Made by a program: the position numbers and the translations under genes
Notes under the pieces: model-generated
What the model saw: the letters and a program-made list of their open reading frames with translations, nothing else
The model's database searches: none
What the model was told of the DNA's origin: nothing
NCBI RefSeq assembly: GCF_000820845.2
Contig: NZ_CBXV010000008.1
Coordinates: forward strand, 65,001 to 129,000
Length of the DNA stretch: 64,000 nucleotides
Reading direction: 5' to 3'
DNA from: Pyrinomonas methylaliphatogenes
GTDB lineage: Bacteria; Acidobacteriota; Blastocatellia; Pyrinomonadales; Pyrinomonadaceae
In this document: in pieces, positions 1 through 64,000 of the stretch
Numbering within the stretch: position 1 is the stretch's first letter
Layout: every line of letters begins with the position of its first letter

Positions 1-999
1 GACTTCACCGTTCAGCACGACAGCCAGATACTGGTTGATATTCGCGCCGGTCCAGCGCGCGAACTTCTCCGCGCCTGAAGGTTTGAGAGTGAAAGCGACT
101 TGGTAATCGTCGCTTCTCCCGGTGCGTGAAACGGCCTCGGCGTTACGCAACTCGCTCCCATCGATGATCGCCGGGGTTTCGACGATCACCCAACGTTGCG
201 CCCGCTTCTCTCCCGTCGCAGTTGGCTCCTCGCGCTCGGTGTAAGGGAGGACCTGACGATTCGATGGGACCGTGCCGCCGAGCGCCTGAATCGCCTCCTC
301 CTTGGTCGCGTATGTCTGTACGGGCGAAGGATTCGGCGGACTGATGACATGCATCAATTCCAGGCGCGATTCGCCGACCAAGATCGCCTTGATCCGCTCC
401 GGGTCCTGCACGCCCGGCATCTGCAGAAGTATCTGGTGCGATTCGGGGGCGCCGTGCCGTTGCAGCGTCGGCTCGGTCACGCCGAGCAAGTTGATGCGGC
501 TCTCGATGATGCGCAGCGCCTGTTCGACCGCTTGGTCGCTGAGCGTCCTTTTAGCCGCCGCCGTCAGCGTCCAAGTTACGGTGTTGCCGGAGACGGAAGC
601 GGTCCAACCGTTCAAGTCGACCTTCCTCTCGATCTGCGAACGCGCATCGCTCGCCTTCGACGCATCCTCCAGTTCGAGCACGACGCGATAATCGTCGCCG
701 TTCACCTCGGGGCGCACCTGTCGCACGCCGATGCCGGCATCCTTAGCGGCGTTCTGCACGCCGATCGCCGTGTTCTCGGTCAGACGCTTCAGATACTCCT
801 CGGTCTTGACCTGCATGACGAGATGCGAGCCGCCGCGCAGGTCCAACCCGAGATGGATGTTCTCCGCCAGATTCTGCCTGATGCCCGCCAACGTGAAATC
901 GCGCCACGTCGGACGATGGTGCGGGCCGAAGACGACGTAGATGGCGATGACGGTGATGATGGCGATGATGACGACGCGCTGTGTCAAATCCTTCCTCAT
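1..999 (-). CDS. secD: Protein translocase subunit SecD, partial
   Basis: This is the N-terminal 333 codons of SecD, the inner-membrane subunit that uses the proton motive force to help SecYEG export proteins. The ATG at 999 opens a basic N-terminus (MRKDLTQR), a single membrane helix, and then the hallmark LGLDLRGGSHLVMQ motif at about residues 50-63. The P1 periplasmic domain follows, with the repeat of ESRINLLGVTEP type. The reading frame runs off the left edge of the window, so the C-terminal membrane domain (and any secF) lies outside. It follows yajC by 28 bp on the same strand, the usual yajC-secD order. Confidence 0.95.
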   Translation of the reverse strand, partial: MRKDLTQRVVIIAIITVIAIYVVFGPHHRPTWRDFTLAGIRQNLAENIHLGLDLRGGSHLVMQVKTEEYLKRLTENTAIGVQNAAKDAGIGVRQVRPEVNGDDYRVVLELEDASKASDARSQIERKVDLNGWTASVSGNTVTWTLTAAAKRTLSDQAVEQALRIIESRINLLGVTEPTLQRHGAPESHQILLQMPGVQDPERIKAILVGESRLELMHVISPPNPSPVQTYATKEEAIQALGGTVPSNRQVLPYTEREEPTATGEKRAQRWVIVETPAIIDGSELRNAEAVSRTGRSDDYQVAFTLKPSGAEKFARWTGANINQYLAVVLNGEV

Positions 1000-1027
1000 G
1001 GCGAGAAGCGTACCTCGAGATGAACGA

Positions 1028-1357
1028 TCACGATCGAGCTCTCTCTTCGTCGTTATGCAATCCGGCAACGGCTGAACGAGATATCTCCAGAATAGACTTC
1101 TCCGCCGTGCGCACGAGGAGCGTTTTATCGCGCACAGCGGTCACCGTGCCGATGATCCCGCCGGTCGTGACGATGCGATCGCCGACCTTCAGATTCGCGA
1201 TGAGCTGTTGCAGCTCGCGGTATCGACGGCGCTGCGGCAAGATGATCAGCACGTAGAAGATGCCGAGGATGATGAAGAACGGGAGCAGCGAGATGAGGAA
1301 ACCGCCCAGCCCGGGCTGTTGTCCTTGCTGCAAAAACAGAGCGAGATATGAGCTCAT
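1028..1357 (-). CDS. yajC: Preprotein translocase subunit YajC
   Basis: YajC is a small single-pass membrane partner of SecDF. The 109-residue product has an N-terminal hydrophobic helix, the conserved IILPQRRR segment just after it, and the LKVGDRIVTTGGIIGTV motif typical of the family. I chose the ATG at 1357 because a GAAGG ribosome-binding site lies about 10 nt upstream. A longer frame from 1402 adds 15 residues with no family resemblance. It lies between tgt and secD on the same strand and probably belongs to one transcript with them. Confidence 0.93.
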   Translation of the reverse strand: MSSYLALFLQQGQQPGLGGFLISLLPFFIILGIFYVLIILPQRRRYRELQQLIANLKVGDRIVTTGGIIGTVTAVRDKTLLVRTAEKSILEISRSAVAGLHNDEERARS

Positions 1358-1417
1358 CAGAGTATGACCTTCTTCCGAACGGAATTCATCGCGACGAGTC
1401 AAGCGGCGGACGCGCCT

Positions 1418-2596
1418 TCAGTCCAGTCCCGCATTGAAGCGCTCTAGAAATTCTTGGCGAAAACGAGAGAAACAGCCTGATCGGATAGATTGCCTTACGC
1501 GCCGCATGGTGTCAAGGAAGAAGAACAGGTTGTGATGCGTCAAGAGGATCGCGGCGAGCATCTCGCCCGCAAGATAAAGATGCCGCAAATAAGCGCGCGA
1601 ATGGCGACGACAGACTGCACATGCGCACTCTTCGTCAAGCGGCTTGGTGTCGCGCGCCCAACGCGCGTTCTTAACATTCAAGCGCCCGCGCGAAGTCCAA
1701 GCCAAACCGTTCCGTGCGGTGCGCGTCGGCAGGACGCAATCGAACATGTCGATGCCATGCGCTACGGCTTCCAATAGATCTTCGGGCGTCCCGACGCCCA
1801 TCAAATAGCGCGGCCTATCCGCTGGCATGAGCGGCGCGATCTCAGCTAGCACTTCGTACATGGCGCCCTTCTCCTCGCCGACGCTCAATCCGCCGAGCGC
1901 GTACCCCTCGAATCCGATCTCGACCGTGCGCGCTAAGCTCTCGCGTCGCAGATCAAGATGGATGGCGCCCTGCACGATGCCGAACTGCGCTTGCGCCCCG
2001 CTCAAAAGATCTTGTTCTTGCGTGCGCCCCGCATCGGCCCCCTCGCGCTGCAATTCGAGGAAACGACGGCGCGAACGCTGCGCCCAACGCAGCGTCAACT
2101 CCATGCTGCGCCGCGCTTCTTCGAGGGAAGACTTGCCGGGCGGACACTCATCGAACGCCATGACGATCTCCGCGCCCAATGCCGCCTGCGCTTCCATCGC
2201 GATCTCGGGCGAAAGGAAACACTGGCTCCCATCGATGTGCGAACGGAATTCGACGCCCTCTTCCGTCACGCGGCGCAGCCCGCTCAGGCTCCAGACTTGA
2301 AAACCGCCGGAATCGGTCAGCATGGCGCGCTCCCAACCGATGAAGCGATGCAACCCGCCGCAAGCGCGGATCAATTCGACGCCGGGGCGCAAGTAAAGGT
2401 GATAGGTGTTGGCGAGGATGATGCGCGCATCGAGTTCCGTTTCGAGCGCCTCGAAACGGACGCCCTTGACCGAACCGAGCGTGCCGACGGGCATGAAGAC
2501 GGGCGTCTCGATGGTCGCGCGGCGCGTTCGTAAGATGCCAGCGCGCGCGCCTTCATCCTGCGCCAACGTCTGCCAGATTATCGGTTGCGCGCTCAT
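1418..2596 (-). CDS. tgt: Queuine tRNA-ribosyltransferase
   Basis: This enzyme exchanges G34 of GUN-anticodon tRNAs for the queuosine precursor preQ1. The product is about 392 residues, near the family norm of 375. It shows DSGGFQ near residues 95-100, the GGLSVGE loop, the nucleophile region FDCVLPTR, and the C-terminal zinc site CACAVC followed by a His. The ATG at 2596 is preferred over a GTG four codons upstream. It sits directly upstream of yajC and secD, a common bacterial grouping. No other queuosine gene is visible in the window. Confidence 0.96.
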   Translation of the reverse strand: MSAQPIIWQTLAQDEGARAGILRTRRATIETPVFMPVGTLGSVKGVRFEALETELDARIILANTYHLYLRPGVELIRACGGLHRFIGWERAMLTDSGGFQVWSLSGLRRVTEEGVEFRSHIDGSQCFLSPEIAMEAQAALGAEIVMAFDECPPGKSSLEEARRSMELTLRWAQRSRRRFLELQREGADAGRTQEQDLLSGAQAQFGIVQGAIHLDLRRESLARTVEIGFEGYALGGLSVGEEKGAMYEVLAEIAPLMPADRPRYLMGVGTPEDLLEAVAHGIDMFDCVLPTRTARNGLAWTSRGRLNVKNARWARDTKPLDEECACAVCRRHSRAYLRHLYLAGEMLAAILLTHHNLFFFLDTMRRVRQSIRSGCFSRFRQEFLERFNAGLD

Positions 2597-2631
2597 CTTG
2601 CGAAACACCGGTTGACGATCATGGGCCCGAT

Positions 2632-2717
2632 CTCGTCAAACGCTTCAACTCGCGTTTGGAGATCCTCTATGCGCAGACTAGATCTGCCTTTTCGCCGAGC
2701 TCGTCAAACGCTTCAAC
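2632..2717. repeat. 18-nt direct repeat pair between der and tgt
   Basis: An 18-nt sequence occurs at 2632-2649 and again, without mismatch, at 2700-2717, a spacing of 68 nt. The DNA between the copies is not itself repeated. Both copies lie in the 158-bp der-tgt gap, the nearer one about 35 bp upstream of the tgt start. It belongs to the spaced gene-boundary repeat pattern described in the findings. Confidence 0.8.
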
Positions 2718-2754
2718 CTCGCCAAAGTCGGATCGGCACGGTCCCGCGCAAGCC

Positions 2755-4134
2755 TCATCTTCTCTTCTTTCGCGCGCTGCGGTGGCGTTCGACGATGCGA
2801 ATCGGCGTCGCGAAGAACTCCCACTCTTCGCGGATGCGGTTTTCGAGGTAACGTTCGTAGGAGAAGTGCAGACCGGGCCGTCCGCCTGCCGTGAAGACGA
2901 CGAAGGTCGGCGGATTGACGCTCGCCTGCGTCACATACTGCACGCGCAGCCGACCGCCGCCACGCCCGCGCACGTCCGCGCCGAACGGCGCGATGTTGCG
3001 CTCGAAGAACTCGTTCAGTTGCGAGGTCGGGATGCGGAAGTGGCGCGCCTGCCACGCCCTTTCGGCCAAGGCCAAAAGACGTTCGACGCGTTGCCCCGTC
3101 AGAGCCGAAACCGTCACGACCGGCGCCCAATCGAGAAACTTCAGCCGCTCGCGCACGGCGCGTTCGAACTCCGCGGCTGTGCGCTCGGTTTTGTTCGGCA
3201 CAGCATCCCATTTGTTGACGGCGATGATGATCGAGCAGCCGGATTCGTAGGCGTAACCGGCGATGTTGGCATCGAGCGCGACCGGCCCTTCCGTGGCATC
3301 TATGACTAGCACGGCGACATCGGCCCGTTCCAAACTCTTGCGCGCCATGATGACCGCAAGCGTTTCGGCCATCTCTTCGGTCTTTCCCTTCCGTCGTATG
3401 CCCGCCGTATCGATCAAACGAAAGCGCTGGCCATCGCGCTCGAGAAGCGTGTCTACAGCATCGCGCGTCGTCCCCGGCACGGGCGAGACGATGACGCGCT
3501 CTTCGCCGAGCAGGCGATTCAACAAAGAGGACTTACCGACATTGGGCCGCCCGATGATCGCCAAACGGATCTCTCTTCCGCGATCGCCCTCTTCCTCAGC
3601 CACAACCGCGAAGTCGAGCCGCGCGATCAGCGCATCGAGCAGTTCGCCCGTGCCCAACCCCTGCTCCGCCGAGACGGGGAAGACCTGCTCGAATCCGAAG
3701 CGCGTAAACTCCAGCGCTTCTGCATCGACCCGTTGCGCATCGGCCTTGTTGGCGGCGACGAAGACCGGTTTACCGGTCGCGCGCAACAGACGCGCCAGCT
3801 CCTCATCAAGCGGCGTGACGCCAGCGCGCACATCCACCACCCAGACGAGCGCATCGGCCTCGTTGATCGCCACATCCGCCTGCTTGAAGATGTTCGCCGG
3901 GATCACCGCATCGTCATCGGGCACGATGCCGCCCGTATCGACGACGGCGAACCGACGACCGGCCCACTCCGCTTCACCATAGATGCGGTCGCGCGTGATG
4001 CCGGGTTCGTCGCCGACGATGGCCCGCCGTTGACCGATCAAGCGATTAAAGAGCGTCGATTTCCCGACGTTCGGGCGCCCGATGATGGCGACAAGCGGCA
4101 ACCCCCGACGCTCGATCTGCGTTTTCGCCGTCAT
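2755..4134 (-). CDS. der: Ribosome biogenesis GTPase Der (EngA)
   Basis: Der is a double-GTPase needed for maturation of the 50S ribosomal subunit. The 459-residue product carries two tandem G domains, with GRPNVGKST near residue 19 and GRPNVGKSS near residue 195. NKAD and NKWD serve as the respective G4 motifs. A C-terminal KH-like domain ends in a basic tail. Length and order match the family. The ATG at 4134 has a GGGAAG just upstream. It is divergent from yraN. Confidence 0.97.
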   Translation of the reverse strand: MTAKTQIERRGLPLVAIIGRPNVGKSTLFNRLIGQRRAIVGDEPGITRDRIYGEAEWAGRRFAVVDTGGIVPDDDAVIPANIFKQADVAINEADALVWVVDVRAGVTPLDEELARLLRATGKPVFVAANKADAQRVDAEALEFTRFGFEQVFPVSAEQGLGTGELLDALIARLDFAVVAEEEGDRGREIRLAIIGRPNVGKSSLLNRLLGEERVIVSPVPGTTRDAVDTLLERDGQRFRLIDTAGIRRKGKTEEMAETLAVIMARKSLERADVAVLVIDATEGPVALDANIAGYAYESGCSIIIAVNKWDAVPNKTERTAAEFERAVRERLKFLDWAPVVTVSALTGQRVERLLALAERAWQARHFRIPTSQLNEFFERNIAPFGADVRGRGGGRLRVQYVTQASVNPPTFVVFTAGGRPGLHFSYERYLENRIREEWEFFATPIRIVERHRSARKKRR

Positions 4135-4222
4135 CTTCCCAAAACACGGAAGTTTAGCCTGCCAAAAGAAGAAGAGACAAGGCGCGCGCTCTCGTTCCGA
4201 TCCCGGCCATCCGCGAATCGGC

Positions 4223-4228
4223 TAAAAT
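4223..4228 (+). promoter_or_regulatory. -10-like element TAAAAT upstream of yraN
   Basis: TAAAAT lies 29 bp upstream of the chosen yraN start and is flanked by a short inverted repeat (CGGCT/AGCCG). The same TAA(A/G)AT element recurs before several other genes here. No good -35 element is visible. Confidence 0.4.
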
Positions 4229-4256
4229 GAATAGCCGAATTAGAGCGAGCGAAACG

Positions 4257-4847
4257 ATGAAACCTCGGCCCCCACAAAAGTCGGGATCGAATGCGTGGAT
4301 CGCGCAAGTCATGAATATGCTGCGACGGATCTTGCAGCGCTCGCCGATGGAACGGAGGAGAATCGACGCGGAACCTTCCGACAAAGGACCGAACGAAAGG
4401 GCCGATCTCGGTCATTTGGACATCGGACGACGCGGCGAAGAGCTCGCCGCCGCGTATCTTGAGCGCATCGGCTACAGGCTCGTCGCTTCGAACTTCAAGC
4501 TCCCGGTCGGACGGAACAGGCGCGGCGCGCTCATCCACAACGAAATAGACCTCGTCGCTTACGACGGCAATACGCTCTGCTTCGTCGAAGTCAAAACGCG
4601 CGTCTCGGATCGCTTCGCCCCGCCCGAGGTGAACGTCGATCTGCGCAAAAGGCGACAGATCACGCGCGCGGCGCGCGTCTATCGAAGGCTGTTCGGCCTA
4701 CAAGAAGCTAGCTACCGTTACGATGTCGTAACCGTCGTCTTGCGACCGGAAGGTTCCGCCGCGCCGCGCATCGAACTGCGCCGCGGTTTCTGGACCGAAG
4801 AGAGCCTACGCAAGAAGCGTTGGACCAGCGATGAGATGATCTGCTGA
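4257..4847 (+). CDS. yraN: UPF0102 (YraN) family endonuclease-like protein
   Basis: The core from about residue 55 on matches the YraN family, with GRRGEELAAAYLERIGY and then the nuclease-like signature EIDLVAYDG...FVEVKTR, which carries the E/D...ExK metal-binding pattern of the restriction-endonuclease fold. The cellular role is not settled. The N-terminus is unusually long and charged. I chose the ATG at 4257 because an ATG at 4227 overlaps the putative -10 element; starts at 4311 or 4347 are also possible. Confidence 0.85.
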   Translation: MKPRPPQKSGSNAWIAQVMNMLRRILQRSPMERRRIDAEPSDKGPNERADLGHLDIGRRGEELAAAYLERIGYRLVASNFKLPVGRNRRGALIHNEIDLVAYDGNTLCFVEVKTRVSDRFAPPEVNVDLRKRRQITRAARVYRRLFGLQEASYRYDVVTVVLRPEGSAAPRIELRRGFWTEESLRKKRWTSDEMIC

Positions 4848-4925
4848 TCGAGACCCGCGCGGAATATCGGTGACAGGTCGTTTGGAAGCGCCGCCCCCGC
4901 GGAGACGTGCCTGACCTTCAAGCGA

Positions 4926-5375
4926 TCAGAAGAGCTTTCGGCTATCGAGCAGGATCGTCACGGGCCCATCGTTGACGAGTTCGACTTCCATCATCTGTCG
5001 GAAGCTCCCCGTCTCGACTCGCGGCAGGATCTTTCGCGCTTCGCTGACGAACCTTTCGTACAGCGGCTCGGCGATCTCGGGCGGCGCTGCTTCGCTCCAC
5101 GAAGGGCGCTTGCCGCGGCGCACATCGCCATAGAGCGTAAATTGCGAGACGACCAAGAGCGCGCCGCCCGTCTCTTTGACCGAAAGATTCATGCGCCCTT
5201 CCGCATCATCGAAGATGCGCAGACCGATGATCTTTTCGACCATGTAATTGACGTCCGCTTCCGCGTCATCGCGCGCGACGGCCAGCAAGACGAGTAGACC
5301 TTGGCCGATCTCTCCGACTGTTCTCTCGCGGACGCGCACCGACGCGCGCTTGACGCGCTGGACCACCGCTCGCAT
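4926..5375 (-). CDS. dtd: D-aminoacyl-tRNA deacylase
   Basis: Dtd removes D-amino acids (and glycine from tRNA-Ala) from mischarged tRNAs. The 149-residue protein has the normal length and begins [13 protein letters not shown]. It has the SQFTLYGD active-site loop with its catalytic Thr, and the cross-subunit NDGPVT motif near residue 135. The start lies 4 bp after the stop of the upstream dehydrogenase gene, which suggests translational coupling in one operon. Confidence 0.97.
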
Positions 5376-5379
5376 ACGG

Positions 5380-6099
5380 CTACTTCTTCGGCGGGCGGCT
5401 CGGGCGGATCTCGATTGCGCTCGGCAAGCTCCTTTCGTCGTGATGGAGCAGATCGATGACGACGCGCGCGATGTCTTCAGGCTGAAGCTGCCAGCTCTTC
5501 TCCGCGCTCGGCTGATCGCCGCCGAAATAGGTGTTGACCGAACCGGGCATGATGTAGCTCACTTTGATGCCATCGTGCCGTACCTCTTGCATCAAAGCTT
5601 CGCTGAATCCGTTTAGCCCGAACTTCGAAGCGTTGTATGTGGCCATCTGCGGATGCGCGTTCTTGCCCGCAAGCGACGAGATGTTGATGATGTAGCCGCC
5701 GCCGCGCCGCTTCATGTGCGGGATCGCTTCGCGGCAGCAGTAGAAAACGCCGAAGAGGTTCGTCTCCAAAACGGCGCGAAAATCCTCGGGCGAGGTCTCT
5801 TCGACGCGCGCGAAGTGCCCGATGCCAGCGTTGTTCACCAAGATATCGAGCCCGCCGAACTCTTCCACCGCGTGTGCGATCAAGGCTTTCACTTCTTCGT
5901 AGTCACGCACATCGCAAACGGCGCCGGTCACTCGCGCTTCTCCCATCTCGCTCAACTCGGCGACCGCGCGCTCGACCTCGTCGCCGTGCCGCGCGCTGAC
6001 GCAGACGTTCACGCCCTCGCGCACCAACGCCTCGGCGATGGCGCGCCCGATTCCCTTAGTGCTTCCCGTGACGATTGCCGATTTACCCTGCAAACCCAT
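5380..6099 (-). CDS. Short-chain dehydrogenase/reductase
   Basis: This is a 239-residue classical SDR using NAD(P). The cofactor motif TGSTKGIG is at about residues 11-18 and NNAG at about 88-91. The catalytic Ser lies in NISSLAG and the YNASK catalytic pair lies near residues 153-157. An Arg after the second strand (SARHGDE) hints at NADP preference, which is inference. The substrate cannot be told. A strong purine-rich ribosome-binding site precedes the ATG at 6099. It is probably co-transcribed with dtd. Confidence 0.92.
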
Positions 6100-6272
6100 G
6101 CTAGCCCCTTTCCCCCATAAAGCGTTAAATGCTCATTTGCGACTGAAATCGCTGCCCTTCAAACCGGCAGATGCTTGAAAGGTTGAGAGAACCGACGAAC
6201 GAAGTCAACTGTGAGCAGGCGAATCCGTCCGATCCGTCGCCCACTGACTTAGCATCCGCCCCGGCGAAAGGA

Positions 6273-7748
6273 TCATCCATTCAGCTTCGCGCGCAAAAGC
6301 TCGTTGACGATCTTGGGATTGGCTCTGCCCTGCGAAGCCTTCATCACTTGGCCGACGAAGAAACCGAGCAACCCCTCTTTGCCGGCACGGTACTGTTCGA
6401 CCTGTTTCGGGTTGGCGGCGATGGCCTGCTCGACCAATCGTTCGATCTCGGCCACATCGCTCACCTGTTCGAGGCCGCGCTGGCGCACGATCTCTTCAGC
6501 CGATTTGCCGGTGGCGAACATCTCGGCGAAGACCTCTTTGCCCTGCTTGCCGCTGATACGCCCTTGGTCGATCAGACGGATGAGCGCGCCCAAGTTTTCG
6601 GGCGTGATCGGGCAGCTTTCGACCTCCGTCTTCGAAGCTTCGAGTTCGCGCAGCAGTTCCGTGCGCACCCAATTGGCCGCCGCGCGCGCGTTGTTTGCCG
6701 CTTGCGCCGCGCGCTCGAAGTAATCGGCCAGCGCGCGATCAGTCGTCAATTGCGCGGCATCGTTGAACGCAAGCCCATACTGGTCCATGAACCGCTGTCG
6801 GCGCGCGCTCGGCAGTTCCGGCATCTCGGCGCGCACGCGCGCGATGAACTCATCGGTAACGACGAGCGGCGGAAGATCCGGCTCCGGGAAGTAGCGGTAA
6901 TCGTGCGCTTCTTCTTTCGAGCGCATCGGGCGCGTCTCGCCCGCGCGATCATCCCACAGTCGCGTTTCTTGTACGACACTGCCGCCACTTTCGAGCACGC
7001 CGATCTGCCGTTCGATCTCATACTCGATGGCGCGCTGCATGAAACGAACGGAGTTCAGGTTCTTCAACTCGACTTTGGTCCCGAACCGCTCTTCGCCTTT
7101 GCGCCTGACAGAGACGTTCGCTTCGCATCGCAGGTTGCCCTTCTCCATGTCGGCATCCGACGCCCCGATCCAGCGCAAGGTCTGGCGCACATGATTGACG
7201 TAATCGTAAGCCTCCCAAGAAGAGCGAAAATCGGGTTCGGTGACGATCTCGATGAGCGGCGTGCCCGCGCGATTCAAGTCAACGTAAGAGTAACGATCCG
7301 TGTCGGGCAAACCCTCGTGCATGTTCTTGCCCGCATCCTCTTCCAGATGAAGGCGCGTGATGCGAATCTTCTTGGGCCGCCATTCGCGCGCGTGCCCCTC
7401 GGCGTCGCGCACGGCGGTCATGATCTCAAGCTCGCCGTGCTCGGAGAAAGGCTGATCATACTGCGAAATCTGGTAGCCTTTCGGAAGATCCGGATAAAAG
7501 TAGTTCTTGCGCGCGAAGATGGACCGGCGATTGATCCGCAACCCGAGCGCGAGCGCCGCGCGCGCCGCCAACTCCACCGCCCGCCGGTTCAGCACGGGGA
7601 GCGCGCCCGGCAAGCCCAAGCAGACCGGGCACGTGTTCGCGTTCGGCTCGTCGCCGAAGCGCGTCGAACAACCGCAGAAGATCTTCGATTCGGTGCTAAG
7701 CTGCGCGTGAACCTCTAAACCGATGACCGCTTCCCAATCGTTTCTCAC
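6273..7748 (-). CDS. gatB: Asp-tRNA(Asn)/Glu-tRNA(Gln) amidotransferase subunit B
   Basis: GatB phosphorylates and amidates the mischarged aminoacyl-tRNA as part of the GatCAB complex. The 491-residue product starts with the diagnostic [10 protein letters not shown], followed by the zinc motif CGCS...[15 protein letters not shown], the RFDANVS-like CEANVSVR, and a C-terminal YqeY-type domain ending in [13 protein letters not shown]. The start codon is GTG at 7748. gatA and gatC are not adjacent. A long frame on the opposite strand (6171-7718) is an antisense shadow. Confidence 0.97.
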
Positions 7749-7803
7749 TTCTCACACCACCAAATTTCAATAAGGATCATTCCTCATGTCGAGCGCGATG
7801 ACT

Positions 7804-8793
7804 TCAGCGCAGTGCGCCGGGCGGCACGCCAGCGCGCCGCGCCTCATCTTCGAGCACACGCCATTGCGCCGTCAACGCCGCGCGCATCGCCTCGAGCTGT
7901 TGAATGCGTGCGATGATGCTGGCGCGATCATAGTAGAAGGATTGATTGAAAGGCGCAACGACGGAGATGAAGGTTGGCACGATGATTCGATGCGCCGGAA
8001 ACCTTATGAGCGGCGCGCCGAGCACGGGACTTATGGGCGTCAGAGACGGCGCTTGGGGAATGATCGCACGAGGCGGCGAAGGCGGGGCGGGGGCGATCGC
8101 TGGTCCAGTAGCGAAGCGAGGCATCGATGGACGTGGGGGCGTCACCGCTCCGCCGACGACCGGGAAAAGCGGGATCAAGGGGACGCCGACGACCGTCGTG
8201 ACGCTGCCGATGATGCCTGAAGGGAGCGCCGGCAGTCCGTTCAAAAGCTCGATCCAGTAGCTGAGCTCCCCATCGATCGCCGCGATCTGTTCGCGTAGAG
8301 CGCGGGCGCGTTCGCGCCAGTACGCTTCCTGTTGCGCGCGCTCCTGATCGCGCCGCTCCGCTTCGGCCAACAAACGGCGCGCCTCAGCTTCGTTCTCTCG
8401 CTCTACATCCGAAAGCTGGGCCTCACTCCTTTCGATCGGCGCCTGTCCACGCGCTCGTCTGGCGCGATCGATCTCCTCATTGGTCAAAGTCTTCGCCGCA
8501 CGCTGCGCGACCTTTGACGTTGATGACCCGCTCGATCTCGCGCGATGCAACAAGCTTCCAGCAGGCTCGCCGTTAGCTCGCTCCGTCGCCTCGATGTCGA
8601 TGCTTGAAAGGAGCACGGTGACCTGAATGCCGGGACCAGCCTCATAGGTCAAAGCCGTCGCGGTGACGACGAAGCGGTCCGGGATCTCGATCCTTCGCCC
8701 ATCGCGCATCACAATGGTGTAGGCTGCCGCGGTCGAGCAAAGGCTCACGCATAAAGTGAGCGACAGGGCCCATCTCAGCGCCGATCGAAACAT
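7804..8793 (-). CDS. Secreted coiled-coil protein of unknown function
   Basis: The ATG at 8793 follows a GGAGAGGGGAGA ribosome-binding site and opens a Sec signal peptide (MFRSALRWALSLTLC...AAA). The mature part starts with a short beta-rich segment (YTIVMRDGRRIEIPDRF), of the kind seen in acidobacterial exported proteins. A charged coiled coil rich in Glu/Arg follows at about residues 95-165, then a Pro/Ile/Val-rich region and a second short helix. No enzyme motif is visible. It precedes gatB by 55 bp on the same strand. Confidence 0.75.
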   Translation of the reverse strand: MFRSALRWALSLTLCVSLCSTAAAYTIVMRDGRRIEIPDRFVVTATALTYEAGPGIQVTVLLSSIDIEATERANGEPAGSLLHRARSSGSSTSKVAQRAAKTLTNEEIDRARRARGQAPIERSEAQLSDVERENEAEARRLLAEAERRDQERAQQEAYWRERARALREQIAAIDGELSYWIELLNGLPALPSGIIGSVTTVVGVPLIPLFPVVGGAVTPPRPSMPRFATGPAIAPAPPSPPRAIIPQAPSLTPISPVLGAPLIRFPAHRIIVPTFISVVAPFNQSFYYDRASIIARIQQLEAMRAALTAQWRVLEDEARRAGVPPGALR

Positions 8794-8830
8794 GGCTCTC
8801 CCCTCTCCGATCACGCACATCGTTGTGAAA

Positions 8831-8858
8831 ATTATAGCACCACCCATCTTGAGGCCAA
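8831..8858 (-). promoter_or_regulatory. Sigma-70-type promoter for the secreted coiled-coil gene
   Basis: Read on the minus strand, TTGGCC (8853-8858) is followed after 16 nt by a perfect TATAAT (8831-8836). This places a transcription start about 30 bp upstream of the ATG at 8793. Confidence 0.6.
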
Positions 8859-9064
8859 ATGAATTTGCCCGGGTAGCAGATCACCGTTTTGGTGCTAGAA
8901 TGTAGCCGACCCCGTAAAGCGCCGTTTGACTTTCTGCCGCCTTCCTTGCGGAGGCTGGCAGCGAGAATCCGAACCGCAGTGCATCTACGTAATCTTTGAA
9001 CGATGCACCGCATGCTGGCGATCCAGAAGCAGTAACAATCCCGTTACTGAGGAGGCTAAAACCT

Positions 9065-9493
9065 ATGGCAAAGACGATCTCAAAGGTTCTCGGTGTGGTG
9101 TTCATCCTTGTCGGGCTGATCGGATTCGTCTCGCATGGATTTCTCGGCACACACCTGAGCCTAGCGCACAATCTCATCCACATCATCTCAGGCGCCATCG
9201 CCCTCTATTTCGGCTTCGGTGGGACGCTTTCGGGCGCACGGCTCTTCTGCCTCATCTTCGGGGCCATCTACTTGCTGCTCGGGCTGATAGGTTTCGCCTT
9301 GGGTGGTCCAGGCGTGCCGACGATCTCAGCGATGGCCGGCATGGGCCAAGATGCGCGCTTGTGGCGCGTTCTACCGGGCACGCTCGAACTCGGGGTGATG
9401 GACCATGTGGTCCACATCTTGCTTGGCATAGTCTTCCTGATCGGCGGTTTTTTAACCAAAGCTGAAGTGGGCCGCACGGCGGAAACGACATGA
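9065..9493 (+). CDS. Small four-helix membrane protein, DUF4383-like
   Basis: This 142-residue protein has four hydrophobic segments (near residues 6-26, 35-52, 58-78 and 112-130) with the pattern GVVFILVGLIGF...LAHNLIHIISGAIALYFG. That pattern resembles DUF4383-type membrane proteins; the role is unknown. The ATG at 9065 has a GAGGAGG ribosome-binding site 9 nt upstream. A TAGAAT element lies at 8896-8901. The 271-bp gap to the preceding divergent gene holds these promoter elements and nothing else recognisable. Confidence 0.8.
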   Translation: MAKTISKVLGVVFILVGLIGFVSHGFLGTHLSLAHNLIHIISGAIALYFGFGGTLSGARLFCLIFGAIYLLLGLIGFALGGPGVPTISAMAGMGQDARLWRVLPGTLELGVMDHVVHILLGIVFLIGGFLTKAEVGRTAETT

Positions 9494-9503
9494 AGAATCA
9501 GAC

Positions 9504-9539
9504 CGATTATTGGGCGAGCTGCGGCTCGCCCAATAATCG
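9504..9539. terminator. Long perfect hairpin after the DUF4383-like gene
   Basis: The 36 nt form a perfect 16-bp stem with a 4-nt loop, beginning 10 bp after the stop codon at 9493. There is no T-tract on either side, so it is either a factor-assisted terminator, a 3'-end stabiliser, or a small mobile hairpin. Confidence 0.5.
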
Positions 9540-9618
9540 TCGCCTCTCTCCCCTTCTTCAAGAGGATCTCGCCCAAACCGTCGCCGCCTTCGATTTGCCC
9601 GCGCTTCGCGATTTTCGT

Positions 9619-9624
9619 TAAGAT
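9619..9624 (+). promoter_or_regulatory. -10-like TAAGAT upstream of mtnA
   Basis: TAAGAT lies 38 bp upstream of the mtnA start in a GTTAAGATC context. That context is shared with other promoters in the window. No clear -35 element is visible. Confidence 0.35.
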
Positions 9625-9661
9625 CGTAGCGCTCTGAACCTTCGTCCCGCGAGGAGTTGGA

Positions 9662-10711
9662 ATGATCAAACCCGTCGAATGGGCAGCGGATGGCATCATC
9701 ATGCTCGACCAGCGTCTGCTGCCCGCCGAAGAGAGATATCTGAAGCTTCGCTCTTACGAAGAAGTGGCCGATGCCATCCGTCAAATGGTCGTGCGCGGTG
9801 CGCCAGCGATCGGCATCGCAGCAGCGATGGGGATCGCGCTTGGTTTGAAACAATCGATCGGCACATCGGTCGCGGACCTGGAAGAGGATTTCGAGTATAT
9901 CTGCGAAACCATGAGCAGAACGCGACCGACGGCAGTCAATCTCTTCTGGGCCATCGAGCGGATGCGCGCAGCGTTTCAAAAAGCCAAGAGCGAAACTTCC
10001 GATGTTGAAGAGATCAAACAGCGCCTGATCGCCGAAGCTCGCGCCATTCACGAAGAGGATCTGGCGGCCAATCGCGCCATCGGGCGTTTCGGGGCCGAGT
10101 TGATCCCCGATGGCGCTACCGTCCTCACACATTGCAACGCTGGAGCGCTAGCGACAGGTGGAGATTACGGGACGGCGCTCGGCGTGGTTCGCGGCGCGCG
10201 CGATGCGGGCAAGCGAGTCGCCGTCATCGCCGATGAGACGCGCCCCTTCTTGCAAGGAGCGCGCCTTACGGCTTGGGAACTGGCTAAAGATGGCATCCCC
10301 GTCACGCTCATCACGGATAACATGGCCGGCCACGTGATGAAACAGGGCAAGGTGAGCGCAGTCGTCGTTGGCGCCGATCGCATCGCGGCTAATGGCGACA
10401 CGGCGAACAAGATCGGCACCTACATGGTCGCGGTGCTAGCCAAAGAGCACAACATCCCTTTCTACGTCGCCGCGCCCATCTCGACAATAGATCTATCGAT
10501 CCCTTCGGGCGATCAGATCCCCATCGAAGAGCGCGACCCGAGCGAGGTCACACAACTGCGCGATCAACGAATCGCGCCCGAAGGGATCGACGTTTACAAT
10601 CCGGCCTTTGACGTCACGCCGAATGAGCTTATAACCGCCATCATCACCGACAAAGGGGTGGCGCGCCCGCCTTACACGCAATCGCTGCGCGCCCTGGTCC
10701 AGGGAGCTTGA
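9662..10711 (+). CDS. mtnA: S-methyl-5-thioribose-1-phosphate isomerase
   Basis: MtnA converts methylthioribose-1-phosphate to methylthioribulose-1-phosphate in the methionine salvage pathway. The 349-residue product shows the family motifs [11 protein letters not shown] near residues 44-54, [10 protein letters not shown] with its catalytic Cys near residue 162, [17 protein letters not shown], the [10 protein letters not shown] loop with its catalytic Asp, and NKIGTY. It is a member of the eIF2B-like superfamily, and these motifs favour MtnA over ribose-bisphosphate isomerase. No other salvage gene is adjacent. Confidence 0.95.
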
Positions 10712-10732
10712 CTGTCTCGAAAGGCGAGCCGA

Positions 10733-10767
10733 CAACAAAAAGGCGCATCCCTCATGAGGGATGCGCC
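10733..10767 (-). terminator. Rho-independent terminator of the TonB-dependent receptor gene
   Basis: Positions 10742-10767 are a perfect 26-bp palindrome (13-bp arms). On the minus strand it is followed at once by a T-rich run (10737-10741 and beyond). It lies 67 bp after the receptor stop codon and also separates it from the convergent mtnA. Confidence 0.85.
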
Positions 10768-10834
10768 AAATTGAATAGCGATGAGCGTCGAGGCTGAGGA
10801 TGCGCTCGCTCAAACGACGATGGGAGGTAGAGCG

Positions 10835-13816
10835 TCAGAAACTGAATCTCACTTGTAACTCCACGCGACGCGCGCCGCCCGGCCCACCGCCCGGACCGAA
10901 TCCGAACCCGCCAGCGGAAGAGTTGGATTGCCCGAAAAGCGGCGAACTCAAGTTGCCGATCGGCGTCCCCTTATTGTTCGTGTTAAGGAGATTGCTTATA
11001 AAGACCGAGAAGGTTAAATTGTAACGCTTCTCTGTGCCTTCACCGCCAAAGACGCCACCCATGCCGCCGAACGGTCCGCCGAAGCGGCCCCCTCCGCGCC
11101 CGCCGCCACCACGCCGTTCACCGCCGCGCGGCTCGCCTCCCTGCCCCGCTCCGTTCTGCGCCGTTTCAGGCGCGGAGCCGAAGCCGAAGGTTTTGCTCAA
11201 GCGCAGATTGACCGTATAGAAAGCCGGCCCTTCGCCATAATTGCGTGGGATGATCGGTTGCCCCGGCAAAGGATCCAAATCGAACGCCCCATACGGCGTG
11301 ATCCGCACGCTCGGACGCGATAGATCCGTCGCAAAAGCTGGGCGCTCCGTAAACAGTGTGTCGCCGTTCGTGTCCCGTCCGGTCGTGATGTTGAACGGCA
11401 AACCGGAACGTATGATGACGAACGGGCTGACGCGCACGTTCCACGGCAAGGTGAAATTCCCGAAGAACCTGAACTGATGACGGATGTCGAAACTCGCCCG
11501 CCCATACTCGCCGCTCAGATCATACTGATTCGCGGGAAACGAACCAGCCCCATCCGTGTCGCTCATCGCTTTGCCGAAGATGTATGAGGCGAAGAAGCTC
11601 ACGCTGCGGCTGAAACGTTTCTGCAGATTGACGAACAACTGGTTCTGATTAAGCCGCCCGCTCGATTCATACTCGAAGATGTTCCCAACATCCCCAAAGG
11701 GCCGCAGGCCGCTTCCCGGCAACGGCGCGTTGATGTTCCGCGCCCGCAGCAAGTGCAGCGTTCGCGTCCCGATGTAGTTGACAACCAGCGTCAAACTATT
11801 CGTCAACTGCCGTTCAACGCCGATCGCCGCCTGCATCGTGTAAGGCGCTTCGATGTCATCCGCCACACGCCACACCGCCGTCTGCACGCGCGCTGACGTC
11901 AAATCGGTTATGGGCGGCACATTCGGATAGAAATCCGGATTGCGCACGATGTACTGTTGCTGGTTCACCCCGTTGAACCGCCGCGCCTGCAACACCAGAT
12001 TCTCGCCGATCCGATCGTAGAAGATGCCGAACCCGCCGCGAATCACCGTCCGCGCGCGCCCGCTTTGATTCGCCCCAGGCGCCCACGCAAACGAAAACCG
12101 CGGCGCAAAATTCAAATTGTCATGGATGTTCGTCTGATTCTCGTAACGCAACCCGAAGCTCAACGTCAGATCGGGCCGCACCCGCCAGTCGTCCTGAATG
12201 AAAGCTCCAAGCGTCGTCTGGCTGACGCTCGCTTCGGGATTGCCAGCTGACAAAGTGAACTGCGACGCGCCGCCGCCGAGCGCCCGTATCTGCGCTGGCG
12301 TGTAACCCAAACGCTGGAACAGAAGGGTCCGCCGATACTGCTCAAGCGACGAGATCGGGACGATGACCGGTTGACCGTCCGGCCCAAGCACGATTTGATT
12401 GTTGGCATCGAGCTCAGGGCCGAAGCCGCCCGTGAAGGTGAAGGTCCCGCCGAAATTCTGCGGCGATATATCATCGATCATCACATGGCGGATCTGTGCT
12501 CCGGCCTTGAGCGCATGACGTCCCCAAGCCCACGAGGTGTAGTTTTGCAATTCCCATCTATTCTGAACGTTAGAGGCTTGGCCGACCTGCGATCCGCCGC
12601 CGATGAATGATCCCAACACATTGATCGTCGGAACGGAGTTATCTCCCAATTGTCGTTGGTCTTCGCGGATGAACTGGAAACGTGTCTCATTGACCACCTT
12701 CTGATTGATGACCGCCGTTTCGGTTAGCTGCAGCGTATGCTCGGTGTTCTCCGAAGTGAAGGCGCGCGAAGGGAGGCTGAATCCCCCGATGCCTCGGTTC
12801 TTACTGCTCGCTTGTTCGAAAGTGTAGCGCGCGACGAGAGTGTTCGATTGATTCAACTGGTAATCGATCCGCGGGCTGAAGGTCGTCCGCCGTTGCGGAG
12901 CCAATAAACTCTGCGCGAAGAGCGTTGGCGCGAGCGTCGTCGGATCGAGCACGGTCGCGTTGATGACCTCATTGTCATCGATCTCGCGCCGCTCGAAATC
13001 GAAGAAGTAGGAAGCTCTCTTGGCGATGAGCGGCCCGCTGACGTTCCCGCCATACTGACGCCGTTGATACGGCGGGCGATTCTGCGCGAACGGATTGCGC
13101 GCGTTCAAACTCTCGTCGTTGAAGTTGAAGAAGGCTTGCCCGCGGAGATGATCGGTCCCCGGTTTCGTCAAGATCTCTATCCGCCCGAACCCGAGGCGAT
13201 CGAACTCGGCGGAGAATGGGTTCTGATTGATCCTGATCTCGCGGATCGATTCTTTGGGAGGCAAGCGCCCGCCCAAGAAGCCATCGACGAATATTTGCCC
13301 GCCATTCGGCCCCGCGGCTGGACCAGCGAGCGCTTGCAGCGCTTCGGCCAGCTCATCCGGATCATCCGGCAACGACTCTAGGTCTTGCCCCCGCAAGACG
13401 ATCGCGCCCGCGTTATTCTCCGGCTCAGTGCTGATCGGAGCCTCTGCCGTGACGTTGACCTGCTGCTGCGCGAGCGAGACGCTCAACTTCACGTTCAGCT
13501 CCACGCGCTGGCCCGGCCCGATCTCAACGGCATCGTTCTGATATGGGTTGAAACCCTGTGCTATCACCATCACCGTGTACCGCCCTGGGGGCAACCCAGC
13601 GACGGTATACTGCCCTTCATCGTTAGTCGTCGCCGTCTTGATCGCGCCGTTGGCATCCGTCACTGTCACGGTGGCGCCGACGATCACGGCGCCGAGTTCA
13701 TCTAGCACCTGACCGTGCAACGCGCCCGTCCGTTGCTGCGCGAAGACGAGAGGTTGAAAGAGCAAGGATAAGACTAGGATTAAAACGACTCGCTGAGACA
13801 AAACCGAACGATACAT
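10835..13816 (-). CDS. TonB-dependent receptor with carboxypeptidase-regulatory-like domain
   Basis: This is a 993-residue outer-membrane protein of the acidobacterial Oar/TonB-dependent type. It has a Sec signal peptide (residues 1-26), a carboxypeptidase-regulatory-like beta-sandwich (about 30-115, with GQYTVAGLPPGRYTV), a plug-like domain, and a beta-barrel ending in the outer-membrane signature RFSF. A Gly/Arg-rich low-complexity stretch lies near residues 905-935. The substrate is unknown. It lies 73 bp downstream of the DUF5666 gene on the same strand, so the two may be one transcript, and it ends at a strong terminator. Confidence 0.9.
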   Translation of the reverse strand: MYRSVLSQRVVLILVLSLLFQPLVFAQQRTGALHGQVLDELGAVIVGATVTVTDANGAIKTATTNDEGQYTVAGLPPGRYTVMVIAQGFNPYQNDAVEIGPGQRVELNVKLSVSLAQQQVNVTAEAPISTEPENNAGAIVLRGQDLESLPDDPDELAEALQALAGPAAGPNGGQIFVDGFLGGRLPPKESIREIRINQNPFSAEFDRLGFGRIEILTKPGTDHLRGQAFFNFNDESLNARNPFAQNRPPYQRRQYGGNVSGPLIAKRASYFFDFERREIDDNEVINATVLDPTTLAPTLFAQSLLAPQRRTTFSPRIDYQLNQSNTLVARYTFEQASSKNRGIGGFSLPSRAFTSENTEHTLQLTETAVINQKVVNETRFQFIREDQRQLGDNSVPTINVLGSFIGGGSQVGQASNVQNRWELQNYTSWAWGRHALKAGAQIRHVMIDDISPQNFGGTFTFTGGFGPELDANNQIVLGPDGQPVIVPISSLEQYRRTLLFQRLGYTPAQIRALGGGASQFTLSAGNPEASVSQTTLGAFIQDDWRVRPDLTLSFGLRYENQTNIHDNLNFAPRFSFAWAPGANQSGRARTVIRGGFGIFYDRIGENLVLQARRFNGVNQQQYIVRNPDFYPNVPPITDLTSARVQTAVWRVADDIEAPYTMQAAIGVERQLTNSLTLVVNYIGTRTLHLLRARNINAPLPGSGLRPFGDVGNIFEYESSGRLNQNQLFVNLQKRFSRSVSFFASYIFGKAMSDTDGAGSFPANQYDLSGEYGRASFDIRHQFRFFGNFTLPWNVRVSPFVIIRSGLPFNITTGRDTNGDTLFTERPAFATDLSRPSVRITPYGAFDLDPLPGQPIIPRNYGEGPAFYTVNLRLSKTFGFGSAPETAQNGAGQGGEPRGGERRGGGGRGGGRFGGPFGGMGGVFGGEGTEKRYNLTFSVFISNLLNTNNKGTPIGNLSSPLFGQSNSSAGGFGFGPGGGPGGARRVELQVRFSF

Positions 13817-13889
13817 GATGACCTAACTCTCAAAAAAGTATTTCCGCAAGATTTTTAATTGACGAGGTTCGATGACCCGACACCTGCCG

Positions 13890-15119
13890 CTACGGCAAGC
13901 CGATGCCGAAATCCAACAATCCGCCCGGCAGACCGAGATCCATTCCGGATCCGAGCCTTCCGGACGCAGCCCGATTCTGCAAAGTAGGCAACAGGGCATC
14001 CAATCCGGCGACGACCGTCACCGCCGTCAGCCGCGATGGATCGTTCCCCTTAGTGCTCGAAACGACGATCAGATCGCCCGGTTTCAACTCCGAAACTTCG
14101 AGCGCGGGCAAACGCTCGAGCATGTCTTGGATGTCCATCCCCCCGCGCATCATGCGAGGGCCACCGCCTGGCCCGCCTTGCCCGCCCTGTTGCGGTGGAC
14201 CAGCCATGCCCTCGCGCGGCGGGCGCGCGCCCTCAGGTCTATTCCGCCACTGGCCCATCCCACCGCCAGCTTGACCGTTGGCGCGCTGCGCGAGGAAATT
14301 AGCGAACTCGGGCGGGATGCGCCGCAACAAAGCGTCTTTGCTCGTCACGACCGTCAGGACCTGCTGCGACTGTAGATCCTTGATCTTGATCTCCTTGCTC
14401 GTCTGATCTACGGAGACGACCGTTCCGAACACCGTGCGGAAAGAGCCCGTAACGACCTCTTCAGCTTTGAATCGCGTTCCATCGGGACTGCGGTCGCCCT
14501 TGGCGCGCAATTGATCGCCGACTTGGATCTCTTCAAACGCGCTCGGTTTGGCATCGTCGAACTTCACCGAATCGGGGGCGTACCGGCGGAACTTCACCGT
14601 TGGTCCAGCTTCGATGACCACCGTCTGCGGACCACCGAAGGATCGCGCTTGAATCGTGATCTCGCGCTTGGCCGGATCGATCGCCGTCACAGTCCCGACG
14701 ATCCCTCGCTGGCGCCACTCGGCACGTTCCCGCTCCCTCTTCTCCGCGATATCGGCTTTGGTCATGACGATGACGGCACGCGCCGGAACCGATTTGCGAT
14801 CATCCGCGACGCGCCCACGCGCCCAGACGCGATCGCCGATGCTGATATCGGCCAATGTGATCGCGGTCGCCCCTTCGAGCGTCGTCGCGCCGGGCCGCGT
14901 GCGCACAAATCTCGTCGCATCATCGAGCAAGACTGTGACCAATTCCCCTGTCCCATCGGCGCGCACGATCAGTTTCTTGCCGACAGCATCCACCGCTTGC
15001 ACCTCGCCGATGACGCCGTTAGGCGTGATGCCGCTGACGACCTTCGGCTGCGCCTGCTGTGCCCAAGCCGCACTCACAAGCGCGGATAAAGCCAAAACGA
15101 TGGCGAACGTTCGTCTCAT
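13890..15119 (-). CDS. Exported DUF5666-type repeat protein
   Basis: A Sec signal peptide (MRRTFAIVLALSALVSAAWA) is followed by three related beta-rich modules at about residues 30-120, 140-225 and 230-290. Each has the pattern GTVxxVDxxxKxIxIK...VxVGDxVRAxG that characterises DUF5666. A Gly/Pro/Arg/Met-rich linker (about 295-340) and a C-terminal module follow. The function is unknown. The ATG at 15119 has a GAGGGAGG ribosome-binding site. It precedes the TonB-dependent receptor. Confidence 0.82.
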   Translation of the reverse strand: MRRTFAIVLALSALVSAAWAQQAQPKVVSGITPNGVIGEVQAVDAVGKKLIVRADGTGELVTVLLDDATRFVRTRPGATTLEGATAITLADISIGDRVWARGRVADDRKSVPARAVIVMTKADIAEKRERERAEWRQRGIVGTVTAIDPAKREITIQARSFGGPQTVVIEAGPTVKFRRYAPDSVKFDDAKPSAFEEIQVGDQLRAKGDRSPDGTRFKAEEVVTGSFRTVFGTVVSVDQTSKEIKIKDLQSQQVLTVVTSKDALLRRIPPEFANFLAQRANGQAGGGMGQWRNRPEGARPPREGMAGPPQQGGQGGPGGGPRMMRGGMDIQDMLERLPALEVSELKPGDLIVVSSTKGNDPSRLTAVTVVAGLDALLPTLQNRAASGRLGSGMDLGLPGGLLDFGIGLP

Positions 15120-15315
15120 CGCCTCCCTCGCCCCCGAATCGCGGTCAAAGAATACCCCTCGTTGAATAGTTTTCCGATCAGCGATCTTGAAAGTTCCACC
15201 TTTTAGGACCCTCTCGCCGTAAGCTCACTGGATTAAGACGCGCCGCGAGCTTCGCCGGTTACAGAAAAAAGTCTTGACCGCCAATCGAGCGAATCAGGAT
15301 GCAAAGCGGTCTAGA

Positions 15316-15345
15316 TCGAGTTGCCCCAGAGAACCTCAACTCGAA
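15316..15345. other. Inverted repeat in the pepA/DUF5666 gap
   Basis: Within the 290-bp gap (15120-15409), arms TCGAGTTG and CAACTCGA are separated by 14 nt. It could be an operator or a weak terminator for pepA. Nothing else in the gap is recognisable apart from a TATTCT -10-like element near 15152. Confidence 0.3.
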
Positions 15346-15409
15346 CCGCCACTCTTTAAAAACGAATTAAAAGCGAAGTTAACTCTGTAGCGATGCAGGC
15401 AGGAAGATG

Positions 15410-16876
15410 CTAACTGTCCGCAGATTGGGCCGCCAACTCGACTAACGTGCGCACCCCGGCGCCGGTCGCTCCCTTCGAGGCGAAAGGTTCGTCCTCATCG
15501 AGCCAAGCCGTCCCCGCAATATCCAAATGCGCCCACGGCGTTCGGTCGGCGAATCTGCTCAGCAGCAGCGCCGCCACCGTCGCATCAGGACGTCCGCCGT
15601 AGTTCTTGAAGTCGGCGATGCTGCTCTCGAGCCTCTTTTTGTAGTCTTCATCCAAAGGCATTCTCCAGACCGGTTCGCCAGCTCTTTCCGCCGCCTCCGC
15701 GATCTCCCTTGCCCAGTCATCATCGTTGCTGAACAATCCGGCGCGCACATCGCCCAAAGCGACGATGATCGAACCGGTGAGCGTCGCAAGATCGATGATG
15801 CGATGCGCGCCGAGCTGCCGCGCATGGGCGATCGCGTCGGCGAGGATCAGCCTCCCTTCCGCATCCGTGTCGGTGACTTCGATGGTGTAACCAGCTAGCG
15901 TCTTGATGACATCGCCCGGCTTCAGCGCGCGTCCCGAAGGCATGTTCTCCGCCGCAGGGATGATTCCGACGATGCGGCGCGGCAGGCGAAGTCGCGCGAT
16001 GGCGCACAACGCACCCAGAACCGCGGCACCGCCAGCCATGTCAGCTTTCATCTCTTCCATCCCCTGCCAAGGCTTAAGGCAGATGCCCCCAGCGTCGAAA
16101 GTCATCCCCTTCCCGACAAAGGCCCATAATTCACCGGAAACCTCTTCAGGTTCGTAACGAACGACGATCAGCGCGGGCGGCTCATCAGATCCTTTGCCGA
16201 CGCTCCACAAACCGCCCCATCCACGCGCCCTGATCTCCTCGCCCAGCCAAACCTCGACGCGCAGACCGACCGCTGCGCACATCTCCACCGCGCGGCGCGC
16301 GAACTCCCGCGGCGGCAGAAGATTGGCCGGCTCATCGGCCAACGCACGCGCCCAATTCGTCGCTTCGGCGATCACCCGCCCGCGTTCGACCTCAGCCTCT
16401 AAGTCCTCGCCGCCGCGTGAAACGGCGATCCGCAAACGCTCCACACCGTTGCGCCCATCTTCGTCCCGACGATAGAAGCGGTTCTCATAGCGCCCCAACA
16501 AGGCGCCTTCGACGGCCTGACGCACGCTTCTTCGCCGATCATCAGGCAGTAGCAATCGCAAAGCGCGCCATCCCCTTTCGCGCGCCCGACGCATGGCAAC
16601 AGCGGACGCCCGCCGTAGCACTTCGTCGGCGAACTCAGCGCGCTTCCCGAGACCGACCAGAAGCGCCGACCTTATCCCTTCGCGAGTCGCCACGTAGCCC
16701 GATGAAGTTTCGTAACGCTCGGCTTTGAAGGATTCGCCGATCGGCCCCAATAGTTCAGCGAACTGCCGATCCGATCGTTCCTCATCGGCGAAGATGAACT
16801 GGACCAGCGCCTCGCCCTCGGCGAGCGCGTCGTCAACGGCGACAAGTTCGATCTTCAAAGCCGATCTCGAATCCAT
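15410..16876 (-). CDS. pepA: Leucyl aminopeptidase (M17 family)
   Basis: This is a cytosolic di-metal aminopeptidase. The C-terminal catalytic half carries the metal and active-site motifs: GKGMTFDAGGICLKP near residue 254 with its catalytic Lys, DMAGGAAVLGA, and VTDTDAEGRLILADA with the metal-binding Asp and Glu. The catalytic Arg lies in that same motif. The N-terminal alpha/beta domain is more divergent, as is usual. At 488 residues the length is normal. The ATG at 16876 gives the expected N-terminus. Confidence 0.94.
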   Translation of the reverse strand: MDSRSALKIELVAVDDALAEGEALVQFIFADEERSDRQFAELLGPIGESFKAERYETSSGYVATREGIRSALLVGLGKRAEFADEVLRRASAVAMRRARERGWRALRLLLPDDRRRSVRQAVEGALLGRYENRFYRRDEDGRNGVERLRIAVSRGGEDLEAEVERGRVIAEATNWARALADEPANLLPPREFARRAVEMCAAVGLRVEVWLGEEIRARGWGGLWSVGKGSDEPPALIVVRYEPEEVSGELWAFVGKGMTFDAGGICLKPWQGMEEMKADMAGGAAVLGALCAIARLRLPRRIVGIIPAAENMPSGRALKPGDVIKTLAGYTIEVTDTDAEGRLILADAIAHARQLGAHRIIDLATLTGSIIVALGDVRAGLFSNDDDWAREIAEAAERAGEPVWRMPLDEDYKKRLESSIADFKNYGGRPDATVAALLLSRFADRTPWAHLDIAGTAWLDEDEPFASKGATGAGVRTLVELAAQSADS

Positions 16877-16929
16877 GCCAACGACGGACGATATTAAAGG
16901 CGCTGTTAGTTAAAATTCTTACAGATTCG

Positions 16930-16957
16930 TTGACAACTTTCGGCAGAGGGATATAAT
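16930..16957 (+). promoter_or_regulatory. Consensus sigma-70 promoter facing the pepA-recA gap
   Basis: A perfect TTGACA (16930-16935) and a perfect TATAAT (16952-16957) are separated by 16 nt. This is the strongest promoter seen in the window. It points into a 312-bp stretch with no plus-strand gene, toward the 3' end of recA. Confidence 0.8.
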
Positions 16958-16963
16958 TTCAGT

Positions 16964-17110
16964 CGCTCGAAGGCGCTGCTGCTCCTAAGGCAGCAGTCCC
17001 ACAATAGCCTTGAGATTGCCCGCCCGTGCCGGCTCGGATGCCGATACTGTCCCCCAGCGTCGCTCCACCCGAGCCGGCATCAAACTTTCCGATGCGGTCC
17101 ACACGAGCGC
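16964..17110 (+). ncRNA. Candidate structured non-coding RNA
   Basis: The predicted transcript starts about 7 nt after the consensus TATAAT. Its 5' end (CGCTCG, 16964-16969) can pair with CGAGCG at 17104-17109. Inside are a 5' hairpin (CTGCTGC/GCAGCAG, closed by AAGGC/GCCTT) and a perfect 11-bp stem whose arms are TGCCGGCTCGG and CCGAGCCGGCA, with a 32-nt loop. No convincing ORF or strong terminator is present. A closing stem with internal hairpins recalls 6S RNA, but I see no 6S sequence signature. Acidobacterial motifs such as Acido-1 are alternatives. The identity is unknown. Confidence 0.5.
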
Positions 17111-17269
17111 CCCAAAGGTCATCCCCATCGGGCTTCAACCTTCGCTAAGATGGCGCAATATCTCAACGCCCCACGCCGCGTAACCTCCCGTAACCTCCGC
17201 AGAGGCCTTCCGCTAGGATGCAACATCCCTTCGGGGCCGTTTGGCAAAGCGCTTACGTGTTGCGCCGCC

Positions 17270-18346
<1,077 letters not shown>

Positions 18347-18531
18347 CACCACCTTATCGCCGTCTCCCTTCCGTCATGCCTCGATTTCGATCCGGTGAGA
18401 GTCTACCACATCTTGGCGCAGAAGAGAAACGGAGTTTTATACATGAAACACAAGCCCCCTTGCCGCTTCAGCCGCGCGCGTGAGGCTTCTCGATTCTTTC
18501 GATCCCATCGTCACCGTTCCTTTCCAGAGAG

Positions 18532-18846
18532 TCACTGCCCTTCGTCGCCGAGGAACTCACGGACGCTTCTTCCGACGCTGGCTTCGAACCGTTCGGTGAG
18601 CGAAGGCACGTCGCCCGAGCGTTCATCATGCAGAATGCGCTCGACGCGCCAGAGCGGGAAGAAGACATCGGTGAAACCGAGAAAAGGTTCGTTCGACCGA
18701 AGCGCTTTCAACCAATCGTCGAAAGCCGTGAGATCTATTCCACGCAAATGTACACCAGCGGCACTTATTCGGTCGAGCCGTCCCCAGCACTTTTCGCGCG
18801 GGCTGTGAAGCACGACGATGACCATCTCGCCACGTTTGATTCCCAT
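18532..18846 (-). CDS. Small conserved-looking protein between trpA and recA
   Basis: The 104-residue product starts MGIKRGEMVIVVLHSPREK with a good ribosome-binding site (GAAGGGG, 5 nt spacing). The pattern of a beta-rich N-terminus (VVLHSP...GRLDRISAAGVHLRGIDLTAF) followed by FFPLWRVERI looks like a small beta-barrel (Sm-like or PilZ-like) that could bind nucleic acid or a nucleotide. That is a guess from the hydrophobic pattern. It starts 36 bp after trpA and may be the last gene of the trp transcript. Confidence 0.7.
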   Translation of the reverse strand: MGIKRGEMVIVVLHSPREKCWGRLDRISAAGVHLRGIDLTAFDDWLKALRSNEPFLGFTDVFFPLWRVERILHDERSGDVPSLTERFEASVGRSVREFLGDEGQ

Positions 18847-18882
18847 CGCATCCCCTTCGCCATCCCGAACGGGTTTTCAATC

Positions 18883-19755
18883 TCATCTCGGTAGTTCGCT
18901 AGTCGGCAAGAGAGAGCGCGCGAAGGCTCCGACGCGGCGCACCAGATCCGGCGCACCCGTTAGACGCGCGATCTCGGCGACGACCGAGGAGCCAACCACG
19001 GCAGCATCCGCATACTGCCAAACTTCGGCGACGTGCTCGGCGCGCGAGATGCCGAAGCCGACGGCGATCGGAAGGTCCGTAAGACGGCGAAGTCGCGCGA
19101 CGAGGCGCGCGGCCTGCGCGCTCACTTCAGCGCGTTCGCCCGTCACTCCGGTGCGCGAGACGGCGTAGATGAAACCGCTCGTTTTCGCGGCGATCAAGCG
19201 CAATCGTTCATCGGTCGAGGTCGGCGCGGCGAGGAAGATCGAGTCGAGTTCGTGCGCGTGCAGCACTTCGATCCACTCGGCAGCCTCTTCGGGCACGAGG
19301 TCGGTGACGAGCACGCCGTCGATGCCGGCGGCGCGCGCGTCTTGGGCCAATCGCTCGAGGCCGTATTGTAACAAAGGGTTGTAATAACTGAAGAGCACGA
19401 TCGGGAGATCAGTCTCTTTTCGCGCCCGCGCTACGGCTTGCAGAACCTCGTCAACGCCCACGCCTTGAGCGAGCGCGCGTTCCGAAGCGCGTTGGATGAC
19501 CGGACCATCGGCGACCGGGTCGCTAAACGGCACGCCCAGTTCAATGCAGGTCGCGCCAGCGCGCGCGAGTTCGACGATCAATTCGCCGGTCGTCCCGATG
19601 TCTGGATCGCCGGCGGTAATGAACGGGATGAAACCGCGCCTTCTCTCGCGCCGTAATCGCGCGAAGCTTTCTGCGATGCGAGTCACGCTCTCTTTCTGCG
19701 CTCCCGAAATGAATGCTTCGATCGACCCTTCGCCTCGGGACTTTAAAGGGGCCAT
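18883..19755 (-). CDS. trpA: Tryptophan synthase alpha subunit
   Basis: TrpA cleaves indole-3-glycerol phosphate to indole and passes it to TrpB. The 290-residue TIM barrel shows both catalytic residues in ELGVPFSDPVADGP (Glu and Asp), FSYYNPLLQYG, and the phosphate-binding GFGIS and VGSSVV segments. The N-terminus is about 20 residues longer than usual. The start lies 11 bp after the trpB stop, as expected for a coupled pair. Confidence 0.97.
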   Translation of the reverse strand: MAPLKSRGEGSIEAFISGAQKESVTRIAESFARLRRERRRGFIPFITAGDPDIGTTGELIVELARAGATCIELGVPFSDPVADGPVIQRASERALAQGVGVDEVLQAVARARKETDLPIVLFSYYNPLLQYGLERLAQDARAAGIDGVLVTDLVPEEAAEWIEVLHAHELDSIFLAAPTSTDERLRLIAAKTSGFIYAVSRTGVTGERAEVSAQAARLVARLRRLTDLPIAVGFGISRAEHVAEVWQYADAAVVGSSVVAEIARLTGAPDLVRRVGAFARSLLPTSELPR

Positions 19756-19766
19756 CCGGCGAAGGA

Positions 19767-20981
19767 TCAGGCTATTTTCTGGCCCAGCTCGTGGGCCACC
19801 GTATGCACATCCTTGTCGCCGCGTCCCGAAAGGTTGACGATGATGATGCGATCGCGTCCCATCTCGCGCGCCAGCTTGAGCGCATGAGCGATGGCGTGCG
19901 CCGATTCGAGCGCTGGCAGGATGCCTTCCAATTTGGAGAGAAGCTGAAAAGCTTCGAGCGCTTCCGCATCCGAAGCCGAGACGTATTCGACGCGCCCCGC
20001 ATCATGAAGGTAAGCGTGTTCGGGGCCGATCGCCGGATAATCCAGTCCCGCCGAGATCGAATGGGTCGAGGCTATCTGTCCGCGCTCATCCTGCAACACA
20101 TAACTCATCGTCCCTTGCAAAACGCCCGGCCTTCCTCCGCCCTTCGCGTTGAAGCGCGCCGCATGCTGGCCCAGTTCATCGCCACGCCCGCCCGCCTCGA
20201 CGCCGACCATGCGCACGCGCTCATCGTTCAGGAATGGGTGGAAGAGGCCGATCGAATTCGATCCGCCGCCGACGCAAGCGATCAAGCAATCCGGCAAACG
20301 CCCCTCCCGTTCGAGGATCTGCGCGCGCGCCTCGCGTCCGATGATGCTTTGGAACTCGCGCACGATCAACGGATATGGATGCGGCCCGAGCGCGCTTCCG
20401 AGCAGGTAGTATGTATCTTCGACGTTCGTCACCCAATCGCGCAATGCTTCGTTGATCGCCTCTTTCAAGGTGCGCGAACCGAGATCGACTTCGCGCACTT
20501 CGGCGCCGAGCAAACGCATACGAAAGACGTTCAATGCCTGTCGGCGCATATCCTCGGCGCCCATGTAGATGACACAAGCGAAACCGAAGAGCGCGCAGAC
20601 GGTCGCCGTCGCCACGCCGTGCTGTCCGGCTCCGGTTTCGGCGATGATGCGTCGTTTGCCCATCCGGCGCGCGAGCAGAGCCTGTCCGATGGCATTATTG
20701 ATCTTGTGCGAACCAGTATGCGAGAGGTCTTCGCGTTTCAAGTAGATGCGCGCGCCGCCAACGTACTCGGTTAAACGCGCGGCGTAAAAGAGCGGCGTAG
20801 GGCGTCCCGAGTAATCGCGAAGCAGCGATTCGAACTCGCGCTGAAAAGATGGATCGCGCCGCGCTCGATCGTAAGCTTGCGTCAACTCTTCGAGCGGGGC
20901 CATGAGCGTTTCGGGGACGAAGCGCCCGCCGTAACGCCCCCAATGACCTCTGACATCCGGTTGGACCGATCCTTTGATCAT
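19767..20981 (-). CDS. trpB: Tryptophan synthase beta subunit
   Basis: TrpB is the PLP enzyme that condenses indole with serine. The 404-residue product shows [13 protein letters not shown] at the start, the PLP lysine in HTGSHKINN near residue 95, the catalytic Glu in ETGAGQHG, the phosphate-binding GGGSNSIG near residue 240, and a C-terminal SGRGDKD. A TACAAT -10-like element lies at 21052-21057 on the same strand. Upstream within 211 bp is a diguanylate cyclase gene rather than another trp gene. Confidence 0.97.
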
Positions 20982-21191
20982 ACCGTAAAAGCGAGCGCCT
21001 CAGCGCGCCGAAGACGGCGCCTTGGCAGAGGCATCGCAGAGAGTTTCGCCCATTGTACACTAACACGCGCAAGGCTCGCACGGCGTTGCTCACGGGTTTT
21101 CCTATGATCACGTGTAACTACACCCGTCGTTCTCCACGCCAGCGAAAATCTCATCGCCCGTGTAACCAGCGCGAAGCTCGCACTCTCCACT

Positions 21192-22145
21192 TCATCCATG
21201 CGCTTTCGCATCTCGCGCTGCGGCCTTTTCAGCCAAACAGACGCGATTGCGACCAGCGTTCTTGGCGCGGTAGAGAGCGCCATCGGCAGCGGCGTAAAGC
21301 TCGCGTTCCGATTGCGCATGTGCGGGGCAGGAGGCGACGCCGACGCTTACGGTCGCGGCACCGACTTTTTCGATCGCGACCGAAGCGATCGCGTTGCGCA
21401 ATCGTTCGGCGACGATCCACGCCTTCTCGTCGCCCGTGCCCGCCAGCAAGAGGGCGAACTCTTCGCCACCGAGCCGCGCCGCCGTATCGTTGTCGCGCGA
21501 GAAGTCCTTGAGCGTGCGCGCGACGTGACGGATCACGACATCGCCGCCCGAATGCCCATGCGTATCGTTGATCGTTTTCAGATGGTCGATATCGAGCAGA
21601 AGCAAGGAGCACGGGATGCCGTAGCGACGCCAGCGTTCGACCTCATGCCCGAGCGCGACGCGAAAGCGGCGCCGATTCGCCAGCCCGGTCAAATAGTCCT
21701 TATCCGCTTCGGCGCGCAATTTATCGATCGTCAATTGAATTTGCGCCAACTGCCTCACCCGCGCCACGAACAACGAGAGTTCGGCAGGCAAACTGAAATA
21801 ATCGAAAGCGCCGAGCGCGAGAGCTCCGCCCCTTCGCTCAAGCGTCGCCTCATCGGTTCCGACGAAGATCAACGGGAGCCCCTCTTGCAAACGCGCGAGC
21901 GCGCGCGTCAACTCTGCCGCCTTGAGATCGGTTAGATCATTCGCGGCAACGACGATATGTGGCCGCTCGCGTTGCAGAGAGACGATAGCCGCCATGCCAC
22001 ACGAAGCGCTCGCGACATAGATATCGACCTCTTCGAGCGCTCGGCGACAGAGTTCGCCCAGCGCGCCGTTCATCACCAGAAGAACGCGACCGCGATCGCG
22101 CTCGCCTATTCTTCGCTTGTCCACCGCAAGAGATGTAAGGCCCAT
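21192..22145 (-). CDS. Diguanylate cyclase with degenerate receiver domain
   Basis: The C-terminal half is a GGDEF domain with the active-site variant GGEEF and an intact inhibitory RxxD (RDND) five residues before it, so c-di-GMP synthesis with product inhibition is expected. The DKDYLTGLANRR start of the domain is also clear. The N-terminal 120 residues have the shape of a receiver domain, but the phospho-acceptor Asp position reads Ala (PHIVVAAND). Phosphorelay control is therefore unlikely. It lies between trpF and trpB on the same strand. Confidence 0.9.
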   Translation of the reverse strand: MGLTSLAVDKRRIGERDRGRVLLVMNGALGELCRRALEEVDIYVASASCGMAAIVSLQRERPHIVVAANDLTDLKAAELTRALARLQEGLPLIFVGTDEATLERRGGALALGAFDYFSLPAELSLFVARVRQLAQIQLTIDKLRAEADKDYLTGLANRRRFRVALGHEVERWRRYGIPCSLLLLDIDHLKTINDTHGHSGGDVVIRHVARTLKDFSRDNDTAARLGGEEFALLLAGTGDEKAWIVAERLRNAIASVAIEKVGAATVSVGVASCPAHAQSERELYAAADGALYRAKNAGRNRVCLAEKAAARDAKAHG

Positions 22146-22268
22146 CGCTTCGACCTCGATCGATGCCAGACTGGTTGTGAGGATCTCTTCCGGCGAGGAG
22201 ATCGAGAATTCACATTGGCGGAGAGGATAACCGATCCCACGCCTTCAGCTCAAGAAGAATCGTCCGAC

Positions 22269-22931
22269 TCAGATCAAACGCTCCCGCCCTTCCACCATCC
22301 GCACCGCCCGCACGAAGGCTTCCAAAGCCTGGCGATCCTTCTTCCCGGGCGCGCTCTCCAAAGAGCTACAGACATCCACCCAATCCGGCTGGACCTGTGC
22401 GATCGCGCGCCCGACGGATGCGGGGGTTAACCCTCCGGCCAGAAAGAGTTCACGCACGAATCTCTTGGCGCGCCGCGCCACATCCCAATCGAACGAGCGC
22501 CCCGTTCCGCCATAAGCTTCGGGCGAAGCCGCATCCAACAAGATCGCATCCGCGCGATAATGCGCGATCTGATCCGGATGAAAGCCATCGCCCACGCGCA
22601 ACGCTTTGATGAGCTTAACCGGTCTGCCGCTGTCCGACGAGTTCACCCGAAGCGCCGCGCAATATTCCGGCGTCTCGTCGCCATGCAACTGCACGGCTTG
22701 CAATCTAGCTTCGGAGACGATCTCCCAAACGCGCGCGATATCTTCGTTGACGAAGACCCCAACGCGCAAGACCCTGTCCGGAAGGGCTTGCGCGATGCGC
22801 TGCGCCTCTTCCGGCTCGATGTAGCGCGGACTTTTCGGATAGAAATTGAACCCGATCGCATCGGCGCCAATGCGCGCGGCGGCGAGCGCATCATCGATGT
22901 TGGTGATGCCGCAGATCTTGATGCGCACCAT
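22269..22931 (-). CDS. trpF: Phosphoribosylanthranilate isomerase
   Basis: TrpF converts phosphoribosylanthranilate to CdRP in tryptophan synthesis. The 220-residue TIM barrel starts RIKICGITN (catalytic Cys) and shows GFNFYPKSPRYI, VQLHGDE, the catalytic Asp in ILLDA, FLAGGLTPASVG, and VDVCSSLES near the end. It is upstream of the diguanylate cyclase and trpB on the same strand, so the trp genes read F, (DGC), B, A. Confidence 0.96.
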   Translation of the reverse strand: MVRIKICGITNIDDALAAARIGADAIGFNFYPKSPRYIEPEEAQRIAQALPDRVLRVGVFVNEDIARVWEIVSEARLQAVQLHGDETPEYCAALRVNSSDSGRPVKLIKALRVGDGFHPDQIAHYRADAILLDAASPEAYGGTGRSFDWDVARRAKRFVRELFLAGGLTPASVGRAIAQVQPDWVDVCSSLESAPGKKDRQALEAFVRAVRMVEGRERLI

Positions 22932-23033
22932 CTCTAATCATGCTAGCACGGCGAGGTTTCGCTTCCCAACTGCGAGGCCGAACGCAAGCCCTCAAGCTCG
23001 TGGTCCCGAAGCGCCCTCACGCCGCCGCAACTC

Positions 23034-25781
23034 TCATTGCCCTTGTAGCTTAAGCATCAAGCTCCGGATCGCTCTGACCAGATCTTCAGGAGAGACGGGC
23101 TTGGCGATATGAGCCTGAAAGCCAGATGCGAGCGCCTGATCGCGATCCGCTTCGCGCACATAAGCCGTCAAAGCCACTGCCGGAATGCCGAGGCCGCGCT
23201 CGTGCAGCCGCCTGATCAGATCGTAACCATCCTCTTCCGGCATCCCTATATCGCTGATGATCAGATCGACCGGTTGCCAATCGACGGCGCGCAAAGCTTC
23301 GGCTGCCGTGGCGACCGTTTCCACGCGAGCGCCATATCGCCCGAGCACCTCGGCGATCATCTCGCGCGTATCTTGATCATCGTCGATGACCAAGATGCGA
23401 ACGCCATCGAGCGATAGATCATCCCCCTGCGGCTCTCCCGGCCCATTTTCGCGCTCGACCGATCGCCAGCGCTCTCCTTTGCTCACTTGCAACGCCAGCA
23501 ACGGCAACTGGATGAAGAAGGTCGCGCCCCGACCTTTGCCTTGGCTCTCGGCGCCGACTCTGCCGCCGTGCAATTCGACGATGTGGCGCACGATCGACAG
23601 GCCGATCCCTAAACCGCCATGCGTTCTCCGCGTCGAACTATCGGCCTGTCGCAAGCGCTCGAAGACGAAGGGGAGGAACTCCGGGCTGATGCCTTCTCCG
23701 GTGTCGCTGATGCGGATTTCGACGTGCGAATCGACGCGCCGCAATTCGACCGTAACACGCCCGCCGCGTGGGGTGAATTTCACCGCATTCGACAGGAGGT
23801 TCCAGATGGCCTGTCGCAACCGGTCCGGATTCCCCATGACCGGTCCAGCCGATTCATCGAGCCTAGTCTCGATGTCGATCCGCTTCGCCTCAGCGGCGGG
23901 CTTGATCGAATCGAGCGCCGATTCGATGACCGGCACGAGACCGATCGGCATCACTTCAAACTGGAATTTGCCCGTGATGATGCGCGAGATGTCGAGCAGA
24001 TCTTCGATCAAGCGCATCTGCGCTTGCGCGTTGCGATAGATGGCATCGAGCGCGCGCGACGTCGCCGCTTCGTCCAATTTGCCTTCGCGCAACAGGTGCA
24101 TCCATCCGAGGATCGCCGTCATCGGCGTGCGCAGTTCGTGCGATAGCGTGGCGAGGAACTCATCCTTCAAACGATTGTTCTCTTCCGAAAGCTGATACAG
24201 ACGATGGTTCTCGATGGCGACCGAAGCGATCTGGGCGATCTGCATGAGCAACGCTTCGTCCTCTGCGGTGAACTCGCCCTCGTACTTATCCGAAAGTTGA
24301 ATCAACCCGAGGTTCTGGCCGTTGCGCCCGATGAGCGGCGCGGCGAGCCAGCCGCGCAGAGGCGGATGTTTGCCCGCTTCTTTGCCGAACCCGCGCCACG
24401 CCGGATGACGTTCCAGCTCTTCTTGCGTCAAACGCATCGGCTGATTCGTCCGACAGACCAGCGAATAGATCCCCGAACCATCGGGTTGCGCATCGTAGTC
24501 ACGCCATGCCGCATATTTATCCGAAAGCGAGACGGCGTTGATCGCCTGCGCCCAGTTGTCATCAATCGTCAGACTGGCGACGGCTTGATGCGCGCCGATG
24601 ATCGCGCGCGCGCGTTCGGTGAGAGTTTTCAGCATCTCATCGAGCGAGCGACTGACGTTGATAAGGACGGAGAGATCCGCCAGTTGACGAAGTTGCTCGA
24701 CTCTTCTCTCCTCATACGCCAAGCGCAATGCGCGCTCCTCTTCGGCGCGAAGCTGGGCCGTCGCATCGCGCGTCAATTTGACGTAACCGCGCAACTTCCC
24801 GTCGGGATCGCGCACCGGCGTGACCACGCCGGTGGCCCAGAATCGGCTTCCATCTTTGCGCACGCGCCATCCGGTATGCTCCGCGTAACCATCGTTAGCT
24901 GCGCGCTGCAGCTCCGCGTGGGGAACTCGCTGCGCGACATCCTCGGGCGTGAACAGAAGCGAGAAATGCTTGCCGACGATCTCTTCCGCGCCGTAACCGA
25001 AGAGCCGTTCGGCGCCGCGATTCCAGCTCGCCACGCGCCCATCCGCGTCGAGCATGTAGATGGCGTAATCTCGCGCCTCTTCGACCAGCAGGCGATACCG
25101 CTCCTCCACCTCGCGCGAAGAGGCGAGCGCCGCGGCGTAACTGCGCGAAATGGCCAACAATTCGCGTCGCGTGAAGATGGCCAAGATCCCCGCCCACAAG
25201 AGCATCAAGGCGACCGCGCTGAAGATGACCGACTGGCCCGTGCCTCTCAATTCCTCAAGCCTCGCACGCCGCGCCGCGCTCTCGCTTTCGACGAGCGACA
25301 AGAGGCGCTCGCGCACGCTATCGACTATCGCCTTTCCCTGGATCAACGCTCGATCTAAATCCGCACCTCTGCCTTCCTCTCGAAGCGCGATCAGTTGGGC
25401 GGCTAGATCGTGCCAGCGCTTCTCCGCATCGCGCACGTCGTCGACCTGTCGCTCGCGCTCGGGATCGACGGCGACCAAACGGGCCAATTCTTCGATCTCT
25501 TGATCGATCATGGCTTCGGCGCGCGTGTATGGCTCTAAGAATTCCGGCGAGCCGGTGATGAGATACCCGCGCACTCCGGTCTCCATATCGACGACGAGCC
25601 GTTCGACATAGCGCGCCTGGGCCACTATCTGATTAGAGTGGTCCACCCATCTCATGTCGGCGTTCAGGCGCTCGATCTGCCACACGAGCACGACCGCCAG
25701 GAAAGCCATCGAAAGGAAAGGGATGATTACGGCCCAGGTGAGCGTGCGTTTTAACCTTCTCTCATCTATCTTGCCGCCCAT
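23034..25781 (-). CDS. Hybrid sensor histidine kinase (CHASE3-PAS-GAF-HisKA-HATPase-REC)
   Basis: This is a membrane sensor. Two helices (about residues 14-34 and 185-205) flank a periplasmic CHASE3-type helical domain containing GVRGYLITGSPEFLEPY. A PAS domain, a GAF domain, HisKA (FLATLSHELRTPMTAILGW, phospho-His), an HATPase domain (N-box NLLSNAVKF, G-box DTGEGI) and a C-terminal receiver with Asp in IISDIGMPEEDGYD follow. The ATG at 25781 is preferred over a start at 25859 because a GTTAAAATC promoter element lies between them. No separate output regulator is adjacent. Confidence 0.92.
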   Translation of the reverse strand: MGGKIDERRLKRTLTWAVIIPFLSMAFLAVVLVWQIERLNADMRWVDHSNQIVAQARYVERLVVDMETGVRGYLITGSPEFLEPYTRAEAMIDQEIEELARLVAVDPERERQVDDVRDAEKRWHDLAAQLIALREEGRGADLDRALIQGKAIVDSVRERLLSLVESESAARRARLEELRGTGQSVIFSAVALMLLWAGILAIFTRRELLAISRSYAAALASSREVEERYRLLVEEARDYAIYMLDADGRVASWNRGAERLFGYGAEEIVGKHFSLLFTPEDVAQRVPHAELQRAANDGYAEHTGWRVRKDGSRFWATGVVTPVRDPDGKLRGYVKLTRDATAQLRAEEERALRLAYEERRVEQLRQLADLSVLINVSRSLDEMLKTLTERARAIIGAHQAVASLTIDDNWAQAINAVSLSDKYAAWRDYDAQPDGSGIYSLVCRTNQPMRLTQEELERHPAWRGFGKEAGKHPPLRGWLAAPLIGRNGQNLGLIQLSDKYEGEFTAEDEALLMQIAQIASVAIENHRLYQLSEENNRLKDEFLATLSHELRTPMTAILGWMHLLREGKLDEAATSRALDAIYRNAQAQMRLIEDLLDISRIITGKFQFEVMPIGLVPVIESALDSIKPAAEAKRIDIETRLDESAGPVMGNPDRLRQAIWNLLSNAVKFTPRGGRVTVELRRVDSHVEIRISDTGEGISPEFLPFVFERLRQADSSTRRTHGGLGIGLSIVRHIVELHGGRVGAESQGKGRGATFFIQLPLLALQVSKGERWRSVERENGPGEPQGDDLSLDGVRILVIDDDQDTREMIAEVLGRYGARVETVATAAEALRAVDWQPVDLIISDIGMPEEDGYDLIRRLHERGLGIPAVALTAYVREADRDQALASGFQAHIAKPVSPEDLVRAIRSLMLKLQGQ

Positions 25782-25837
25782 CTTCCCACCACCGCCGGTC
25801 GTGAGGTCGCGCCTTATGCCGGGCTGTTTTGCCTGAG

Positions 25838-25843
25838 ATTTTA
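25838..25843 (-). promoter_or_regulatory. -10-like TAAAAT for the hybrid kinase gene
   Basis: On the minus strand GTTAAAATC lies 57 bp upstream of the ATG at 25781. It sits 89 bp from a matching element on the plus strand that serves the divergent gene. Confidence 0.45.
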
Positions 25844-25931
25844 ACCCGAGGGCGCGCACGCGCGAAACGTTTTTTGAACCGCCCTCGACCTCACCTCAAA
25901 TCAGAATGATCGCTCTCGCCGGCATCTAAGT

Positions 25932-25937
25932 TAAAAT
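25932..25937 (+). promoter_or_regulatory. -10-like TAAAAT for the membrane protein gene
   Basis: GTTAAAATC lies about 60 bp upstream of the ATG at 25998, in the divergent gap. The context is identical to the element on the opposite strand. Confidence 0.45.
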
Positions 25938-25997
25938 CGGACTTTCACGAACGGCACGAGAGCGACCGAAGCCTTATGCCATTTCAGGAGGAAGGCG

Positions 25998-26903
25998 ATG
26001 CGAACACAACCGACCTTCGGATCGGATCGGTTTCCGGCCCACGGCTACGTTGGTTTATTCATCATCTCCTTCGCCGAAGCCTCGCTTTTCGCTGGCAATG
26101 ATCTCATCGGGAGATGGTTCACGCCCATCGTCTGGACCGGTTACGTGCTCTTCGCCGACGCTTGGGTCTTTCATCTGAAGAGACGCTCGCCGCTCGTCTC
26201 AGACCGGCTAGCGTTTCTCGTCATCATCATCACTTCGATCCTCACCTGGTGGATGTTCGAGTTCTACAATGCGCCGCGCTTCTGGCGCTCCGATCTCGAA
26301 CTCTGGTGGCACTATCACAACCTCGAACCGAACCCGTTCTTGCGCCGCGTCGGATACGATTGGGCTTTCGCCACGATCTTCCCCGGGCTCTTCTTGACGG
26401 CGGAGATCTTCAGCGCGACCGTCTTTCGGCAGTCGCCGCGCACGCGCCCGATGCAGATCTCGCGTGCGGCGATGATCGGTTGCCTCATCATCGGGGCGGC
26501 GCTGGCGTCTCTACCGCTAGCGATCGTCTCGGCGTGGTTTGCACCGCTCGTCTGGCTCGCCTTCATCCTTTTGGTCGATCCGCTCAACGCTCTGCGCGGC
26601 TGGCCTTCGATCTGCGGCGACCTTGCGCGCGGCGATTGGCGTCGCCTCTGTTCGCTGCTGGCGAGCGGCCTGGTCTGCGGCGTGCTGTGGGAGTTCTGGA
26701 ACTACTGGGCCATCTCGCGCTGGACCTACACGGTCCCCTACTTCGGCGACATAAAGATCTTCGAGATGCCGGTGCTCGGTTACCTTGGCTTCCCGCCTTT
26801 CGCCGTCGAATGCTGGGCCATTTATATCTTCTGTCGCTCGCTCCTCGCGCCGCCTAGCCGGATGGATGAAACCGATATCTGGATGCGAACGCGCGACGAT
26901 TGA
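25998..26903 (+). CDS. Polytopic membrane protein of unknown function
   Basis: The 301-residue product has about eight hydrophobic segments and is rich in Trp and Phe. A clear AGGAGG ribosome-binding site precedes the ATG at 25998. The conserved-looking C-terminal stretch WEFWNYWAISRW...FEMPVLGYLGFPPFAVEC, with acidic residues in helices, recalls carotenoid-cyclase-type membrane proteins. The resemblance is too slight to name a function. No carotenoid gene is nearby. It is followed by spaced repeats and the M20 peptidase gene. Confidence 0.75.
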   Translation: MRTQPTFGSDRFPAHGYVGLFIISFAEASLFAGNDLIGRWFTPIVWTGYVLFADAWVFHLKRRSPLVSDRLAFLVIIITSILTWWMFEFYNAPRFWRSDLELWWHYHNLEPNPFLRRVGYDWAFATIFPGLFLTAEIFSATVFRQSPRTRPMQISRAAMIGCLIIGAALASLPLAIVSAWFAPLVWLAFILLVDPLNALRGWPSICGDLARGDWRRLCSLLASGLVCGVLWEFWNYWAISRWTYTVPYFGDIKIFEMPVLGYLGFPPFAVECWAIYIFCRSLLAPPSRMDETDIWMRTRDD

Positions 26904-26907
26904 CTCT

Positions 26908-27063
26908 AAACGAGCGAGGACAGTTAAAATGTCTTGCGCGTGCGCCTTCGACAAGCGAACGATCGAGCAAACGGGCGAGAACGGTTAAAGCGCCATCCCG
27001 GCTTCGCCATCGCTCGCGACGCGAAGCGACCGATCCTTATAAGATCGTTGAGAACGGTTGAAG
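26908..27063 (+). repeat. Three degenerate repeats carrying GTTAAA, upstream of the M20 gene
   Basis: Related segments lie at 26908-26930, 26969-26990 and about 27043-27063. The first two share 18 of about 22 positions at 61-nt spacing, and the third matches the second over about 15 nt at 73-nt spacing. Each contains GTTAAA or GTTGAA, and the first contains a TAAAAT -10-like element at 26925-26930. A TAAGAT lies at 27040-27045. The array fills the 161-bp gap and abuts the M20 start codon. Confidence 0.55.
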
Positions 27064-27064
27064 A

Positions 27065-28318
27065 ATGAGGAAGCTACTTCTCGCGCTGACGCTACTGAAC
27101 GCCCTCGCGCCGCTTGTGCGCGCTGGCGATGACGCGCGCGCTCGACTTCTGGCCGAAATCAAAGCCTTGCTTGCGCGCCCTTCGCTCAACGCTGCCTTCA
27201 ACTACATCGATCGCAGTCGCGATGCGATCTTGCGCGAGTGGATCGCCATCACTGAAATCAACGCGCCCTCGGGCAAAGAGCGCGAACGCGCCGAATTCGT
27301 CAAACGGCTGCTGAGCGGATACAAACTCGATCAAGTCTACTATGACCGCACGGGCAATCTCGTCGCCGTGCGCAAAGGCACGGGCGGTGGACCGACGGTC
27401 GTCATCGACGCGCATCTCGATACGGTCTTTCAAGAAGGCTTGAAGATCAAGGCCGAAGTGCGCGATGGGCGCGTCTATGCGCCCGGCATCGGCGACGATA
27501 CGCGCAACATCGAAGCGATGCTCGCCGCGCTGCGCGCGCTCGATGCGGCCAACGTCAGGACCAAAGGTGATCTCATCTTTCTCTTCACGGTCGAAGAGGA
27601 GACGGCGCTTCGCGGCGCGCGCGAATTTATCAAAGACAACAAAGAGAGGATCAACTACTACATCGCGCTCGATGGCGGTTACGAGGGGTTCACCTATGGC
27701 GGCATCGGCATCAAGTGGTTCCGCCATCACTTCATCGGACCGGGCGGGCATACGCGCTCGCGCACGCCGCCCTATTCGGCGACGCTGCCGCTAGCGCGCG
27801 CCGTGGCGCGCATCTATGAACTTCCGCTTCCGTCCGATCCGCCGACCCATCTGAATATCGGCATGCTCGGCGGATCCGAAGTCGTCAACGCGAAGGCCGC
27901 CGATGCATGGTTTACGGTCGATCTGCGCTCGACGAGCAATGAGGTGATCGCCGATCTCGAACGGAAGATCGCGGCGATCATCGCGGAAGAAGCGCAACGC
28001 GCCGCGATGCAGGCCCGAACTGAACTCCTATCGAACACGCCCGCCGCGCAGATTCCGGGGATGAGGCAATCGCCGCTCGTCTTGACGGCAGAAGCGGTCC
28101 ATCTCGCGCTAGGGTTCGAAAATCCGCCGATCACGCCGACCGCATCGAATAACTCGAATGCTGCGCTCTTGGCCGGGTTGCCAGCGATCTCCACGGGCGC
28201 GGCGCCGTGCGGCGACGCTCACGCGCTGACCGAATGGTGCGAGATCGAGCCGATCTACAAGGGGATCAAGAAGGTGATCGCGCTGGCGGTGGCGCTGGCC
28301 CAGTTGGATGAAAGGTGA
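27065..28318 (+). CDS. Exported M20-family metallopeptidase
   Basis: The 417-residue product has a Sec signal peptide (MRKLLLALTLLNALAPLVRA). The M20 zinc motifs follow: IDAHLDTVF, an Asp in PGIGDDTRNIEA, and VEEETALRGA with the catalytic Glu and metal-binding Glu. A dimerisation domain and a final metal-site region ending GDAHALTEWCE complete it. The substrate cannot be told; peptidase T-like and carboxypeptidase G2-like enzymes share this layout. The location is periplasmic. Its C-terminal codons are echoed twice downstream. Confidence 0.88.
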   Translation: MRKLLLALTLLNALAPLVRAGDDARARLLAEIKALLARPSLNAAFNYIDRSRDAILREWIAITEINAPSGKERERAEFVKRLLSGYKLDQVYYDRTGNLVAVRKGTGGGPTVVIDAHLDTVFQEGLKIKAEVRDGRVYAPGIGDDTRNIEAMLAALRALDAANVRTKGDLIFLFTVEEETALRGAREFIKDNKERINYYIALDGGYEGFTYGGIGIKWFRHHFIGPGGHTRSRTPPYSATLPLARAVARIYELPLPSDPPTHLNIGMLGGSEVVNAKAADAWFTVDLRSTSNEVIADLERKIAAIIAEEAQRAAMQARTELLSNTPAAQIPGMRQSPLVLTAEAVHLALGFENPPITPTASNNSNAALLAGLPAISTGAAPCGDAHALTEWCEIEPIYKGIKKVIALAVALAQLDER

Positions 28319-28447
28319 ACTCCCTCGTCAAGGAAGGGACCAAGAAGATGCTCGCGCTAGTGGCAGCCTAGTGCGAAATCGCTCGCCCCTATTATCATCG
28401 CCATCGATCATCGTCATAGTGGTAGCCTAGTGCGAAATCGCTCGCCC
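28259..28447 (+). repeat. Echoes of the M20 3' end after its stop codon
   Basis: Two 30-nt copies with one mismatch lie at 28359-28388 and 28418-28447 (59-nt spacing). The first is preceded by a degenerate copy of the M20 coding end: 28334-28371 resembles 28259-28298 (about 75 nt away). Translated, the coding end KGIKKVIALAVAL matches EGTKKMLALVAA followed by a TAG. The rest of the 261-bp gap to tsaD holds an inverted repeat near 28490-28535 that may terminate both convergent genes. Confidence 0.65.
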
Positions 28448-28579
28448 TCGTTCCGCGCGCTTTCCGGTGGCACGGGTGCGAGCCCGACGAACATCTCGCT
28501 CCCGTTCCGAGCCTGCCGCGAGATGTCGGGTGCGAACGCCGCTCGCCTTTGCCGCTTGCGTGCCGGTCGCTCCGTCCCG

Positions 28580-29653
28580 TCACAAGCGGTATCGCACGCG
28601 GCGGCGCAGTTCGTCGTCTTCGACCTCGATGTTCTGTAAACGCAATGAAACGTCGGCGTTCAGGTCCAGCCCGGCGCGCTCTCCAGCGGCCAGCTTGACG
28701 CTGCCGGCAGCGGCGATCATCGCCGCGTTGTCGGTCGAAAGGTGGCGCGACGGGAAATAGACGGGGATGCCCAAGCGTTCCGCCATCGCGCTCATCGCCT
28801 CGCGCAGGGCCATGTTGCACGCCACGCCGCCGGCGACGATCAGCGTCTTCGGTTGATGCTCCGCGGCGACGCGCTCGGTGGTCGAAACGAGCGAACGGAT
28901 GACGACATCCTGAAAGCTCGCGGCCAGATCTTTGATCGCCTGCGATGGGGTTTCGCCTTCCTTTACGGGCTGCAATCCGGTCTCGCGCACGTATTTCGAG
29001 ACGGCGGTCTTCAATCCGCTGAAGCTGAAATCGGGCCGCCGATCGCTGATCTTCGGCAGACTGAAGCGCACGGCGCGCGGATCGCCCTCGCGCGCGAGCC
29101 GCTCGATGATCGGGCCGCCCGGATAACCGAGGCCGAGCATCTTCGCCACCTTATCGTAAGCTTCGCCGGCGGCGTCATCGCGCGTGCGCGCGACAATCTT
29201 GTACTGGCCCGGTCGCGGCACGTAGAACATGTGCGTGTGGCCGCCCGAAACGATCAAGGCGAGCGCCGGATGTTCGACGGGCGGATTGTCGAAGACGACC
29301 GAATAGATGTGACCTTCGAGATGGTTGACGCCGACGATCGGTCTTCCGAGCGCGTAAGCCAATCCCTTTGCGTAACAGAGCCCGACTAGAAGCGAGCCGA
29401 TCAATCCAGGCCCGACCGTGACGGCGATACCGTCTATTTCGTCGAAGCCGACTTGCGCCCGGCCCATTGCCTCTTCGACGATCGGTTCAATCCTTTCGAG
29501 ATGTTCGCGCGAAGCCAGCTCCGGCACCACGCCGCCGAAACGTTTATGGACATCCGTTTGCGACGAGATGACGGAAGAGACCAACTCCTTGCAGTCGCGC
29601 ACGACCGCCGCCGCCGTTTCATCGCACGAAGTTTCGATGCCGAGAACGAGCAT
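28580..29653 (-). CDS. tsaD: tRNA N6-adenosine threonylcarbamoyltransferase TsaD
   Basis: TsaD transfers the threonylcarbamoyl group to A37 of ANN-decoding tRNAs, working with TsaB and TsaE. The 357-residue protein begins LGIETSCDETAAA. It carries the metal-binding HLEGH near residue 110 and VSGGHTHMF near residue 135. GGVACNMALRE and STDNAAMIA follow near the C-terminus. All key residues are present and the length is typical. tsaB and tsaE are not adjacent. Confidence 0.97.
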   Translation of the reverse strand: MLVLGIETSCDETAAAVVRDCKELVSSVISSQTDVHKRFGGVVPELASREHLERIEPIVEEAMGRAQVGFDEIDGIAVTVGPGLIGSLLVGLCYAKGLAYALGRPIVGVNHLEGHIYSVVFDNPPVEHPALALIVSGGHTHMFYVPRPGQYKIVARTRDDAAGEAYDKVAKMLGLGYPGGPIIERLAREGDPRAVRFSLPKISDRRPDFSFSGLKTAVSKYVRETGLQPVKEGETPSQAIKDLAASFQDVVIRSLVSTTERVAAEHQPKTLIVAGGVACNMALREAMSAMAERLGIPVYFPSRHLSTDNAAMIAAAGSVKLAAGERAGLDLNADVSLRLQNIEVEDDELRRRVRYRL

Positions 29654-29730
29654 GATCCTGCCTTTCGATCAAGCTAGATTTTTCCCACAGATCAATTTAC
29701 TCGAATCTTCATCCGAAACCAAGGGGAGGT

Positions 29731-30288
29731 CTAATCGCGCTGGTAGAAGCTCAGCGCGGCATCGCCCTGCCGCAGGAGGCGCCAGCGGCGAAGCGTGCCG
29801 ACCGCATCGGGGAGGCTCTTCTTGTGATGGTGTTCGACGATGATGACGCCGTCTGCGCACAACAGCGACTCGTGCTCGCCGAGCAGATTGAGCACCGGCA
29901 AGTAATCATCCGCATACGGCGGGTCGAAGAAGATCACATCCCAACACCTGTAACCGTTCGCGACGGCGCGGCGCAAAAATTCAGCCGCCTCGCTCATGAA
30001 GACCTCCGTCTCGTCCTCCGGCACGCCGCATAGATCGAGATTCGTCTCGATCAACGCGCACATGCGACGCGACCGGTCGACGAACGTGGCGAAGGCGGCG
30101 CCGCGCGAGAGGGCCTCGATGCCGACCGCGCCCGAGCCGGCGCACAGGTCAAGGAAGCGTACACCCTCGATGCGCGGCGCGAGCACATTGAAAAGCGTTT
30201 CACGCAACCGATCTGATGTTGGACGCGCGCGCAATGAAGGAGGGCTTTTCAAACGCCGCCCGCGATATATCCCGCCGATGACTCTCAA
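29731..30288 (-). CDS. rsmD: 16S rRNA (guanine966-N2)-methyltransferase RsmD
   Basis: RsmD methylates G966 of 16S rRNA. The 185-residue product begins MRVIGGIYRGRRLKSP. It has the PTSDRLRETLFN motif, the SAM-binding LDLCAGSGAVGIEALSRGA near residue 46, and the catalytic DPPYADDYL motif near residue 124. The apparent start codon is TTG at 30288, with GGGAGG 12 nt upstream. It is probably co-transcribed with the upstream SbcC-like gene (55 bp gap). Confidence 0.94.
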   Translation of the reverse strand: MRVIGGIYRGRRLKSPPSLRARPTSDRLRETLFNVLAPRIEGVRFLDLCAGSGAVGIEALSRGAAFATFVDRSRRMCALIETNLDLCGVPEDETEVFMSEAAEFLRRAVANGYRCWDVIFFDPPYADDYLPVLNLLGEHESLLCADGVIIVEHHHKKSLPDAVGTLRRWRLLRQGDAALSFYQRD

Positions 30289-30343
30289 CGTAATCCCACA
30301 CCTCCCTCGTTACCGGACTCCTGGCGACCGGAACACGACGAAA

Positions 30344-33300
30344 TCACTCGCCGTTTTGCCCTTCGACCATCACGACGTGATCGACCGTCTGCTCGAAGGT
30401 ATCATCGTGCGAGATGACGAAGAGTTGATCGAAGTGGCGCACTTGACCGATGATTTGCGCCAAACGCTCACGCCGCTCCGCGTCCATGTTCACCGTCGGC
30501 TCATCGAAGAAGGCGAGGCGAATATCTGAGAGCTCCTTGAGCAACGCCAGACGCACGGCCAACGCTGCCGCCATCTGTTCGCCTCCGGAGAGGTTCTGGA
30601 ATGAACGCTCGTGACCATCTTCTTCGAGAATGATCTCGTAATCGCGCGACCATCGCAGCGATTGATCGGGATTGCCGATCATCTCGCGGAAGAGATGGTT
30701 GGCTTCGAGCGAGACGTTGCAAAGATAGCTTTCGGCTACGAGCGGGCCGGCCTCGCGCAACTTATCGCGGATAAACTCTATAGCTTCATCCAAACGGCTC
30801 AAACGCTCCCGTTGCTGAAGCTCGCGTTCCATCTGGCGTCTTACGTCATCGAGTTGGTCCAACTCGCGTTTCAACGAGGAGGCGCGCTCTCGCTGCCATT
30901 CGAGCTGCGCGCGGATCGCCGCGACCCGCTCGCGAGATGCGAACAACTGTGAACGCGCCCTCTCATGAGCGGCGGCATCATAAGCTGCTACCGCCCGCTC
31001 GTGCTGTCGTCGCGCTTCGTCGAGCGCGCGTTGCGCTTCAGCCGCTTCGCTTTCGGCCCGCTCCAGCTCCTTCAGGCGATCCGGCAGCCGCTCGGCGATG
31101 CCCGAACAGGCGAGATATTCGCGGTAAGATTCTGCCGTTCGATCGCGCTCGGCGATAGCCTCAGACAAGCGCGTTTCAAGCGTCGCGAAGTCGCGCAGAC
31201 GCGCTTTCAATTCCTGCGACCTGCGCATCAGGTCGAGGTGACGGTTCCGCTTCTCTTCGAATTCGCGCTTGAGAGCCTCTTCCTGTTCAGCTTCGGCGCG
31301 CAACGCTTTAGCGCGACCGCGCGGATCGTTCAAGTCGGCCAACTCCTTCTCCGTTCTCGTCAGATCCTCTCGAACCGATGGCAAACTATTGGCGATCGCT
31401 TCTGCTTCCACACGCTCCTCACTCAGACGTTTGCCGTTCTCTTCGATCTCGCGCAACCGCGCTTTCCAACTATCGAGTTCGGCAAATCGCATCGCTTCGC
31501 GTTGTTTCAGCTTCAGCTCGGCATCCAGCCCGACCAACTGCGCCTGCAAGTCTTTGACTCGTTGTGCGTCGGCGTGCGCGAATTTGCCGATCTCAGCATT
31601 CAATTGGGCGAGCGATGTGCGCTTCTTACTCAGCGCCATCTCCTCGTGCGCCACCTGCTGTCGGACCTTCTCGAGTTGCGCGGCGGCGAGTTGCGCTTCG
31701 TGCGCCAGATGCAGTCTGGCGCTCAACTGTACCAACTCATTTTGGAGCGCTTCGAGCCGCGCGCGGTTTAGGTCGAGATTCTTTCTGAAATAGCCTTCGA
31801 GCGTCTCGCCCTCCTTCAGATTCAAGCATCGCTCGGACAAGATCGGGCACAGACCGCCTTTGACCTCGCGCTCCATCCGCTCGTCCCGTTCGATCGAAGC
31901 GCGCAACCTCATGATCTCATCCTTTATGCTGGCGACTTTCGCCTCGAGCGCGGGAAGCTCCGCGGCGGCGATAGCGCGCGCTTCGAGCCGTCGGACTTCC
32001 GCGCGCAGCTCATTCAACAAGGATTCGATCTGTTCGATCTCGCGCTGCTCCTCGCGCCATCGCCCTTCAAGTAGTTGCCGCGCGCTGAGCGCTTCGCGCA
32101 ACGCCGCCAGTTCGTTTTCGACTCCGATCCTCTCGCTCTCGATCTCCCGGACGCGATCTTGCGCGCGGCGCGCCGCTTCCGCCTGACGGATGCGTTCGCG
32201 CGTCTCGACGTGCTGCGCGCGCAAGCGCTGAAGCTCTTGGTCCAATTTGGGCAGCTTCCCGCGCGCCATCTCGGCCTGAGTCTGCAAATCGCGCAGCCGA
32301 TCGCGCTCGCGCTCCAGCGCCTCCTGCCGTTCGATCTCGGGTTGGATCTCGACGAGCTGCTCGCGCGCCCGCGACGCAGAGCGCACCCTCTCTTCGAGCA
32401 GCCGCATCTCGCCTTCGACGCGCAGGGATTCGCGGGTGAGCTTTTCGCTCTCGTCCCTTATCCGATCGCGCTCTCGACGCTCAGCCTCCAAAGCGCTGAT
32501 CGTTTCGAGGGCGCGCTTGTGCGCCTTGTAATCCTCTTCGGTCTCCCGCTGCCGCCTGACGGCCCGCTCGGTTTCGACCAATCTCTGCCGCGCCTCGGCG
32601 AGTCTGGCTCCAGCGTTTTCGTGGATCGCGAGCCGCTGCTGCAGGATCATCTGCGTCTCGGCCTTCGCCCGCTCGGCGCGCTCCCAATAGGCGACGCGCT
32701 CTTCGGCGGCGGCAGCCTCCCTTTCCGCCTCACCGAGGGCGCCTTCTAGCTCCTCGACGCGGCGCGCCGTCTCGGTCGCCTCGCGTTGCAGATCGGCGTA
32801 TCCGGCCAATCTTCCCCGCGCGTGCTCGATCCGTTTATCGAATTCGACCAAACGATCGCGGACCAGTTTCGCCGTATCGAGCAGACGGTCGCTGCTCTCA
32901 CGATACTCTTCGACCTTCAACAGGCGATCGAAAGCCGCTTTACGTTGCGCTGGCGCCAGCAGAAACTCCGTTGTGAAAGCCCCTTGCGGCACGCCGATGG
33001 CTGAACGGAACAGTGCTTTGATATCGGTGCCGGGTTCGATGCCCAAGTGCTGACGGATGAAGGCGAGGACATCAGCCCGCTTCTCGACGACGCGCACGTT
33101 CAAGAGCGGATCGTAGACGTAGTAGGTCTGCCCCGTGTCGCGGTAGACGACGTACTGTCGCTGGTCCAGATCGCTCTCGAAGACGACGCGCACCCAGCCC
33201 TTTTTTGCGCCGCGCCGCAAGAAATCTTCTCTCTTGTATTCGAGCACATCGAAGAGCGCCCACGCGATCGCTTCGAGGATGGTCGTCTTCCCTGCGCCAT

Positions 33301-33394
33301 TGCGCCCGACGATCGCCGTCGTCCCGCGTTCAAACGTGAAAGAGGCCCGCGCGTAGGATTTGATGTTCTCCAGTTCGACCTGTCTGATCTGCAT
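30344..33394 (-). CDS. SbcC/Rad50-like SMC-type ATPase
   Basis: The N-terminal ATPase half contains Walker A GRNGAGKTT near residue 30. The C-terminal half contains the ABC signature NLSGGEQMAAALAVRLA and Walker B LAFFDEP, followed by ISHDD. Between them is about 700 residues of Glu/Arg-rich coiled coil. At the middle (near residue 515) a CPILSERC segment sits where Rad50 proteins carry the CxxC zinc hook. The usual nuclease partner sbcD/mre11 is not adjacent. The ATG at 33394 has GGAG about 9 nt upstream. Confidence 0.9.
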   Translation of the reverse strand: MQIRQVELENIKSYARASFTFERGTTAIVGRNGAGKTTILEAIAWALFDVLEYKREDFLRRGAKKGWVRVVFESDLDQRQYVVYRDTGQTYYVYDPLLNVRVVEKRADVLAFIRQHLGIEPGTDIKALFRSAIGVPQGAFTTEFLLAPAQRKAAFDRLLKVEEYRESSDRLLDTAKLVRDRLVEFDKRIEHARGRLAGYADLQREATETARRVEELEGALGEAEREAAAAEERVAYWERAERAKAETQMILQQRLAIHENAGARLAEARQRLVETERAVRRQRETEEDYKAHKRALETISALEAERRERDRIRDESEKLTRESLRVEGEMRLLEERVRSASRAREQLVEIQPEIERQEALERERDRLRDLQTQAEMARGKLPKLDQELQRLRAQHVETRERIRQAEAARRAQDRVREIESERIGVENELAALREALSARQLLEGRWREEQREIEQIESLLNELRAEVRRLEARAIAAAELPALEAKVASIKDEIMRLRASIERDERMEREVKGGLCPILSERCLNLKEGETLEGYFRKNLDLNRARLEALQNELVQLSARLHLAHEAQLAAAQLEKVRQQVAHEEMALSKKRTSLAQLNAEIGKFAHADAQRVKDLQAQLVGLDAELKLKQREAMRFAELDSWKARLREIEENGKRLSEERVEAEAIANSLPSVREDLTRTEKELADLNDPRGRAKALRAEAEQEEALKREFEEKRNRHLDLMRRSQELKARLRDFATLETRLSEAIAERDRTAESYREYLACSGIAERLPDRLKELERAESEAAEAQRALDEARRQHERAVAAYDAAAHERARSQLFASRERVAAIRAQLEWQRERASSLKRELDQLDDVRRQMERELQQRERLSRLDEAIEFIRDKLREAGPLVAESYLCNVSLEANHLFREMIGNPDQSLRWSRDYEIILEEDGHERSFQNLSGGEQMAAALAVRLALLKELSDIRLAFFDEPTVNMDAERRERLAQIIGQVRHFDQLFVISHDDTFEQTVDHVVMVEGQNGE

Positions 33395-33469
33395 GCGCAC
33401 GCTCCGCAAAAGGGATCTACCGCATCAGCAATGATGCGGCAAGGCGCTACCAGCGCGCAGCGCGAATGC

Positions 33470-35275
33470 TCACTTCGACTCGCCGACTTTGAGCACGGCG
33501 AGGAAAGCTTCTTGCGGGATTTCGACGCGCCCGACCTTTTTCATACGTTTTTTCCCTTCCTTCTGCTTCTCGAGGAGCTTGCGTTTGCGCGTCACATCGC
33601 CGCCATAGCACTTTGCCAGCACGTTCTTGCCCATCGCGCGGATGGTCTCGCGCGCGATGACGCGGCTCCCGATCGCCGCTTGGATCGGCACTTCGAAAAG
33701 CTGCCGCGGGATCAATTCCTTCATCTTCTCGACGAGCGCGCGCCCGCGCGCTTGCGCGTTGCTGCGGTGAACGATCAGCGAGAGCGCATCCACGGGTTCG
33801 CCTGCGACCAGAATGTCCAGTTTGACGAGATCGCTTTCACGATACCCGGCGAAATGATAATCGAGCGACGCATAGCCGCGCGAGACCGACTTCAAACGGT
33901 CATAGAATTCGAGCACAACTTCGTTGAGCGGCAGCTCATAGGTGAGCATCACGCGCCCCGGGCCGATGTATTCGAAACCGCGCTGCTCGCCGCGCTTCTC
34001 TTCAAGAAGTGACAGGATGCCGCCCAAGTATTCGTCCGGAGTTAGGATCGTCGCCGTGATGACCGGTTCCTCGATCTTTTCGATCTTGCCCGGATCGGGC
34101 ATCTTCGCCGGAGAGTCGACTTCGATCACTTCGCCGTTGGTCAACGTCACGCGATAGCGAACGCTCGGCGCGGTCGTGATCAGATCGAGATTGAATTCGC
34201 GCTCTAATCTCTCCTGCACGATCTCCATGTGAAGCAGACCGAGGAAACCGCAGCGGAAGCCGAAGCCGAGCGCGACCGATGTCTCCGGCTCGTAGAAGAG
34301 CGATGCGTCGTTCAAACGGAGCTTATCGAGCGCGTCGCGCAGCTCCTCGTACTGGCTCGCATCGACCGGATAGAGTCCGGCAAAGACCATCGGCTTGATC
34401 TGTTGGAAGCCCGGAAAAGGTTCGGCGGTCGGACGTGCCGCCTCGGTGATCGTATCGCCGATCTGCACATCGGCGACCGTTTTGATCGAAGCGGTCAAGA
34501 ATCCGACTTCGCCGACGCTCAGCTCATCTATAGGCGTCGGGCGCGGACGATTGACGCCGAGGGTTTCAACCGTGTATTCGCGCCCGGTGTTGAAGAAACG
34601 GATCTTCAGGCCGGGCCGCACCGTCCCTTCGATGACGCGGAAGAGCACGACGACGCCGCGGTACGGATCGTACCATGAATCGAAGATCAAGGCTTTGAGC
34701 GGCGCTTCCGGATCGCCTTTGGGCGGCGGGATGTCGCGCACGATCGCCTCTAGCACCTCTTCGACGTTCTGCCCGGTCTTGGCGCTCACCATCAGCGCGT
34801 TGTGCGTCGGAAGACCGATGATGTGTTCGATCTGCTCGAGCACCTTTTCCGGCTCCGCGCCGGGAAGGTCTATCTTGTTGATGACCGGGATCAGTTCGAG
34901 ATTGTGTTCGATGGCGAGATAGGTGTTCGCTAGCGTCTGCGCTTCGACGCCTTGTGACGCATCGACGACGAGAAGCGCCCCTTCGCACGCCGAGAGCGAA
35001 CGCGAGACTTCGTAAGAGAAGTCCACGTGACCGGGCGTATCGATCAAGTTGAGCACGTACTCATGCCCATCGCGCGCGCGATAGTTGAGCCGCACGGCGT
35101 GCGCTTTGATCGTGATGCCGCGCTCGCGCTCCAAATCCATCGCGTCGAGCACCTGCTCGGTCATCTCGCGCTCGCTCAAAGCGCCGGTCAGTTCGAGCAA
35201 GCGATCGGCCAAGGTCGATTTGCCGTGATCGATATGTGCGATGATGGAAAAGTTTCTGATCCGTTCAGGGTTCAT
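33470..35275 (-). CDS. lepA: Elongation factor 4 (LepA)
   Basis: LepA is a ribosome-associated GTPase that acts in initiation, assembly or back-translocation. The 601-residue product has the EF-G-like order: G domain ([33 protein letters not shown]), domains II, III and V, and the LepA-specific C-terminal domain ([22 protein letters not shown]). Length and motifs match the family closely. The ATG at 35275 is preceded by a TAAAAT element. No signal peptidase gene follows, unlike the enterobacterial operon. Confidence 0.97.
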
Positions 35276-35318
35276 TTCGACTTCGTTAGAATCCCGATCG
35301 AGCGGGCTAAAGGTTCCG

Positions 35319-35324
35319 ATTTTA
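35319..35324 (-). promoter_or_regulatory. -10-like TAAAAT upstream of lepA
   Basis: On the minus strand TAAAATC lies 43 bp upstream of the lepA start, in the same context as other elements in the window. The -35 region is weak. Confidence 0.4.
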
Positions 35325-35407
35325 CCCCACGACCAAACTGACGGAAAGCCGCACTTATGCGAGACGCCGCTTGATGAAGCGCTTAATCGTCGTTCGACGT
35401 AGGTGAT

Positions 35408-36361
35408 CTAGGCTCCAGCTTTTTGTGCGGCGAGCAGGGCGGCACCGATGAGGACGCTATCGAGCCCCAATTGTGCGGCGACGATCTGGGTCGTCTCAAA
35501 ACAGGGTTGGAATGAGCGTCGGCGCGCTTCGCGGATGATCGGATCGAGCAGCAGTTCGCCCGCTTCCATGACGATGCCGCCCAAGATGATCCGCTCGACG
35601 TTGAGCAGATTGATGATCGCGGCGATCGCCGTGCCGATGTAACGCCCGGTGCGCTCGATCATGAGGAGCGCAAAATCGTCGCCGTTGCGCGCTTCGCGCG
35701 TGATGTCGCTCACGGTGAAGTCGCGATTGACGGCCAATTTTGAGAGCGAAGAGGTGCTATCGCGGAACAATCTCTCGTGCGTGCGTCGGACGATGTTCGG
35801 TGCAGAGGCGACCGTCTCCAGACAACCGACATTGCCGCAAGCGCATTGAATGCCGTCGGGATCGATCGTGATATGCCCGAATTCGCCGGCGAAGCCGGAA
35901 GCTCCGCGCCAGATCTGACCATCGAAGATGAGCGCGCCGCCGATGCCGTAACCGAGCATGACGTAGAAGATGCTCTGACTAGCGCGCCCGGCTCCCAAAA
36001 CGTACTCACCATAAGCCGCCGCGTTAGCGTCGTTCTCAAGCAAAAGCGGAAGCCCGGTCGCGCCCGCTAGATCGGCGTAGAACTCCTCTCGCAAGGGGAG
36101 ATCGGTCGAAAAGTGCACGCGCCCGGTGCGCGGATCGACCAACCCGGGCAATCCCACTCCGAGCGCTTCTACGCTGGTCCCACCGCGAAGATCGGCGACG
36201 ACGCGCGCGATCTGCTCGACCAATTGCTCGCGCTCCAGCGGCGCTTCGAGCACGCGCGCCACTTCTCCAGCGGCGGAGACGAGCGCGGCGCGCAGCGTCG
36301 GCCCCGATAGATCGACTCCGATGTAACTTTTTTCCGCTTGATTCGGGCCATCTGCCTGCAT
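35408..36361 (-). CDS. ROK-family sugar kinase (glucokinase-like)
   Basis: This is an ASKHA-fold kinase. The ATP-binding start is YIGVDLSGPTLRAALV near residue 14, and a GLPGLVD segment follows. The catalytic Asp lies in LENDANAAAYGE near residue 110. The zinc motif CACGNVGCLE follows EFGHI, and ILGGIVMEAGELL lies near residue 265. There is no N-terminal helix-turn-helix, so it is a kinase rather than a ROK repressor. Glucose is the likely substrate but is not proven. The ATG at 36361 has GGAGGG upstream. Confidence 0.92.
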   Translation of the reverse strand: MQADGPNQAEKSYIGVDLSGPTLRAALVSAAGEVARVLEAPLEREQLVEQIARVVADLRGGTSVEALGVGLPGLVDPRTGRVHFSTDLPLREEFYADLAGATGLPLLLENDANAAAYGEYVLGAGRASQSIFYVMLGYGIGGALIFDGQIWRGASGFAGEFGHITIDPDGIQCACGNVGCLETVASAPNIVRRTHERLFRDSTSSLSKLAVNRDFTVSDITREARNGDDFALLMIERTGRYIGTAIAAIINLLNVERIILGGIVMEAGELLLDPIIREARRRSFQPCFETTQIVAAQLGLDSVLIGAALLAAQKAGA

Positions 36362-36422
36362 CGTTACGGCCCTCCAACGGGAGATCTCAACGGTGCGCAC
36401 ATGCGGGAGCAGGATGCTGCGA

Positions 36423-36452
36423 ACTTTAACAGAGCCCGCCAAAGGCTGTCAA
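36423..36452 (-). promoter_or_regulatory. Promoter of the ROK kinase gene
   Basis: On the minus strand a perfect TTGACA (36447-36452) is separated by 18 nt from TAAAGT (36423-36428). The start codon lies 61 bp further on. A plus-strand TAGAAT for uspA (36470-36475) lies close by, so the two promoters are back to back. Confidence 0.7.
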
Positions 36453-36469
36453 ACTTCCTTTCCGAAGTG

Positions 36470-36475
36470 TAGAAT
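36470..36475 (+). promoter_or_regulatory. -10-like TAGAAT of uspA
   Basis: TAGAAT lies about 120 bp upstream of the uspA start, implying a leader of roughly 110 nt. The leader contains the long stem-loop listed next. Confidence 0.4.
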
Positions 36476-36521
36476 GAGCGGCAAGATCGAGATGGCAGGG
36501 CGATAAGGTCAGCTTGAGTCG

Positions 36522-36581
36522 CGCCGTTCGACCGCCTCTACGTCGCTCCTCCTCGTACTCGGCGGCGGTCATCGAACGGCG
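36522..36581 (+). promoter_or_regulatory. Stem-loop in the uspA leader
   Basis: Arms CGCCGTTCG (36522-36530) and CGAACGGCG (36573-36581) pair perfectly, and CCGCC/GGCGG extends the stem inward past a bulge. The loop carries a pyrimidine run CTCCTCCTCG, which is complementary to Shine-Dalgarno-like sequence. The uspA ribosome-binding site GAGGG (36586-36590) follows 4 nt after the stem. It could modulate translation (inference). Confidence 0.5.
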
Positions 36582-36595
36582 AAGCGAGGGCATAA

Positions 36596-37048
36596 ATGAA
36601 GATCGAGACGCTATTGCTGCCGACGGACTTCAGTGAATGCGCTGAACATGCGCTTCCCTACGCCGCATGGTTGGCGCATCTTACAGGCGCGCGCGTCATC
36701 TGCCTGCACGTCATCGAACCCGTCGTGCCAGTCACGGGCTACACGGGCCTGATCGAATCGGCACCGCTCACCGATCTGAGCGAACAACTCGAAGAATCGG
36801 CCGCACGCGAACTGCCGAAGATCGCCGAGCGCGAGGAGTTCGCTGGACTCGAGACGGAAGAGATGATCGTTTACGGCGAAGCGGCGACCGAGATCGTGCG
36901 TGTGGCCAAAGAGCGGCAGGTCGATATGATCGTCATCTCATCGCATGGGCGCACGGGACTCGGGCGCATCATCTTCGGCTCGACCGCGGAATCGGTCGCG
37001 CGTCATGCGCCGTGTCCGGTGCTCATCGTCAAACCGCGAGCGGGATGA
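36596..37048 (+). CDS. Universal stress protein, UspA family
   Basis: This 150-residue cytosolic protein has the Usp fold. It starts MKIETLLLPTDFSE, and near its end has the ATP-binding signature GRTGLGRIIFGSTAESV (the G-2x-G-9x-G-S/T pattern) followed by APCPVLIVKP. It belongs to the ATP-binding class. Its partner is unknown. The gene has a long structured leader and is followed by the DedA-family gene, which has its own TAAAAT element. Confidence 0.93.
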   Translation: MKIETLLLPTDFSECAEHALPYAAWLAHLTGARVICLHVIEPVVPVTGYTGLIESAPLTDLSEQLEESAARELPKIAEREEFAGLETEEMIVYGEAATEIVRVAKERQVDMIVISSHGRTGLGRIIFGSTAESVARHAPCPVLIVKPRAG

Positions 37049-37093
37049 TGCGGCGAACAGCCGAGCCCATTTTGCATTTGCCGCGTTCGCCGT

Positions 37094-37099
37094 TAAAAT
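37094..37099 (+). promoter_or_regulatory. -10-like TAAAAT upstream of the DedA-family gene
   Basis: GTTAAAATC lies 35 bp upstream of the ATG at 37134, in the same context as elsewhere. No consensus -35 is visible. Confidence 0.4.
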
Positions 37100-37133
37100 C
37101 GCGCGTCGTTCGCTGAAGGCGAGAGCGTTTCGC

Positions 37134-37898
37134 ATGGATAGCCAATTCTTCTACGACCTGGTGGGCCTTTACGGCCTTTACGCGATCTTCCTCCTCACGA
37201 TGATCGAGGGGGATATCACGCTGTTATTGGCGGGCGTGCTAGCCCACACGGGTTTCTTTGGCGAATACGGCTTCGCCAAAGTGCTGCTCGTCGGCACCCT
37301 CGGCGGCTCGACCGGCGACGCTTTGGCCTACATCGCGGGGCGCGGTTTCTGCACGAGCGTGCGCGATTTCCGTTTCTACCGCGCGGCGCGTCCGCGCATC
37401 GAGCGTTTGACGGAAAAGTTCGGCCCCCTTTCGATCCTCCTTTCGAAGTACATCTACGGCTTGCGCACGGCTTCATGCGTCTTCTACGGCGTGGGGCGAA
37501 TGCCGCCCAGGCGTTTTCTTCCGCTCTCGCTCATCAGTTGTTTTCTGTGGGTCTTCATCTTGAGCGGCACGGGTTATTTCTTCAGCGGCGCCGTGACGAG
37601 TTTGATCGGCGATTTTCATCAGATCGGCTTGGCGCTCCTCGTCATCGTCGCTTCAGGCATCCTCGGTTTCTATCTGATCGAGCGCTACTGGTTGGCGAAG
37701 AAGGTCGAAGAGGTCGATCCGCAAACGGTCCACAAACTCGAGCTGACGGCTCACGAAAAGCTTCAAGAGATCGAGCAAGTGGCCCAGGAGCGCTTACATG
37801 AACTGAGCCACGAGATCCAAGAGCATCTCGCGCGACGGCGCGAATCGAAACGCGAGGTCGAACGCCTCGCGCACCAAAAGAGGAAGGAAGGCAAATGA
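37134..37898 (+). CDS. DedA-family membrane protein with C-terminal coiled coil
   Basis: The 254-residue product has the DedA (SNARE-associated) domain at about residues 10-185. Its elements are an early acidic membrane segment (LLTMIEGDITLL), GGSTGDALAYIAGR near residue 62, and a RTASCVFYGVGRMPPRRF loop with conserved Arg and Gly. DedA proteins act in undecaprenyl-phosphate or phospholipid transport. The last 60 residues are a highly charged amphipathic helix (KLELTAHEKLQEIEQ...), not part of the usual DedA domain. The start at 37134 is preferred over an upstream one inside uspA. Confidence 0.88.
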   Translation: MDSQFFYDLVGLYGLYAIFLLTMIEGDITLLLAGVLAHTGFFGEYGFAKVLLVGTLGGSTGDALAYIAGRGFCTSVRDFRFYRAARPRIERLTEKFGPLSILLSKYIYGLRTASCVFYGVGRMPPRRFLPLSLISCFLWVFILSGTGYFFSGAVTSLIGDFHQIGLALLVIVASGILGFYLIERYWLAKKVEEVDPQTVHKLELTAHEKLQEIEQVAQERLHELSHEIQEHLARRRESKREVERLAHQKRKEGK

Positions 37899-38003
37899 CC
37901 GATAAGGCGGCAAACCCTCGCTCAACCCGCGCCTTCTCAGAGGCGGCGCCAGTTTTAAGATCGGCTGAGGCCGAAAGCTCATCCATCTAACATAAACGGA
38001 CCG

Positions 38004-39008
38004 ATGATCATCGAAGCGACAGCCCCAACACGCATCGACCTAGCTGGCGGCACGATCGACATCTGGCCGCTCTATCTCTTCCATCCCGGAGCTGTGACGG
38101 TCAATTTCGCCATCTCGCTTCAAGCCCGATGCCGCATCGAAACGCGCACGGACGCGCGCATCATCATCGAATCGCGCGACCGCGCCATCGCCTTCGAAAC
38201 CGATCTTCGTCAGATAGAGGAGTTGGCGCACGAACCTCGCCTTGAACTGCTTTCGAAGCTCGTCCACTTCTTTCGGCCTGAAACCGGCTTTCACCTGATC
38301 GCCGAAAGTCTCTCCCCACCCGGAGCTGGGCTCGGCGCATCCTCTTCGCTCGCCATCGCCTGCATCGGCGCGCTCAATCACCTTGTCGGCGGACGCTACC
38401 ACCCGGATCAATTCATTCAAATCGCCACCAACATCGAGACGACGGTGATCCGCGTGCCTGCCGGGGTGCAGGATTACTACGCCGCTTTTTACGGCGGGGC
38501 GAACTGCCTGCACTTCCGCCCCGATGGGATCGTGCGCGAGGAACTGAAGGTTGACGCCGCGGAGTTAGAGCGCCGTCTGCTCCTCTGTTATACGGGGGAG
38601 CCACACGTTTCCGGGATTAACAACTGGGAAGTCTTCAAACGCCACATCGATGGCGACGCGCGCCTCTTCGACCTCTTCGAAGGGATCAGAGATTCGGCCC
38701 GCCAAATGCGCGCGGCGTTGCTGGCAAACGACTGGACCGCCGTGCGCGAGACGATGCGCGCCTATTACCCTAAACGCAAACAGCTCGCGCCGAACATCAC
38801 AACACCGCACATGGACCAGCTTGTCGAAAAGGCTCTTGCTCATGGAGCGGAAGCGGCCAAGGTCTGCGGCGCAGGCGGCGGCGGATGCATCGTCTTTCTC
38901 TGCGGCGAAGGTCGCAAAGAGCGCGTCGCCGAGGCGCTGCGCGAAGGCGGAGCCAGCCTTCTCGCTTGGAGGTTCAGCGCCGAAGGCCTCACCGTGCGCG
39001 AGCTTTGA
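38004..39008 (+). CDS. GHMP-family sugar kinase
   Basis: The 334-residue product has the GHMP kinase motifs: motif 1 APTRIDLAGGTIDIWP, motif 2 PPGAGLGASSSLAIA (ATP phosphate loop, near residue 105) and motif 3 KVCGAGGGGCIVFL near residue 290. The layout fits D-glycero-D-manno-heptose-7-phosphate kinases and related sugar-1-kinases rather than isoprenoid kinases. No heptose gene is adjacent, so the substrate is open. A TAAGAT element lies at 37956-37961. Its stop codon is duplicated 66 nt downstream. Confidence 0.88.
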   Translation: MIIEATAPTRIDLAGGTIDIWPLYLFHPGAVTVNFAISLQARCRIETRTDARIIIESRDRAIAFETDLRQIEELAHEPRLELLSKLVHFFRPETGFHLIAESLSPPGAGLGASSSLAIACIGALNHLVGGRYHPDQFIQIATNIETTVIRVPAGVQDYYAAFYGGANCLHFRPDGIVREELKVDAAELERRLLLCYTGEPHVSGINNWEVFKRHIDGDARLFDLFEGIRDSARQMRAALLANDWTAVRETMRAYYPKRKQLAPNITTPHMDQLVEKALAHGAEAAKVCGAGGGGCIVFLCGEGRKERVAEALREGGASLLAWRFSAEGLTVREL

Positions 39009-39093
39009 ACGCAGGAACGAAAGCGACTTGAGCCGCGTCGGCGCGCTCAGCTACGTATGATCAGCGAGCTTTGAGCGCAGGAACGAAAGCGAC
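38998..39093 (+). repeat. Duplicated 3' end of the GHMP kinase gene
   Basis: A 30-nt segment at 38998-39027, which includes the last codons and TGA stop, recurs with one mismatch at 39064-39093. The spacing is 66 nt and the intervening 36 nt are unrelated. The second TGA (39072-39074) is in frame with the gene and no other stop intervenes. Confidence 0.85.
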
Positions 39094-39112
39094 GCCCAGT
39101 CAGAAACAGACC

Positions 39113-39188
39113 GCTCGGGAATCTCTCTCTCATGTTCCGCGCGCGATGGGTTTGAACAAAACGTCTGCTCGGGAATCATCTCTCTCTG
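39113..39188 (-). repeat. Duplicated coding segment at the phoR 3' end
   Basis: A segment of the phoR coding end at 39167-39188 recurs, with a 3-nt deletion, at 39113-39131, starting at the phoR stop codon. The spacing is 54 nt. It lies back to back with the GHMP echo in the same convergent gap. Confidence 0.7.
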
Positions 39189-40443
39189 CGTTGCGAGCTT
39201 CGCTTCCGATCGGCAGCTCGATGATGAAGGTCGAACCTTGACCGGGTATCGAACTCGCGCTCGCTTCGCCGCCGTGCGCGCGCGCCAGATGTTTGACGAT
39301 CGCGAGCCCCAGACCGGTCCCGCCCTGCTCGCGCGAACGCGCGCGATCGACGCGGTAGAACCTCTCGAAGATGCGACTGAGATGCTCCGGCGCGATCCCT
39401 TCGCCCGTATCTTCGACCATGATTCGATCATGGTCCGCGCATCGTTCATGCCGCACCGTCACGCGACCGCCATCGCGATTGAATTTGATCGCATTGTCGA
39501 CCAGATTCGTCAACATCTGCTCCAACCGCCGCGCATCGGCTCGAACCATCGCTTGCTCGCTGACTTCGTTCCTCAATTCGATGTCGCGCAGCGCCGCCTG
39601 TCGCGCGAGCGCGGCGAAGACTTCCTGCACGATCGAACGCAGGTTGACCGTAGAGATCTCGACGCGCACATTGCCCGACTCGATCGCCGAAAGCTCCAGA
39701 ATATCATCGATCAAATTGCGCATGCGCTCGGCGTTTTTGCGGATCACGCCGAGGAAGCGGCGATTGTTCAACGGATCATCGATCGCGCCTTCTTCGAGCG
39801 TTTCGACGAAGGCGAGGATCGAGGTCAAAGGGGTGCGCAGTTCATGCGAGACGTTCGAGAGGAACTCTTGACGCACGCGCTCCAGACGTTCGAGTCGGGT
39901 GATGTCGAAAAAGACGCCGAGGGCCTCGCGCGCCCCTTCTGGTCTTTGCAAAGGAGCGACGCGCAGATCGAAGACGCGGCGCTCTCCGCCATATGTCTCG
40001 ACCTTGACCTCGGCGCGCGCCGCCTCCTCCAAAGCGAGGCGGAAGGCCTCGTGAATTTCGGGATTGCGCGTCAACTCGCTCAAACGCTTTCCCGCCGGAT
40101 CCCTCCCGTTCGCCCTGAAGAGATCGAGCGCGGCGCGATTGGCCGCCACAATCCGCCTCTCACGGTCGACGACGACGACCCCTTCGCGCAAGCTCTGCAT
40201 CGTCGCATCGAACAGCGCGCTCGCCATCCGATCGGCCTCGTCTCGCCTCTCCTCCGTTCCCGGGCTGGCTTTCGTTGGACCAGCCGTCCGCTCGTCGCGC
40301 CACAAGAGAGAGAGCGAGATCCCGAGCGCGACGCCGAGCAGCAGAGACAACGCCAAACGCGGATTGACCGCAAACAGCGCGAGACTGGCCGCGCCGAAGA
40401 GGAGGATGACGAGCGTGCGACGATTCGGCATAAAGGCTCCCAT
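39130..40443 (-). CDS. phoR: Phosphate-regulon sensor histidine kinase PhoR
   Basis: The product has two N-terminal membrane helices and a PAS domain (GVVVVDRERRIVAANRAAL). HisKA follows with the phospho-His in FLSNVSHELRTPLTSI, then HATPase with NLVDNAIKFN, DTGEGI and GTGLGLAI. This is the PhoR layout, and its place after phoB in the pst-pho operon supports the name. The ATG at 40443 follows GAGGCG; 40431 is an alternative, and a longer TTG frame reaches 40473. It is expected to phosphorylate PhoB when phosphate is scarce. Confidence 0.9.
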   Translation of the reverse strand: MGAFMPNRRTLVILLFGAASLALFAVNPRLALSLLLGVALGISLSLLWRDERTAGPTKASPGTEERRDEADRMASALFDATMQSLREGVVVVDRERRIVAANRAALDLFRANGRDPAGKRLSELTRNPEIHEAFRLALEEAARAEVKVETYGGERRVFDLRVAPLQRPEGAREALGVFFDITRLERLERVRQEFLSNVSHELRTPLTSILAFVETLEEGAIDDPLNNRRFLGVIRKNAERMRNLIDDILELSAIESGNVRVEISTVNLRSIVQEVFAALARQAALRDIELRNEVSEQAMVRADARRLEQMLTNLVDNAIKFNRDGGRVTVRHERCADHDRIMVEDTGEGIAPEHLSRIFERFYRVDRARSREQGGTGLGLAIVKHLARAHGGEASASSIPGQGSTFIIELPIGSEARNAERDDSRADVLFKPIARGT

Positions 40444-40490
40444 CTGGCTATCGCCTCGCCCGCTCGACCACAATCAGCATGACAGGGAGT

Positions 40491-41201
40491 TTAATCTTCG
40501 AGCCTACTTTCATCGCCCTTCGAGCAACCGACGAAACGATATCCGACGCCGATCACCGTCTCGATGCAATCGCCGCAAGGGCCCAACTTCTGCCGCAGAC
40601 GACGGATATGCACGTCGAGCGTGCGCGTATCGCCGTAATATTCGTATCCCCAAACCTCATCGAGGAGTCGCTGTCTTGTCGCGACGCGCCCGGCACTGCG
40701 TGCCAGAGTGGCCAGCAGATTGAACTCCTTTCGCGTCAGTTTCACCGGACGACCTTCGCAGGTGACGCGCATGTCATCGTAGTCGATCGTAAGGCGCGCA
40801 TCCTCATACTGCGCGGAACTCATCTCATCCGCGCGCCGCAACACGGCGCGCACCCGGGCCAGAAGCTCGCGAACCGAGAACGGCTTCGTGATGTAATCGT
40901 CAGCTCCAAGGTCCAATCCGGCGACGCGATCCGTCTCCGACGAACGCGCCGTCAGCATGATGATCGGCGTGCGCCGGGTTGCCGGCTCGCGTCGCAAGCG
41001 ACGACACAGCTCCATGCCGCTCATCCCCGGCAGCATCAAATCGAGGATGATGAGCGCGGGCGGGCGCGTCGGATCGAGCGCGGCCATCAACCCCCGCTCT
41101 CCTGTCGAAGCGACGCGCACTTCCAAACCCTCGCGCTCGAGGTTGTAACGCAAACTCTCGGCGATGTCGGCATCGTCTTCGATGACTAAGACTGGTCGCA
41201 T
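40491..41201 (-). CDS. phoB: Phosphate-regulon response regulator PhoB
   Basis: This is an OmpR/PhoB-class regulator of 236 residues. The receiver has acidic pocket EDD near residue 8, phospho-acceptor Asp in LIILDLMLPGM, Thr in MLTARSSE and Lys in ITKPFS. The C-terminal winged helix has KLTRKEFNLLATLA and DVHIRRLRQKLG...TVIGVGYRF. It sits between phoU and phoR. The 178-bp gap after phoU holds no clear operator, so it may be read from the pst promoter or a separate one. Confidence 0.93.
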   Translation of the reverse strand: MRPVLVIEDDADIAESLRYNLEREGLEVRVASTGERGLMAALDPTRPPALIILDLMLPGMSGMELCRRLRREPATRRTPIIMLTARSSETDRVAGLDLGADDYITKPFSVRELLARVRAVLRRADEMSSAQYEDARLTIDYDDMRVTCEGRPVKLTRKEFNLLATLARSAGRVATRQRLLDEVWGYEYYGDTRTLDVHIRRLRQKLGPCGDCIETVIGVGYRFVGCSKGDESRLED

Positions 41202-41379
41202 AGCTCAACTGGTGGAGTTAGGTTTCACAAACGTCGGACTTCGCCTCACCGCCTTTCGACTCCGCCAAATCTCTCCGGCGCAAGCCTCGTCCCGTCTTCG
41301 GATCGCGTCCATCACGATGCTGCCCCCGCGCCTCTTGCAGTTTCAACCTCCGCGATGCATCGGGCGAAGCCCTGCCGCC

Positions 41380-42039
41380 TCAATTGCTATGTTTGATTAC
41401 CGCCGCTTCGGCCATGTACACGGTAAGTTCGCAGATGTCCGTGACGTAGTCAGCGATCCGTTCGAGATGTTTGGCGACGAAGAGCAGACGCGCGGCCCGT
41501 CCGGTCGTCGTCGGATCTTGGGCCATCAATTCGATCAGATCGTGAAAGATGCGATTGTAGAGTTCGTCGATCTCATCGTCGCGTGTGATCACGGCGCGCG
41601 CCGCCATCGCGTCGCCCGAAGTGAAAGCGTCGAGCGCGGCGCGCAACATTTGCGAAGCGAGATCGGCCATCCGCGGAAGATCCACATATGGCTTGAGCTG
41701 CGGTTCATCATTCAGATCGATCGCCACGCGCGCGATGTTACAGGCATGATCGGCGATCCGTTCGAGGATCGGCGTGATCTTCGCCACCGAGATGACGAAT
41801 CGAAGATCGCGCGCCGCCGGTTGTTTGAGCGCGAGGATGTCGATGCACAGGCGGTCTATCTCCAATTCGAGCCGGTCTATCTCATCATCGTTTTCGAGCA
41901 CCTCGCGCGCGGCATCCGAATCGCGCTCGACGAGCGCATACATCGCGCGCTGCAACGCGGCCTCCGTCTTGCCGCCGAGCAGCAGAACGCGATCGCGCAG
42001 AAGATCGAGCGCACGATCGAGTGAACGGTGGATCTCCAT
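41380..42039 (-). CDS. phoU: Phosphate transport regulator PhoU
   Basis: PhoU links the Pst transporter to PhoR and represses the regulon when phosphate is plentiful. The 219-residue all-helical protein has two three-helix bundles, each with the E/D-rich metal cluster of the family (DDEIDRLELEIDRLCIDILAL and TRDDEIDELYNRIFHDLIELM). Length and repeat structure match PhoU. It starts 20 bp after pstB. Confidence 0.95.
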   Translation of the reverse strand: MEIHRSLDRALDLLRDRVLLLGGKTEAALQRAMYALVERDSDAAREVLENDDEIDRLELEIDRLCIDILALKQPAARDLRFVISVAKITPILERIADHACNIARVAIDLNDEPQLKPYVDLPRMADLASQMLRAALDAFTSGDAMAARAVITRDDEIDELYNRIFHDLIELMAQDPTTTGRAARLLFVAKHLERIADYVTDICELTVYMAEAAVIKHSN

Positions 42040-42059
42040 CGTAAACCTCCTTGACGATT

Positions 42060-42893
42060 TCAGCCGAACCGGCCCGTGATGTAATCCTCCGTCAGCTTCT
42101 GGTCCGGGTTGGTGAACATCTTTTCGGTCGTGTTGACTTCGATTAGCCTCCCCATCCAGAAGAAAGCCGTGAAGTCCGACACCCGCGCCGCCTGTTGCAT
42201 GTTGTGCGTGACGATGACGATCGTGTATTGCTTTTTGAGTTCGACGATCAACTCTTCGATCTTCTGCGTCGCGATCGGATCGAGCGCCGACGCCGGTTCA
42301 TCCATCAAAAGGACTTCCGGCCTGACGGCCAACGCGCGCGCGATGCAAAGGCGCTGCTGCTGTCCGCCCGAAAGGCCGAGCGCCGAGGATTTCAACCTAT
42401 CTTTGACCTCTTCCCACAGCGCGGCATCGCGCAGCGCCTGCTCGACGCGCGCTTCGAGCTCCGCGCGGTCGCGCACCAACCGGTTGATGCGCAATCCGTA
42501 GGCGACGTTCTCGAAGATCGATTTCGGGAAGGGGTTCGATTTTTGGAAGACCATGCCGACCTTTCGGCGCAACTCGACGACATCCGTGCCGGGCGCGTAG
42601 ATATCGCGCCCATCGATCAGCACGCGCCCTTCGACGCGCGTGTTCGGGATGATGTCGTTCATGCGATTGAGCGTGCGCAAAAAAGTGGATTTGCCGCATC
42701 CGGAGGGCCCGATGAAGGCCATCACCACGCGCTCCGGGATGTCGAGCGAGATGTCATGTAACGCCTGCGTGCGGCCATAGAAAAAGTTCAACCCCTCAAC
42801 CCTGATCTTCGGCGCGGTCACGACCGGCGTGAAGAGGTTCAGATTGCCGGCACGCTCCGTTGCAACCTTGATTTTCGGCAGTGCTGTTGACAT
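42060..42893 (-). CDS. pstB: Phosphate ABC transporter ATP-binding protein PstB
   Basis: PstB is the ATPase of the high-affinity phosphate importer. It has Walker [10 protein letters not shown] near residue 62, the PstB-typical TLNRMND after it, Q-loop [12 protein letters not shown], signature [16 protein letters not shown], Walker [13 protein letters not shown], and the H-loop [13 protein letters not shown]. It ends [10 protein letters not shown], also typical. The first about 25 residues precede the canonical domain. It lies 61 bp after pstA. Confidence 0.97.
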
Positions 42894-42954
42894 CTCCCGA
42901 TCCTCATCGAATGGCGCTTTATGATCTGCGGCGCCATCGCGCTAAGCGACCGCG

Positions 42955-43818
42955 CTAGTACCGGCGGCGCGTGAAGAAACGAACCGTGACGTTGATCGCC
43001 AAGATCAATGCCATCAGGACGAGCGTCGCCGCCCACGCTTGCGCATGCCATTCATCGTAGGGCGAAATGGCGTAATTGTAAATCTGCACCGTCAGCGATG
43101 CGATCGGCTGATCCAAGTAGAGGCTGAAGAAGCGGCTGCCGAACGCGGTGAACAACAGCGGCGCCGTCTCACCCGAGATGCGCGCGATTGCCAGCATCGC
43201 GCCCGTCGCGATCCCCGATGCGGCTGCCGGAAGCACGATGTCGAGCGTCGCACGCCACTGCGGCGCGCCTAAAGCGAGCGCCGCTTCGCGCAGATTGGTC
43301 GGGACCAACCGGATCATCTCCTCGGTCGTGCGGGCGACGATCGGGATCATGATGATCGCCAGCGCGACTCCGCCCGCGAAAGCCGAGAATCGTTCCATCG
43401 GCAAGACGATCGCCGAATAGGCGAAGACGCCGACGACGATCGACGGCACGCCCGTCAGCGTGTCGGCGATGAAACGCACGAACTTCCCGAAACGGTTGTC
43501 GCCATACTCGGCCAAGTAGATGCCGGTCGCGATCCCCAAAGGGATCCCCATCACGGAAGCGAGCGCGATGAGCAAGAGCGAACCGACGATGGCGTTGCCG
43601 ATGCCGCCGCCTTCGCCCACAGGCTTCGGCGTTTCGATCAAGAAGCGCCAGTTGAGCGCCCCGACGCCGCGCCAGACGATATAGCCGAGAATTATGAGCA
43701 AGACGGCAACGGCAGAAAGCGCGCATAGCGCCGTCAGGATCGTCATCAAGCCGCTCAACGCTCTCCTTCTCTTATCCGCCCGCCCACTCGCTTTGGCATC
43801 GCTCATCTGATGATCCAT
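42955..43818 (-). CDS. pstA: Phosphate ABC transporter permease PstA
   Basis: PstA is one of two membrane subunits of the phosphate importer. It has six membrane segments and the EAA-type coupling loop NLREAALALGAPQWRATLDIVLPAA, near residue 195. It also has GVPSIVVGVFAYS and ARISGETAPLLFTAFG, all PstA hallmarks. The ATG at 43818, 13 bp after the pstC stop, is chosen; a longer frame runs into pstC. A second ATG lies four codons on. Confidence 0.94.
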   Translation of the reverse strand: MDHQMSDAKASGRADKRRRALSGLMTILTALCALSAVAVLLIILGYIVWRGVGALNWRFLIETPKPVGEGGGIGNAIVGSLLLIALASVMGIPLGIATGIYLAEYGDNRFGKFVRFIADTLTGVPSIVVGVFAYSAIVLPMERFSAFAGGVALAIIMIPIVARTTEEMIRLVPTNLREAALALGAPQWRATLDIVLPAAASGIATGAMLAIARISGETAPLLFTAFGSRFFSLYLDQPIASLTVQIYNYAISPYDEWHAQAWAATLVLMALILAINVTVRFFTRRRY

Positions 43819-43831
43819 CGGTGCGTCGAAA

Positions 43832-44827
43832 TTAAACTCGCGCCGGTTGCGTTCGCCGCGCCACGCTCCAAACGAGCAAACGCGCCAGCGCGTTGATGAT
43901 GAACGTGACAAGGAACAGGATGAGTCCGAGTTCGATCAGCGCGCTCAGATAAAGGTCGCCGGTCGCTTCCGTAAACTCATTGGCGATGACCGAGGCGATC
44001 GTGTATGCCGGATCGAAGAGCGAAAGGCTGATCTGCGGACGGTTGCCGATGACCATCGTGACGGCCATCGTCTCGCCGATGGCGCGCCCCAATCCCAAGA
44101 TCACGGCCCCGAGGATTCCGGGCGCCCCGTTGGCCAGCACGACGCGCGTCGTCTCCCATTTGGTCGCGCCGAGCGCGAGCGCCGCCTCGCGTTGGGCCAT
44201 CGGCACGGCAGCGAGCACATCGCGCACGACCGCCGAGATGATCGGCGTGATCATGATCGCGAGGATGATCCCGCCGGTGAGCATCCCGATGCCGGTGATC
44301 GTCCCGCGAAAGAATGGCGTCCAGCCGAAAAGTCCCTGCAAGGGCGGCCCCAACTCCTCGCGCACGAACGGCGCCAGCACGAAGATGCCCCACAAGCCAT
44401 AAACGACCGATGGGATCGCCGCCAACAGATCGACGAGGAAGGCGATCGGACGCGCGATACCCTTTGGCGCCTGTTCGACCAGAAAGATGGCGATGCCGAG
44501 CGATAATGGGACGCTGAGGATGAGGGCGATCAAAGACGAGACAACCGTGCCATAGATGAACGGCAACGCGCCGAACTCGCCTTCGACCGGATTCCACGAC
44601 CTGCCCCACAGGAAATCGAATCCGAATTGGGCGAAGGATGGCCGCGCGCGATATGCCATCGCTGCGATCATCGCCGCCAACAGCAGAACGATCAACAACG
44701 CACAACAGAACAGAAGACTGCGGAAGATGGCATCGCCCGCGTCGCCCGTCGGCGAGAGCATGCGCGGCCAGCGAAAAACGCCATGTGCGACGACGGTCGT
44801 TCGCGTTCCGGTTGAGGTCTCCTTCAT
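43832..44827 (-). CDS. pstC: Phosphate ABC transporter permease PstC
   Basis: PstC is the second membrane subunit. It has six membrane segments, AIPSVVYGLWGIFVLAP near residue 150, the coupling loop QREAALALGATKWETTRVV, and GRAIGETMAVTMVIGN. The ATG at 44827 has GAGGG 9 nt upstream and removes a 22-residue non-homologous extension. Transcription runs from pstS 90 bp upstream. Confidence 0.94.
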   Translation of the reverse strand: MKETSTGTRTTVVAHGVFRWPRMLSPTGDAGDAIFRSLLFCCALLIVLLLAAMIAAMAYRARPSFAQFGFDFLWGRSWNPVEGEFGALPFIYGTVVSSLIALILSVPLSLGIAIFLVEQAPKGIARPIAFLVDLLAAIPSVVYGLWGIFVLAPFVREELGPPLQGLFGWTPFFRGTITGIGMLTGGIILAIMITPIISAVVRDVLAAVPMAQREAALALGATKWETTRVVLANGAPGILGAVILGLGRAIGETMAVTMVIGNRPQISLSLFDPAYTIASVIANEFTEATGDLYLSALIELGLILFLVTFIINALARLLVWSVARRTQPARV

Positions 44828-44917
44828 GCGACGCTGCCCTCGAAATTCAGCTTGAGCCTTCCGCTCGCGCACTGGCAGAGCAAGCTCCGGCAAGAAGTCA
44901 TCGCTCGATACCCGAAC

Positions 44918-46006
44918 TCATCCGCCATCCTTCGCTTCCGCCCGTAAAGGTCTTCCGCCAGCGGTTATCGAATTGAGCTTCGTTTCAACGCGCCGGACCA
45001 CCTCTTCCGGCAGCGGCGCGTACTGTAGACTCGGCGCAAAACGCTGTCCATCATGCACGGCCCACCAGAGGAAATCGACCAGCGCCTTCCCCTTCGCCGC
45101 ATCGCGCTGCTCTTTGTACACGAGGATGTAGGTGTAGCTCGAGATCGGATAGGCGCCATCGCCAGGCGCATCCGTTATCGAGACGCGCAGATCATCGGGC
45201 ATCTTCGCCGCGCTCGCGGCAGCCGCCATCTTGATCGCATCGAGCGTCGGTTCGACGTAATTCCCGGCTCGATTTTTGATCGCCGCAACCGGCAGCTTAT
45301 TCTGCACGGCATAGGCCAATTCAACATAACCGATGGTGTTCGGCGTCTGCTTGATCTGCCCGGTGACACCCTCATTCCCTTTCGCGCCGATCCCCAAAGG
45401 CCAATTGACCGAAGTGCCGGTCCCCACTCGCTCTTTCCATTCAGAGCTGATCTTGACGAGATAGTCGGTGAAGACGGCGGTCGTGCCGCTGCCATCCGAA
45501 CGATGGACCACCGTGATGTCTGCTGAAGGGAGCGCCGCGTTCGGATTATCGGCTTTGATACGAGCATCGTCCCAACGTTTGATCTTGCCGAGGAAGATAT
45601 CCGCGATCACTTCGGGCGAGAAACGCAAGGGCGCTTTGATCTGCGGAAGATTGTAGGTGAGCACCACGGCCCCGAGCGCGGTCGGTATATGCAGTATCTC
45701 GCGCGGGAAGTTCTTCAACTCCTCGTCACTGACGGGGATATCGGTCGCCCCGAAATCTATCGTCTGCGCTTCGATCTGTTTGATGCCGCCGCCCGATCCG
45801 ATCGATTGATAATCGATGCGCACGTTCGGATCGATCTTCGAATATTCGCTCAACCACTTTTGATAGAGCGGATTCGGGAAGGTAGCGCCAGCGCCCTGCA
45901 ACCTCACGGCGCCGCCCGCTGGTCCACCGCGCCGCCCGCTGCAAGCCTGCCAAACGAGCGTAAGCGACAACAAAATGAGGCATGCGCTCCTGACGCGCCA
46001 AGACAT
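44918..46006 (-). CDS. pstS: Phosphate-binding periplasmic protein PstS
   Basis: PstS captures phosphate for PstCAB. The N-terminal export signal ends at Cys22 (WQAC); the lipobox is imperfect, so lipidation is possible but unproven. The mature part has GAGATFPNPLYQKWLSEY, the phosphate-loop YQSIGSGGGIKQI, DFGATDIPVSDEE and the binding HRSDGSGTTAVFTDYL. The ATG at 46006 suits the GAGG 11 nt upstream. A much longer open frame to 46975 is antisense to the isomerase gene. Confidence 0.95.
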   Translation of the reverse strand: MSWRVRSACLILLSLTLVWQACSGRRGGPAGGAVRLQGAGATFPNPLYQKWLSEYSKIDPNVRIDYQSIGSGGGIKQIEAQTIDFGATDIPVSDEELKNFPREILHIPTALGAVVLTYNLPQIKAPLRFSPEVIADIFLGKIKRWDDARIKADNPNAALPSADITVVHRSDGSGTTAVFTDYLVKISSEWKERVGTGTSVNWPLGIGAKGNEGVTGQIKQTPNTIGYVELAYAVQNKLPVAAIKNRAGNYVEPTLDAIKMAAAASAAKMPDDLRVSITDAPGDGAYPISSYTYILVYKEQRDAAKGKALVDFLWWAVHDGQRFAPSLQYAPLPEEVVRRVETKLNSITAGGRPLRAEAKDGG

Positions 46007-46028
46007 CTTCACCATCACCTCGCAAGAG

Positions 46029-46034
46029 ATTATC
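46029..46034 (-). promoter_or_regulatory. -10 element GATAAT of the pst operon
   Basis: On the minus strand TGATGATAAT lies about 23 bp upstream of the pstS start. No -35 match is seen at the normal distance, as expected for an activated promoter. Confidence 0.45.
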
Positions 46035-46065
46035 ATCGAACGAACCCTTGAACGATAAAGGCGGG

Positions 46066-46094
46066 ATGTTACATCTTTCTGAACTGCGGTTGAA
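46066..46094 (-). promoter_or_regulatory. Candidate PhoB operator upstream of pstS
   Basis: Three related hexamers, TTCAAC (46089-46094), TTCAGA (46078-46083) and GTAACA (46067-46072), recur at exactly 11-bp spacing on the minus strand. An 11-bp period of direct repeats is the known layout of Pho boxes. The site lies about 32 bp upstream of the -10 element. A similar array lies at 53818-53845. Confidence 0.4.
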
Positions 46095-46108
46095 GCTAAA
46101 GCGGAAGG

Positions 46109-46208
46109 GGGCGTCGAATGATCATCGACAGACGCGAAGTTGATCGAGTGCGGTTGGATCGAAATGGCCGTCCGCATGGGCGTCAAATGCCCATCAACAG
46201 ACGCGAAG
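46109..46208 (+). repeat. Duplicated start-codon region of the isomerase gene
   Basis: A 31-nt segment occurs at 46109-46139 and at 46178-46208 with four mismatches. The spacing is 69 nt, a multiple of three. Each copy contains an ATG followed by codons for M(I/P)I(D/N)RRE, so two starts are in frame with each other. Confidence 0.8.
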
Positions 46209-47041
46209 CCATGCGGATGAGCGCGGCCTTCGTAGCCACCTTGCTCAACCCGTTCGACCGAATCCGCCCGGCGATCAGAAAAGGGCGGCTTAAACAGTCG
46301 GTTTCGCGTTGGCCCTACAACCGCCTTCGACTCGAAGATTTCGCGCGCGCCGTAGCGGAGATGGGGCTGACGGCGATCGATCTGCTGCGCGAAGAAGAAT
46401 GGCCCATCGTTCGGCGTTACGGTTTGATCTGCTCGATGGGCTATCCGGCGGTGGGCGCCGAGATCACGCGAGGTCTCAATGATCGCGCCAACCACGATCT
46501 GATCGCGAAAGGGTTTCAACAGAGCATCCCCGTGGCGGCGAAGATGGGCGTGCCGAACCTGATCGCCTTTTTCGGCAACCGGCGCAACATGAGCGATGCG
46601 GAAGCGATCGAAAACTGCGTCATCGGACTCAACCGCATCAAGAAGATGGCTGAAGATTACGGCGTCACGATCTGCATCGAACTTCTCAACAGCAAAGTGG
46701 ACCACAAAGACTATCAAGGGGACCGCACGAGCTTCGGCGTACAGGTGGTCAAAGCCGTCGCGTCGCCGCGCGTCAAACTCCTTTACGACATCTACCACAT
46801 GCAAATCATGGAGGGCGACATCATCCGCACGATCCGCGAAAATCACCAGCACATCGCGCACTACCACACGGGCGGCGTGCCCGGACGGCACGAACTGGAC
46901 GACACGCAAGAATTGAATTGGCCCGCCATCTGCCGCGCCATCGTGGAGACGGGCTTCACCGGCTATCTCGCGCACGAATTCATCCCGACGCGCGATCCGC
47001 TCACATCGCTACGCGAAGCGATCGCCCTGTGCGATGTCTGA
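46187..47041 (+). CDS. Hydroxypyruvate isomerase-like sugar isomerase, probably exported
   Basis: This is an AP-endonuclease-family-2 TIM barrel. ICIELLNSKVDH carries the first metal Glu, LYDIYHMQIMEGDI the Asp/His pair, HYHTGGVPGRHELDD the next ligands, and HEFIPTRDP the last Glu. These match hydroxypyruvate isomerase and related sugar isomerases. The N-terminus INRREAMRMSAAFVATLL looks like a twin-arginine (Tat) signal, common for acidobacterial paralogues. The start at 46187 is chosen; an in-frame ATG at 46118 lies in the upstream repeat copy. Confidence 0.85.
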   Translation: MPINRREAMRMSAAFVATLLNPFDRIRPAIRKGRLKQSVSRWPYNRLRLEDFARAVAEMGLTAIDLLREEEWPIVRRYGLICSMGYPAVGAEITRGLNDRANHDLIAKGFQQSIPVAAKMGVPNLIAFFGNRRNMSDAEAIENCVIGLNRIKKMAEDYGVTICIELLNSKVDHKDYQGDRTSFGVQVVKAVASPRVKLLYDIYHMQIMEGDIIRTIRENHQHIAHYHTGGVPGRHELDDTQELNWPAICRAIVETGFTGYLAHEFIPTRDPLTSLREAIALCDV

Positions 47042-47051
47042 AAGGGATTTC

Positions 47052-47086
47052 GGCGGCGGATGGTCGAAATGAACTAATCCGCCGCC
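47052..47086. terminator. Hairpin between convergent isomerase and receptor genes
   Basis: Arms GGCGGCGGAT and ATCCGCCGCC (10 bp, perfect) with a 15-nt loop lie between the stops at 47041 and 47113. There is no T-tract, so termination is plausible but not certain. Confidence 0.5.
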
Positions 47087-47112
47087 CATTTCGGTCACGT
47101 TCTCGCTTCGGT

Positions 47113-50100
47113 TCAGAAGTTGAATCTCACGGCCAATTGGATTTGACGGTTGGTGCCTAGTCCGACCGTTCTTTCAACCGTGCGATTCAGGATGCCGAAG
47201 ACGCCCGCCGCGGCCTGTGTGAAAGGCTGGCCCGGTTGCAACGTATTGGTCTCCGCGAGCGAGTTGTTCGGCAGCGCGTTCGGCAGCGTCACGGGCGGAT
47301 TGGCGAAGTTGGTCGTGTTGAAGAGGTTGAAGAATTCGGCGCGCAACTCGATGTTGCTCTTCTCGGTGATCGGCAATCTTTTGGCGATCATCAGATCGAA
47401 CTGTTTGAAGTTCGGCCCGCGCAACAACCCGCGCGGCAAGTTGCCGAACTTTCCCGGCGCGGGGATGGCAAATGCCGCCGGATTGAGGAATCGTCGATCA
47501 GCGTCGAGGTAAGGATTGACGCCAGGGACGAGGTCAGGGCGCCGCACGTTACGCGACGCGCCGCCGCCGGGCGTGTTGATCACGGCGCGGCGGTCCGGCG
47601 CCGGATTATTGAAGACATTGCCGTTGGCGTCCACGTAGACGATGTCCGGGCGGACGACACGGATGTCGAGCGGCAGCCCGCTCCGCGCGTTGAAGATGGC
47701 GGCCACCTCCCAGTTTCCGACCAGCGCTTGCCCGACACCGCCCACGTCGCGCAAGAAGGCTTGCCCGCGACCGAACGGAAGCGCATAAACGGCGCTCAGG
47801 TTGAAGCTGTGGCGGATGTCGAAAGCGTTGTAGCCGCGATCGTAGTTGTAATCGAACGGATTACCGGCGGTGAGCGCTTCGTTCGAGCCGCTCGAATTGC
47901 CGTAGCTGCGACCCAGCGTGTACTGCGAGTTGAGCGTCAGGCCGGAGGTCAAACGTCGGCTGAGCGCCAGTTGCAGCGCATTGTAACTGTCGCTGCCGCC
48001 GCTCGTCTTGAAATCTATCTCGGCATACGGGCGCAAGACCCTGTTCCCCTGCACGATGTCGAACTGGCGCACGACGACGGCGCGCACGAGATTGCCCGCA
48101 GCATCGACTTCGTTGATGATGCCGACGCCAGTCGGATAGTTCGCGCCCGTGAGCACAGTCGCCGAACCGGGCAAGATGCGATTGGCGAAGTTGCGAAGGA
48201 AGAGGTTGCGCCCTTGACTGCCGACGTAAGCCGCCGTCAACACGAGCTTATACGGAAGTTCCTGTTGCAGCGAGACGCTGTACTGGTAGACGCGCTCCGG
48301 GATCTCATATTCGGGCGCGTAAGCGCGCGGTTGAAACTGGCGATTGAGCGGGTTGTTGATGAAGTTCGCGGTCAACACCGCCGGATCCTGCGGAAAAGCG
48401 TTGGCGACGTTGCTCAGCGTGGAACTGACGCGATCGCTCTCGATGGGCTGGATCTGATCCTCAGTCTGGCCCGGTCCATAGTAGATGCCGAACCCAGCCC
48501 GCAAGACCGTGCGCCCGCCGCCGACAAGGCCGCGCCCGTTCGGTTTCGGCGTCCACGCGAGCGCGAGGCGCGGGCCGAAGTTGGTTTTGCTCGATTTGAA
48601 GTAGGGTCTATCGGGCGGAAGCAACGTCCCGTTGTTTATGTCGAAGACGACGGCCAGATTGCGCGCTTCTCTGAGCGGCGTGTAGTACTCGTAGCGAAGA
48701 CCGTAGTTGAGAGTTAAGTTAGGCCGGATGCGCCACTCATCCTGCGCGTAGGCGATGTAGTACTCCTGTTTGGCGAATCGCTCGCCGGTCGCGCCGTTGT
48801 TGAAGACGCTCGGCGCGCTCAGATCGCCGAGAAACTGGACCGATTGTGCCGTGTTCGCTAAAAACGCATTCAGATTTTGGTAGGTGTAAGTGGTCCCGCC
48901 GAGCCGATCCGTGTACATGCGAACGAGGCGCACCTCGCCGCCGATCTTGATCGCGTGATTGCCCCGCGTGTGGTTCAGGTTGTCGATGAACGAGATCGAG
49001 TAGGGGGTGTATGGCGCGCCACGCCCGTTGGTCGCGCTGTTCTGGCGTAAGAGTCCGCCCGGCACGGCGACGCCCGATGAAGCCCCCTGTCCGGCGATGC
49101 CGACGTTGGCGACGCTGCCCGTAATGTTGATCGTGATGCGCGATAGATCAATACCGTTGACCGTCGGGGCGATGCCGTTGACGCGCGTCAAAGCTTCGTT
49201 GAAGCCGATCTTGGTCTCGTTGATCGTCTTCGGCGTCAACACTTGCTGGAACGAGAGGACGGCGTTTTGCGGCACAGCGCGGACGAAGGCCCGACGCCCC
49301 GTGACGCCTTCCGGTTGATCGTTCGTCCCTTGATCGCGATAGTAGCGGAAGAACATCGAATAGCGATCGTTGAACTTGTAGTCGAAACGCGCGCCGACGG
49401 CGTTTTCATCCACGCGCGCGACCGATTGCAATTGCGCGATCTCGAAATCGGGGTTGGCCGAAGCGCCCGGCAAGATCACCGCTCCTGGACCGAGGAAAGC
49501 GTCGAGCAGAGGCGCAATCGCCGGGACGGCGCGCGCTCGCACGCGCGATGACGGCACGGCTTCGATCGAGTTGATGCCCGAACGGAGCCTGTAACCTTCG
49601 TAACTCAAGAAAAAGAAGAACCGGTTCTTGATGATGGGGCCGCCGATGGAGCCGCCGAATTGATTCATGCGGAGCGGCGACTTTCTGCTGAGATCGAAGA
49701 AGTTGCGCGCATCGAGCGCGTCGTTGCGCAAGTATTCGAAAGCCGAACCGTGAAATTCATTCGAACCGGACTTGCTGATGACGGTGATCTGTCCGCCCGT
49801 GCCCGTGCCGTACTCTGCCGGATAGCTGTTCGATTCGACGCGGAACTCTTGAACGCTCTCCAAGCTCGTCTGCAAGCGGAACGGCGAGGGGATTTCGCCG
49901 TTCAAGTTCCCGGGCGAAGCGTCGATGATCGCCGTCCCTTCAACGCCATCCAGACGGATGATGTTCTGCTCGACGGCGCGCCCAGAAAAGCGGATGTCGC
50001 CGTAGGTGCCGGAGCCGCTGTTGATCGAACCCGGCGCTTGTAAATAGAGCTGCGATAGCTGCCGCCCGTTGATCGGAAGCAGTTGCATCTCGCGCTGATT

Positions 50101-50508
50101 GACGTTTGCGCCGATGCGCGCCGAACTCATGTCGATCGCCGCTTCGTCCGCGCTGACGACGTTGACCGAAGCCACGACGCCTGTCGGCTGCAACGTCACG
50201 CTCAAGTTGAGCTCTTGCCCGACGGCGAGCGCGATGCCGGCCAGTTGCGCCGGAGCGAAATCGGGGGCGTTGACGGTGATCGTATAAGATGATGGTTTAA
50301 GCGAGGTCACCAGATAAATTCCGTCCTGATTGGTCGTGACGGTGCGTTCTTCGCCCGTCCGTTCGTTTCGAACGACGACGGTTGCTCCGGCGATGACGGC
50401 GCCGTTCGTGTCACGCACCGTGCCCGTGATGCGCCCTTGATCGATCTGCGCAAACGAGCTGAGACTCGAAGATAAGCAAAAAAAGATGATAGAGAGTTTC
50501 TTAAACAT
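47113..50508 (-). CDS. TonB-dependent receptor with carboxypeptidase-regulatory-like domain
   Basis: This second Oar-type receptor has 1131 residues. The signal peptide MFKKLSIIFFCLSSSLSSFA is followed by the regulatory-like sandwich (about residues 25-110, GRITGTVRDTNGAVIAGATV). A plug with NINGRQLSQLYLQAPG-like sequence and a large barrel follow, ending in VRFNF. The ATG at 50508 has GGAGGGG upstream and replaces an 18-codon-longer frame. The ligand is unknown. It is not in an operon. Confidence 0.9.
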   Translation of the reverse strand: MFKKLSIIFFCLSSSLSSFAQIDQGRITGTVRDTNGAVIAGATVVVRNERTGEERTVTTNQDGIYLVTSLKPSSYTITVNAPDFAPAQLAGIALAVGQELNLSVTLQPTGVVASVNVVSADEAAIDMSSARIGANVNQREMQLLPINGRQLSQLYLQAPGSINSGSGTYGDIRFSGRAVEQNIIRLDGVEGTAIIDASPGNLNGEIPSPFRLQTSLESVQEFRVESNSYPAEYGTGTGGQITVISKSGSNEFHGSAFEYLRNDALDARNFFDLSRKSPLRMNQFGGSIGGPIIKNRFFFFLSYEGYRLRSGINSIEAVPSSRVRARAVPAIAPLLDAFLGPGAVILPGASANPDFEIAQLQSVARVDENAVGARFDYKFNDRYSMFFRYYRDQGTNDQPEGVTGRRAFVRAVPQNAVLSFQQVLTPKTINETKIGFNEALTRVNGIAPTVNGIDLSRITINITGSVANVGIAGQGASSGVAVPGGLLRQNSATNGRGAPYTPYSISFIDNLNHTRGNHAIKIGGEVRLVRMYTDRLGGTTYTYQNLNAFLANTAQSVQFLGDLSAPSVFNNGATGERFAKQEYYIAYAQDEWRIRPNLTLNYGLRYEYYTPLREARNLAVVFDINNGTLLPPDRPYFKSSKTNFGPRLALAWTPKPNGRGLVGGGRTVLRAGFGIYYGPGQTEDQIQPIESDRVSSTLSNVANAFPQDPAVLTANFINNPLNRQFQPRAYAPEYEIPERVYQYSVSLQQELPYKLVLTAAYVGSQGRNLFLRNFANRILPGSATVLTGANYPTGVGIINEVDAAGNLVRAVVVRQFDIVQGNRVLRPYAEIDFKTSGGSDSYNALQLALSRRLTSGLTLNSQYTLGRSYGNSSGSNEALTAGNPFDYNYDRGYNAFDIRHSFNLSAVYALPFGRGQAFLRDVGGVGQALVGNWEVAAIFNARSGLPLDIRVVRPDIVYVDANGNVFNNPAPDRRAVINTPGGGASRNVRRPDLVPGVNPYLDADRRFLNPAAFAIPAPGKFGNLPRGLLRGPNFKQFDLMIAKRLPITEKSNIELRAEFFNLFNTTNFANPPVTLPNALPNNSLAETNTLQPGQPFTQAAAGVFGILNRTVERTVGLGTNRQIQLAVRFNF

Positions 50509-50807
50509 TCTTTCCCCTCCTGCGGGATCGAAAGATAGAGCTTCACGTTTCTCTCTTGCCACAGCGAACCTACCCCTGAGCTATTAATAGCTGTTGAATA
50601 GAGGCTTAAATCTCGGTTAATTTAAGGGCGGGCGGCTTGGCTAGTTGGCCCCGCTGATGGATGGGCGTAAAAGCCCCGTCAAGCTCGAACTGAGCGTGCG
50701 CGACTGACCTCAATCGGCGCCGCGATTTGAAACAAGCGGCGCGCCTCTCTCGTAGAGAGATATTCTCGACTCTCTCCACAACGACGAACGCTGAGGAGCG
50801 GGAACCG
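50509..50807. other. AT-rich divergent regulatory gap
   Basis: This 299-bp gap separates the second receptor (minus) from the zinc-ribbon gene (plus). It holds a 14-bp palindrome (AGCTATTAATAGCT, 50579-50592) and an inverted repeat CTTAAA/TTTAAG at about 50604-50625. Both lie in a locally AT-rich patch and could be operators. No gene is seen. Confidence 0.35.
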
Positions 50808-51638
50808 ATGATGAATTTGGAAGGGAAGAGCGAACACAGCTTCTCGCTCAACATGGTCGGAGATGAAGAGGCTCTGCGCTCGAGTTTGAGCAGGGCGGTG
50901 GAACAGTTTGGCTACACCGTAACGAGCGATCTGCCGCTAATTGCGCGGCGCAACGCACGCCGCTGGGGGCGGTGGGGATTGTCATGGGATCCGTTCGAAT
51001 ACGCCGCCAAGTTGACCATCACGCTGCGAAGACAGCGCCAGAACCTCTTCTCCGTAACCTTCGATTATGAGATCAACGATCCGTATTTGATGCGTAGCGA
51101 CAGAAAGCTGCTGGAGAAGGAGGCCGAAGCCATCGCCGCGCTCGCTGCCCAAGGGAGCTTCGAACTCCTCTGCCCCTCTTGTCACACGATCGCCACTGAC
51201 GATTCGCGTTTCTGTCGCCGCTGCGGCGCGGCGTTGAAATTGCTCACTGCCCCCGCAGAGGTGGATCTAGTGCGCGCAATGGGCCGAGCGCGCAGCGCCC
51301 TCCGACAGTCGGCGGTAAGCCTCGTCATGCTGCTCGGCTTTCTGTGTATGCTCCTGGCCTTCTTTACGACCGGCAACCTGAAGATCCTCACGATCGGCTT
51401 CTGGATGAGCAGCATCGGTCTGCTTTTTCTCGTCTCGAGCTTTTGGAGCAACTATCGCACGTTGAAACTGACGGAAGGGGCGCAGCGCTCGAAGTTGCTC
51501 TGCCTCCGTGGGGAACAGGTGCCGTTGCTTGCGCCTCCTCCCGCCGTCATCTCCGCCAGTCAACCTTATGCGTCTGTGACCGAACGGACCACGGAGCTTT
51601 TGGATGGCGCGCCGCAAGAGACGGACCCTTTAAGATGA
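50808..51638 (+). CDS. Zinc-ribbon protein with two membrane helices
   Basis: The 276-residue product has an N-terminal alpha/beta domain of about 110 residues (HSFSLNMVGDEEALRSSLSRAV...). A double CxxC zinc ribbon follows (CPSCHTIATDDSRFCRRCG, near residue 123), then two hydrophobic helices near residues 170-215 and a short polar tail. The function is unknown. The ATGATG at 50808 has GAGGAGCGGG upstream. It converges on the porin gene with 15 bp between stops. Confidence 0.75.
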   Translation: MMNLEGKSEHSFSLNMVGDEEALRSSLSRAVEQFGYTVTSDLPLIARRNARRWGRWGLSWDPFEYAAKLTITLRRQRQNLFSVTFDYEINDPYLMRSDRKLLEKEAEAIAALAAQGSFELLCPSCHTIATDDSRFCRRCGAALKLLTAPAEVDLVRAMGRARSALRQSAVSLVMLLGFLCMLLAFFTTGNLKILTIGFWMSSIGLLFLVSSFWSNYRTLKLTEGAQRSKLLCLRGEQVPLLAPPPAVISASQPYASVTERTTELLDGAPQETDPLR

Positions 51639-51653
51639 GCTTACGAACTGATC

Positions 51654-53402
51654 TCAGAAACGAAAAGTCGTATCCATCTGCAAGCGCGTCGTCGGGTGAT
51701 TGAGCGACCCCGGAGGAGTATTGCCGAAAGCGCCTAGCAACCCATTCATCCGTTGCGTGACGATTCCGGTCAGACTCAGAACGACGCGCTGATCGACCGC
51801 ATAAGCGAAGCTAAAGCGGTGCGCACGCACATCCGACTGCCTTTCGATATCGGAGAAGTTAAAAGGCGTCAGCACCGCATCCTTTTCGATGCGCATCAGC
51901 GTATAACCTAACTGGAGATCCCCGCGCTCGCGCGTCTTCCCGATCTGTACCTCGGCCCAGTAGCCCGCGTTCTCGCCGTTCGGCAAACGCACGTCCTGTC
52001 CGTTCGGGCCGGCGACGATGACCGGATGCGCTTGCGTATTGATGACCGAGTTGAAGATCAGCGTGACGGGGAAACGGCGACTATGCGTGAGTTCCAACTT
52101 GCCGATGAGATCGATCAGATTGAAGCCCGAGGCGAGCCTTCCATCGCGGTTGACGGCATTGTTCGTCGCCATCGAGAGGCCCAGATTGGCATTGCCGGAG
52201 ACGAACCAATCGCGCGGGATGGTAAGCTGCGCCGTCACCGTTTGAGCCGGCGTCGTGCCATTCGCCGGGATCTTTACCGCAACGGGCAACTGAACATCGC
52301 TGCCGAAGAATCGCGCGGGCGTGATAAACTGCGTGCCCATAAAATAGATCTCCGCCGCTGAAACGGTCAGAGCGGCCTTGTCGCCCAAAGCGAAGCGCGC
52401 GCGCGCTTGTCCGCCGAAAAGCGCCAGATCTCGACCCGCGCGCCTCGATTCGTCGGCGAGCAGTTTTCCGTTCTGGTCAAGGATGAAGGCGGCGTTGCGC
52501 TCGAGAAACGGCAGCTGCCAGGCGACCAAGGTCAGATTGCGCAGCGCTCCGACCTTGAAATCGCGCGCGTATGATTGGCTGAACCCCTCAAACTGTAGGT
52601 CGTCGTCGAAGGTCATCTCCGTATGCAACCACGGCGCCTCGAACTTTCCTCCCTGCAACCGCAATCCCGGAACCCTCTTCGGCGTCCACGCGACGAACGC
52701 TTGATCGAGCGAGAACGGTTTGCGGTTGAAGAAATCGGTCAGCGTCTGGTTGGTCGAAATGTCGTCAGCATAACTTCCCGTCGCAAGCCGCAACCCCCAC
52801 GCGAGGTCGCGTCCGATGGAACCGCGTATCGCCAAGCGCGCGCGCACGCGAAAACGCTGGCGCGAAGTCAAATCGTTGCCGACGATGCTCGGGTTCGAAG
52901 CGTTCGGTAGCGCATTGACTTGCCCGTAGAAACTCTCGTAACGCAACCGCAGGTCGCCGCTGAAGCTGATCGAACCGAGCTGTTTCTGGGCCGCCTCGCC
53001 AGCCTCTCCGGCTCTCCTTTCGACGCGCGCTAAACGCCCTTCGACCTTCGCTTCGCCGCCGATGTGATCGGCCATCCGGCCAGTCGCAGGGCGATCCCCT
53101 TCGAGGCGGGCGCCCGTCGGCTCCACCATCTTATCGCGCCCCGCGACACGATCTTCCAACCGAAGGCGCAACTCCTCGATGAGGCGCGCTTGTTCCATCA
53201 ACATGGCGCGTAGCCGTTCTATCTCTTCGCGTTGCTCGCGCAGTTGACGATCGAGCCGCTCGAGGTCAAATGCTTCTGCGGACCTGTCTTCGACGGGCGC
53301 GCGCGCCGGCGCCGAAACGCCCTTCTCTTGGGCGAAAGCGCAGATGGCCGTAAGCGGCATCGCTAGGATGAGCAAGACGAACTTCAAGGATTGCCGCGAC
53401 AT
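51654..53402 (-). CDS. Outer-membrane porin (Porin_5-like)
   Basis: A signal peptide (about residues 1-25) is followed by a coiled coil with heptads (ERLDRQLREQREEIERLRAML), then a beta-barrel that starts SFSGDLRLRYESFYG and ends TTFRF. The RQRFRVRARLAIRGSIGRDLAWGLRLATG segment is typical of Porin_5 proteins. The ATG at 53402 has AGGAG upstream. A candidate 11-bp-period Pho-type operator lies about 420 bp upstream beyond a small ORF, so phosphate control is conceivable but unproven. Confidence 0.85.
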   Translation of the reverse strand: MSRQSLKFVLLILAMPLTAICAFAQEKGVSAPARAPVEDRSAEAFDLERLDRQLREQREEIERLRAMLMEQARLIEELRLRLEDRVAGRDKMVEPTGARLEGDRPATGRMADHIGGEAKVEGRLARVERRAGEAGEAAQKQLGSISFSGDLRLRYESFYGQVNALPNASNPSIVGNDLTSRQRFRVRARLAIRGSIGRDLAWGLRLATGSYADDISTNQTLTDFFNRKPFSLDQAFVAWTPKRVPGLRLQGGKFEAPWLHTEMTFDDDLQFEGFSQSYARDFKVGALRNLTLVAWQLPFLERNAAFILDQNGKLLADESRRAGRDLALFGGQARARFALGDKAALTVSAAEIYFMGTQFITPARFFGSDVQLPVAVKIPANGTTPAQTVTAQLTIPRDWFVSGNANLGLSMATNNAVNRDGRLASGFNLIDLIGKLELTHSRRFPVTLIFNSVINTQAHPVIVAGPNGQDVRLPNGENAGYWAEVQIGKTRERGDLQLGYTLMRIEKDAVLTPFNFSDIERQSDVRAHRFSFAYAVDQRVVLSLTGIVTQRMNGLLGAFGNTPPGSLNHPTTRLQMDTTFRF

Positions 53403-53513
53403 GCGCAAAAGCTCCTTTTAACTGAATGAAGACGCGCTGGCCCGGATGACACCGGGCCGCGAGAACCGGCTCCCTGCGTCACGATGAAGAGGTGGTTGGC
53501 GTTACATTGATCT

Positions 53514-53732
53514 TCAATGACTGCCGGGCGTTGCCGCGCTGGACCGCTCGCCCTCTTGACGCATCATCAGCTTAGCGCACCTTCGACGCCGCGACTCGAT
53601 GGAGATCGACCGCAACGCCGAGTAGACCGTCAATAGAACGTCGGCCACATCCTTCGCCGATCGAAACGAACCCTCGCCTTTGACGAGCATCGCGATGGCG
53701 ATCTCACTGCTCAACTCGTTGACGATTGACAC
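53514..53732 (-). CDS. Small hypothetical protein
   Basis: This 72-residue frame has a GTG start and GAGGAG 11 nt upstream. The middle (SAKDVADVLLTVYSALRSISIESRRRR) could form a helix, and the C-terminus is polar. A TATACT -10-like element precedes it at 53778-53783. No family is recognised, and it might be a leader peptide or not coding at all. Confidence 0.4.
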   Translation of the reverse strand: MSIVNELSSEIAIAMLVKGEGSFRSAKDVADVLLTVYSALRSISIESRRRRCAKLMMRQEGERSSAATPGSH

Positions 53733-53777
53733 GGGTCGACCGACTCCTCATCAAAGGGCTTTCTCGGAAGCGCCGCG

Positions 53778-53783
53778 AGTATA
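53778..53783 (-). promoter_or_regulatory. -10-like TATACT upstream of the small ORF
   Basis: On the minus strand TATACT lies 46 bp upstream of the GTG at 53732. The repeats at 53818-53845 lie 35-62 bp further upstream, an activator-like position. Confidence 0.45.
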
Positions 53784-53817
53784 ACGCGATCGCGCCGAGC
53801 GATTCCAACCGATCCGT

Positions 53818-53845
53818 GTTAACGAGACGTTACAAGAGCGTTAAC
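53818..53845. promoter_or_regulatory. 11-bp-period repeats GTTAAC/GTTACA/GTTAAC
   Basis: GTTAAC (53818-53823), GTTACA (53829-53834) and GTTAAC (53840-53845) recur at exact 11-bp intervals. This resembles a Pho box or another tandem-dimer operator. It is the main signal in the 343-bp gap between the small ORF and the MreB-like gene. The rest of that gap is a GC-rich leader with a GTTAAAC near 53916. Confidence 0.45.
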
Positions 53846-54075
53846 TTCGACCCTCCCGCTCCGCGCGCCGCCGACCCCGATTTTGATCTTTGGTGATGTC
53901 GCGTCGTTCGAGTTAAACTTGACGGGCGCGCGGGGCGATCCTGCCGGCGATGCGCTTGGCAAAGACAGGCACGTTAAGGCCCGTAGAAGCGCTGCCAGAC
54001 GTTTCGCTTCCTGCAAGCTTGCGCCAGATCGCGCCCGAGCCGTATTGGGCCTAGTCGAACGGATGATGGGTTGAT

Positions 54076-55188
54076 ATGTCTTCGTACTCGTTCATGCAAA
54101 AGACGCGCTCTTTCATGCGCTTCAACCGTCTGCGCGACCTCGTCTCGGACTCGATGGCCATCGACATGGGATCGGCTTCGACCATCATCGCCGTGCGGGG
54201 TCGCGGCATCGTCGTTGACGAACCCTCGGTCGTCGCCGTCAACAAAATCACTGGCGAGGTGGTCGCCATCGGGCGCGAAGCCCAGGAGATGTTGGGGCGC
54301 GAAGCGCGCGATGTGGCTCTGATCGCACCGCTGGTCGATGGCGTCGTCGCCGACTTCGAACGGACGCAGCAGATGCTCGATTACTTCGTGCGCAAAGCGC
54401 GCAGCGGATTTTCGCAGTTCAGCCGGCGCGCCATCATGAGCGTGCTGTCGGGAGTCACGCAGGTCGAACAACGGGCGCTGCTGGCCGCTGCCGAACACGC
54501 GCACATCGGGCGCGTCTACATGGTCGAAGAGGGGCTCGCCGCCGCCATCGGGGCCGGCATCCGCGTCGATGATCCGCACGCGGCGGCGGTGGTCGATATC
54601 GGCGCGAGCACGACCAACGTTGCGGTGGTCGCGCGCGGCACCATCATTCAATCCCACGCCGAGCGCATCGGCAGCTTCGATATCGATATGGCGATCATCG
54701 ATCGACTGCGCCGCTATCGTGGATTGATCATCGGCGAACCGACCGCCGAGAGGTTGAAGATCGAACTCGGCTCGGCCATCGAACCTAAGGACCCGGAACG
54801 ACGCCTCAACGTTCGCGGACGCGACGTGCAGACCGGCAGGCCCGGGGCGATCGATGTGACGGCAAGCGAGATCTACATCGTCACGCAGGCCATCGTGCGC
54901 AAGATCGCCGATGAAGTGCGCACCTCGCTCGCCGAACTGCAACCCGAGGTCGCCGCCGACATCTACGACCGCGGCATCATCTTAACGGGCGGCGGCGCGC
55001 TGCTCGAAGGGATGGCGCAGTACCTGCAAAAGGAGACGCAACTTGTCACGCGCATCGCCGACGAGCCGCGTTACGCGATCGTGCGCGGACTGGCCCAGTT
55101 ATTCGATGAACCGCTCCTGCTGCGGCGCGTGACGCGCAACGAACCGTTCCCGCTCCTCGGAGCTCAACCGAGCCCGATGGAGAGTTAG
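54076..55188 (+). CDS. MreB/Mbl-like actin-family protein
   Basis: This 370-residue ASKHA protein has MreB features: phosphate 1 AIDMGSASTIIAVRGRGIVVDEPSVVA, EVVAIGREAQEMLGR, PLVDGVVADFE, a phosphate 2 loop DIGASTTNVAV, EERLK-like AERLKIELG and the adenosine loop LTGGGALLEGM. The phosphate 2 loop departs from the usual DIGGGTT. No mreC or mreD follows, and the N- and C-termini are extended. It may be a divergent paralogue rather than the main shape determinant. The start follows GATGGG at close spacing. Confidence 0.85.
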   Translation: MSSYSFMQKTRSFMRFNRLRDLVSDSMAIDMGSASTIIAVRGRGIVVDEPSVVAVNKITGEVVAIGREAQEMLGREARDVALIAPLVDGVVADFERTQQMLDYFVRKARSGFSQFSRRAIMSVLSGVTQVEQRALLAAAEHAHIGRVYMVEEGLAAAIGAGIRVDDPHAAAVVDIGASTTNVAVVARGTIIQSHAERIGSFDIDMAIIDRLRRYRGLIIGEPTAERLKIELGSAIEPKDPERRLNVRGRDVQTGRPGAIDVTASEIYIVTQAIVRKIADEVRTSLAELQPEVAADIYDRGIILTGGGALLEGMAQYLQKETQLVTRIADEPRYAIVRGLAQLFDEPLLLRRVTRNEPFPLLGAQPSPMES

Positions 55189-55370
55189 CCTTTCAACTGG
55201 TTGGGTGAAACCGGTCGAAAGCGCGCAGCCCGTTCCAGTAGCTGGACGAGTTAGCCTTTCAACCGATGGGGTGAAACCTTTCGATCATTGCCGAAAGCTT
55301 GGCAATCTTAACGCTTGATCGGCTCTCAACTGATGTGGTGAAAACTTTCGATCTGCTCAGCAGAAAGCTT
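55182..55370 (+). repeat. Three-copy spaced repeat bridging the MreB-like stop and the M50 start
   Basis: Copy 1 (55182-55212) contains the MreB-like TAG stop. Copy 2 (55248-55278) matches it at 28 of 31 positions, 66 nt on, with an in-frame TAG. Copy 3 (about 55324-55370) resembles copy 2, extended to its AAAGCTT end, 67 nt on, and contains the first codons of the M50 gene. Confidence 0.8.
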
Positions 55371-56453
55371 CAGGTGGCGAGCGTGCGCGGGATACCCGTG
55401 CGCATCGACGGGCGCTGGCTCATCGTCTTCGCTTTGAGCGTCGTCGTCGTCGCCCTGAACTTCATGCGCGGGACGACGACGACGCGACTGGTGCGCGTCG
55501 ATGAAATGGCCGCTTGGGCGATCGGGATCTTTACGACCTTCATCCTCTTCCTTTCGATCTTCGGACACGAACTGGCCCATGCCTTGGTCGCGCGCGCCGA
55601 AGGGATCGAAATCGAGGAGATCATGCTCCATCCGTTTGGCGGGCTGGCGCGCCTGCGCCATGAGCCCGATGAACCTGCGGCAGAATTTCGCATCGCCATC
55701 GCTGGTCCAGCGTCGAATTTCCTCTTCGCGCTGCTCGCCTTCGGCGCGATGAGCGTCGCGGCCATTGGCCGCTTTTATGTCGCCGCCGCCGTCTTCTTCA
55801 TCATCGGATGGTGGAATCTGCTGATCGCGGTCTTCAACCTTTTGCCCGGATACCCGCTCGATGGCGGGCGCCTGCTGCGCGCCTTCCTCTGGCAGCGCAC
55901 CGGTCACTTGCACGAAGCCACACGCACGGCTTGTCTTGCCGGACAACTCATCGCCGCGGTCCTCGTCATCTTCGGCCTCTATTTCTATCTCCGCTTCGGC
56001 GACCCTTTCATGGGACTCTGGGCGATATTGGTCGGCCTCTTCCTCTGGGACGCTGCGCGCGCGGTGCTTCGAGGCCGACTCAATGCGCAAACTGTGGCCG
56101 ACGTCATGAGGCCGCCTTTGGCCATCGGTCCCGACCTTTCGATCAGCCAGTTCGTCGATCAGGTCCTGCCGTTTCATCGGCAGACGATCTTTCCCGTCGC
56201 GCGCGGCGGTTCCCTTTACGGGATGCTCGTCCTCGAAGATCTCAAGGGCTTGCCGCGCGAAAGCTGGCCACGGACGCGCGTCCGCGAAGCGATGCGCCCA
56301 GTTGAAGAGAAGCTCTTCATCGAAGCCTCTGCCCCGTTGTGGCGCGCCGCAGAGATCATGCGGCGGAACGGCATCGGCGCGCTCGCCGTCATCGATGCCG
56401 ATGGACATCTCGTCGGCTTCCTGGACCACACCCAGCGCAGAAAGCCCGATTAA
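55335..56453 (+). CDS. Site-2-type M50 metalloprotease with CBS domains
   Basis: This is an intramembrane zinc protease. It has the zinc motif FGHELAHAL and the third ligand in NLLPGYPLDGGRLLRA, within six hydrophobic segments. Two C-terminal CBS domains follow (VADVMRPPLAIGPDLS... and VREAMRP...), which may sense an adenosyl ligand. Targets are unknown; the class usually cleaves anti-sigma factors or signal-peptide remnants. The start is uncertain: tandem GTG codons at 55335 and 55338, or a TTG at 55299. It follows the MreB-like gene. Confidence 0.85.
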   Translation: MVKTFDLLSRKLQVASVRGIPVRIDGRWLIVFALSVVVVALNFMRGTTTTRLVRVDEMAAWAIGIFTTFILFLSIFGHELAHALVARAEGIEIEEIMLHPFGGLARLRHEPDEPAAEFRIAIAGPASNFLFALLAFGAMSVAAIGRFYVAAAVFFIIGWWNLLIAVFNLLPGYPLDGGRLLRAFLWQRTGHLHEATRTACLAGQLIAAVLVIFGLYFYLRFGDPFMGLWAILVGLFLWDAARAVLRGRLNAQTVADVMRPPLAIGPDLSISQFVDQVLPFHRQTIFPVARGGSLYGMLVLEDLKGLPRESWPRTRVREAMRPVEEKLFIEASAPLWRAAEIMRRNGIGALAVIDADGHLVGFLDHTQRRKPD

Positions 56454-56530
56454 AATTTGATCGGATCGCGGTGCGAATATTTCGGCAGCTTCAGCGCTGC
56501 GTCGAGCAGAAACTCGATTAGAATTTGATC
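56437..56530 (+). repeat. Duplicated 3' end of the M50 protease gene
   Basis: The coding end and TAA stop at 56437-56462 recur at 56506-56530 with a one-base deletion and two or three mismatches. The spacing is 69 nt. The copy would read QKLD followed by TAG where the gene reads RKPD followed by TAA, but it is out of frame with the gene. Confidence 0.75.
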
Positions 56531-56578
56531 AAACCGGCCCCGCCGCGCTTCGATCGCGAAGGGACCGATCGGAGGCTC

Positions 56579-57328
56579 TCAAGGGAAGGCGTCTCCGCCC
56601 ATCTCTCGCCGGAACTCCGCATCCTTTCGCTCCTCGTCCAACTGGCGCAAAGCGTCGAGGATGAGATTGGTGTTGCTCGCCGCGCTGATCGTCACGGGGA
56701 AAGGATCGGCGGATTGCTCGAAGCTGAAGGCGCCACTCGTCGCCTCGATCAACGCGCGGAAAGCTTCTTCCCCCTGCTTAGCAGCGTGCTCAGCGCCGAC
56801 GATCTGCCCATCATTGAAGAGGATCCTCCCTTCGCGCTCGCCGCCGACGATTTTGAGCACGCCGGTCAAGCGCGCGTTCTCGAGCACCTGCACGACATCG
56901 AAGATGCTGATGAGCGACAGATCTCCGGCAAACACCGCCGCGGGCACCGCAACTGATGAAGCGGTGATCGGTCTCGATTGCTCGGGTCGGCGCGCGCGCC
57001 GAATGGCCTCCAATCCGGCGGCGATCGAGATGCGCGGCTCGTGTTGTTTTGCTTCGAGCAAACGTTCGTGAGCCGCATCGAAATTCTCCCGCTCGATATA
57101 AAGACGGGCCAGCATCAAACACTGCCGCGCCGCTTCGCCCGGCAACTTCAACATGATCGCCACTTCGCGCAATCGCTCGCGCAACTCGATTGAATGAGGA
57201 TAGCGAGCGATCGCTTGCTGAAGACGATTGATCGCCCGCTGCATCGCGCCATACTTGACGAATAGATCGGCGTCGAGCAATGCCGATTCGATCTCCGAGT
57301 CGAGCCCCTTGTACGATTCACCCATCAT
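56579..57328 (-). CDS. TPR plus DUF4388 (PATAN) protein
   Basis: The N-terminal about 110 residues hold TPR-like helices (AINRLQQAIARYP, AARQCLMLARLYIE, AHERLLEAKQHEP). A DUF4388/PATAN domain follows at about residues 130-235, with GDLSLISIFDVVQVLENARLTG and LFNDGQIVGAEH. Such domains occur in two-component and gliding-motility signalling proteins, and no enzymatic residues are expected. It is downstream of the sigma-54 activator gene on the same strand (87 bp gap). Confidence 0.82.
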   Translation of the reverse strand: MMGESYKGLDSEIESALLDADLFVKYGAMQRAINRLQQAIARYPHSIELRERLREVAIMLKLPGEAARQCLMLARLYIERENFDAAHERLLEAKQHEPRISIAAGLEAIRRARRPEQSRPITASSVAVPAAVFAGDLSLISIFDVVQVLENARLTGVLKIVGGEREGRILFNDGQIVGAEHAAKQGEEAFRALIEATSGAFSFEQSADPFPVTISAASNTNLILDALRQLDEERKDAEFRREMGGDAFP

Positions 57329-57415
57329 CGTTTTACAGGTGGGGCGAGTTTAGCATAAAAGCTCGCTCGCTGAGCTGAACCGTTCGCCATGCTGAGCAAC
57401 ATGGCCACGGCTATC

Positions 57416-59539
57416 TTACCTGCCTCGCGAATCGGCGAGCGCGAGTTCATAGCGTTGCAGTTTGCGGTAGAGCGTCTTCCGCCCGATGCCGAGCAGGCGT
57501 GCGGCGCGCGTCTTATCGCCTTGCGTATAATTGAGCGTCGCTTCGATAGCGCGCCGTTCGATCTCGTCCATCGACATGGGGACTTCCAATTCCAACTTCA
57601 CTGCTGGGCCATCGGCGAGAGAGCGCGCGCGGCGGGCTTGACGCCGATGCTCAAGCCAATGGCGACAGATCGCTTCGGGAAGGTCCTCGAGTTCGATCTG
57701 CCGTCCAGCGGCGATGATGACCGCGCGCTCGATGGCGTTCTCCAGTTCGCGCACGTTGCCGGGCCAATCGTAATTGATCAAAGCTTGCAACGCTTCGCGC
57801 GAGATCCCGGAGATGAAGCGGCCCGTCTTCTGCTTGTAATGTTCGATGAAATGGATGACGAGCGGATGAATATCCCCCGCCCGTTCGCGCAGCGGCGGCA
57901 AGTAGATCGGGAAGACCGACAAGCGATAGTAGAGATCGCGGCGGAATCGCCCTTCCTCGACGGCGCGCGCCAGATCGACGTTCGAGGCGGCGATGACGCG
58001 AACGTCCGTCTTCAACACTTGATTGCCGCCGACGCGCGTGAACTCCCCATCCTGGAGGACGCGAAGCAGACGCACCTGCGCCGAGAGACTCATCTCGCCG
58101 ATCTCGTCGAGAAAGAGCGTGCCGCCATCGGCCTCTTCGAAACGTCCGCGCCGACGCGCGCGCGCATCGGTAAAGGCGCCTTTCTCGTGGCCGAAGAGTT
58201 CCGATTCGAGCAACGTTTCCGGGATCGCCCCGCAGTTCAGTTTGATGTAAGGTTTGTCTTTGCGCTGCGAGCTGTAGTGAATCAGATCGGCCAACAGCTC
58301 CTTGCCCGTGCCCGACTCGCCCTGGATGAGCACGGAGGTCTGCGTATCGGCGACGTTCAAAGCGAGTTCGATGGCCCGGCGGATGGCCGGCGCTTGCCCG
58401 ATGATGCGGCTTTCAGCCCGCCGCTCGTGGATCACGCTGCGCAACCGCATCACTTCGGCGGAAAGCTGATCGCGTTCGAGCGCCGTGCCGATCTGATCGG
58501 CGATCCCTTCGACGAGCGTGACCTCATGTTCGGCGAAGCCATCGCGCGCCTCGCTCCACACGAGGCCGAGCAATCCGAAGACCTGTTCCTTGATGCGCAC
58601 CGGGGCGACGAGCGCAGCGCGTCCATGAAGTTGGGCGTTGAAGACTAGACGTATCGGAAGCGGCAGATCCTTGTCGAGCAGCTTGAGCGTTCGCCCTTCC
58701 GCTAAAAGCTCCATGAGCGCAGGGAATTCGGCGAGATCGATCGAACGCCCGTGCGTCGCGATCAACTCCTCGACGCCTCTAACCGTAGCGTGAGGCGCGG
58801 CATGGAAAGCGGCCAGGCTGATCGAACGATTGGAATGATCGACGACGCCGAGCGCGCCGTAATCAGCACTAACCAGCGCGATCGCGCGCTCGATGACGAG
58901 CGACGTCACCTCGCTGAAATCCGAGCGCGCGTTCAAAGCGTTGGCGATCTCCAAAAGCGCGCGCGTGCGGTCGGCTTCGCGTTGTTTGTCCGTATAGAGT
59001 CGCGCGTACTGATAACCGACCGCGATCTGCCGCGCGATCGACTGCAAGAAAGCGACCTCTTCATCGAGCCAGATGCGCGGCGCGCGCGTCGTGTGTAACC
59101 CGACGAAGCCGAGCACCTGCCCGCCGAGCACGACGGGCACGATCAGCAGTGAGCGCGTGCCGAGGCTGGCGGCGAGTTCGCGCGCTCGCGGATCAAGTTC
59201 AGGCGAGGATGCGTCGTCGAGGCGGATCGGTTGCGTCAGATCCAACCTCTTCGATAGCTGCTCGATGTCAACCGGGATCGTGATCCCCAAACTCGAGGGG
59301 ATATCGTCCGACACACGCCACTCGTGACTGATGCGCCACTGGCCCGTCGGCACCCGGTGGATCACATCGCACCGATCGACATCCATCATCCGCCCGAGCT
59401 CGCAAACGATAGCGTGAAGGAATTTGTCGAGATCTATCTCGGAATGCAGATCCGGCGCGAGACGTTCGATGATCGCCTCGCGCGCTTCGTGCATCCTGAT
59501 TTTCCGTTCAAGCGAGAGCGTGTGTACGGTGCTGGACAT
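57416..59539 (-). CDS. Sigma-54-dependent activator with two GAF domains
   Basis: This enhancer-binding protein has two GAF sensory domains (about residues 20-175 and 195-355). An AAA+ domain follows with Walker A GESGTGKE, the loop GAFTDA near residue 453, Walker B GGTLFLDEIGEM and the arginine finger region FRRDLYYRL. A C-terminal Fis-type helix-turn-helix (AARLLGIGRKTLYRKLQRY) ends it. The loop differs from the usual GAFTGA. The ATG at 59539 is chosen with no strong ribosome-binding site; a longer frame reaches 59653. Confidence 0.9.
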   Translation of the reverse strand: MSSTVHTLSLERKIRMHEAREAIIERLAPDLHSEIDLDKFLHAIVCELGRMMDVDRCDVIHRVPTGQWRISHEWRVSDDIPSSLGITIPVDIEQLSKRLDLTQPIRLDDASSPELDPRARELAASLGTRSLLIVPVVLGGQVLGFVGLHTTRAPRIWLDEEVAFLQSIARQIAVGYQYARLYTDKQREADRTRALLEIANALNARSDFSEVTSLVIERAIALVSADYGALGVVDHSNRSISLAAFHAAPHATVRGVEELIATHGRSIDLAEFPALMELLAEGRTLKLLDKDLPLPIRLVFNAQLHGRAALVAPVRIKEQVFGLLGLVWSEARDGFAEHEVTLVEGIADQIGTALERDQLSAEVMRLRSVIHERRAESRIIGQAPAIRRAIELALNVADTQTSVLIQGESGTGKELLADLIHYSSQRKDKPYIKLNCGAIPETLLESELFGHEKGAFTDARARRRGRFEEADGGTLFLDEIGEMSLSAQVRLLRVLQDGEFTRVGGNQVLKTDVRVIAASNVDLARAVEEGRFRRDLYYRLSVFPIYLPPLRERAGDIHPLVIHFIEHYKQKTGRFISGISREALQALINYDWPGNVRELENAIERAVIIAAGRQIELEDLPEAICRHWLEHRRQARRARSLADGPAVKLELEVPMSMDEIERRAIEATLNYTQGDKTRAARLLGIGRKTLYRKLQRYELALADSRGR

Positions 59540-59710
59540 AGTGATCACGACTCGTCGTCTTGCGCCATGCGCCGGAGATGTCGGGCCTCTCTCGCAACGC
59601 CATGGCCGTCGCTGGCGAGGGCAAATCATAACTAACGCGCCAGCAGTTGCCAAGCGCGTTTTATCCCCACCCCGAAGCCTTAAATCGAACCTGTTATGAT
59701 AAACGCCTCG

Positions 59711-59739
59711 TTGCGCGCCTTCAACCCGCTTCGTATAAT
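59711..59739 (+). promoter_or_regulatory. Promoter of the FmdB-type gene
   Basis: A perfect TATAAT (59734-59739) follows a weak TTGCGC (59711-59716) after 17 nt. The start codon lies 77 bp further on. Confidence 0.6.
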
Positions 59740-59815
59740 TTCTTTCGGATCTTTCCGCACTTGGGCCAGCAGCCCGGCGGAACCGATAATCATAATCGAG
59801 GGAGGCACTGATCCG

Positions 59816-60082
59816 ATGCCGATTTACGAATATCTTTGCAAAGCCTGTGACACGCGGCTCGAAGTCCTACAGAAGATCAACGACGATCCGCTGACCACCT
59901 GCCCCGAATGCGGCGGGAACTTGGAAAAACAATGGTCGCTCTCCGGCTTCCAGTTCAAAGGGTCCGGATGGTACGTGACCGATTACGCGCGCAAAGGCAG
60001 CGCCGAGAGCGGCAAAAAAGAGGGATCGAGCGGCGAGAAGGCGCAGAGCGCGGCAACCGCCGCCTCCGCCAACGCCGATTGA
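59816..60082 (+). CDS. FmdB-family zinc-ribbon protein
   Basis: The 88-residue product starts MPIYEYLCKACDTRLEVLQK and has two CxxC pairs (CKAC and CPEC), the FmdB zinc ribbon, followed by a low-complexity Ser/Ala/Lys tail. FmdB proteins are putative regulators; the role is not known. The ATG at 59816 has GGGAGG 10 nt upstream. The VWFA gene follows after 32 bp, so they may be co-transcribed. Confidence 0.92.
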   Translation: MPIYEYLCKACDTRLEVLQKINDDPLTTCPECGGNLEKQWSLSGFQFKGSGWYVTDYARKGSAESGKKEGSSGEKAQSAATAASANAD

Positions 60083-60114
60083 AGACGAGCGCTCCCACAC
60101 ACGGGAGCTTTCCC

Positions 60115-61014
60115 ATGAACAGAGCGCGGGCGCAAAAAGCGGTTCTCATCGCCCTCCTACTCTTCGCCGCCCCTTGCGGTGAAGCGTTGACGCAAGCGGG
60201 AAGACGAACTTCCGCATCTTCAAACGAACGGACCATCGCGCTCAATGTGACGGCCACGCGCACGGATGCTTCATCGGCGCCGATCTCCGCTGACGAAATT
60301 TCGCTCTTCGATGACGGCATAGAACAGACGATCAAGAGCTTCTCGCCCGATCCGACTCCGGCCCGCATTGTCCTGCTGCTGGATAATTCGGCGACGCTGC
60401 GCACGGATATCGAAAAGCTGGGCCAAGCCGTGCGCGAATTCATCTATGAGATCTACGAAGGCGATCAGATAATGGTCGTCGGTTATGATGAGCGTCCCGA
60501 GATCCTCGCCGACTGGACAGATGCGCCAGCGAAGATCGAAGAAGGGATCAAGCTCCTGCGCAAACGCGGCGAACCGCATCTTTTCGACGCCATCGCCGCC
60601 GTCGTCGATCAAGCGCTGCTTCCGCTTACTGGCATACGCAAACGCGCCATAGTCCTCATCAGCGACGGACTCGATCGCGGGAGCAAAAGTCGCTTCAACC
60701 AAATACTCGCCGAGCTACAGAGGGAAGACATAACGGTCTATGCTCTGCAGCTTCCGGATCGCACGGGCGGCGCTTACCGCCGCGACCAGCCTAAACCCGC
60801 CGAAGCGATCCGGCTCCTTACCGAAGGGACGGGCGGACGCGCCTTCCCCTTTGGCGAATTCAAAGAGACGGCCGCGACAATCTGCGATGAACTGCGCCGC
60901 AATCGCTACGTTTTGGCCTATTCGCCAACGGGGGTCTCTTACAACAGCACGCGCCGCCTTCTGCTCGTCGCCCACGAAGGCATAAACGTGCGCGCTAAAA
61001 CGATGCAGCCGTGA
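60115..61014 (+). CDS. Secreted VWFA-related protein (acidobacterial type)
   Basis: A signal peptide (MNRARAQKAVLIALLLFAAPC) leads into a short beta region (ALNVTATRTD...ISLFDDGIEQTIKSF), a VWFA-associated segment typical of Acidobacteria. A von Willebrand A domain follows from about residue 80. Its metal site begins LLLDNSATLRTD, which is a variant of DxSxS, and it has LISDGLDRGS later. It likely binds a protein or matrix partner outside the cytoplasm. The ATG at 60115 has GGGAG upstream. Confidence 0.88.
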   Translation: MNRARAQKAVLIALLLFAAPCGEALTQAGRRTSASSNERTIALNVTATRTDASSAPISADEISLFDDGIEQTIKSFSPDPTPARIVLLLDNSATLRTDIEKLGQAVREFIYEIYEGDQIMVVGYDERPEILADWTDAPAKIEEGIKLLRKRGEPHLFDAIAAVVDQALLPLTGIRKRAIVLISDGLDRGSKSRFNQILAELQREDITVYALQLPDRTGGAYRRDQPKPAEAIRLLTEGTGGRAFPFGEFKETAATICDELRRNRYVLAYSPTGVSYNSTRRLLLVAHEGINVRAKTMQP

Positions 61015-61021
61015 TCTCCAA

Positions 61022-61065
61022 CGGGTTTAAGGGGAAAACCTCCGCGCATTTCCCTATTTAAACCG
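61022..61065 (+). terminator. Possible stem-loop after the VWFA gene
   Basis: Imperfect arms (GGGTTTAA...GGGGAAA against TTTCCC...TTTAAACC) lie just after the stop at 61014. They have bulges and no T-tract. It may act as a weak terminator. Confidence 0.35.
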
Positions 61066-61125
61066 CTTTCCGCACCATCGCCTCGTAACCTGAAGCGGAT
61101 GCCTCAAACTCTACCTCTAAAGTCG

Positions 61126-61159
61126 AAAATCCTCTCCACAGCTTCTGTGGAGAGGATTT
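61126..61159 (-). terminator. Rho-independent terminator of tRNA-Phe
   Basis: A perfect 14-bp stem with a 5-nt loop lies at 61127-61159. On the minus strand it is followed by a short T-run. It is 20 bp downstream of the tRNA 3' end. Confidence 0.85.
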
Positions 61160-61179
61160 AGCGAGTGGGATTGAAATCT

Positions 61180-61255
<76 letters not shown>

Positions 61256-61456
61256 AAACGGATCTTTGAGTATAAAAATCGCGTGCCGCTCTGTCAAATC
61301 CCACCGATCGCAGCTTACCACCGAGCTCCGAGAACACGGCCCGCCCCTCCCTCACAGGAGATAGCCCACTGGCTTTTCACTCGACCGCTTTCTTCGGGCG
61401 CAGCGACCAGCCCCGTTCAGCAGAGCGACGATTAGCGACGCGACCGCCGTCTATAG

Positions 61457-61550
61457 AACTTGCCGCCCAACGGGAGAACGCCCGTGCGCTGGTGCCAGCA
61501 TAGATTTTCCAGTCCCGTGAATTTGCCGCCCAACGGGAGAACGCCCGTGC
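61457..61550 (-). repeat. 31-nt direct repeat pair after the thioesterase gene
   Basis: A 31-nt segment at 61457-61487 recurs with one mismatch at 61520-61550, a spacing of 63 nt. Each copy contains a small hairpin (ACGGG/CCCGT). The nearer copy ends 6 nt past the thioesterase stop. The rest of the 301-bp gap to tRNA-Phe shows nothing recognisable. Confidence 0.85.
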
Positions 61551-61556
61551 CCTCAG

Positions 61557-62000
61557 TTAAACCTCGGAGACGTTTCTCTCCGGCGCGCTTGTGTGATCGG
61601 CGCTCTCGACGCGCGCCTTCTCGTCCGGCAGTTTGATCGGGGTTTTGCGCCCTTTTTCATCGACAGCGACATAGACCACTTCAGCTTCTGTTACGCGCAC
61701 GCGCTCGCCGATCTTCGTCAAACGTTCGGCTTCGACGGTGACGCGCACGGTGATCGAGGTCGTGCCGATGCGCACCGTCTCCGTATAGAAGCTGACCAGA
61801 TCGCCGACGAAGACCGGGTGATGGAAGATCACTTCGCGCATGGCGACGGTAACGAACCTTTCCATGCGCGTGCGGCGATGCGCTTCGATCGCCCCAGCGA
61901 TGTCGATGTAGCTTAATATGACTCCACCGAAAATCGTCCCCTGCGAATTTGTATCGCGCGGCAACAGCGTGATTCGAATGACCGGTTCAGAACTGTTCAT
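61557..62000 (-). CDS. Acyl-CoA thioesterase (YciA-like hotdog fold)
   Basis: This 147-residue hotdog-fold enzyme is expected to hydrolyse acyl-CoA. It matches YciA-type proteins: LPRDTNSQGTIFGGVILSYIDIAGAIEA near residue 13 with the catalytic Asp/Asn region, VTVAMREVIFHHPVFVGDLVSFY near residue 50, and EAEVVYVAVDEKGRK. The chain-length preference is unknown. It is a single gene on the minus strand. Confidence 0.92.
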   Translation of the reverse strand: MNSSEPVIRITLLPRDTNSQGTIFGGVILSYIDIAGAIEAHRRTRMERFVTVAMREVIFHHPVFVGDLVSFYTETVRIGTTSITVRVTVEAERLTKIGERVRVTEAEVVYVAVDEKGRKTPIKLPDEKARVESADHTSAPERNVSEV

Positions 62001-62105
62001 CTCTTCGACCCGAAAAACGAGTGATTCGTCGATGCTCTATCCTCAATGCCGAAGCGGTTTAAAATATCCTCTTGCAGCTTGGCGGTACAGGCTTTTCATG
62101 TCAAG

Positions 62106-62130
62106 CTAAAAAGGCGCAGCCAACTGCGCC
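62106..62130 (-). terminator. Hairpin with T-run on the minus strand upstream of the thioesterase gene
   Basis: Arms GGCGCAG and CTGCGCC (62113-62130) with a 4-nt loop are followed on the minus strand by a T-run (62108-62112). No minus-strand gene ends here. It may block antisense transcription or act in the leader of the plus-strand gene. Confidence 0.5.
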
Positions 62131-62168
62131 GTGCGATACTTCATCACAGTGACGGCATCAAGCTACCG

Positions 62169-64000
62169 ATGAACAGCATAGCGTTCCGTCGAATCGCCGC
62201 CATCTCGCTCCTTAGTCTGGCCCTGAGCCTTACATTCGAGGCGCAACAGCAGTCCGCCCCGCGCTTTGATGTGACCAATTATCGGATCGAAGCCGATCTC
62301 GATCCCGCCAACCACTATCTTCGCGCGCGCGCTGAGGTGACCTTCATCCCGCAGGATGCGATGCGGATCGTGACGTTCGAACTGAACGGGTCGCTCAAGG
62401 TCGAGCGCGTCGAACTGGTCACACAGACCGCCGCCGTTTCTTCTCAGGCCCAACCGCCAGAGCGCCGCGCGGCGAGAGCGCGCCCGAGCCCGCAACCCGA
62501 AGCGACTCCCTCTGCGCAAACGCTCAACTTCGTACAGGATCCGATCGGCGGCGAAGCGATTGGGCCGAACGTCCGAGTCGATCTCGGAACGGTTGTCCCG
62601 GCGGGGCAACCCGTAACCCTTCGTTTCGTATGGGGCGGCGCGCTCATCACTCCCGAAGGTGGACCGATACCGACGAAGCGGTTGGCTTACGTCGGCCCCG
62701 AAGTGTCGTATCTGATGTACGCCGCGCGGTGGTTTCCATTCCACGATTACGCCGCCGACCGCGCGACCGCCGACATCACCATCAACGTTCCTGCGGGGCT
62801 CGAAGTCACCGGATCGAGCGACGAGATGCCAACGCGCCAAACCGTCGGCAATACTCTCCGCTATCACTTCGTCCATCGACAACCCGCGCTCATCGGCAAC
62901 ATCGCCGCTGGACCATATCTGACGCGCGATCTCCGTTTCGGGAATTACGAATTGCAGTTCTACGTTCAACCGCAGAGCGAATCGCAGATCGCGCCTTTCG
63001 CCGAGGAGATCGGGCGAGCCTTGCAATTCTACACGCAACAATATGGAGCGCCGGCTTTCGGCACGCGCTACGTGATCGCGCAGACCGACGATGAGACGCT
63101 CGAGGCCTATAGCGGGCCCGGCATCCTCTTTCTCTCCTCCAAGATCTTCAATTCGCCGCGCCAAGTGGCCATCGAACGTTTGCAACGCGAAGTTGCCTAT
63201 CAGTGGTGGGGCCACACGGTCGGACTGAGATCCTTCGATGATGCGTGGATCTCGCAAGGATTGGCCGAATGGAGCGCCTTCGCTCTGCGCGAAGCGACGC
63301 TGACCGGAGCGGCGCTCGAAGCGGCGCAACGGGACCTCTTGGAGCGAGCGCTCTTATTCGAACAATCGGCCTCGATCCTTCGCGCGCCCTCAACCCTCGA
63401 TGACCAATCGGCGGCCTATCAATCGATCATGTTCTACAAAGGGGCGATGGTCTTCCGCATGTTGCGCGAGACCCTCGGCAAAGAACGTTTCGACCGACTT
63501 CTTCGCACCTTCCTCGAACGCTACCGCGGGCGTAACGCGGGGATAGATGATTTCGAGAAGTTGACCGATGAGATCGCCGGAACCGATATGCGCTACTTCT
63601 TCGCCCGTTGGGTCGAGAGCACCGGTGTGCCCGAATTCTCCGCCGACTACCAGATCATTCGCACGCGCGCGGGTAAATTCCGCACGCGCGGGACGGTGCG
63701 CGAGAATATCGATCAAATACGATTGCCGGTCGACGTGATGCTGCGCTACGAAGGCGGCACCGAGACGAAAACGCTCTTCATCGAAGATAAGAGCGAAGAC
63801 TTCGACTTCGAGACGAGCGGCCAGCCGATCGAAGTCATCATCGATCCGAACAACAAGATCCTCCGCATGTCGGATGAGCTGCGCGTCGCGGTGGCCGCCC
63901 GCCGTGGCATCGAACTCTATCGTGAAGGGCAGTATGCCGAAGCGCAGAACCAACTCGAAGAAGCGCTCAAACTGGACCGGTCAAATTCATGGATCTACTA
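62169..64000 (+). CDS. Inactive M1-aminopeptidase-like protein with C-terminal TPR, partial
   Basis: This is an exported protein (signal peptide about residues 1-26) with the full M1 architecture: an N-terminal beta domain, a catalytic-like domain around WWG at residues 346-348, and a helical region. The zinc motif HExxH-18x-E is replaced by REVAY at residues 340-344 and Gln363, and the GAMEN motif is lost (EAYSG). No ordinary zinc site is therefore expected. A TPR-like helix pair starts near residue 585. The frame runs off the right edge. Confidence 0.85.
   Translation, partial: MNSIAFRRIAAISLLSLALSLTFEAQQQSAPRFDVTNYRIEADLDPANHYLRARAEVTFIPQDAMRIVTFELNGSLKVERVELVTQTAAVSSQAQPPERRAARARPSPQPEATPSAQTLNFVQDPIGGEAIGPNVRVDLGTVVPAGQPVTLRFVWGGALITPEGGPIPTKRLAYVGPEVSYLMYAARWFPFHDYAADRATADITINVPAGLEVTGSSDEMPTRQTVGNTLRYHFVHRQPALIGNIAAGPYLTRDLRFGNYELQFYVQPQSESQIAPFAEEIGRALQFYTQQYGAPAFGTRYVIAQTDDETLEAYSGPGILFLSSKIFNSPRQVAIERLQREVAYQWWGHTVGLRSFDDAWISQGLAEWSAFALREATLTGAALEAAQRDLLERALLFEQSASILRAPSTLDDQSAAYQSIMFYKGAMVFRMLRETLGKERFDRLLRTFLERYRGRNAGIDDFEKLTDEIAGTDMRYFFARWVESTGVPEFSADYQIIRTRAGKFRTRGTVRENIDQIRLPVDVMLRYEGGTETKTLFIEDKSEDFDFETSGQPIEVIIDPNNKILRMSDELRVAVAARRGIELYREGQYAEAQNQLEEALKLDRSNSWIY

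Follow-up and report, generated by a model that had tools for sequence, protein, structure and literature searches.

A predicted small RNA gene beside recA in the Pyrinomonadaceae, with invariant C-rich sites that may pair with mRNAs

What is transcribed from a consensus promoter that faces a gap without any gene on its own strand? This question is raised by a locus of Pyrinomonas methylaliphatogenes within the 64,000-nt stretch of DNA that was analysed as a whole (hereafter, the window). The gap (16877-17269) separates the start of pepA from the end of recA, both on the minus strand, so the earlier note was right that no plus-strand gene lies in front of the promoter. That note, made from the sequence alone, proposed that the promoter drives a structured RNA. 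In our analysis a real RNA gene at this recA-adjacent locus is, on comparative sequence evidence, almost certain. We consider that it may specify a constitutive trans-acting small RNA, adjusting mRNAs through C-rich pairing seeds in the manner of 6C/B11, GsrN or RepG (probability roughly 55%). Acidobacteria rank among the commonest soil bacteria; in the open-access literature (subscription papers were outside the scope) we found neither an experimentally studied small RNA for Pyrinomonadaceae or Acidobacteriota nor a description of the RNA beside recA. The features of the locus are the following.

16876 (start), minus strand: pepA (Pfam Peptidase_M17, 390 bits)
16930..16957, plus strand: sigma-70 consensus promoter TTGACA-16-TATAAT, 12/12 match, kept in nearly all scored copies of the relatives
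16964..17090, plus strand: predicted small RNA of about 125 nt, delimited by the positions of the promoter and of a terminator-like hairpin; 78 homologous copies
16966..17014, plus strand: 5' domain, predicted fold, in a form confined to the window's genus
17019..17024, plus strand: unpaired C-rich linker CCYGCC (CCCGCC in the window), probable pairing seed; its C's are invariant
17026..17080, plus strand: 3' hairpin, with covarying helices 1 and 2 and an asymmetric internal loop
17050..17054, plus strand: apical loop UCCCC (in the family N-C-Y-N-C, then C), complementary to Shine-Dalgarno sequences, probable second seed; invariant C's
17081..17090, plus strand: weak U-tract, presumed 3' end, CAAACTTTCC in the window genome
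17270 (end), minus strand: recA (Pfam RecA, 458 bits)

Promoter, fold and ends of the predicted RNA

The promoter consists of TTGACA (16930-16935) and TATAAT (16952-16957) separated by 16 nt, and matches the sigma-70 consensus at 12/12 positions. It had been called the best of the window, and it is indeed the only 12/12 match there, against 0.01 expected from shuffles. For the relatives we scored the 73 copies having at least 150 nt of upstream sequence: 48 scored 12/12 and 22 scored 11/12, hence 70 of 73 reached at least 11/12, and the spacer was 16 nt long in 68 of these 70. By comparison, a score of 11/12 was found in only 34 of 14,600 shuffled upstream regions.

The region 16963-17090 folds with a predicted energy of -55.5 kcal/mol (z = -5.5), and none of 200 shuffled sequences was equally stable. 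From 5' to 3', the fold comprises a 5' hairpin domain, the C-rich linker and a long 3' hairpin with a C-rich loop. In the 5' domain, the closing stem pairs 16966-16974 with 17007-17014, its 5' arm beginning 9 nt past the -10 box, in agreement with the proposal that it starts at the expected transcription start; the inner hairpin described previously was also recovered (16976-16982/16990-16996, 7 bp, loop UCCUAAG). The perfect 11-bp stem of the earlier description (17027-17037/17069-17079) stands, and with one further G-U pair it forms helix 1 of the 3' hairpin (17026-17037/17069-17080). To that description we add a second, small helix on top of the stem at 17042-17062 (17042-17049/17055-17062, one mismatch), closed by a C-rich loop of 5 nt.

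Judging from the positions of these elements, the 5' end of the RNA would lie about 7 nt past the -10 box and the 3' end at the weak U-tract. For the unit previously delimited as 16930-17110, we move the end to near 17090. The long 3' hairpin probably serves as the RNA's own terminator. The weakest point of this reading is the short U-tract of the window, just TTT (17086-17088); many relatives have 4-7 U's, with UUUU to UUUUUUU either directly behind the hairpin or after AGC (e.g., at loci L021, L005 and L024).

As a separate observation, in a sister species (G001, contig 360, 6999-7026; loci L008/L002) a partial second copy of the hairpin 3' arm, GATGCCGGCTCGGGTGGAACGATGC, sits immediately downstream of the RNA.

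Distribution and conservation as RNA

A BLASTN search with 16960-17095 gave matches in 25 of 119 genomes of the family, mostly at the 3' hairpin; low-scoring matches (L023, L025-L028) were discarded as chance. A covariance model of the 3' hairpin (R1), built from an alignment of 20 copies, found the RNA in 77 of the 119 Pyrinomonadaceae genomes (about two thirds) and in 23 of 29 genera, nearly always as one copy per genome and with E-values from 1e-9 to 1e-25. The same model gave no convincing match elsewhere in the class (43 genomes), and a wider model (R2), run over 396 genomes sampled across the phylum, had matches in Pyrinomonadaceae only. We also scanned one genome per species, over 84,980 species, for the exact core pattern, and obtained 64 stretches. 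Precisely, 47 of them score at least 75 bits and are all labelled Acidobacteriota/Acidobacteria or lineages within them, with many Pyrinomonadaceae among these labels. The model does not support the remaining 17, which come mostly from unrelated phyla and look like chance. One genome (G015) has two different copies of the RNA (contigs 271 and 346; L089 and L090), either a paralog or the product of a mixed assembly (790 contigs).

Across the 78 copies, standard pairs occupy 98.2% of the cells of the 3' hairpin (86.4% in shuffles), and double (compensatory) changes occur at 14 of its 19 base pairs. The earlier note had stated that an absence of compensatory changes among relatives would count against an RNA; the double-changed cells are 226, against 78 in shuffles, the covariation score is 0.464, where shuffles give 0.236, and none of 500 shuffles reached the real value for any of five measures. 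This alignment had been fitted to the structure, and an independent first MAFFT alignment concurs, with 97.5% of the cells paired and 9 pairs with double changes. Together with the promoter in 70 of 73 copies, these changes bear out the proposal of a structured RNA behind a strong promoter. As for the strand, G-U pairs fill 133 cells and A-C only 11, therefore the plus strand is the RNA strand. The asymmetric internal loop (17038-17041 and 17063-17068 in the window), with GC facing CWACM, is kept in nearly every copy.

The same data bear on whether the folding could be incidental to a small protein gene or to a site in the DNA, for instance one for recombination or replication, which we consider very improbable. 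Some subtype A copies (see below) do contain an open frame of 40 codons. Nevertheless, the three frames are open in 34, 43 and 13 of the 78 copies, on average near the 33% of shuffles, and no single frame is open in most copies. The hairpin is 54, 55 or 56 nt long depending on the copy, which would disrupt any frame; from this length variation and the lack of a conserved frame we conclude that the locus is not coding. The excess of G-U over A-C is unexpected for a hairpin acting as DNA.

The 5' part takes several forms. In subtype A (36 copies) it is a single hairpin with strong covariation (e.g., U-A, C-G and U-G all occur at pair 12-38, and both A-U and G-C at pair 13-37), whose loop often contains GCCCAUG, followed by CCUUCCGA. 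For subtype B (35 copies) folding points to a three-way junction, in which GGAUG...CAUCC encloses a hairpin (loop e.g. CCCAAAC) and GUC-GCAA-GAC; here covariation is weaker. The window's genus has a third form, distinct from both.

Neighbourhood and independence of the gene

The RNA keeps a fixed site in the family. Of 67 copies, 56 have a divergent tRNA-Phe(GAA) no further than 350 nt upstream, and of 38 copies, 31 have a convergent recA within 2.3 kb on the downstream side. The window's genus retains the recA side, with pepA in place of tRNA-Phe. What stands between the RNA and recA varies: many genomes of subtype A have a lipoprotein gene there, on the same strand as the RNA, many of subtype B have a convergent amidohydrolase gene, and the window has no gene; in one genus, groEL stands where recA would be. 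The lipoprotein (L076:4193-4639 and its counterparts) has about 140-150 aa and no Pfam family, is found in many members of the family, and its gene persists where the RNA is lost.

This arrangement invites the question of whether the RNA acts in cis on the downstream gene, as its leader or attenuator. In favour of such a role, the lipoprotein ORF of many subtype A genomes begins about 20-30 nt past the hairpin, on the same strand, and the hairpin preceding it is terminator-like. We rejected this explanation as improbable, since no gene on the same strand follows in the window or in subtype B genomes (recA, the amidohydrolase gene or groEL being convergent) and the neighbour varies between genera. 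Moreover, strong conservation persists where no downstream gene exists, and the lipoprotein gene stays in genomes without the RNA.

Six RNA-less genomes of one genus still have tRNA-Phe, the lipoprotein gene and recA in place. Because the downstream neighbours change and the loss of the RNA leaves the neighbours where they are, we consider the RNA as an independent, dispensable gene. The promoter in 70 of 73 copies and the hairpin with a U-tract in most relatives likewise indicate a stand-alone gene. Eight genomes without a match to the RNA model (G009, G080, G081, G087, G092, G096, G098 and G104) belong to the same genus as several carriers and retain recA, most of them also the adjoining tRNA-Phe; they are a natural loss clade, useful as a control. 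For tests of the RNA, its position and strand, its ends and seeds, and strains that have naturally lost it are all at hand.

Invariant C-rich sites, proposed function and comparison with known RNAs

The invariant positions of the RNA are chiefly unpaired C's, found in the linker CCYGCC and in the loop NCYNCC. The C's of the linker are present in 78 of 78 copies, or in 77 of 77 where one copy has a gap, and the entropies at its five positions other than Y are 0, 0, 0.34, 0 and 0 bits. Positions 2 and 5 of the 3' loop are C in 78 of 78 copies, and 76 copies have C at the following, loop-closing position as well. Mean entropy is 0.61 bit for paired columns and 1.19 bit for the other unpaired columns, whereas the C's of linker and loop are near zero. 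The 3' loop occurs as UCCCC, ACCUC, CCCUC, UCCUC, UCUUC, UCCAC and CCAUC, variants that remain, for the greater part of their length, complementary to a purine-rich, Shine-Dalgarno-like sequence; the loop variants include CCUCC, which is the anti-Shine-Dalgarno core. Invariant unpaired C's and loop variants complementary to purines lead us to read these sites as base-pairing seeds.

We propose that the RNA is transcribed rightward from its consensus housekeeping promoter, which would make it abundant and constitutive, that the long hairpin probably terminates it at about 125 nt, and that it would act in trans. G-rich mRNA stretches would be the pairing partners of the 5' hairpin loop, the CCYGCC linker and the NCYNCC loop, ribosome-binding sites being the simplest case, so that translation would be lowered or otherwise adjusted, perhaps with the assistance of Hfq, which is encoded in 38 of 40 relatives, the window genome included. 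The conserved C-rich seeds, the presence of Hfq and the precedents of GsrN and B11/6C are our reasons for this reading. Over 42 genes of the window, the seeds showed no clear preference for ribosome-binding sites: that of the loop was weak (p = 0.04-0.09), that of the linker fell short of significance, and a control with the sequence reversed scored equally well. Against a trans-acting small RNA there are also the short U-tract of the window, the internal loop, which base-pairing seeds leave unexplained, and the subclade without the RNA.

The internal loop GC/CWACM may bind a protein. Its conservation, the single copy per genome and the near-consensus promoter in almost all copies, which suggests high constitutive expression, would suit an abundant RNA acting via a protein, as a decoy similar to 6S or CsrB or as a scaffold of an RNP, with the C's of the 3' hairpin as protein contacts. 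We regard this as possible but rather doubtful, given that no Rfam family matches and that 6S RNA is already encoded elsewhere in the genome. CsrA-type RNAs bear repeated GGA motifs, and these are absent from the Pyrinomonadaceae RNA. In addition, the C-rich loops vary, and their U-rich and A-bearing forms (UCUUC, CCAUC, UCCAC) retain complementarity to purine-rich sequence. An unlikely variant is a family-wide housekeeping RNA, expressed at high level, whose anti-Shine-Dalgarno-like sites rival 16S rRNA or which works as an RNP via the internal loop and a protein; if true, the RNA would be a general modulator of translation, competing with 16S rRNA for ribosome-binding sites.

The RNA is absent from Rfam 15, and it holds a fixed site by recA in about two thirds of the Pyrinomonadaceae. 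A search of 16850-17400 against all Rfam 15 families, including Acido-1 and Acido-Lenti-1, gave no match up to E = 10, and at the RNA in the loci of 19 relatives there was again none, just the neighbouring tRNA being found. The earlier note could not assign the RNA to 6S or SRP RNA, and both can be excluded because their genes sit elsewhere in the same genome: neither 6S RNA (RF00013) nor bacterial SRP RNA (RF00169) matches here, the true 6S RNA being at G000:C4:108665-108854 (57.9 bits) and the SRP RNA at G000:C8:628547-628646 (64.1 bits). With 6S RNA the locus would share the general character of an abundant structured small RNA with a closing stem.

Three systems are closer to the proposed mode of action. 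RepG of Helicobacter pylori pairs with G repeats by the C/U-rich loop of its terminator hairpin. The likeness to our RNA would be a C-rich loop in a terminator hairpin, the sequence being compared through Rfam only; to our knowledge, RepG does not have a CCYGCC linker.

The 6C/B11 RNA of Actinobacteria is also a small RNA of about 100 nt with two hairpins and C-rich loops, and B11 can use either C-rich loop to repress a target whose 5' UTR contains a G tract (PMC10470900, PMC4046766). It belongs to a different phylum, and its covariance model matched neither the window gap nor the relatives' loci. The 6C hallmark, two hairpins with about six C's per loop, is absent from the Pyrinomonadaceae RNA, whose 3' loop is a 5-nt NCYNC followed by C, whose 5' loop is UCCUAAG here and GCCCA-like in relatives, and which adds the invariant CCYGCC linker.

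GsrN of Caulobacterales pairs with its targets by an exposed C-rich loop, and BLAST detects its homologs within one bacterial family only (PMC5869019). The C-rich loop of GsrN is in its 5' part, whereas the most conserved one of the Pyrinomonadaceae RNA is in the 3' hairpin, and GsrN genes lie near general-stress regulators, a neighbour that we did not see by the RNA described here. The two RNAs are nonetheless alike in exposing a C-rich loop and in a detectable range that is confined to one bacterial family.

Follow-up and report, generated by a model that had tools for sequence, protein, structure and literature searches.

Experiments, and a few natural cases, show that spacers can be integrated at off-target sites. 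Nivala, Shipman and Church reportedly observed duplication of the target and described a small number of natural examples, from Yersinia pestis and Sulfolobus islandicus. Non-canonical integration by Cas1-Cas2 (Nivala, Shipman and Church 2018) reportedly places spacers outside CRISPR arrays, as appears to be the case in the genome described here, which differs in holding well over a hundred natural units, of two size classes, in 44% of its sequence. For Cas1-Cas2 of Streptococcus thermophilus in vitro, off-target sites mimic the leader-repeat junction and a ruler sets the second cut (PMC6895254, available text); that work concerns type II enzymes in the test tube, whereas the present case concerns type I systems in a natural genome. 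Ectopic acquisition in S. thermophilus and S. mutans also puts spacers in an unusual place but, in the portions of those sources at hand, inside existing arrays, whereas the units described here lie far from arrays. In a literature search that left subscription papers largely beyond reach, we found no natural genome with such a class of units.

The window analyzed, a 64,000-nt stretch of the Pyrinomonas methylaliphatogenes genome, contains an array of three diverged copies, 66 and 67 nt apart (at 55182, 55248 and 55315), where an mreB-like gene meets an M50 protease gene (Table 1). Local alignment scores are 28 for copies 1-2, 24 for copies 2-3 and 15 for copies 1-3, the best of 3000 dinucleotide shuffles being 15, 14 and 13; in none of the three pairs did a shuffle equal the observed score. 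On this evidence the three-copy 66/67-nt array described in the first-pass annotation is real, and its reading of the parts was borne out: copy 1 contains the stop of the mreB-like gene (TAG, 55186-55188), copy 2 an in-frame TAG preceded by 21 sense codons, and copy 3 the M50 start region. A search pattern built from the array copies, and thus derived from the data, matched the three array places only in the window and nothing in 100 shuffles. The 20-nt core occurs at four other places in the genome, each with two mismatches, and a dispersed binding site was rejected because the core has nothing beyond such weak matches. Tandem Repeats Finder at its default threshold gave no entry for the array, because the copies are diverged and the repeat covers only part of each period.

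Table 1 Coordinates of the junction features and of further class units in the window
Feature	Position	Strand	Details
Class unit	2627..2717		Period 68
Class unit	28347..28447		Period 59, outside both period classes
Class unit	38998..39093		Period 66; spacer matches L169 over 32/36 nt
mreB-like gene	54076..55188	+	Pfam MreB_Mbl 1.2e-95; NCBIfam MreB subfamily; stop TAG in copy 1
R1, putative first target copy	55184..55213		30 nt by class ruler; likeness to copy 2 about 55178-55218
S1, putative first spacer, about 36 nt, unrepeated	55214..55249		Boundaries inferred from class
R2, putative second copy	55250..55279		Pairwise alignments
S2, putative second spacer, about 37 nt	55280..55316		Boundaries inferred
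R3, putative third and most diverged copy, holds M50 start	55317..55346		Pairwise alignments
M50 protease gene with CBS domain, GTG start	55338..56453	+	Pfam Peptidase_M50 1.3e-24 and CBS
Class unit	61456..61553		Period 63

The likeness among the focal copies spans 37 nt, which is more than 30. TGGA-GAG precedes the core in both copy 1 and copy 2, and beyond the core copies 2 and 3 share the 8-nt GAAAGCTT, which is common to S2 and to the M50 codons right of R3. Read in the M50 register, copy 2 gives VKPFDHCRKL against VKTFDLLSRKL of the M50 gene, and it thus carries a decayed version of the M50 start. The 8-nt match would fit a plain duplication as well, and the shared stretches and the M50-like reading of copy 2 speak for a rival origin, in which a junction segment of 66-67 nt was twice duplicated in tandem and then decayed, the other units of the genome also being products of slippage. 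Plain tandem duplication of the junction was our initial reading; it was dropped on account of the genome-wide class and the repetition of only about half of each period.

To place the junction among relatives, we surveyed 55 locus entries; 32 genomes, P. methylaliphatogenes included, have mreB upstream of M50 in the loci covered, and 20 entries yielded no pair. In the 31 other genomes the gap between the two genes is below 250 nt in 26 and larger in 5, and the 66-nt array is absent from the junction in all 31. The M50 start had been called ambiguous because of the repeat; this ambiguity is smaller than claimed, a start codon being aligned to GTG 55338 in 27 of 30 relatives (the exceptions are L015, L018 and L030), and by this alignment the start is best placed at GTG 55338. 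In the sister genome (G001) the junction is missing, as it falls between contigs. The junctions of L005, L008, L009, L013 and L042, among others, carry long inverted repeats, some of short phased units, unlike the focal array. In L026, L027, L028 and L029 a stretch resembling TGTGGTTTAATTTTA is conserved a few bases upstream of the M50 ATG and may be the gene's own promoter.

The implied reading of the array as a special link between mreB and M50 is not supported: 26 relatives have the same two genes adjacent and no repeat, which is the first half of what the annotation had named as refuting evidence, and units of the same geometry occur throughout the genome. These two observations also speak against the idea that selection maintains the copies for a regulatory role at the junction, for example as an RNA structure or repeated operator sites. 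A hairpin is possible in copy 1 (z -2.16), and TTTCA and TGAAA recur in the copies as half sites, but no pair shows two-sided change in the three copies, no Rfam family was found at the array, and the units elsewhere have other sequences; we consider such an element exceedingly improbable. An RNA motif, tried as a candidate, was rejected for want of an Rfam match and of two-sided pair changes. A regulatory effect may have been gained later by the array.

Direct repeats of the same general geometry are common in this genome. Of the 62 direct-repeat places that score at least 18 in a sample of 464 kb, 37 have a period of 55-78 nt, against two places of that score in total in shuffled sequence; in a further 391 kb, 36 of 57 fall in that period range, among them pieces of a native CRISPR array. 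We then counted 157 units, in which about 30 nt are repeated around an unrelated spacer, in 1,654,952 bp (44% of an assembly of sixteen contigs and 3,788,560 bp), taking at most one unit per 250 nt. Places where almost the entire period is repeated were left out, as was, by its position, the native array of contig C5. The scattered units have no sequence in common; the repeated part (R) varies with the place, and the majority have a single spacer (S). Within a unit the repetition is confined to about 30 of 66 or 36 of 72 nt, the remainder being unrelated even when the repeat is perfect, which argues against tandem duplication. A third copy is present in 9 of the 157 units, compared with 1 of 157 in the control, and the focal array is the second strongest of these.

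The units are placed mostly between genes. By the calls of a simple gene finder, 106 are intergenic, 33 lie across a gene edge and 18 are inside genes (139 of 157 not inside genes), whereas random places in a smaller sample are 10% intergenic, 12% at gene edges and 78% inside genes. The period is divisible by three in 14 of the 18 in-gene units, one of which lies at 46109-46208 of the window; these units are either in-frame survivors or ordinary protein repeats. Scaling up gives an estimate of 359 units for the whole genome, or fewer if the in-gene units are protein repeats. Identity between paired repeats in the two period classes ranges from 69 to 100% (14 perfect pairs), so that the ages of the units differ.

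Unit periods are bimodal, with peaks at 65-67 and 71-73 nt and one unit at 70; with class limits of 63-69 and 71-75, set after the histogram had been seen, 23 of the 157 units fall outside both classes. The genome has two Cas1 genes, one accompanied by Cas4 in a type I-B operon, the other fused to Cas4 (Cas4g/Cas1g). The native type I-B array has a repeat of 30 nt and periods of 65-68 nt, and the array beside the Cas4g-Cas1g fusion consists of 49 repeats of 36 nt and 48 spacers of 34-39 nt. Mean periods are 66.36 nt for the 66-class against 66.45 for the native I-B array, and 72.37 for the 72-class against 72.52 for the other native array. In high-identity units the median R lengths are 30 (n=45) and 36 nt (n=22; p=0.0023), equal to the native repeat lengths, and 30 (n=42) and 35.5 nt (n=20; p=0.012) once in-gene units are removed. 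The S medians are 36 and 37 nt (p=0.53), within the native spacer range of 34-39 nt. Repeat and spacer lengths of the scattered units thus equal those of the two native arrays, from which the units differ in having repeats that vary by place and mostly one spacer. Two sharp periods equal to those of two native arrays are not predicted by slippage.

The available part of the P. methylaliphatogenes K22 genome paper (PMC4644332) gives 16 scaffolds with CRISPRs at scaffold ends. In this assembly (G000), the end of contig C9 and the start of contig C5 both lie within one I-B array, and six degenerate I-B repeat copies are found in reverse orientation at C5:2138-2741. Two large genes precede the Cas4g-Cas1g fusion (L155:22-7661), one encoding a protein of 915 aa that matches no NCBIfam model, the other a 1634-aa helicase-like protein, for which no Cas3 model scored above cut-off.

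The outer edges of the repeats were also compared. In the 66-class, with R near 30 nt and edges read inwards, G is found at position -2 in 41 of 60 edges (p=2e-10), with weaker preferences for G at -3 and 0 and for T at 1 and 2; the motif is gone when the edge is shifted by three or four bases, and nothing comparable occurs on the spacer side of R. The native I-B array ends, read inwards, in GGGGG/GTTTT, presumably the leader side, judging by A+T richness and repeat orientation. In a comparison chosen after the motif had been seen, 56 edges of the 28 units of the 66-class outside genes match this I-B junction at 3.36 of 8 positions, against 2.07 expected (p=1e-13), while 56 edges of the 72-class match the I-B leader-repeat junction at 2.05 of 8. 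No clear motif was found at the 72-class edges.

Several other candidates for a recognized feature were rejected. Inverted repeats inside R have arms that average 3.77 and 3.80 nt, compared with 3.67 and 3.78 nt when R is shuffled; a motif over the whole of R is weak (EM totals 292 and 185, shuffled maxima 281 and 172), as is the resemblance between the whole of R and the native I-B repeat (z 2.2). A functional CRISPR array would share the conserved repeat of a cas-linked array, and in this the focal array differs: its repeat gives a poor alignment to that of the I-B array, which has no match in the window with up to three mismatches.

Five of the 157 spacers match elsewhere in the sample (44% of the genome) at E<=1e-4, compared with 0 of 157 for R and 0 of 157 for the flanks. 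Four of these matches are near full length (35/36, 33/37, 32/36 and 32/37), the likeness stopping where the spacer does, and the remaining match is partial. No constant motif beside the source was visible in six candidate sources, and three spacer pieces gave zero exact matches to viral contigs. For the native Cas4g/Cas1g spacers the best match in the sample is 18 nt (E 5e-4), which was not taken as evidence. The focal spacers have weak matches elsewhere (E 0.4 and 0.8), and alignment in one orientation gave no extension. Neither the edge motif nor spacers copied from elsewhere are predicted by slippage, and we consider duplication and slippage an unlikely origin of the array and of the other units. 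Repair of staggered breaks without CRISPR enzymes, in which overhang fill-in duplicates the target and filler DNA is captured, would likewise leave DNA copied from elsewhere between two copies of the target, but it predicts neither the fixed lengths of 30 and 36 nt nor the native-array periods and the likeness to the leader-repeat junction, and it appears very unlikely.

The sister genome, which has Cas1, contains five R-S-R units in 50.7 kb, and two relatives without Cas1 have two and three per 100 kb. None was found in 100 kb from each of the relatives G023 and G043, both with Cas1, nor in 50 kb of Escherichia coli K-12. The two relatives that have Cas1 and no units indicate that Cas1 alone is insufficient to produce the class. 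A search for empty sites gave no empty allele, the relatives being too diverged between genes and the sister assembly lacking the focal junction.

Taken together, we regard it as highly probable that the focal array arose by off-target spacer integration, in two insertions, and that the class is the work of two Cas1 integrases. We are surer of the genome-wide class than of the focal locus, because the likeness there exceeds 30 nt and integration does not account for the short match to the right of copies 2 and 3. The focal array would be an ectopic CRISPR-like unit of the form R-S-R-S-R. A Cas1-containing integrase, most likely the type I-B one of the genome, judged by period, would insert captured DNA of about 36 nt outside any CRISPR array, by two strand transfers with a stagger of about one native repeat (30 nt), so that the target is duplicated on both sides of the inserted fragment. 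The target would have spanned the short gap from the mreB stop to the M50 start, so that both genes stayed intact and the array came to overlap the end of one and the start of the next. A second insertion would have added the third copy; the greatest likeness is between copies 1 and 2, ahead of 2-3 and 1-3, which suggests that the mreB side is younger. The other scattered units would have arisen by the same process through the two integrases. We infer which enzymes acted, in what order the two insertions took place, and that the array is a by-product without selected function.

If integration is indeed the origin of these units, what looks like a gene start, a promoter or a short repeat array in such a genome may be a scar of integration. 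Off-target integration could then add DNA between genes and start new arrays, and the genome would keep a record of target rules and repeat-length rulers for two systems side by side. Units outside predicted genes amount to 9,322 nt, or 3.7% of the intergenic DNA in the sample, and CRISPR adaptation would therefore be a lasting source of new intergenic sequence. It seems likely that in this lineage two CRISPR integrases write spacers chromosome-wide, that sites with a second spacer behave as new arrays, and that adaptation provides both such sequence and a record, graded in age, of captured DNA.
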